A DNA stretch of 32,538 nucleotides from Polaribacter sp. Lineage in GTDB: Bacteria; Bacteroidota; Bacteroidia; Flavobacteriales; Flavobacteriaceae. Both the position numbers and the translations under genes were made by a program. Below, in pieces: positions 1 through 32,538 of this stretch; within the stretch, counting starts at the first letter, position 1; each line of letters begins with the position of its first letter. The stretch covers positions 1 through 32,538 of the forward strand of contig JAQWIO010000052.1 in assembly GCA_029248845.1 (NCBI GenBank). Reading direction: 5' to 3'. The notes beneath the pieces were generated by a model. That model searched no databases. It was not told where the DNA came from and worked only from the letters and a program-made list of their open reading frames with translations.

Positions 1-208
1 TATTGTTATTTTTAGTAAATGAAACTTAAATTGAAACACAACAAATAAACAATCAAGATCTGTCTCTACAAATGTGAAACAATCTGTTTTCTTGAGGATA
101 TTAATTACTTTAATATTATTGAACTAATTAAAGAATAATGCGTGTTTATAATTTTTCTAAAAAAACATACCTAAACCTAGCATAAAATAGTATTCATAAA
201 TTGAATTT

Positions 209-2806
209 CTAGTTCTTAATTATTTTTTTATAAAGGAGGTCACTGTTGGTTTGAATTTGTAATAGATAAATTCCGTTTTTAAAATCGGTTACATCTAATT
301 CTACTTGCTTTTGGCTAAACTTATAAGTTTTATATAATTTTCCATTAATACTATATAACTTGATGCTATAAATTTCACCTATTGAAGAATTTATGTTTAA
401 AATGTCTGAAACTGGGTTGGGAGAAAGGCTCACAAAAGTTTCAGATTGAATCGTATTTACAGATAAACTAGTAGCAATATCTTCCTCAGCTACCCAACTA
501 CTTGCTAAACTATTATCTAATCCCAAACTAATAAGTTTAAGAAATGTACCTTCACCATCAGCATTTTCAGGCCATGGCAATACATCATTGTAGGTAACTT
601 GATCAATAATATTTCCGTACCCATCTCTTAATAGTATCTCTTGTCCGTCATTAGATAAACTTCTTGAAAACTCATCAAAAGGTTCAAAACCATAACGCTC
701 TTTAAAAGATTCACTTTCATTTGATAAATAAATTGATTTCTGAGCATTAATAGATGCTCCAGAAGGAAACTGGTACGTGAGTCCTAAGCCACCAATGTAA
801 ATCCCTGTTAAATCAACAGTAGATGAACTGTTGTTGATTATTTCTATGAATTCAAAATCGCTTGAATCCATGTCTGCTTGTACCAAAGGATGGTAATTTA
901 TTTTAGAAATAACCAAAGGAGGAGTTGTTACATTGTTGCACAAACTTGTATTAGACAATTGACCTGAAATCCAATTGATTCGCTCGATAATAAATGTTTT
1001 TAACGCAACAATCTGTTGTTCAAATTCCCCCGTAGAAGATGAAAGGGTTTCTTGTCTCGCGGCAGCCTCTGAAATGAGTGTTTTAGTCGTATCGATAAGT
1101 TCAAAAATTGAATTGGAATTCAATGGCATTCCAGGAGCAATAAGCTCTTGCCAACGCTTGGTTAAATAGCACTTAAATAATGGATCATTAAACAAATCTC
1201 TCCAAAATTGAGGCCCTGTATTTTCTCCATCATCAAATTGCCAAATATCTGTTTTACTTCTGTCGTACCCCCATTGAAATAGGTCATTTCCGAATGTTAA
1301 ATTAAAATCCCAAATAGGCCCTGCTCTTAACTTTCCATTTCGATCTTTATGAAAAAAGGAACTAAACTCATACCCATCTGCATTGGAAGAGATTTCATTG
1401 AGGATTATAAAGTCTATGAAAGAAGGAATATCAATAACTGAGGGATAGCCATTTGTTATGGAGGTATTTCGCTGTCCTGCATAATTTGCAAGCGTTTCAA
1501 ATTCATTTTTAATATAGTTATTTTGTACTGGGGTTACTGTAGTCGGTTTCGGATGCTCATGAACAAAATTACTAGACCAACCTGAGCTATTAGGCATAGA
1601 CCATGCTGCTACATCCGCCCCTTCTGTCTTATCTGCTTTGGTAATATAGCCCCCTGTTAGCTTGGGAAACGTTACATCAGTTTCTTTAATTTTTTTGATA
1701 TCTATTCGACTATCATCTGCTTTTAATTTTTCTTGCAACACGTAAATACCTTGAAAATCTCCATTCAATATCACTTCACAATAACGACCTCTTGAGGCAT
1801 AGTTCCCTATTAAATTTGAAAGTTTATAACTGAGGAAATCTCTCATAAAGGAGGGATCATAGGCCAAACCATTCAAAATCCAGTCATTTTCTTTTGGCAT
1901 TTCAAGAAAGGATACATTTACTTTTTCTCCTTGGTCGTCATAGGGAGTGAATGCATATTGTTTTTTTGCTAAAAGGCTCGAAGAAGATCCTCGATATTCA
2001 ATTTTGATAGCACCACTGTAGTCAAGAACTGAAGAATTATTACTATCTGTAAGATAATTACGTCCACCATTCTCTCTGTAGATGATTTTCATCGTAGCAT
2101 CTATTTTGGGATCATTGGGGATGCTTTGACCCTGAGCTGTCTCAATGATAACAATTGGCAAATTAGAAGACACGAAATTAACATCTGGTACAACTTCTGG
2201 CACTTCAAACCAACTCGGTGTTTCTCTATAACTTACATTGCTGTTATTTAGACCAACAGACAAAACAGGAATAGCAGTTAAGTCAGACGAAGTTAAATTA
2301 TAGTTGTGCACTTGAACAGCAAGAATATTGACACCTGATGTTAAAAGTGCATTATCAACCTCATAACGTTCTGGAACAATTCCTTGGTATAAATTTGCTT
2401 CCCGATACGCATCACTCGGTTGATTAAAATTAGGAATCGTTCCTGTGACTAAATTTCTTGCAATCTCTTGTCCGTTTAAATATGCAACGAAACCGTCATC
2501 ATAATCGATATCTAAAAGTACAGATTCTATTTCTGACACATTTGAAATAAAGAATTTTTTTCGAATGTATACAGACATCGTTGGAGACAAAATAGTAGCA
2601 TCATCATTATCACCATACCCAAAACCTGAATGACCAGTACTCCAACCAGAAGCATTAAATCCAGATTGATTCCAAGTTACATTAGGTTGTGAAGTTGGTA
2701 CTAAATAGTGCCATTCATCACCAGGTAAAACAACACTTTCCCAATGGTTAACTTGGGCAGCTGTTAGAAATGAGGAAAAAATGCAAACTAAATATAAGTA
2801 TCGCAT
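209..2806 (-). CDS. CotH-kinase family / lamin-tail domain secreted protein with T9SS type A C-terminal sorting domain
   Basis: 865-aa ORF with N-terminal signal peptide (MRYLYLVCIFSSFLTAAQ). CotH-like core (YRGSSSSLLAKKQYAFTPYD... EMPKENDWILNGLAYDPSFMRDFLSYKL... GPIWDFNLTFGN). Lamin-tail-like segment (DFEFIEIINNSSSTVDLTGIYIGG). C-terminal SLSPNPVSDILNI...NGIYLLQIQTNSDLLYKKIIKN is a typical type A sorting domain. Confidence 0.9.
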   Translation of the reverse strand: MRYLYLVCIFSSFLTAAQVNHWESVVLPGDEWHYLVPTSQPNVTWNQSGFNASGWSTGHSGFGYGDNDDATILSPTMSVYIRKKFFISNVSEIESVLLDIDYDDGFVAYLNGQEIARNLVTGTIPNFNQPSDAYREANLYQGIVPERYEVDNALLTSGVNILAVQVHNYNLTSSDLTAIPVLSVGLNNSNVSYRETPSWFEVPEVVPDVNFVSSNLPIVIIETAQGQSIPNDPKIDATMKIIYRENGGRNYLTDSNNSSVLDYSGAIKIEYRGSSSSLLAKKQYAFTPYDDQGEKVNVSFLEMPKENDWILNGLAYDPSFMRDFLSYKLSNLIGNYASRGRYCEVILNGDFQGIYVLQEKLKADDSRIDIKKIKETDVTFPKLTGGYITKADKTEGADVAAWSMPNSSGWSSNFVHEHPKPTTVTPVQNNYIKNEFETLANYAGQRNTSITNGYPSVIDIPSFIDFIILNEISSNADGYEFSSFFHKDRNGKLRAGPIWDFNLTFGNDLFQWGYDRSKTDIWQFDDGENTGPQFWRDLFNDPLFKCYLTKRWQELIAPGMPLNSNSIFELIDTTKTLISEAAARQETLSSSTGEFEQQIVALKTFIIERINWISGQLSNTSLCNNVTTPPLVISKINYHPLVQADMDSSDFEFIEIINNSSSTVDLTGIYIGGLGLTYQFPSGASINAQKSIYLSNESESFKERYGFEPFDEFSRSLSNDGQEILLRDGYGNIIDQVTYNDVLPWPENADGEGTFLKLISLGLDNSLASSWVAEEDIATSLSVNTIQSETFVSLSPNPVSDILNINSSIGEIYSIKLYSINGKLYKTYKFSQKQVELDVTDFKNGIYLLQIQTNSDLLYKKIIKN

Positions 2807-3093
2807 GAGAAAATGACTTTTAAGAAAATGAAAAACAAACTATTTACTATTTGATATAAAATTAATAATTATAGTTTGTAAAATAATAAATATTACCCAT
2901 ACAAAAAGTATACATCTTAAAAATTGAATCAATTTAAAGATTAAAAAGACAATATTGAGGGAATTTTGGAACGATTTTTTATGTAGGCATATACCCTTTT
3001 TTACCTGTTTTCATGACATCTGACCGATTAAAGGACATTGTTTTTATTTCTTTATAAACCTAATCGGAGAAGTTTTTAAGGATAATTACCAAT

Positions 3094-3126
3094 AAAAAAA
3101 CGCCATTTATGAATGGCGTTTTTTTT
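3094..3126. terminator. Bidirectional intrinsic terminator hairpin
   Basis: A-tract, then cgccatt-tatg-aatggcg, then T-tract. Lies just past the minus-strand gene ending at 3142. Confidence 0.8.
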
Positions 3127-3141
3127 AACGTTAAAGCAATC

Positions 3142-3964
3142 TTAAAGCTTAGATTCGTTCCAAAGCTCGTTAGATTTTACTATTTTTCCGTCATTATTAA
3201 ATCTGTGATTTAACATTACAGGAATTGTAATTAATTCATTGTTCAATTTACGTTTTAAGGTAAGTCTCCACCAAGATTGTACATAATAAGCTTGAGACTC
3301 AAATTCGTAATACTTTATCCATTTATTATCTAAACTCTCTACAGAAAAGTTATTTAAAAATTCAGCTTGCATAGCTTTAAATTGATCCATACTAAGGGCT
3401 TCGCTTTCCCAATCATTAAACAAACCGTCAAATTTAGCATCTGCAGTAAAAGCTTCAAAGAAATGATCCAAGTTTCCATATTGCAATGCGTAGATTGCTT
3501 TTCTTACAGTATTGATATTAGGATGGTTAGAATATATTGTTCCATCACTTAATTCTTTCCTACTTCTCCAGCTTTCACTGAAAGGGTTTTGATTCATATA
3601 CAAACGAACAAAGCCAATCTTATTTTCAGCAGTTACAACATATTGTGCGTGTCTAGGCTGACTAAATTTAATACCTGTTTTTCCTCCTACTCCAGACATT
3701 ACTGTCCAGGCATAAACCCAGGTCAATTTCTTAAAGTTCTCATCTTTATATTCTATAGCATCAGGATAAGCGTTAGCTCCACTCTTTAAAGAAAAGTATC
3801 TATTACTAGTATTCCAATTATTAATATTTTGGATAAACTGCTGCATACATTTCATTGATGACATTAATAACCGGATGCTCTATATAAACATTTCCATTCT
3901 TCTTTTTTTGTGCAAATACTACTGTACTTGCTACAATAAATAATATTGTTAATTTTGTTTTCAT
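3142..3964 (-). pseudogene. Tandem NTF2/SnoaL-like two-repeat secreted protein, disrupted by frameshift/internal deletion
   Basis: The intact 3' part is the 240-aa ORF at 3142..3864. An upstream minus-strand ATG at 3964 gives a signal peptide in another frame: MKTKLTILFIVASTVVFAQKKKNGNVYIEHPVINVINEMYAAVYPKY*. This joins out of frame to FIQNINNWNTSNRYFSLKSG.... The two halves share a repeat start (NGNVYIEHPVINVINEMYAA / DGTIYSNHPNINTVRKAIYAL). Confidence 0.65.
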
Positions 3965-4160
3965 TGTCCTGTGTAATATTAATTGTTAATAAAAAGTTAT
4001 TTTAGATTATTTACAAAATGAATAGTTTTTTTTTGTTAAAACAATAAAATTTGAAATATTCTTCTTAAAATTATATTGATGTATCCTATTACAGCAATCT
4101 ACTCTTTTGTAGTATCTTTGATTTTTAAACCCAATTAATTTTCTAAAAATTATTCATACA

Positions 4161-4709
4161 ATGTTAAAAGTATCAAGTATTTTGTTGTACATACTTTCAA
4201 TAAGTTTTCTTGGTTATTCACAAACTAAAAAAACTTCTATGGAATCATTATATGATATTAAAATAAAGAGGATTGATGGAGAGATTATTGATTTAAACAT
4301 TTATAAAGGAAAAAAAATATTGTTTGTAAATGTAGCATCTGAATGCGGATTTACCTACCAATACAAGGGCCTTCAAGAGGTCTACTCTAAATACAAAGAG
4401 AAACTGGTCGTTATAGGTTTGCCATGCAATCAGTTTAATGGTCAAGAACCTGGTACAGAATTGAAAATAAAAACATTTTGCCGTTTAAATTATGGTGTTG
4501 ATTTCCCATTGACCTCAAAAATTGAAGTAAAAGGGAAAAATCAGCATGAGTTATACCAGTGGTTAACAATGAAAAGTAAAAATGGAAAGAAAAATTCTTC
4601 TGTAAAATGGAACTTTCAAAAGTATTTGGTAGATGAAAAAGGTCAACTCGTAGATGTTTTTTATTCATTTACAAAACCTATGAGTAAGAAAATAACCAAA
4701 CTGATTTAA
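4161..4709 (+). CDS. Glutathione peroxidase family protein (Cys-type)
   Basis: 182-aa ORF with the GPx motifs NVASECGFTYQYKGLQ, GLPCNQFNGQEPG and VKWNFQKYLVDEKGQ. N-terminal signal-like sequence. Confidence 0.92.
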   Translation: MLKVSSILLYILSISFLGYSQTKKTSMESLYDIKIKRIDGEIIDLNIYKGKKILFVNVASECGFTYQYKGLQEVYSKYKEKLVVIGLPCNQFNGQEPGTELKIKTFCRLNYGVDFPLTSKIEVKGKNQHELYQWLTMKSKNGKKNSSVKWNFQKYLVDEKGQLVDVFYSFTKPMSKKITKLI

Positions 4710-4848
4710 TTAAACTTCTAGACAATACGTGTTATGACGTCCTGAAATAAACCTTACAAAATTATTTACATCTTTGTAATAGTCTGGTATCGTTTGTGTA
4801 AATAAATTAGTTGAGCATAATACCTAGAGTTCAAGTTTGATACACTTC

Positions 4849-4870
4849 TTTTTTTTTTTTTGGGGGGGGG
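4849..4870. repeat. Composite homopolymer tract T13-G9
   Basis: Direct read of 4849-4870: 13 T followed by 9 G. Confidence 0.9.
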
Positions 4871-4877
4871 TAAAAAA

Positions 4878-4905
4878 ATACCCCTCTATAAATTTAGAGA
4901 GGTAT
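4878..4905. terminator. Hairpin between convergent genes, possible terminator
   Basis: atacccctct - ataaattt - agagaggtat: 10-bp stem with one mismatch, between the + strand gpx and the minus-strand small ORF. Confidence 0.5.
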
Positions 4906-4930
4906 ACTTAATAATTACTTCTATTTATTA

Positions 4931-5104
4931 TTAAAAACCCTCTCCAGGTTTTGCTATTGAAGATGCAGCTTGTGCTTTTTGTGGATTTAAAACTAAATAG
5001 GTTCCCAATGCAGTTAGCGCTGCATATTTGCTGTAAGATCCGATCTTTTTTAAAGCATCTTTACGCGTAATTTCTTGAGAAGTGTTTTCTATTTGTTTTT
5101 TCAT
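4931..5104 (-). CDS. Small 57-aa protein (not in supplied ORF track)
   Basis: Reverse strand ATG at 5104 to TAA at 4931: MKKQIENTSQEITRKDALKKIGSYSKYAALTALGTYLVLNPQKAQAASSIAKPGEGF. Has the layout of a basic N-terminus, hydrophobic stretch and AQA-like processing site. Confidence 0.7.
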   Translation of the reverse strand: MKKQIENTSQEITRKDALKKIGSYSKYAALTALGTYLVLNPQKAQAASSIAKPGEGF

Positions 5105-5111
5105 TGTGATA

Positions 5112-5327
5112 ATTTTTAACTATTATTTTTGTAAGCTTATTTTTTTTATTAATGATTCCGGTTTCTGTAGAAAGTTGAACAACATATACCCCTTTTTTTA
5201 GGTTTGGTAATGCAATGTCATAAAAGAATTGCCTTCAATTGTGACAACACCACCTGCTACCCTTAAATTTTTGAGCAGTTACAGTAAATCCCAAAATGTA
5301 AATTAAAACTATAAGTATTTTTTCAAT
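5112..5327 (-). pseudogene. Decayed small secreted protein: signal peptide plus T9SS type A sorting-domain remnant
   Basis: Reverse strand gives IEKILIVLIYILGFTVTAQKF in one frame, VAGGVVTIEGNSFM in another, then ALPNLKKGVYVVQLSTETGIINKKNKLTKIIVKN in a third. Together these read as one short T9SS cargo broken by several frameshifts. Confidence 0.65.
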
Positions 5328-5496
5328 TTATTTTTTTACTGATTAAATTATAGCTGCTAAATTAAATTAAATTATTGTATTACAATTAATAAAATCCAAT
5401 TTATATTTTTAGTAACTTTAATACTTTCTTTACTTTGTATCGTAAAAGATAAGTTACTTCTGTAATTACCTTATAGTGAGCTAATTATTTGGCATA

Positions 5497-5531
5497 AATA
5501 AACCCACAACGTTTTATATTGTGGGTTTATT
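5497..5531. terminator. Intrinsic-terminator-like hairpin downstream of the SnoaL-like lipoprotein gene
   Basis: aataaacccacaa - cgttttata - ttgtgggtttatt, a perfect 13-bp stem just past the stop at 5548. Confidence 0.75.
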
Positions 5532-5547
5532 CGTTTATGTATAAAAT

Positions 5548-6069
5548 CTATTCAGCAATTACTCTTTCATTAACATAAAAAGTTTGCACTTTCCCATTTA
5601 CAATTAGTGCATCATGTACTTGATTTACTTTTACTTCTTTCCCTTCAACAGTAAGAGTTAGCTCATGACCAGAAGTTACATATTTTCTTAAAACCCCATC
5701 TTTGTTAGTAAATTCATTCGCAATCGCATATTTAGTAACCCATTTAGGATTATTATTTGCAAACCATTCATTTAAAAAAGCAACATGAGCTTCTGTCCCG
5801 TCTATAAACTCTCCTCTAGGCCCGTATGCTTTAAACCCTTCCTCCGCATTCAATCCTTTGATCGTCTCCATATCTTGTTCGTTGTGAGCTTTGATGTATT
5901 TCTCCCAAACCGCAACTGTTTCCATATCCCCACCAAAAAGGGGAGTCTTAACTCCTTCTGTAACATCAAATCCAATTGCTTTTGGAACTGCAATAGCTTC
6001 TGTAGTTGAAGAGTTTGTACAAGATAGCATTAGCAATGAAATTGCTGATAATAACATTATTTTTTTCAT
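5548..6069 (-). CDS. SnoaL/NTF2-like domain lipoprotein
   Basis: 173 aa. Lipobox-like LLMLSC. Small α+β domain with VWEKYIKAHNEQDMETIKGLNAEEGFKAYGPRGEFIDGTEAHVAFLNEWF typical of SnoaL-like folds. Confidence 0.75.
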   Translation of the reverse strand: MKKIMLLSAISLLMLSCTNSSTTEAIAVPKAIGFDVTEGVKTPLFGGDMETVAVWEKYIKAHNEQDMETIKGLNAEEGFKAYGPRGEFIDGTEAHVAFLNEWFANNNPKWVTKYAIANEFTNKDGVLRKYVTSGHELTLTVEGKEVKVNQVHDALIVNGKVQTFYVNERVIAE

Positions 6070-6154
6070 ATTAAATTGATTTAAGTTAGTCTAGTAAATA
6101 TAAAAATTAATTGCTAAACGAAATGTTTAAATTAATAACGCTAAAAAAAAGAAA

Positions 6155-6970
6155 TCATTTTTTGTATTGATGGGGGTTTTCTCTAATTCCATTTTTAAAT
6201 AACATCCTCACTGTTTTTCTAAGACCATTGTCTATTCTTAAAAATAGATCTGTTATTTTTTGAGTAGATCTTCCCCTAAATAGTGTAATATGAAAACGAT
6301 CAATTGGTGACAAAGGAACTTTGGAAAAATAATAATTAGAGACACAAGCCCGTATATCATTTGTTTTGACTTTATTGACCGCATGCCAAGATTTTTGATG
6401 CGTGGCCATAACAACCAATCTATTATACTTGCTCTCTATTTCAATTGGGGCATACTCCAAACCATTGTTCCATAACTCTAAATTTCCGCCATTTTCTAAT
6501 TTCCAATTTGGCGAAACATAAAAAAGTAAATTTAAAACCCTCCAAAGCTTTTGATCTTTATCATGTGAATTGTCTATGTGCGGTTGCAAATAATTATCTT
6601 TTTTCATTAAAGAAACTCCTCCAGCATATAAATTTTCATCAGGTAAAACATCCTGTAAACCGCAAATCTCTGAAATAATAGAAACTATTTTTTCTTCTTG
6701 GAAAGCATAGATTACTTCCTCTAATAGAGGGGCATACTTATTCATTTGATAGGCTACGTATTTGTACTCTCTTATATTTTTTTTCAACTCTGAATCTGAT
6801 AGTTTTGGCAAATTTTGATAAATTTCCTCAATCAGGTCCATGGGTAATAAGTTGTCAATATAAAAATAACCTATTTCATTTTTACGCTCTGAAAATTGCT
6901 TTTTCAGGGCTTCTTTTTCAATTGTTAATCTCTTGAAAATTAAAGATGCTATTTGCTTTCTATGATTCAT
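6155..6970 (-). CDS. 2-oxoglutarate/Fe(II)-dependent oxygenase-like protein
   Basis: 271 aa with LQPHIDNSHDKDQKLWRVLNLLFYVSPNWKLENGGNLELW (HxD, then GG-LE) and a downstream H (KSWHAVNKV...R). This matches the HxD...H 2OG-Fe(II) oxygenase pattern. Confidence 0.8.
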   Translation of the reverse strand: MNHRKQIASLIFKRLTIEKEALKKQFSERKNEIGYFYIDNLLPMDLIEEIYQNLPKLSDSELKKNIREYKYVAYQMNKYAPLLEEVIYAFQEEKIVSIISEICGLQDVLPDENLYAGGVSLMKKDNYLQPHIDNSHDKDQKLWRVLNLLFYVSPNWKLENGGNLELWNNGLEYAPIEIESKYNRLVVMATHQKSWHAVNKVKTNDIRACVSNYYFSKVPLSPIDRFHITLFRGRSTQKITDLFLRIDNGLRKTVRMLFKNGIRENPHQYKK

Positions 6971-7140
6971 TTATGATTTTTCTGAGCTCTAAAATACAAC
7001 AACTTTTTGTAACGTTTCTAAGTCTTTAAAGAAACTAAAAACACACATTACAAACACCCATTGTTGTTTCTAAAAGTTTTTTTCTTAAAAATGATTATTT
7101 GTATCTATATTGCAGTAAATATTGCAGTAAACAATACCAA

Positions 7141-8229
7141 TTGAAAAAAATTATTATCTCTGTCTCTAACGACCTTACAACAGATCAACGCGTAGCCAAG
7201 GTTTGCAATACTCTCCATAATGCAGGATTTCAGATTTTATTAATTGGCAGAAAACTTCAAAACAGTAAACCTTTGAAAAGAAAATATCAAACAAAAAGAA
7301 TATCCCTATTTTTTCATAAGGGTATTTTGTTTTATGCTGAATTAAATATTCGCTTATTTTTTTTGTTATTATTTCTTAAAAAAAATGTTTTATTAGCAAA
7401 TGATTTAGATACATTACTTCCTAATTATATGGTAAGCAAGCTTCTCAGAAAAAAACTGGTATTCGATAGTCATGAATTGTTTTCAGAAATCCCCGAGTTG
7501 GTACATCGTCCTTTTGTAAAAAAAATATGGATACGTCTAGAAAACCAGATGTTACCAAAATTAAAAAACGCCTATACCGTTTGCGATAGTATTGCGAATT
7601 ATTATGCTGAAAAATATCAAACAAAATTCAATGTTATTCGCAATCTCCCTGTAAAAAAAAATAGTATATCATTCAGCAAATTATCTTTTAATACTTCTGG
7701 AAAAAAAATAATTATTTATCAAGGAGCCGTGAATATGGGTAGAGGTTTGGAGTTTATAATTGACACCATGCCATTTCTTTCCAACTGCATTTTATTCATT
7801 GTTGGAACTGGAGATATTATAAAGAAGTTAAAAAAGCTTGTGGCACATAAAAACTTAGAAAAAAAAGTGAAATTCTTAGGTCAACTTCCTCCAAAAAAAC
7901 TTCAAACAATTACGCCTTTGGCAACACTAGGAATAAGTATAGAGGAAGATTTAGGCTTAAACTACCGATTTGCTTTGCCCAATAAAATATTTGATTACAT
8001 ACAAGCGGAAGTCCCTATTTTAGTTTCTGATTTACCAGAAATGAAAAGGATTGTAACCGACTATAAAGTAGGCGAAATTGTTACAAACAGAGAGCCCAAA
8101 AAAGTGGCAAAACAAATTAAAGAACTACTAAAAAAAGATTTTTCTAGTGAATTAAAAGCCGCAAAAAAAACATTAATATGGGAACATCAAGAAAACGAGT
8201 TATTAGCTATTTTCAAAAATTTAAAATAA
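7141..8229 (+). CDS. Glycosyltransferase (GT4-like, GT-B fold)
   Basis: Track ORF is 7099..8229, but both 7099 and 7141 are TTG starts; 7141 (…KKIIISVSNDLTTDQRVAKVC) fits the family N-terminus better. KKIIIYQGAVNMGRGLEFII, VKFLGQLPPKKL and LGLNYRFALPNKIFDYIQAEVPILVSDLPEM are GT4-like motifs. Confidence 0.85.
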   Translation: MKKIIISVSNDLTTDQRVAKVCNTLHNAGFQILLIGRKLQNSKPLKRKYQTKRISLFFHKGILFYAELNIRLFFLLLFLKKNVLLANDLDTLLPNYMVSKLLRKKLVFDSHELFSEIPELVHRPFVKKIWIRLENQMLPKLKNAYTVCDSIANYYAEKYQTKFNVIRNLPVKKNSISFSKLSFNTSGKKIIIYQGAVNMGRGLEFIIDTMPFLSNCILFIVGTGDIIKKLKKLVAHKNLEKKVKFLGQLPPKKLQTITPLATLGISIEEDLGLNYRFALPNKIFDYIQAEVPILVSDLPEMKRIVTDYKVGEIVTNREPKKVAKQIKELLKKDFSSELKAAKKTLIWEHQENELLAIFKNLK

Positions 8230-8235
8230 CTATTT

Positions 8236-8479
8236 TTAAAGAAAATCATATTTATTCATTTGATATCCATTAAATTTATATTCTCTAAAACTATCTTTTG
8301 CTACTGTTTTACCCAACCTTGGAAATTGATTGTAAATTGCTAAAAGAATTTCTTCATGTAATAACGTCTCTAAACAAAAAAATAACTGACTTTTACTGGC
8401 TAAAAACTGCTCCTTCGTTGTCAATATAATTGGCTTAAGGCTTTGATAAATTAACCTCAAAATAGGGTTCTCTATTCAT
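8236..8479 (-). pseudogene. Truncated paralogue of the 2OG-oxygenase gene at 6155..6970
   Basis: The 74-aa ORF (8236..8460) has LHEEILLAIYNQFPRLGKTVAKDSFREYKFNGYQMNKYDFL*. The full gene has MDLIEEIYQNLPKLSDSELKKNIREYKYVAYQMNKYAPL.... It ends where the full-length protein continues ~190 aa. A coupled ATG at 8479 (MNREPYFE...) is in a different frame. Confidence 0.65.
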
Positions 8480-9356
8480 TATATCTCTGTTTTAAGAAAC
8501 ACAAATAACTAATTTTCAAGCAATTTAAATAAAAAATAGATGAATATTGGATTGTCTTTTTCTCAAAATAAGTTGAAAATCTCCCTACAATATTTAAAAA
8601 GCCAAATAAGTTTATATAATTTACAATCTTTAATAAATTTCCTTCTTTATTAGAAATGAAATTTTGCTGTTCTAAAAAAATAATATTTTCCATTGCTTGT
8701 TTTGTTTTTAACACAAAGGTAACATCATCATCGAGACCAAGATGATAAACCTCATTTTTAATATGAACAATTTTATAATTTTCAACTTTTAAGTGCAACG
8801 AAAACAATAAATCTTCTCTTCCATATTTTTTTAGTTTTTCTTCAAACCGTATCCTTTTAAAGACCTCTTTAGAAATTAAAAAATTAGAAGTAAAGAAAAA
8901 CTTATACGCCTGTTTTTTTCTCTTCCCTAATTTAATTTCCTCGTAATTTATACCATATTTATAGCGAAGTAATTTTTTGTTTTCATCCGTTTCTATATAT
9001 TTAATACCCCCACAAAAAACAACACTGCTGTTATTTTTAATGGCCTTTAAATAATTCTGAATAAAGTCAGAATCTGTTGGTAAAACATCACTATCTAAAA
9101 ACAGCATCCACTGATATGATGATTTTTTTGATAAATAATTTCGAATTGCACTTCTGCCTATATTCTCTTTTAAAGCGATAAAGCTTCCAAATGCTAGGGT
9201 ATTTATCTCTTGATTAAACTGATTTAATACAGATTTAGAACCATCATCTATACAAATAATTTCGAATAAAATATTTAAATCTAGCAATTGTTTATGAAGC
9301 TCTTTAACTAAAGAAACAGCATTATAATTGTATGTAGGGATAAGAACTGAAAGCAT
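8472..9356 (-). CDS. Glycosyltransferase family 2
   Basis: MLSVLIPTYNYNAVSLVKELHKQL...EIICIDDGSKS...ENIGRSAIRNYLSKKSSYQWMLFLDSDVLP: canonical GT2 N-terminus with DDGS and DSD motifs. Confidence 0.92.
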   Translation of the reverse strand: MLSVLIPTYNYNAVSLVKELHKQLLDLNILFEIICIDDGSKSVLNQFNQEINTLAFGSFIALKENIGRSAIRNYLSKKSSYQWMLFLDSDVLPTDSDFIQNYLKAIKNNSSVVFCGGIKYIETDENKKLLRYKYGINYEEIKLGKRKKQAYKFFFTSNFLISKEVFKRIRFEEKLKKYGREDLLFSLHLKVENYKIVHIKNEVYHLGLDDDVTFVLKTKQAMENIIFLEQQNFISNKEGNLLKIVNYINLFGFLNIVGRFSTYFEKKTIQYSSIFYLNCLKISYLCFLKQRYNE

Positions 9357-10042
9357 TAGACAAGAGCTTTTTGAGCAACTTCAAAGAGTTCTCCTGCTTC
9401 ACATTTAAGCGTTTTTTGTTTGAATTTTACAAGTAGTTGATAATCATGAGTAGCCATTAAAATAGTTTTTCCCGATTTATGGATTTCATTTAAAAGTTCC
9501 ATAACTTCTAGTGAAGTTTTAGGGTCTAAGTTTCCTGTTGGTTCGTCCGCTAAAATTAATTCTGGATCATTTAATAAAGCTCTCGCTACCGCAACTCTTT
9601 GCTGCTCTCCTCCTGATAGTTCAAACGTTTTTTTGTAGTATTTTGTTTTCATACTAACTTTACTCAAGACCTCCTCAATTTTCAGCTTTATCTGTTGTTT
9701 ATTTTTCCAGCCAGTAGCTTTTAAAACAAATTCTAAATTTTCAAAAACAGTTCTATCATTTAATAATTTAAAATCTTGAAAAACAACTCCTATTTTTCTT
9801 CTTAAAAAAGGAATTTCTTTTTCTTTTAGATTTTTTAAATCAAAATCAACAATATTACCAATACCTCTTTGTAACCTTAAATCTCCATATAGCGTCTTAA
9901 TTAGGCTACTTTTCCCACTACCTGTTTTGCCAATTAAATAGTAAAAATCTCCTTTATTCATTGTTAAATTCACTTTAGACAAGACCAAATTATCTCTTTG
10001 ATAGATGTCGGCATTTTCTAAATATAAAACTGGTTTTTCCAT
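9356..10042 (-). CDS. ftsE: FtsE-like ABC transporter ATP-binding protein
   Basis: Walker A GKTGSGKSS, signature LSGGEQQRVAVARALLNDPELILADEPTGNLDP, FtsE-style FLRRKIGVVFQDFKLLNDRTVFENLEF. Abuts the GT2 start. Confidence 0.85.
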   Translation of the reverse strand: MEKPVLYLENADIYQRDNLVLSKVNLTMNKGDFYYLIGKTGSGKSSLIKTLYGDLRLQRGIGNIVDFDLKNLKEKEIPFLRRKIGVVFQDFKLLNDRTVFENLEFVLKATGWKNKQQIKLKIEEVLSKVSMKTKYYKKTFELSGGEQQRVAVARALLNDPELILADEPTGNLDPKTSLEVMELLNEIHKSGKTILMATHDYQLLVKFKQKTLKCEAGELFEVAQKALV

Positions 10043-10203
10043 AAAAATAACTTATTTTACAAACTTAAAAGTTTCTATCGATTTTATACTATGATTTACA
10101 AACAATTCTTACTTATGAAATGAAATTTTGCTATTTTTATCTACTACAATCAAACAAAATTTTAAAATGTTCGTTATTGATTTTAAGTATCAAAAATAAA
10201 CGA

Positions 10204-13200
10204 ATGAAAGTTGCTTTTTTAATAAAACCTTTTTTAACGTATTTTATTCTACTAATATCTAGCATACACTATAGTCAACAAACTATTGAAGATGCCCATA
10301 TATTAACAAAATATAATGAGGCCCTAAAATTATTTAATACGAAAGCATATGCTGCTGCTCAGAAAAAATTTGTATCAATTATTGATAATGATGTAAATCG
10401 TCCTTCCTTAAAATCTAATGCAAGTTATTATGATGCAATGTGCTCTTTAAGACTCAATAATCCAGAAGGGGATAAAAAAATACTCACTTTTATTGAAGAG
10501 AACCCTAACAGCAATAAAATAAATAAAGCTTTTTTTAATGTTGCGAACTATTACTTTGCAAACAAAAAAGCTGCCCATGCCCTAAAATGGTTCCAAAAAG
10601 TAAATATTGATATTATTTCGATAAAAGATCGGAAAGAACTTAATTTTAAAATGGGCTACGCATTTTTAGTAACAAAAAACTTAAATTTAGCTAAGAAAAA
10701 ATTTCTCCCATTAATCAACGATTCCAAGTATGGGAATGATTCTAGATATTATTACGGCTATATTGCTTACAAATTAGAAGACTATGGCATGGCTGAATCT
10801 ACCTTAAGGGAGATTGCTGATAACGAATCGTATCGTGCAGAAATCTCATATTATTTGTTGGATATTAGTTTTCAATCTGCAAAATTTGAACGTTGTATTA
10901 GTATTGGAAAGAAACTTCTTACTTCAGCTAAAAAAAATGAAAAATCAGATATTTCTAAAATAATTGGAGAAAGCTATTTTAATTTAAAAAAATACAAAGA
11001 AGCAATCCCTTTTTTAAAAGATTATACTGGAAAAAAAGGAAAATGGAACAATACTGACTTTTATCAACTAGGATTTGCATATTACAAACAAAGCGATTTC
11101 GAAAATGCCATTCGCTATTTTAATAAAATTATTGATGAAAAAAATTATGTTTCACAAAATGCTTATTCTTATTTGGGTGAATGCTATCTTAATTTAGATA
11201 AAAAAATAGAAGCTTTAAATGCATTTAAAACTGCTTCTGAAATGGATTTTAATAAAAATATTAAACAAGATGCTGCATTAAATTACGCTAAGTTGAGTTA
11301 TGAAGCTGGAAACCCTTTTAAAAGTGTAGCCGAGGTTTTACAAAATTATTTAAAGGCATATCCAAAATCAAAAGCATCTGAAGAGATTAGTGGGCTAGTA
11401 GTTTCTTCATTCCTTCATCAACAAGATTATATCGGTGCCTTGGAGTTTTTAAATCAGAAAAAATCTAAAAAAAACAGTGCGCTAATTTCTGAAATTTCTT
11501 TATACAGAGGCTCTCAATTATTTAATAATGATCAATTAAAGGAATCACTGCCCTTTTTTATAAAAGCTAAAAAAGCAACAGAAGTCTCAATTAAAGAACG
11601 TGCTCAATATTGGGAAGCTGAAACTTTATACAGATTAAATAAATACCAAGACGCTTTGACTAAATTTAGCAGATTAAAAAATGAATTAAATTCAGAAAAG
11701 GATGTATTTATTTTAATTGACTACCACATAGGGTATAGTAATTTTAATCTCAAAAATTATAAAAAGGCTTCAATTGCTTTCAACAATTTTTTAAAAACCG
11801 ATACTAAAGAAAAAGAACTAAAAAATGACGCTTTGATTCGTCTAGGAGATAGTTATTTTGCAATGAGAAATTATGAAAAAGCGATTAACTCTTATTCTAA
11901 AGTACTTAAAAAAAATGACGCTAACTCAGATTATGCTCAGTATCAAATTGGAATGAGCTATGGGTTTTTAGAAAATAATAAACTAAAAATTGAAGCACTT
12001 AGGTATTTGGTAGCTAATTTTAAGAACTCAAATTTAATGGATGATTCCCTATTTCAACTTGCTTCAACTTATACTATTGTTAAAGAAAATAAAGAAGCAC
12101 ATCTTTCGTATAATCGGTTAATACAAAAATATCCCCACAGTATTTTTATCCCAAAAGCTTGTGTTAGACAAGGGTTGTTATATTATAATGACAATCAAAT
12201 TGAAAAGGCTCTAGAAAAATTCAAGAAAACAACAAGTCAGTTTCCCAATTCTCCTGATGCTCTTGAAGCAGTTGCGAACGCACGAAATATTTATATTGAT
12301 ACGGGTAATCTCAATGAATACATAAATTGGATTAAAACTTTAGATTTTATTAACCTTACCAATTCGGATATTGACAATACTTCTTTTGCTATTGCTGAAA
12401 AAAAATATTTTGAATCTAAAATAGCAGGAGATATTATCAACCCGCTCTTAAAATATATCGAATCTTTTCCTAATGGAATACATCGATTAAAGGCAAATTA
12501 TTATTTGGCTGACATTTTCTATAAAATAAAAAAAATAGACAAAGCTACAATGTATTATAAAATTGTTTTGGCAGAAGAACAAAATGATTTTAGTGAAAAC
12601 TCACTTTTCAAATTATCACAAATATTTCTACAAAAAAAAGAATTTAAAAATGCACTTGCGTATCTAAAAAGATTAGAACAAGAAGCATATGCTACAGAAA
12701 ATATTTTATTCGCTCAACGTAATTTAATGAAAGTATATTATGAAATAGCTAATTATAAAACGGCTCTAAAGTATGCGAGAAAAATACTTTTAAAAGACAA
12801 ATTAGATATTAAATTAGAGTATAATGCTAAAATAATAATTGCACGTGCTTCCTTTAAAATTGAGGACTTTTTTACGGCTGAAGAATATTATATTGAGGTG
12901 GCAAGAAATACTTCTGGTGTGTTAAAAGCTGAAGCTCTTTATTATATTGCATTTTTAAAAAACCGACAAAAAAACTTTACCGAATCTAATAAGGATATTC
13001 AAAATCTAATTGCAAATTATTCTACTCATAAATATTGGGCTGTAAAAAGTTATATCATAATGGGTAAAAATTACTATGGTTTAAAAGATATATATCAAGC
13101 CACTTTTGTATTGGAAAATATCATCAAAAATTTCAAGCAGTTTGAGGATATTGTGGAGGAAGCAGAAAAAGAACTAAAGAAAATTAAAGAAAACGAATCT

Positions 13201-13275
13201 AAAACTAATAATTCTGTTACTCCTTTCAAGAAGAAAGACGAAGATATAAAGGGTTCAAAAAAAAATAAAATTTAA
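10204..13275 (+). CDS. Large secreted/periplasmic tetratricopeptide-repeat protein
   Basis: Track ORF begins at 10120, but the ATG at 10204 starts a signal peptide (MKVAFLIKPFLTYFILLISSIHYSQQ). Many TPR-like repeats follow (e.g. ALIRLGDSYFAMRNYEKAINSYSKVLKK; GLLYYNDNQIEKALEKFKKTTSQFPNSPDA). Confidence 0.9.
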   Translation: MKVAFLIKPFLTYFILLISSIHYSQQTIEDAHILTKYNEALKLFNTKAYAAAQKKFVSIIDNDVNRPSLKSNASYYDAMCSLRLNNPEGDKKILTFIEENPNSNKINKAFFNVANYYFANKKAAHALKWFQKVNIDIISIKDRKELNFKMGYAFLVTKNLNLAKKKFLPLINDSKYGNDSRYYYGYIAYKLEDYGMAESTLREIADNESYRAEISYYLLDISFQSAKFERCISIGKKLLTSAKKNEKSDISKIIGESYFNLKKYKEAIPFLKDYTGKKGKWNNTDFYQLGFAYYKQSDFENAIRYFNKIIDEKNYVSQNAYSYLGECYLNLDKKIEALNAFKTASEMDFNKNIKQDAALNYAKLSYEAGNPFKSVAEVLQNYLKAYPKSKASEEISGLVVSSFLHQQDYIGALEFLNQKKSKKNSALISEISLYRGSQLFNNDQLKESLPFFIKAKKATEVSIKERAQYWEAETLYRLNKYQDALTKFSRLKNELNSEKDVFILIDYHIGYSNFNLKNYKKASIAFNNFLKTDTKEKELKNDALIRLGDSYFAMRNYEKAINSYSKVLKKNDANSDYAQYQIGMSYGFLENNKLKIEALRYLVANFKNSNLMDDSLFQLASTYTIVKENKEAHLSYNRLIQKYPHSIFIPKACVRQGLLYYNDNQIEKALEKFKKTTSQFPNSPDALEAVANARNIYIDTGNLNEYINWIKTLDFINLTNSDIDNTSFAIAEKKYFESKIAGDIINPLLKYIESFPNGIHRLKANYYLADIFYKIKKIDKATMYYKIVLAEEQNDFSENSLFKLSQIFLQKKEFKNALAYLKRLEQEAYATENILFAQRNLMKVYYEIANYKTALKYARKILLKDKLDIKLEYNAKIIIARASFKIEDFFTAEEYYIEVARNTSGVLKAEALYYIAFLKNRQKNFTESNKDIQNLIANYSTHKYWAVKSYIIMGKNYYGLKDIYQATFVLENIIKNFKQFEDIVEEAEKELKKIKENESKTNNSVTPFKKKDEDIKGSKKNKI

Positions 13276-15005
13276 TGAAAAAAGTCTTCACATTATTTTT
13301 AATATTTTTTTCTTTTTTAAGTTTCATCGCTCAAAAGAAAGAACAAATTAAAGACACTATTAGAACAGAAATTGTAAACGTCATCACCGAATATAACCCT
13401 AAAATTGCCAATGCAAAGAAAATTCAAAAAAACCCAATCATTAAAGTGCTTGAAAAAAATAAAAAGAAAAAATTGAAATACACTATTTCCCCTGCAACTG
13501 TAGTCTCTACTTTTATTCCTAAAAGTGGAGTTGTTAAAGGGATTGATGTTGGCATAAAAGAACGCCTTTATACGAATTATGTAGCCGCTGGTTTTGGAAA
13601 TTACTCCTCTCCTTATTATGAAACTTTTTTACACCAAAATACTCGTTTAAAAAATGAATTTGGTTTAAATACCAAATATATTGCATCTCAAAATAATATT
13701 ACAAACTCTGTATTAAATTCAACTTTTTCAAACTTCAATCTTGGTGCTTTTTACAAAAAACAAGATCGCTATTTCGATTGGAAAGTGAGCTTAAACTCAG
13801 AAAGAAATTTATACAATTGGTATGGCTTACCAGATATTCCTTTGAATAAAGAAACAATTGATTCTATTGACGAAAAACAACTACACAACTATTTTGATTT
13901 GGTAGGAGAATTTAATTTTGAGGATTCCTATTTAGATTGGGGAAAAATAAAAACATCCTACTTTACAGACCGTTTCAAAAGCAATGAACTATTTGTAAAA
14001 TTAGAAACAAAATTAAAACTTCCTTTAACTATCATCAACTCACAATTAAATGATATCTCAGTAAAATCTAGTGTAGAATTTTTAAAAGGTAAATTTAAAA
14101 ATAGTGCTGTAGGTTCTAATAAATATTCGATTACTACAATTGATCTAAACCCTCAATATAAAATAAACTATAAAAAATTCATTCTTGATGCAGGCATGAA
14201 ATTTATTGCTTCTTTAGATTCTAAAAACAATGCAAATAATATTTTCATACTTCCTAATTTCTCTATTCAAAGATCTTTAATAAAAAATCATCTACAGCTT
14301 AATGTAGGGTTTTCAGGTGATTTATACACAAACACGTATAAAGGTTTCACTGAAAAAAACCCATATGTTTCACCAACCCTTTTTATCACTCAAACTCTAG
14401 AAAAATCTAATTTCAATATTGGTTTTAATGGAAAAATAATTAATGACCTGAACTTTCAATTTAGAACCAGTTTTATCACAGAAGAAGACAAACCTTTGTT
14501 TGTCAGAAATGACTCAAGTTATGATGGTACTAATAATTCTATTTTAAATGGGTATGAATACGGAAACTCTTTTAAGGTTTATTATGATGATGTTAAAACC
14601 ACTTCAATATTTTCAGAAATAGAATACGATTATTCAAAAGAAATAACATTTAGCGTTCAAGGAGTTTATCATATTTATACCCCAGAAAACTCCTTAAAAG
14701 CTTGGAATCTACCTAATATAGAAGCATCGTTTTCAGCAAAATATAGGAATCATAACTGGTTTACTAATTCTAATATATTTTATAGTAGTGAAAGACAAGA
14801 TCTTCTTTATAGTGGAACAAATTCATCAGAAACGCTACAATCTTTTGTAGATATTAATGTAAACGGAGGGTATCATTTTAATGATAAGTTCACTCTTTTT
14901 CTAAAACTTAACAATCTTTTAAATACCAATTACCAACGTTTTGCAAATTTTAATACACAAGGTTTTCAAGCTTTAGGTGGTTTTACCTATAAGTTTGATT
15001 TTTAA
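13275..15005 (+). CDS. Plug-less TonB-dependent-receptor-like outer-membrane β-barrel protein
   Basis: Signal peptide (MKKVFTLFLIFFSFLSFIAQ), then a short linker, alternating β-strand pattern, and a TonB-receptor-like C-terminus (FTLFLKLNNLLNTNYQRFANFNTQGFQALGGFTYKFDF). No recognisable plug domain. Start overlaps the TPR gene stop. Confidence 0.8.
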   Translation: MKKVFTLFLIFFSFLSFIAQKKEQIKDTIRTEIVNVITEYNPKIANAKKIQKNPIIKVLEKNKKKKLKYTISPATVVSTFIPKSGVVKGIDVGIKERLYTNYVAAGFGNYSSPYYETFLHQNTRLKNEFGLNTKYIASQNNITNSVLNSTFSNFNLGAFYKKQDRYFDWKVSLNSERNLYNWYGLPDIPLNKETIDSIDEKQLHNYFDLVGEFNFEDSYLDWGKIKTSYFTDRFKSNELFVKLETKLKLPLTIINSQLNDISVKSSVEFLKGKFKNSAVGSNKYSITTIDLNPQYKINYKKFILDAGMKFIASLDSKNNANNIFILPNFSIQRSLIKNHLQLNVGFSGDLYTNTYKGFTEKNPYVSPTLFITQTLEKSNFNIGFNGKIINDLNFQFRTSFITEEDKPLFVRNDSSYDGTNNSILNGYEYGNSFKVYYDDVKTTSIFSEIEYDYSKEITFSVQGVYHIYTPENSLKAWNLPNIEASFSAKYRNHNWFTNSNIFYSSERQDLLYSGTNSSETLQSFVDINVNGGYHFNDKFTLFLKLNNLLNTNYQRFANFNTQGFQALGGFTYKFDF

Positions 15006-15110
15006 ATCTATACTATTAAAATTCAATAAATAAGAGCCTCTTTTTAACAAGCAAAAATAGTTGAACATAATTTTAAAACGTATTTACTTTTCACGATTTC
15101 TAAATTATGA

Positions 15111-15875
15111 CTAAATAATTGATTTTATAAAATCATCCATTTTACCAATACCATGATTCCCTAAATTCTTAATAAATGCAGAACCAATAATCGCTCCATT
15201 TGCATATTTACAAGCAGTATTAAAAGTAGATTTATCTGAAATACCAAAACCAATGATCAATTTACTTCTTAAATTCATTGCTTTTATTCTTTTAAAATAA
15301 TCCATTTGAGTATCTGAAATCTCTCCTTTTGCACCAGTTATTGAAGCCGAAGCAACAACGTATATAAAAGATTTTGTATAAGAATCTATTTTATGTATTC
15401 TATTGTCTGAAGTATGAGGTGTGATTAAAAATACATTTGTAATCCCATATTTGTCAAATAGCTCTTGGTAATGATTTTCATATTCTACCATTGGTAAATC
15501 AGGAATTATTAGAGTATCTATTCCACAATCGACCACTTTTTGACAAAATTTATCTTCACCATATTTTAATAACTGATTCAAATATCCCATCAAAACTAAG
15601 GGTGTTTTATTCGTTTCTTTAAGAGTCATTAATTGTTGAAAAACAATGTCTAAATTGATTCCGTTTTCTAATGCTTTGTGACTACTCTCTTGTATTGTTG
15701 GTCCATCTGCCAAAGGGTCTGAGTAGGGTAAACCAACTTCAATAAAGTCGACTCCATTTTTCTCTAACACTGAAATTACTTTAGTGGTATCGTCTAATTT
15801 TGGATATCCACAAGTAAAATAAATAGACAATAAGTTTTTGTCTTTTTTCTGAAATAATTCTTGAATCGAATTCAT
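15111..15875 (-). CDS. trpA: Tryptophan synthase alpha chain
   Basis: YFTCGYPKLDDT, FIEVGLPYSDPLADGPTIQESSHKAL, IIGSAFIKNL; position in the trp operon. Confidence 0.97.
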   Translation of the reverse strand: MNSIQELFQKKDKNLLSIYFTCGYPKLDDTTKVISVLEKNGVDFIEVGLPYSDPLADGPTIQESSHKALENGINLDIVFQQLMTLKETNKTPLVLMGYLNQLLKYGEDKFCQKVVDCGIDTLIIPDLPMVEYENHYQELFDKYGITNVFLITPHTSDNRIHKIDSYTKSFIYVVASASITGAKGEISDTQMDYFKRIKAMNLRSKLIIGFGISDKSTFNTACKYANGAIIGSAFIKNLGNHGIGKMDDFIKSII

Positions 15876-15878
15876 AGC

Positions 15879-17063
15879 CTACTCTTCTAAATGTTTGATA
15901 TAAATTTCTAAATCTTTATCTCCCCTACCCGATAAATTTACTACTACAACTTGATCTTTGGTAAACTTAATTTTTGGTAAAACAGCCAAAGCATGGGCTG
16001 TTTCTAAAGCCGGAATAATTCCTTCTATCTTTGTCAGCTCAAATGCAGCTTCTAGGGCTTCTTTATCTGTTGCATTCATAAAGTTTGCTCTTTTACTTTC
16101 ATACAAGAGAGCATGCAACGGTCCAACTCCAGGATAATCTAGGCCTGCAGAAATAGAATACGGTTCCTTAATTTGCCCATATTCATCTTGCATTAAAATG
16201 GTTTTACTCCCATGAATAATACCAACTTCTCCTAGTTGAGAAGTGGCAGCACTTTCACCAGATTTTACACCCAAACCTGCTGCTTCAACAGCAATTAATT
16301 CTACGTCCTCATCATCTAAATAATGATAAAAAGCTCCTGCGGCATTACTACCTCCACCAACACAAGCAATAATTGTATCAGGATTTTCTTTTCCTGTTTT
16401 CTCTTTTAACTGCCATTTCATTTCTTCGGAAATAATAGCTTGCAGACGTGCAACCATATCTGGATGAGGTGAAGGACCAACAACAGAACCAATTAAATAG
16501 AAGGTTTCTGGATGTTGAATCCAATATCTTATGGCTTCATTTGTTGCATCTTTTAATGTTTTGGAACCACTGGTTGCAGCAACAACTTTTGCTCCCAACA
16601 TTTTCATTCTTGCAACGTTTGGTGCTTGACGAACAATGTCTTTTTCACCCATAAAAACGGTACATTCTAAGCCCATTAAAGCGCAAACAGTTGCTGTTGC
16701 AACTCCATGTTGACCAGCTCCTGTTTCTGCAATAATTTTAGTCTTCCCTAGTTTCTTTGCAATTAAAATTTGACCAACAGTATTGTTTACTTTGTGGGCT
16801 CCTGTATGATTTAAATCTTCACGTTTTAGATAGATAGTGGCTCCATATTTTTCTGATAAACGTTTTGCTAAATACAATGGTGTAGGACGTCCAACATAAT
16901 CTTTTAACAAAGATTTATATTCAATTTGAAATTCTTCAGATTCAATTATTTGAATATAGTTATCTGCTAATTCCTGAACATTTGGGTGTAATAATTCTGG
17001 AATAAATGCACCTCCAAATTGTCCAAAATATCCGTTTTTGTCTGGGTGAAATTTTGATTTCAT
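15879..17063 (-). CDS. trpB: Tryptophan synthase beta chain
   Basis: [59 protein letters not shown]. Confidence 0.98.
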
Positions 17064-17064
17064 T

Positions 17065-17751
17065 TTATAATTTATTTTTGAAATTTTTTACTTCATTCAC
17101 ATTTTTTAATCCTGGTTCAATTTCAAACTTACTGTTTACATCTAATGCATAAATTGGTAAATCAGAATTGATAATTTTTTGAACTGCTTCAATATCTTTT
17201 AATCCAATACCTCCGCTTAGAAAAAACGGTTTTTCAAAAGGATATTCTTTTAAAACTTGCCAATCAAACTGAACTCCATTTCCTCCTCTTTCTTTTCCTT
17301 TTGTATCAAACAAGAAGTAATCTACATGATCTAAAAAAGGGGGTAAAAGCTCAAAATCAAAGGTCTCTTTAATACCAAATACTTTAATAATTTCAACTTT
17401 TTCATCAGCAATAAAGTGTTTGTTTTTCTTCTTCTGTTGTTTATTTTCTTCAATAAACAGGGCTCTTCTTTGAGCTAACTGAATTTGCAATTCTTTGATA
17501 TATTCCAAAGACTCATCTCCATGTAATTGAATTGCATCTAACTGATACTCCTCAACTAAAGAAATTACGATTTCTAAATATTCATTTACAAAAACACCTG
17601 TTTTTTTTATCGATCTTGGAAGTTCTGGAATAATCCCTTCAAAATTTCTTTTGGACTTTTCATAGAAAATAAACCCTAAATAATCCGGTTGTAAATCTGC
17701 AACTTGTTGCACATTTTCTATAAACTTCATTCCGCAAACTTTCAATTTCAT
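17065..17751 (-). CDS. trpF: Phosphoribosylanthranilate isomerase
   Basis: [57 protein letters not shown]. Confidence 0.96.
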
Positions 17752-17753
17752 AG

Positions 17754-18542
17754 TTACCTAATTTGGTTGATAAATGCTTGACAAGCTTCACCTGGATTTT
17801 CTTGATTCATAAAATTCTCTCCAATTAAAAATCCTTGAAAACCGTATTCCTTTAATCCTGAAATAATTCTAGGATCTGAAATACCGCTTTCAGAAATTTT
17901 CAAACAAGTAGCTGGAATTTGACTTGCTAATTTAATAGAATGCTCTAAATCAACCTCAAAAGTCTTTAAATTTCTATTATTGATTCCTATAATTTTATTG
18001 TCTAAATCATTAATTTTATCTAAATCTTCCTGTGTATGCACTTCATATAAAACTTCCATACCTAAATCGATTGCCAGCTGACCATAATTTTTCAATTCCT
18101 TCTCAGTTAAACAAGCGGCTATTAATAAAATTACATCCGCTCCAATTGCTTTGGCTTCAACAATTTGAAATCCATCAACAATAAAATCTTTTCTAAGAAT
18201 TGGTTTTTGTTGATTGATACTTCTTGCCTCCATTAAATCTGCTATCGTTCCTCCAAAAAAAGAGGTGTCTGTTAATATCGATTGAGCGGCAACATTCGCA
18301 TCTAAATATCCACTGGTAACATCTGCAATTGTTGCTTTGTCATTTATGATACCCTTTGAGGGTGATTGGCGTTTAAACTCGGCTATAATCCCTGTAGAGC
18401 CTACCTCTAACAGTGACTTTTTTAATGAAAAAACTGTTCTTCCAAAACTCGGACTTTCAACTAATTTCTTCACAGGAACTTCTGCTTTAATCTTCGTAAT
18501 TTCCTTCTTTTTAAAAGCTATTATTTTGTCTAAAATTGTCAT
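17754..18542 (-). CDS. trpC: Indole-3-glycerol phosphate synthase
   Basis: GIIAEFKRQSPSKGII, PILRKDFIVDGFQIVEAKAIGADVILLI, IIGINNRNLKTFEVDLEHS, ISESGISDP. Confidence 0.97.
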   Translation of the reverse strand: MTILDKIIAFKKKEITKIKAEVPVKKLVESPSFGRTVFSLKKSLLEVGSTGIIAEFKRQSPSKGIINDKATIADVTSGYLDANVAAQSILTDTSFFGGTIADLMEARSINQQKPILRKDFIVDGFQIVEAKAIGADVILLIAACLTEKELKNYGQLAIDLGMEVLYEVHTQEDLDKINDLDNKIIGINNRNLKTFEVDLEHSIKLASQIPATCLKISESGISDPRIISGLKEYGFQGFLIGENFMNQENPGEACQAFINQIR

Positions 18543-18574
18543 ATTATAACTTTTGTGTATTATTATTTTTCATG

Positions 18575-19564
18575 CTAAATACTCACTAATTTCTTTAAAG
18601 TTTGTTTTGCTTTTAAACCCAAAAGAGACTCTTTTGCTATTGAAAAAGCCGTTTCAAAACTCTTTGTTTCATCTACAATTTTAAGAGCAAAAGCAGCATT
18701 CGTTAACACCACATTATTCTGCGCCTCTGTTCCGTTTCCATCTATAATTGTTGTAAAAATTTTAGCAGCATCTGAAACTGAATTCCCTCCAAAAATTTCT
18801 GATTGTTGAATTCTTTTTTGACCTAAATCTTCTGGATTTACTAGCTGTTCTCCGTTTTTAGTAAATAATTTAAATCCACTTGTTAATGAAATTTCATCAT
18901 AACCGTCTAGCGCATGAATAATACCGTAATTAACATCTTCTTCTTGCAAAATATAATTATACAAACGAGCAATTTCTAAATTAAAAGTTCCTAATAATTG
19001 ATTTTTTGGTGAACTTGGGTTTACCAATGGTCCTAACATATTAAAAAACGTTTTTAATGCCAACGCCTTTCTTGTGGGACCAACAGCTTTCATTGCTGGA
19101 TGAAATTTTGGGGCATGTAAAAAGCAAATATTGGCTTTCTCTAAATGTGCTCTCAAAATACTTTCATCGTTTGTAAATTGGTAGCCAAAACTGGCCAACA
19201 TATCTGAAGAACCAGATTGCGAAGACACAGAGTAATTACCGTGTTTTGCAACTTTTTGCCCAGTTCCTGCAACAATAAAAGACGTTAATGTTGAAATATT
19301 AAATGTATCCTTTCCATCTCCTCCTGTACCCACAATATCAATAGTATTATAATCTGATAAATCTATTTTTATAGAGAGTTCTTTTAAAGCATCTCTGAAA
19401 CCAGAAAGTTCATCAACCGTAATTGGACGCATCATAAAAACAGTCATAAATGAAGCCAAATGAGCCTCATTATATTTCTCTGAAGCAATATCAATTAAAA
19501 CTATTTTTGCTTCAGATCTCGATAATTTTTCGTGATGATATAACCTATTTAAAATTGCTTTCAT
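18575..19564 (-). CDS. trpD: Anthranilate phosphoribosyltransferase
   Basis: DIVGTGGDGKDTFNISTLTSFIVAGTGQKVAKHGNYSVSSQSGSSDMLASFG, GPLVNPSSPKNQLLG. Confidence 0.97.
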   Translation of the reverse strand: MKAILNRLYHHEKLSRSEAKIVLIDIASEKYNEAHLASFMTVFMMRPITVDELSGFRDALKELSIKIDLSDYNTIDIVGTGGDGKDTFNISTLTSFIVAGTGQKVAKHGNYSVSSQSGSSDMLASFGYQFTNDESILRAHLEKANICFLHAPKFHPAMKAVGPTRKALALKTFFNMLGPLVNPSSPKNQLLGTFNLEIARLYNYILQEEDVNYGIIHALDGYDEISLTSGFKLFTKNGEQLVNPEDLGQKRIQQSEIFGGNSVSDAAKIFTTIIDGNGTEAQNNVVLTNAAFALKIVDETKSFETAFSIAKESLLGLKAKQTLKKLVSI

Positions 19565-20139
19565 ATTGAATTTGCATTGATAAAATTAGTGACCAATTGC
19601 TCTCCAACATCCGTTAAAATAGATTCTGGGTGAAATTGAACTGCTGAAATTGGAAATATTGAATGTTCAATTGCTTGAATTAACCCTTCTTCATCTCTTG
19701 CTGTTACTTTTAATTCTTGTGGAAATCCTTCATCTGTTGCCGCCCAAGAATGATACCTTGCTGCTAAAAATTTTTCAGGCAGACCTTTAAAAATGGTTGC
19801 ATCAGGATCCGTTACTTTCATTTCTGTTGCAACCCCGTGAAAAACATCTTCTAAATTGATGATTTTTCCTCCGAAAACTTCCGTAATTGCTTGCAAACCT
19901 AGACAAACACCAAAAATTGGTTTTATCCCTGCATAGCTCCGAATCAACTCTTTCAAGATTCCTGCTTCATCAGGAATTCCAGGGCCAGGAGACAACATAA
20001 TCATATCGAAATGTTTTACATCTTCAATACTGATTTCATCATTTCTAAAAACAGCAGGAAAATTTCCTGTAATTTTTTCTACCATATGAACCAAGTTATA
20101 GGTAAAAGAATCGTAATTATCTAAAATTAATATTTTCAT
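19561..20139 (-). CDS. trpG: Anthranilate synthase glutamine amidotransferase component
   Basis: MKILILDNYDSFTYNLVHMVE, LSPGPGIPDEAG, PIFGVCLGLQAITEVFGG, AVQFHPESILT. Confidence 0.96.
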   Translation of the reverse strand: MKILILDNYDSFTYNLVHMVEKITGNFPAVFRNDEISIEDVKHFDMIMLSPGPGIPDEAGILKELIRSYAGIKPIFGVCLGLQAITEVFGGKIINLEDVFHGVATEMKVTDPDATIFKGLPEKFLAARYHSWAATDEGFPQELKVTARDEEGLIQAIEHSIFPISAVQFHPESILTDVGEQLVTNFINANSI

Positions 20140-20140
20140 A

Positions 20141-21532
20141 CTAAATGTTTTCTGCTAAAACCAACGCTTTATTTAACGCTGCTAACTTATTATTTACTTC
20201 TTGTAATTCTTTTTCTTCGTCAGAGTGAATCACTATTCCTGCTCCTGCTTGGTAATACAAAACATTATTTTTACTCACAAAAGAACGAATTGCGATTGCC
20301 AAATTCACAGAATGATCTAATCCAATGATTCCTACTGCACCTCCATAAAACCCTCGAGATTGATTTTCATAAGTATCAATTAATTGCATTGCCTTGTATT
20401 TTGGTGCGCCACTTAAAGTTCCTGCTGGAAAAGTGTCTCCTACTATTTCTATGGGGTTTCCCTTTATTTTTCCGGACACTGTGGAAACTAAATGAATAAC
20501 ATGGCTAAAATATTGTACTTCTTTAAAAACATCTACCGTTACCTTATCTGCATGCTTACTGAGATCATTTCTTGCAAGATCTACCAACATTACGTGCTCT
20601 GCTGTTTCTTTTTTATCTGCTGATAATTTTTTTCCTAATAAAATATCATCAGCCATATTTCCAGTTCTTCTAAAAGTTCCCGCAATTGGATTAATAATGG
20701 CTTTCCCTTCAGAAATTTTAATTTGGGCTTCAGGAGAAGAGCCCATCAGCTTAAAAGAACCATAATCAAAATAAAATAAATATGGTGAGGGATTTATAGA
20801 ACGAAGCGCTCTGTATACATTAAATTCATCGCCTTTGAATTTTTGTTGAAATTGGCGTGATAACACCAGTTGAAAAACATCTCCACGCTTACAATGTGAT
20901 TTTGCTTTTCTTACATATTCTTTAAATTCTTCTCCGGTAACATTTGACGACTCATCTCCTACAATTTCAAATTTCTGAGTATTAAATGCTTGCGCATCTA
21001 TAATAGTTTGCACCTCTTTGATTCGAGATACTGTGCCCTCTTCTATATTTTCAATCAAAGTCATTTCATCATTAAAATGATTTATAGCGATAATAAATCT
21101 ATAAAAACTATACTGCATCAAAGGAATAGCAGAAGGTGCTTGCTCAACATTTAAAGAAATATTTTCAAAATATTGAACAGCATCATAAGTTGTATATCCA
21201 TATAACCCATTGAATGATTTTAATTCAGCCGGACAGGCTAAATCAATTGATTGACTGTAATTTTCAAAAATAGCATTAAAATTTCTTCCAATTTTTTGAT
21301 TTTTTAACTCAACTCCTTTGTGAGAAAAAATTAAATGATGATTTTCTGCTTTAATAGTTACCACAGGATCAATAGCAATAAAAGAAAAACTTTCTTCTTT
21401 ACTATGATAATCCGAACTCTCTAATAACAATGTATTTGCGAATGCGTCTCTAAAACGCAAGTACAAACCTACGGGTGTAATTGTATCTGCTATTTTAGTT
21501 TTATGAATAGTTTTAAACTTTATTTTTTTCAT
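20141..21532 (-). CDS. trpE: Anthranilate synthase component I
   Basis: RGDVFQLVLSRQFQQKF, SPYLFYFDYGSFKLMGSSPEAQIKI, INPIAGTFRRTG, HVMLVDLARNDLSKH, FPAGTLSGAPKYKAMQLID. Confidence 0.97.
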   Translation of the reverse strand: MKKIKFKTIHKTKIADTITPVGLYLRFRDAFANTLLLESSDYHSKEESFSFIAIDPVVTIKAENHHLIFSHKGVELKNQKIGRNFNAIFENYSQSIDLACPAELKSFNGLYGYTTYDAVQYFENISLNVEQAPSAIPLMQYSFYRFIIAINHFNDEMTLIENIEEGTVSRIKEVQTIIDAQAFNTQKFEIVGDESSNVTGEEFKEYVRKAKSHCKRGDVFQLVLSRQFQQKFKGDEFNVYRALRSINPSPYLFYFDYGSFKLMGSSPEAQIKISEGKAIINPIAGTFRRTGNMADDILLGKKLSADKKETAEHVMLVDLARNDLSKHADKVTVDVFKEVQYFSHVIHLVSTVSGKIKGNPIEIVGDTFPAGTLSGAPKYKAMQLIDTYENQSRGFYGGAVGIIGLDHSVNLAIAIRSFVSKNNVLYYQAGAGIVIHSDEEKELQEVNNKLAALNKALVLAENI

Positions 21533-21586
21533 TTTTCGCTAAAAATTAATATCGTATTTTTATTTGTTGTTGACAAATCTTAACAT

Positions 21587-21614
21587 AAAAAAAAGGCTTA
21601 TCGTGAGATAAGCC
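21587..21614 (-). terminator. trp attenuator terminator (3:4 hairpin)
   Basis: On the minus strand: GGCTTATC-TCAC-GATAAGCC followed by TTTTTTTT, between the Trp-rich leader ORF and trpE. Confidence 0.92.
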
Positions 21615-21642
21615 TTTTTTTTATGTTTTATACATATAGGAT

Positions 21643-21667
21643 GCTTCTCACTTATTAAATAAGAGAG
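21643..21667 (-). promoter_or_regulatory. trp antiterminator / anti-antiterminator segment
   Basis: Minus-strand GTGAGAAGC (21643-21651) can pair with GCTT(AT)CTCAC of the terminator 5' arm and loop (21603-21613). Alternatively TAAGTGAG (21647-21654) pairs with CTCTCTTA (21660-21667), one T:T mismatch. Confidence 0.7.
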
Positions 21668-21705
21668 CTCCACCACCAAGTATTATTTGTATTATTATCC
21701 ATCAT
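21655..21705 (-). CDS. trpL: trp operon leader peptide MMDNNTNNTWWWSSLI
   Basis: Reverse strand ATG ATG GAT AAT AAT ACA AAT AAT ACT TGG TGG TGG AGC TCT CTT ATT TAA: three consecutive Trp codons in a 16-codon ORF directly upstream of a terminator and trpE. Confidence 0.9.
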   Translation of the reverse strand: MMDNNTNNTWWWSSLI

Positions 21706-21712
21706 TATGATA

Positions 21713-21743
21713 CAAAAATAAGATAGATTTTTGATTAAACAAA
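21713..21743 (-). promoter_or_regulatory. Bacteroidota-type promoter for the trp leader
   Basis: Minus strand TTTG-N19-TATTTTTG, matching the Bacteroidota consensus TTTG-N19..21-TAnnTTTG, ~8 nt upstream of the leader ATG. Confidence 0.65.
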
Positions 21744-21758
21744 TTTTATCTTAAACTT

Positions 21759-24700
21759 TTATCTCATAATCTTTACATTCATCTCCTCAACATTTTTATC
21801 TGACAGGACAGAAGGTGCATTAAATAATAAATCTTCTGATGTTCCTGTTTTTGGGAACGCCAACACTTCTATGATAGATGCTTTCTTTTCTAATATCATC
21901 ATTAAACGATCTACACCCCAGGCAATTCCTCCATGAGGGGGAGCCCCATATTGAAACGCTTTGTACATGGTTCCAACGCTTTTCATCATTTCTTCTTTAG
22001 AATACCCCATATTTTTATAGGTTGCTTCTAATATTTCTGCTTTGTGAGCTCTAACTGAGCCTCCACCAATCTCGAAACCATTCAAAATTAAATCGTATTG
22101 TTGAGCAATAATAGTTCCAATTACTTCTCCATGACCATTCATATGTTTTTCTAAATCATAGATCGCTGGCATTGAAAATGGATTGTGTGTGAACGTCCAT
22201 CTACCCTCTTCTGTTTTTTCAAACATTGGAAAATCGACGACCCAAGCTGGACGCAATTCTTTTGGGTTGATCAATTTAAAAATACGCCCCATCTCCTGAC
22301 GAACAGCATCTAAAGCTTTATTTGCTATTGCATAATTTGCTGCGGAGAAAAATACAATATCCCCAATTTTAGCTGCTGTTGCTTTAATAATATTTGCTGC
22401 AATCTCTTCCCCCAAAAATTTAATAATTGGCGATTGTAGAGAATTTTCATTAACAATGATGTATGCTAAACCACCTAAACCATTTTGTTGCGCAATTGAC
22501 GTCAAATTTTCAATCTGTCCTTTAGACATCCTCTTATTTCCTTGCTCTTTAGCTGAAACTTTGATACATTTTACAATTCCACCTTCCTCTATTGGTTTGC
22601 TAAAAACTTGAAATGTTGTATCTCTTACGATATCAGTAATGTCTTGCATTTGCAAACCATAGCGTAAATCAGGTCTGTCACAACCGTATTTATCCATGGC
22701 ATCTTTATAAGTAATCACCTCAAAAGGATGTAAAATCCATTTTTTACCATAAATTTTCTTCACAACTTCATTAAACATTTTGGTGTTTAAATCAATGATT
22801 TGCTGCATGCTAGCATAGGCCATTTCTATGTCCAATTGCGTAAATTCTGGTTGACGATCACCACGTGAATCTTCGTCTCTAAAACAACGCGCAATTTGAA
22901 AATATTTTTCAAACCCACCAACCATTAGCATTTGCTTAAACTGCTGTGGAGCTTGAGGCAGGGTATAGAATGAACCCGCCTGCTTTCTTGTAGGAACAAT
23001 AAACTCTCTAGCTCCTTCATCTGTACCTGCTGTTAAAATTGGCGTTTCAATTTCTATAAATTCTTCTTCATCTAAAATATCACGTATTAATTTAATTACT
23101 TTATGTCGATTTACAATTGCTTTTCGAACCTCCTCGTTTCTGTGATCTAAAAACTTGTACTGAAAACGTACATTTTCATTTGTTTTGGTCGCTCTTTTTA
23201 TTTCAAAAGGAAGAGTTTTAGATAAGTTTAAAATTTCTAAAGTAGCTGTTTCTAACTCAAGTGTACCAGTTCTTAAACCTGAATTGTAATCATCTGCATT
23301 TCTTTGAACTACAGTTCCAGTTACCATAATTACAGTTTCTGGTTTTAATTTTACCAATTCATCTAAATTAGGAAATGTTTCTCTACTTAAACGTACTTGA
23401 AAAACTTGGTTACTTGAGTCTCGTAAATCAATAAAAATTAATTCTCCATGATCACGAACACTCGATACCCAACCAGATAAAATGACCTCATCACTTATGG
23501 ATTTATCTGATAATTGAGAAATCGTGTGTGTTCTATATTCTTCTTTTATTACAATCGGAATTTGAGCTAAGATTTCTTCTTCTACTTTGCTTTTTTGTTT
23601 TTCATTTTTAGTCGCTTTCTCTTTCGTATTTAGTTCATTTCCCTGGACTTGAGACTGTCTAGCAAGATTGTTTAGAATTTCTTGTCGGATTACTTTCCCT
23701 GAAGCACCTTTTCCAATAATAGCCATTACTTTTCCAACAAGAATACCAGCTTTTCCTTGGTTTCCTGCTTTGATATCATTTGCAATAACTGTATTTTCAG
23801 AAATCACTTTTTGAACTGTATTTATAATTTTATCTTCAGAGATCGTATTCTGTTCAAAGTATTTTTTATAATCAAAAGCACTATCTTTCAAATAAGATAG
23901 TATTCCATTTTGAACCAATACTGAAGTAATTTTTTCTTGCTTGAACAATTCAAAAATTTCAATCAAATGGTCAATATTATGAATACTTTTGTACTGATCT
24001 GCTCCTAAATTATTTACCAAAGTTTTCGCTACAAAAGACGGATCCTTAATTACATTATTAATGGTAATAAAAGTCTTTGAACGCAAAGAATCTGCCGTAA
24101 AAAACTTTGCATCTTGCGGTAAAACACCACCTTTTATCAAAATAGACTCTACTGCAAAAGGCAATGAACTTAAATCTACATCGATACTTTCTACTACTTG
24201 CTTTATACTTACAAGAGGTAAATCTGGTTCAGAAATAAATCTATAATCAGCCTCAAACTCTTTCGTTCGCATGGTTTTGGTTTGCTTTAAATCTGCATCC
24301 CATAATACCGTAGTTTGTTCGGGTCTAAATTCCTTATGCGTTATATAATAATTCAATTGCTTTTCAACTTCTTCCTTTAAAGCATCTACCATAAACTTAA
24401 ACGAATTCAAGTTTTTAATTTCTGTACGTGGATTTAAATAATCACTGTGTTTTTTACGAAGTGATACAGAAACATCTGACTTAAATTCACCTTTTTCAAG
24501 ATTCGCTTCAGATATTTTTAAATTTTGAACAATTCTCTGAATGTACTGCGCATAAGTTGATGCGTCTTCAATATGACGAATACAAGGCTCAGTTACAATT
24601 TCGATTAATGGAACTCCTGCTTTATTAAAATCGACTAATGAAATATCTTTTTCATGGATTAATTTAGCGGCATCTTCTTCAATATGAACTTGTGTTAAAT

Positions 24701-25091
24701 TGACTGTAAATTGAGAACCATCATTTCTAAAACAAGAAACTTGTCCATCAGGAATTACAGGGTTATGAAATTGGGTAATTTGAATATTCTTTGGATTGTC
24801 TGGATACTCATAATGCTTTCTATCCCAAGAAATTACTTCATTTGCAAAGGTAGATTTTACTGCTTTTCCAAAATAGATAGCCTTCTTAATTGCTTCTTTA
24901 TTAATAGATGGCAATACTCCCATTTGACCCGTACAAACTGAACAAATATTTTGATTTGGCACTTCTGTTTCTTGATTTGCACAAGAACAAAACAATTTAG
25001 TTTTGGTATTTAATCGAACGTGCGTTTCTAAACCAATGACCAACTCTAAGTCGTGTTTTTTTAATAAGTCGTGTAATTGTCTCAGTTCCAT
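21759..25091 (-). CDS. gatB-aspS: Fusion protein: Asp/Glu-tRNA amidotransferase subunit B (N-term) + aspartyl-tRNA synthetase (C-term)
   Basis: A single uninterrupted 1110-aa ORF. GatB part: LVIGLETHVRLNTKTKLFCSCANQ..., zinc CxC...CxxC, YPDNPKNIQITQ, LIEIVTEP. Lys/Glu-rich linker: NELNTKEKATKNEKQKSKVEEE. Class II AspRS: GWVSSVRDHGELIFIDLRD, FIEIETPILT, RCFRDEDSRGDRQPEFTQLDIEM, GIAWGVDRLMMIL. Confidence 0.96.
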   Translation of the reverse strand: MELRQLHDLLKKHDLELVIGLETHVRLNTKTKLFCSCANQETEVPNQNICSVCTGQMGVLPSINKEAIKKAIYFGKAVKSTFANEVISWDRKHYEYPDNPKNIQITQFHNPVIPDGQVSCFRNDGSQFTVNLTQVHIEEDAAKLIHEKDISLVDFNKAGVPLIEIVTEPCIRHIEDASTYAQYIQRIVQNLKISEANLEKGEFKSDVSVSLRKKHSDYLNPRTEIKNLNSFKFMVDALKEEVEKQLNYYITHKEFRPEQTTVLWDADLKQTKTMRTKEFEADYRFISEPDLPLVSIKQVVESIDVDLSSLPFAVESILIKGGVLPQDAKFFTADSLRSKTFITINNVIKDPSFVAKTLVNNLGADQYKSIHNIDHLIEIFELFKQEKITSVLVQNGILSYLKDSAFDYKKYFEQNTISEDKIINTVQKVISENTVIANDIKAGNQGKAGILVGKVMAIIGKGASGKVIRQEILNNLARQSQVQGNELNTKEKATKNEKQKSKVEEEILAQIPIVIKEEYRTHTISQLSDKSISDEVILSGWVSSVRDHGELIFIDLRDSSNQVFQVRLSRETFPNLDELVKLKPETVIMVTGTVVQRNADDYNSGLRTGTLELETATLEILNLSKTLPFEIKRATKTNENVRFQYKFLDHRNEEVRKAIVNRHKVIKLIRDILDEEEFIEIETPILTAGTDEGAREFIVPTRKQAGSFYTLPQAPQQFKQMLMVGGFEKYFQIARCFRDEDSRGDRQPEFTQLDIEMAYASMQQIIDLNTKMFNEVVKKIYGKKWILHPFEVITYKDAMDKYGCDRPDLRYGLQMQDITDIVRDTTFQVFSKPIEEGGIVKCIKVSAKEQGNKRMSKGQIENLTSIAQQNGLGGLAYIIVNENSLQSPIIKFLGEEIAANIIKATAAKIGDIVFFSAANYAIANKALDAVRQEMGRIFKLINPKELRPAWVVDFPMFEKTEEGRWTFTHNPFSMPAIYDLEKHMNGHGEVIGTIIAQQYDLILNGFEIGGGSVRAHKAEILEATYKNMGYSKEEMMKSVGTMYKAFQYGAPPHGGIAWGVDRLMMILEKKASIIEVLAFPKTGTSEDLLFNAPSVLSDKNVEEMNVKIMR

Positions 25092-26491
25092 TATAATATA
25101 TCCTTTAAAAAGTTAGCAAACTTAAAAACGAGTTCGTCATTATTTTTTGCAGCCGTAATTTGTAATCCTGTTTGAGTTCCTTGAGGAACCGTTAAGGTTG
25201 GCAATTGTCCTAAACTAAAACCAACAGTATACGCATCAGACAAATACATCGCTAAAGGCTCTTTTAAACTATCTCCAATTTGAGGAGGTGTATTAGGAGT
25301 TACTGGTGATATAATAATGTCAACTTCCTTGAAATCATTTTCAAAATTTTTGGCAATTTGATCTCTTAAATTTAATCCTTTTAAATAAATTTCATCAGAA
25401 AAACCTTGAGATAACACTTGATTTCCACCAACAATTCTTCGTTTGGTTTCTTCAGAAAAATTTTCTGAACGTGTTATTGAATAAGTATCTTTTAAGGTCT
25501 CTCCCTCAATTCTATTTCCATAATTGGTTCCATCTAGCCTTGATAGATTTGAAGCAGTTTCTGCCATTGCTAGCGTATAATAAGTAGACACTAAAGAATC
25601 AGGTTCAAAAAAGTTAAGCGCTTTTACCTGCATTCCTTTTGCCTTTACTTTTTCAATTGAAGCATAAAAATCTAATTTTATTTGTGGATCAATAGCGTCA
25701 GTTTCTGTGAAGTTTTTAAAATATCCAACAGTTTTTATCTCATCAACATTATCTATTGCTTCTTTTGAAATTTTTTCAGAATGATATGTGGTTTGATCTT
25801 TTATATCTTTTCCACTGATCTCATTTAATACGATTCTAATATCTTCTATCGATTTCGCAATAGGGCCCACACAATCTGTTGATGAAGCATATGCCATTAA
25901 TCCAAAACGTGAAATTCTTCCATAAGTCGGTTTAAAACCATATACTTTATTATACCCTGCTGGTTGCCGAATAGACCCCCCTGTATCTCCACCTATTGAA
26001 AAAACAGTCAGATCTTTAGCTACATTTACAGCAGAACCTCCACTAGAACCTCCACCCACTAAATCCGGATTTATAGCATTTTTTACAGCCCCAAAAATGG
26101 TATTTTCTGAAGAAGATCCGTGACCAAAGCTATCACAATTTTCTTTCACTAGAGGAATCGCACCAGCATCCAACAATTTTTGAATTGCAGTTGCTGTATA
26201 AGGTGATCTATACCTCTTAAGGAAATTTGAACTTGCTGTAGTATACGTTCCTTGTAGCATATATACATCTTTAATACCAAAAGGAATTCCCTCTAACAAA
26301 CCTATTTTTTCACCACAATCTATTTTGGCATCTACCTTTTTAGCAAGTTCTAAAGCTATTTCCTCCAATAGTGAATTCGCTGTTGCGTGAGTATTGGATT
26401 TCAATAAAATTAGTCGTTCTTGTACCAACTTTACACAAGTAACTTCTTTGCGCACTAATTGTTGATGAATTTTATGTATTTGTGACTCCAT
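25091..26491 (-). CDS. gatA: Asp/Glu-tRNA amidotransferase subunit A
   Basis: Amidase signature: GIPFGIKDVY, NPDLVGGGSSGGSAVNVA, SIGGDTGGSIRQPAGYNKVYGFKPTYGRISRFGL. The Lys-Ser-Ser catalytic elements are present. Confidence 0.96.
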   Translation of the reverse strand: MESQIHKIHQQLVRKEVTCVKLVQERLILLKSNTHATANSLLEEIALELAKKVDAKIDCGEKIGLLEGIPFGIKDVYMLQGTYTTASSNFLKRYRSPYTATAIQKLLDAGAIPLVKENCDSFGHGSSSENTIFGAVKNAINPDLVGGGSSGGSAVNVAKDLTVFSIGGDTGGSIRQPAGYNKVYGFKPTYGRISRFGLMAYASSTDCVGPIAKSIEDIRIVLNEISGKDIKDQTTYHSEKISKEAIDNVDEIKTVGYFKNFTETDAIDPQIKLDFYASIEKVKAKGMQVKALNFFEPDSLVSTYYTLAMAETASNLSRLDGTNYGNRIEGETLKDTYSITRSENFSEETKRRIVGGNQVLSQGFSDEIYLKGLNLRDQIAKNFENDFKEVDIIISPVTPNTPPQIGDSLKEPLAMYLSDAYTVGFSLGQLPTLTVPQGTQTGLQITAAKNNDELVFKFANFLKDIL

Positions 26492-26493
26492 AT

Positions 26494-26757
26494 CTATTCT
26501 TCTATTACCTTAGAAACCAATAAAAAACCATTTTTTTCTTTTGGAAAATTCTCTAAAATAAGTTGTTTTTCTATTTGAGAACTATCAAAAACAATATCGT
26601 CTCTTAAATCATCCAAAGACACTGCATTATGATGATGATTAAAAGAATTATTTGGGGTATTGGCCTTTTTAATTACTTCAAATAATGTGTTCACAGTTTC
26701 TGATGGCTGTGCTCCTTTAATACTAGACAATATGTCCACTGTCATAATTTTACTCAT
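26494..26757 (-). CDS. gatC: Divergent Asp/Glu-tRNA amidotransferase subunit C
   Basis: Operon position. C-terminal SLDDLRDDIVFDSSQIEKQLILENFPKEKNGFLLVSKVIEE resembles the GatC C-terminus. Track start at 26808 lies in the upstream terminator; the likely start is the ATG at 26757 (MSKIMTVDIL). Confidence 0.8.
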   Translation of the reverse strand: MSKIMTVDILSSIKGAQPSETVNTLFEVIKKANTPNNSFNHHHNAVSLDDLRDDIVFDSSQIEKQLILENFPKEKNGFLLVSKVIEE

Positions 26758-26773
26758 CTCTTTAATTTTAGAT

Positions 26774-26805
26774 TTAAAAAAAAGCCTTCCAAAAATGGAA
26801 GGCTT
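26774..26805 (-). terminator. Attenuator terminator upstream of gatC
   Basis: Minus strand AAGCCTTCCA-TTTT-TGGAAGGCTT followed by a T-tract: perfect 10-bp stem between the Asn-rich leader ORF and gatC. Confidence 0.93.
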
Positions 26806-26820
26806 CATATATTTCTAAAC

Positions 26821-26869
26821 AACAACCCTCCTATCCTAATAAATTAGGATTATTGAAATTACGATTGTT
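26821..26869 (-). promoter_or_regulatory. Putative gat antiterminator and anti-antiterminator segments
   Basis: Minus-strand GGAGGGUU (26824-26831) can form 8 contiguous pairs (2 G·U) with AGCCUUCC of the terminator 5' arm (26797-26804). The overlapping GGUUGUU (26821-26827) can pair with AACAAUC within the Asn codons (26863-26869), 7 pairs with 1 G·U. Confidence 0.6.
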
Positions 26870-26884
26870 ATTGATAATTACCAT
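26831..26884 (-). CDS. Asn-rich attenuator leader peptide MVIINNNRNFNNPNLLG
   Basis: Reverse strand ATG GTA ATT ATC AAT AAC AAT CGT AAT TTC AAT AAT CCT AAT TTA TTA GGA TAG. Seven Asn codons of 17, directly upstream of a perfect terminator and gatC. Confidence 0.82.
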   Translation of the reverse strand: MVIINNNRNFNNPNLLG

Positions 26885-26902
26885 TATTTTTTTTAATTTC
26901 TA

Positions 26903-26929
26903 CAAATATAGATAGAATAAACGGTACAA
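26903..26929 (-). promoter_or_regulatory. Possible Bacteroidota-type promoter for the gat leader
   Basis: Minus strand TATATTTG (TAnnTTTG) at 26903-26910, preceded by TTG after a 16-nt spacer (slightly short), ~18 nt upstream of the leader ATG. Confidence 0.5.
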
Positions 26930-27367
26930 AAAGATCTTTTTTAAGATTTTATATAACCATTAAACTATCTGTAAAAAATACATGATAAATTATTGATCTA
27001 TTAAAATTAACTTGTAGAGAATTGAATTCATTAAAAAATTAATGATCCTAAAAATAATCGCAATAGACAATTTGTATACTTTGTAGTAAACCATTAGACT
27101 AAAACTAACCTTATTTCGACCAAAATGTTCGTTTTTAAAAACTCAAAACAACCTCTCTAACGCGCTTTTAAAATAATTATAATTTAAAAATAACTAAAAA
27201 GAGAAGACTCTTTGTTTTAAAGGCCTTTTTAAATGATTTAAAGCGGTTTTAAGAAATCAACAAATGTTCATAATTTTAGCGTAAAATCTCTAAAAAGCTT
27301 TTTAAAACTTTCTAAAAATCGTAAATTTGAGAGGTATAATTCAGTTAATTAAGACGCGTTTTATTAA

Positions 27368-29329
<1,962 letters not shown>

Positions 29330-29403
29330 GTAAACATTAATATAATTTTATTTTCATATTTGACTCAAACTTTAAACAAATATTAACCCAAACTCAATTA
29401 AAA

Positions 29404-30435
29404 ATGAAGAAGATTACAACACTATTAGTATTACTTACTTTAAGTTTTAACTCAAAAGCTCAAGATGGTTTTGAAGCCATTCTTTTAACTGATCCTTCTG
29501 ATTCTAAGAAATTAATGGAAGCATATTTTGCTCCTGGAATGGAAGGATTTATTAATGCCATGAATAATGGATGGTATCATACAGCAAAAGTTCATAAACC
29601 TTTTGGTTTTGATTTAGCTATTGGATTAAGTGGTGCATCAATTCCATCAAGTAAAGAAACTTTTAACATAGCCGCTTTAGGACTTACTTCTGTTTCTTCA
29701 ACATCAACAACTGCTTCTACTTTTGCAGGTCCAAATACAACTACTCAAATGACGGTTAACACAACAATTAACGGTCAGAGTGCAAGTGCTACATTTGCCT
29801 CACCAGGTGGAGTTTTGGAAGATTTACCTGCCAAAGCAGTTCCGGGGCCAATTGTTCAACTTAGTGTTGGATTACCATGGAAAATGGAAGGTATGCTAAG
29901 AATGGTACCTAAAACTAATATAGGTGATGATGATGGCTCAATAAAAATGCTAGGCTTAGGTATTAAAAAAGAAATTACTAGCTGGTTTGGACCAATGGAA
30001 AAAACACCTTTACATGTTTCTCTTTTAGCTGCTTATACTTCAATGAATGTAGACTATGGTATTGCAGACCAAAATTCTGGTGAAATCCAAGTTCAAAATG
30101 CAATTACAGAGTTTAGTTTAAAAGCTTTTACAATGCAAGCTATTGCTTCTTTAAACTTTCCAATCATAAATCTTTATGGCGGTATTGGATACAATAGTGG
30201 TAGTTCTACTTTTAATATGGAAGGTACTTATACCGGGGTATACCAAACAGGTATCCCAACTCAACCTACAGTAACTCAATCTCTAAATCCACCAACTGAT
30301 TTAGAGTTTAATTCGAGCGGATTTACAACTACTTTAGGAACAAGATTAAGTCTTGGTTTCTTTAAAATTTTTGGTAGTTATGCATTTCAAGAATACAATA
30401 CTTTTTCAGCAGGTATTGCTATTAGTATCAGATAA
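29404..30435 (+). CDS. DUF6588-like secreted/outer-membrane protein
   Basis: 343 aa. Signal peptide MKKITTLLVLLTLSFNSKA. Repeated PxxxxxxxGLP-type β segments and a conserved C-terminal barrel-like region. Family assignment from memory. Confidence 0.65.
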   Translation: MKKITTLLVLLTLSFNSKAQDGFEAILLTDPSDSKKLMEAYFAPGMEGFINAMNNGWYHTAKVHKPFGFDLAIGLSGASIPSSKETFNIAALGLTSVSSTSTTASTFAGPNTTTQMTVNTTINGQSASATFASPGGVLEDLPAKAVPGPIVQLSVGLPWKMEGMLRMVPKTNIGDDDGSIKMLGLGIKKEITSWFGPMEKTPLHVSLLAAYTSMNVDYGIADQNSGEIQVQNAITEFSLKAFTMQAIASLNFPIINLYGGIGYNSGSSTFNMEGTYTGVYQTGIPTQPTVTQSLNPPTDLEFNSSGFTTTLGTRLSLGFFKIFGSYAFQEYNTFSAGIAISIR

Positions 30436-30454
30436 TAAAGTTATGAAATTTTAA

Positions 30455-30489
30455 CAAAAAAAGACATCTCGTTGAGATGTCTTTTTTTT
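30455..30489. terminator. Intrinsic terminator
   Basis: agacatctc-gtt-gagatgtct flanked by A- and T-tracts. Confidence 0.88.
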
Positions 30490-30574
30490 ATGATATATAT
30501 GATATTAAAATATTTTATAAATCGTATTTTTGCGGAAGAATTTTATCATAAAAACTTAAAAAAAATAAATCATT

Positions 30575-31501
30575 ATGAAAGTTACAGTAGTAGGTGCTGG
30601 TGCAGTTGGTGCAAGTTGTGCAGAATATATTGCGATTAAAGACTTCGCTTCAGAAGTTGTTTTATTAGACATTAAAGAAGGCTATGCTGAAGGAAAAGCA
30701 ATGGACTTAATGCAAACCGCTTCTTTAAATGGATTTGATACTAAAATTACTGGAAGTACAAATGATTATGCAAAAACAGCCAATTCAAATATTTGTGTGA
30801 TCACTTCAGGAATTCCACGTAAACCAGGAATGACACGTGAAGAATTAATTGGTATAAACGCAGGAATTGTAAAAACAGTTTCTTATAATTTAATTGCACA
30901 TTCTCCAAATACGATTATCATCGTAGTTTCCAACCCAATGGATACGATGACTTATTTAGTTCATAAAACTACAGGTTTACCCAAAAATAGAATTATTGGA
31001 ATGGGTGGCGCTTTAGATTCTGCACGTTTTAAATACAGATTGGCAGAGGCTTTAGAAGCTCCTATTTCTGATGTTGATGGAATGGTGATTGGCGGTCACT
31101 CTGACAAAGGAATGGTTCCTTTAACAAGATTAGCAACACGAAACTCAGTACCCGTTTCAGAATTTATTTCTCAAGAAAGATTAGAACAAGTTTTACAAGA
31201 CACCAAAGTTGGTGGCGCAACATTAACTGGTTTACTTGGAACCTCTGCATGGTATGCTCCAGGAGCGGCAGTTAGCGGACTCGTTCAAGCAATCGCTTGT
31301 GATCAAAAAAAGATCTATCCCTGCGCTGTTTTATTAGAGGGTGAATATGGTTTAAATGATTTGTGTATTGGAGTTCCCGTTGTTTTAGGTAAAAACGGAA
31401 TTGAAAACATTGTAGAAATCAATTTAAATGATGCAGAAAAAGCACATATGCAAGAATCTGCTGCTGGAGTTTCTAAAACGAATGGATTGTTAGAATTATA
31501 A
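30575..31501 (+). CDS. mdh: Malate dehydrogenase
   Basis: MKVTVVGAGAVGASCAEYIA, GIPRKPGMTREELIGINAGIV, VVSNPMDTMTYL, GGHSDKGMVPLTRLA. Confidence 0.96.
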   Translation: MKVTVVGAGAVGASCAEYIAIKDFASEVVLLDIKEGYAEGKAMDLMQTASLNGFDTKITGSTNDYAKTANSNICVITSGIPRKPGMTREELIGINAGIVKTVSYNLIAHSPNTIIIVVSNPMDTMTYLVHKTTGLPKNRIIGMGGALDSARFKYRLAEALEAPISDVDGMVIGGHSDKGMVPLTRLATRNSVPVSEFISQERLEQVLQDTKVGGATLTGLLGTSAWYAPGAAVSGLVQAIACDQKKIYPCAVLLEGEYGLNDLCIGVPVVLGKNGIENIVEINLNDAEKAHMQESAAGVSKTNGLLEL

Positions 31502-31540
31502 ATATAGTTTCAGTTACTATCAGTAATTATTAGAATATAA

Positions 31541-31566
31541 AAACCAGCCAAATGGCTGGTTTTTTT
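31541..31566. terminator. Intrinsic terminator after mdh
   Basis: aaaccagcca-aa-tggctggttt with T-tract. Confidence 0.88.
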
Positions 31567-31841
31567 CTTAAATCTTATTTGCATACAAAATTGTAGCTTA
31601 TACACTATATTTTTTTATTAGAATTATAAGACTATTGTTACTATATGTAACTATTTTAATATCGAGAAGTATCTAACTTGTGACTTTTTTTTTATTAAAA
31701 TAGAGATATGATATTTACAATCTAAGACTCATTATTTCAACAAATTCGCCAATAAAATAGAATCAATTTCAAGAATTGATAAAATATGTAATTTTAGAAG
31801 TAAAAAAAAGACCCAAACACAATCACAAATATGATAAAATA

Positions 31842-31873
31842 ATTGTTTAGGCTACTTTGAAATACTATATTTG
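31842..31873 (+). promoter_or_regulatory. Bacteroidota-type promoter for secDF
   Basis: TTG-N21-TATATTTG, ~40 nt upstream of the secDF ATG. Confidence 0.5.
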
Positions 31874-31912
31874 CTCGTTTTAAATTAAAGAAGTCGTCAT
31901 AAATCAAAGAAC

Positions 31913-32538
31913 ATGCAAAACAAAGGACTTATTAAATTATTCGCAATCCTTTTTGGATTGGTGAGTTTGTATCAATTATCATTTACATTTTTAGCAAATA
32001 AAGTTGAAGATGATGCCAAAAATTATGCTCAAAATAAAGGAACTGATTCTGATGCAAGACAAAAAGCAGCTTTTGAAAGAAAGTATTTAGATAGTGTTGC
32101 CAATAAAGATATTCTCGATTTAGGTATATCAAAATACAGCTACAATGACGTGAAAGACAAGGAGATGAATCTTGGTCTGGACCTAAAAGGTGGTATCAAT
32201 GCTATTTTACAAGTGTCTGTAAAAGAAGTATTAAAAAGTTTATCTAACGATTCTAAAAATATTGTTTTCAACCAAGCATTAAATGCAGCTGCAGAAGCTC
32301 AGAAAAATGACAATGCAAATTATTTAGATTTGTTTTTTGAGGAATTCGAAAAAATTGCAGGTGACACTAAACTAAGTGATCCTTCTATTTTTGGAACAAA
32401 AGCGCTAAGTGAAAAAATCTCTTTTAATGAAGAAAATAGTACTGTTAAAGAAACGCTTCAAAAAGAAATCAACAGCTCTATTGGTACTGCTTTTGAAGTA
32501 TTAAGAAGTAGAATTGATAAGTTCGGTGTAACACAACC
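31913..32538 (+). CDS. secDF: SecDF protein translocase fusion, 5' portion only (runs off window)
   Basis: Open frame from ATG 31913: MQNKGLIKLFAILFGLVSLYQLSFTFLANKVEDDA...KDKEMNLGLDLKGGINAILQVSVKEV...FEVLRSRIDKFGVTQ. The SecD LGLDLKGG and RIDxFGV motifs are present. Confidence 0.9.
   Translation, partial: MQNKGLIKLFAILFGLVSLYQLSFTFLANKVEDDAKNYAQNKGTDSDARQKAAFERKYLDSVANKDILDLGISKYSYNDVKDKEMNLGLDLKGGINAILQVSVKEVLKSLSNDSKNIVFNQALNAAAEAQKNDNANYLDLFFEEFEKIAGDTKLSDPSIFGTKALSEKISFNEENSTVKETLQKEINSSIGTAFEVLRSRIDKFGVTQ

Follow-up and report, generated by a model that had tools for sequence, protein, structure and literature searches.

An asparagine-rich leader and putative transcription attenuator before a gatC-gatA-gatB::aspS operon that shares a chromosomal slot with asnB in Flavobacteriaceae

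Why should an operon for a tRNA-dependent amidotransferase be preceded by a short open reading frame (ORF) made up largely of asparagine codons? The window, by which we mean the whole 32,538-nt stretch of Polaribacter sp. DNA that was analysed, raises this question on its minus strand, where such an ORF is followed by an intrinsic terminator and then by gatC, gatA and a gatB::aspS fusion gene. In the absence of RNA or enzyme data, we think it highly probable that this region works as an attenuator of the ribosome-mediated kind, through which transcription of an operon for asparagine biosynthesis responds to the level of Asn-tRNA(Asn).

Leader ORF, terminator and antiterminator

The leader ORF (26831..26884, minus strand) encodes MVIINNNRNFNNPNLLG-stop, with 7 Asn codons among 17; its ATG occupies 26884-26882 (-), its TAG stop ends at 26831, and gatC starts downstream at 26757. 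The coordinates, peptide and Asn count agree with the sequence-only reading that preceded this work, which had placed an Asn-rich 17-codon ORF 5' of a terminator and gatC. No Shine-Dalgarno sequence for the ORF was seen by eye. Sequence and conservation point to a Bacteroidota promoter -7 element, TATATTTG (26903..26910, minus strand), matched to the consensus TAnnTTTG (PMC9723704), and a TTTG further 5' may be the -33 element. A TAnnTTTG-like element recurs in 55/55 of the homologous leaders described below, 10-23 nt and mostly 16-19 nt 5' of the leader ATG.

Between leader and gatC lies an intrinsic terminator with its T run (GAAGCCTTCCA-TTTT-TGGAAGGCTTT; 26774..26806, minus strand), identified from sequence and covariation. 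Its stem (26806-26781 (-)) has 11 bp and a loop of 4 with the T run after it, as had been claimed, and the chance expectation is 0.1 terminator-like sites in the region. Across the leaders this stem is 97% paired, with double changes at three pairs (23 such cells), a level that 0/500 shuffles reached. The antiterminator strand, GGAGGGUU (26824..26831, minus strand), has the G of the UAG stop as its first base. Folding after removal of the upstream RNA reproduced the 8 bp that it had been proposed to form with the terminator 5' arm (z -3.6), and the fold of the window's leader as a whole is better than that of shuffled sequences by 4.3 sd (z -4.3). The same pairing is available in 55/55 leaders, over 6-13 contiguous bp (97.9% paired), with no double change in any of the 55. 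Such invariance is to be expected, and is not positive proof, because the partner of the antiterminator is also the terminator 5' arm. Covariation of both stems had been put forward as a check: the terminator satisfies it, but the antiterminator is kept by invariance, not covariation. One extra antiterminator pair gave p about 0.08, and we do not claim it.

How might a ribosome choose between these structures? We assumed a ribosome footprint and folded truncated transcripts under that constraint. Stalls at codons -14 to -3 gave the antiterminator a computed probability of 0.96-0.99, a stall at codon -2 gave 0.76 and one at -1 gave 0.05; with the ribosome on the stop codon the value was 0.00. 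What mainly sets the computed switch is therefore whether the ribosome stalls upstream of the stop or is released there, which agrees, as a computed result only, with the earlier proposal that a ribosome at UAG favours termination and one stalled on Asn codons frees the antiterminator. That proposal also included a 1:2 stem, AACAAUC/GGUUGUU. The stem is possible in the window, where a hairpin CCUAA..UUAGG that forms part of it folds within the end of the leader ORF (26835..26848, minus strand), and RNAalifold recovers a related stem, the leader hairpin showing 2 compensated double changes from CG to UA in the consensus structure; but in constrained folding the antiterminator is the stronger of the two. 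Even with no ribosome present, the antiterminator is favoured in the truncated RNA at equilibrium (probability 0.91), and therefore the 1:2 stem does not explain an off state without translation. From these models it looks secondary.

The mechanism we envisage is as follows. When Asn-tRNA is plentiful, the ribosome would get to UAG and mask GGAGGGUU, and the terminator would halt transcription before gatC. When it is scarce, the ribosome would stall in the Asn codons, leaving GGAGGGUU to pair with CCUUCC; the antiterminator so formed would block the terminator, and gatCA-gatB::aspS would be made. Of the features that define such an attenuator, an Asn-rich leader ORF, a terminator before the first gene and a ribosome-dependent antiterminator are met by sequence and constrained folding. 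That the operon makes or charges the cognate amino acid is met by inference, from its genes and from the replacement of AsnB discussed below. The anatomy is observed; stalling, read-through when charged tRNA is low, and antitermination in the cell are inferred.

Conservation and specificity of the leader

The 24 genomes found to carry the fusion, together with 80 named loci spanning Polaribacter, Algibacter, Flavivirga, Tamlana, Aestuariibaculum, Flaviramulus, Lutibacter, Flavobacterium and others, gave 55 distinct homologous leaders, all from Flavobacteriaceae. Every leader opens with ATG, runs for 14-17 codons of which 6-10 are Asn, and closes with a stop codon (TAG in 54). Asn accounts for 469/821 codons, and AAT and AAC replace one another synonymously. 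From this codon exchange and the conserved frame we infer that the leader is translated. The alignment of gatC upstream regions that the sequence-only reading had suggested as a check thus found the Asn-rich ORF open in 55/55 and a covarying terminator. Homologous regions with the terminator but no such ORF would have refuted it, and no case was seen among the leader-type terminators found, each of which is preceded by an in-frame Asn-rich ORF.

The leader is observed only in association with gatC. A covariance model of the element, R1, gave 14 strong matches in 151 Flavobacteriaceae genomes (104-124 bits, the next at 52 bits), all 5' of gatC; 13 of them were leaders already aligned, and the remaining one, in genome G125, also precedes gatC. 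In 398 Bacteroidota genomes R1 gave no strong score besides the window. We regard weaker matches elsewhere (41-52 bits) as noise, since they grade into one another at scores well short of those of the true leaders, though their neighbourhoods were not read individually. We also scanned 2.3 Mb of flavobacterial DNA, on both strands, for terminators preceded by a short ORF in which a single residue makes up at least 40%: all 46 Asn cases are gatC leaders, and the 3 others are all Leu. The arrangement of Asn-rich ORF and terminator is not a product of chance.

The leader is nevertheless not essential to the operon, since it is present in 55/96 cassettes on the tree and none is shown in 41/96. A few of these leaderless cassettes (such as L111 and L125) are truncated by contig ends, the remainder have, by eye, a direct promoter-like sequence 5' of gatC, and the cassette tree requires 11 gains or losses of the leader. 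That many carriers manage without it is one reason to consider a simpler possibility, namely that the region is a constitutive dosage device or an upstream ORF, in which the terminator would cut expression to a constant degree and ribosomes would merely be slowed by the Asn codons, with nothing being sensed. There are no expression data to set against this, and AT-rich DNA favours AAT codons by itself. But a terminator alone would need neither an Asn-rich ORF held open in 55/55 leaders nor a GGAAGG strand at the stop; Lys is nearly absent (16/821 codons) although AAA is equally AT-rich; and in the 2.3 Mb scan this leader accounted for every Asn-rich short ORF that preceded a terminator. We consider a constitutive device unlikely. 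The conserved stem-loop and nucleotide-level conservation might instead suggest that the ORF is incidental and that the structured leader serves as an sRNA or as the target of a protein or small molecule, but this has very little to recommend it. The reading frame with its start and stop is conserved, as is the Asn identity of its codons even where AAT and AAC have been exchanged, and the best sub-threshold Rfam match of the element, Phe_leader (RF01859; 30.9 bits against a gathering score of 55), is itself a leader-peptide attenuator. We therefore return to the Asn-sensing attenuator as the preferred reading, and ask what its operon does.

The operon, asparagine supply and the asnB slot

The first gene, gatC (26494..26757, minus strand), is divergent and has an Asn-rich linker; its matches to NCBIfam TIGR00135 (E 1.3e-4) and Pfam PF02686 (E 8e-4) are both below cut-off, and its assignment also draws on its position 5' of gatA in the carriers examined. 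The linker is conserved, with an average of about 13% Asn across carriers, and might itself be sensitive to Asn supply. Within the gatC 5' coding region, a hairpin, GTCGACNNNTTGTCGAG (26722-26739 (-)), is conserved in carriers with and without the leader, and one of its pairs, at synonymous sites, changes from CG to AT, GC or TA across 85 sequences. The amidase subunit gene gatA (25091..26491, minus strand) matches TIGR00132 (E 1.9e-127, below the curated cut-off) and PF01425. The third gene, gatB::aspS (21759..25091, minus strand), encodes a 1110-aa fusion, with GatB at about 14-477 and AspRS at about 518-1109. The fusion occurs in 24/151 Flavobacteriaceae genomes, its relatives being 78-85% identical to that of the window, and G125, found through its leader and lying at a contig end, is a 25th carrier. 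We found no description of a GatB-AspRS fusion in the open-access literature searched.

In the 42 genomes checked, GatB occurs once each in 24/24 carriers and in 0/18 non-carriers. The fused AspRS is an extra copy, accompanied by the GatCAB genes, beyond a housekeeping AspRS that is encoded by a separate gene and is, where listed, about 40% identical to it. The fused copy has the motif RDHG in 24/24 and 80/80 cases, as does the AspRS of PDB 4WJ3, which is labelled Asp/Asn ligase and which we take to be from P. aeruginosa; RDLG is found in the AspRS entries that we likewise take to be those of E. coli and T. thermophilus (AspRS-1), and RDKG or RDLG in five flavobacterial housekeeping AspRS. If this position matters for the recognition of tRNA(Asn), as we assume, the motif suggests that the fused AspRS is probably non-discriminating, its charging activity being inferred. 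The AspRS part would then charge tRNA(Asn) with Asp, and GatCAB would amidate the product.

The sequence-only reading had described these genes as the enzyme set that makes Asn-tRNA(Asn). The GatCAB/AspRS set does fit that description, but it is best seen as more than a charging set. AsnRS is present in 42/42 genomes checked and GlnRS exceeds the cut-off in 40/42, so GatCAB is not needed for charging; the universal presence of AsnRS in this set rules out a charging-only role and leads us to see the operon as a biosynthetic route that replaces AsnB. Housekeeping AsnB (reference L178, 66% identical to E. coli AsnB) is found in 110/151 genomes and in 0/25 carriers, and AsnA in 0/25 carriers. Asparagine synthetase paralogues in some carriers were not counted as AsnB: with no more than 25-30% identity to the E. 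coli enzyme, they are probably polysaccharide-cluster amidotransferases. A third route to Asn, AsnA, is found in two non-carriers without housekeeping AsnB (G007 C10:32448-33398 and G023 C1:2036841-2037758).

The exclusivity of cassette and AsnB is observed directly within the window's genus, where 39 of 80 genomes have the cassette, 38 have AsnB and 0 have both; each of the 57/57 near-complete genomes has exactly one of the two (31 + 26; Fisher p 8e-17, uncorrected for relatedness). This exclusivity rests on relatives, because the window's own genome is 53% complete and the absence of AsnB from it is weak evidence. Several features expected of tRNA-dependent Asn biosynthesis are present, namely GatCAB with an AspRS, no AsnA or housekeeping AsnB, and a U1-A72 pair in tRNA(Asn), but the last does not discriminate, since U1-A72 is present in all tRNA(Asn) genes read from carriers and non-carriers alike. 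We conclude that gatC-gatA-gatB::aspS is probably an asparagine biosynthesis operon, with Asn production inferred from its genes and from the replacement of AsnB.

Cassette and gene also occupy the same place. Within the genus, the slot between trpE and gyrB holds asnB in genomes that lack the cassette and the cassette itself in carriers, in both orientations (L228, L229, L252 and L270 versus L251-L269), the leader accompanying it in either. Because the cassette replaces AsnB in the asnB slot, the leader is most likely an attenuator of tRNA-dependent Asn synthesis. It might be objected that GatCAB enzymes generally can also amidate Glu-tRNA(Gln), so that the operon could serve Gln-tRNA formation or some other purpose and the leader sense Asn for another reason, but GlnRS in nearly all carriers, a synthetase fused to GatB that is an AspRS, and a cassette in the asnB slot that is never found together with housekeeping asnB leave this very improbable. 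On a GyrB tree at least 5 switches between asnB and cassette are required; the tree is not one of species, since gyrB, as a neighbour of the slot, could have moved together with it. With good confidence, then, we regard asnB and gatC-gatA-gatB::aspS as interchangeable alleles of one slot, the operon often bringing its own Asn-tRNA-sensing attenuator, a kind of leader so far undescribed for either Asn or GatCAB.

No Asn leader of the gatC type was found before asnB in non-carriers. One locus, L217, has a short Asn-containing ORF before asnB, but it gave no model match, and we rejected shared regulation with asnB. In this locus (about 7800-9434, from the complete same-genus genome G133) asnB itself contains one internal TGA and one TAA, and intact copies exist in relatives.

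Relation to known systems

Like the enterobacterial trp, his and phe leaders, the Asn leader combines a short peptide in which the product amino acid abounds, an antiterminator and a terminator that exclude one another, and biosynthesis genes on its 3' side. It differs from them in that it would sense Asn and govern an operon for tRNA-dependent amidation, in that its antiterminator overlaps the stop codon, and in its Bacteroidota-type promoter. A T-box reportedly controls tRNA-dependent Asn synthesis in C. acetobutylicum, an organism with redundant pathways, to go by the title of the work (Saad, 2012). As far as a title can tell, the regulatory logic is alike, but a T-box binds tRNA directly, whereas here the tRNA would be sensed through the translation of a leader peptide. 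A 2008 survey found no T-box in 7 Bacteroidetes/Chlorobi genomes (PMC2494555).

Transfer-RNA-dependent Asn biosynthesis is known from Deinococcus radiodurans and Thermus thermophilus and has been proposed for Bdellovibrio, and organisms with AsnRS, GlnRS and GatCAB but no asparagine synthetase have been described (PMC4206432). Flavobacterial carriers resemble them in having AsnRS, GlnRS, GatCAB with AspRS, and U1-A72, without asparagine synthetase. They differ in that the second AspRS, which a 2014 survey found among such genomes only in Deinococcus-Thermus (PMC4206432), is bacterial-type and fused to GatB, and in that the cassette swaps with asnB in one slot. If our reading is true, the element would be a leader-peptide attenuator for asparagine and would place tRNA-dependent amidation, for which the known case is a T-box, under translation-based control. 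The in situ exchange of asnB and cassette would offer natural allele pairs within one genus with which to ask why a tRNA-dependent Asn route is kept despite AsnRS, and GatB::AspRS, whose two parts are covalently linked, is a candidate transamidosome.

The earlier reading knew of no asparagine leader for gatCAB, and we too found no description in Rfam or in the open-access literature searched. Rfam gave no match to the Asn leader at gathering score. In F. psychrophilum, clues to leader-peptide attenuation have been reported before amino acid operons, with asparagine and gatB unmentioned in the main text (PMC9723704). The Bacteroid-trp leader (RF01692), also from Bacteroidota, attenuates an amino acid operon by means of a leader peptide, as we propose for the Asn leader, but it governs the Trp operon; it does not match the Asn leader at gathering score and is absent from matches up to E 10. 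The only match to RF01692 in the window itself lies 5' of trpE (21607-21722 (-)) and 5 kb from the Asn leader, so that two amino acid attenuators, the one before gatC still putative, would lie 5 kb apart.
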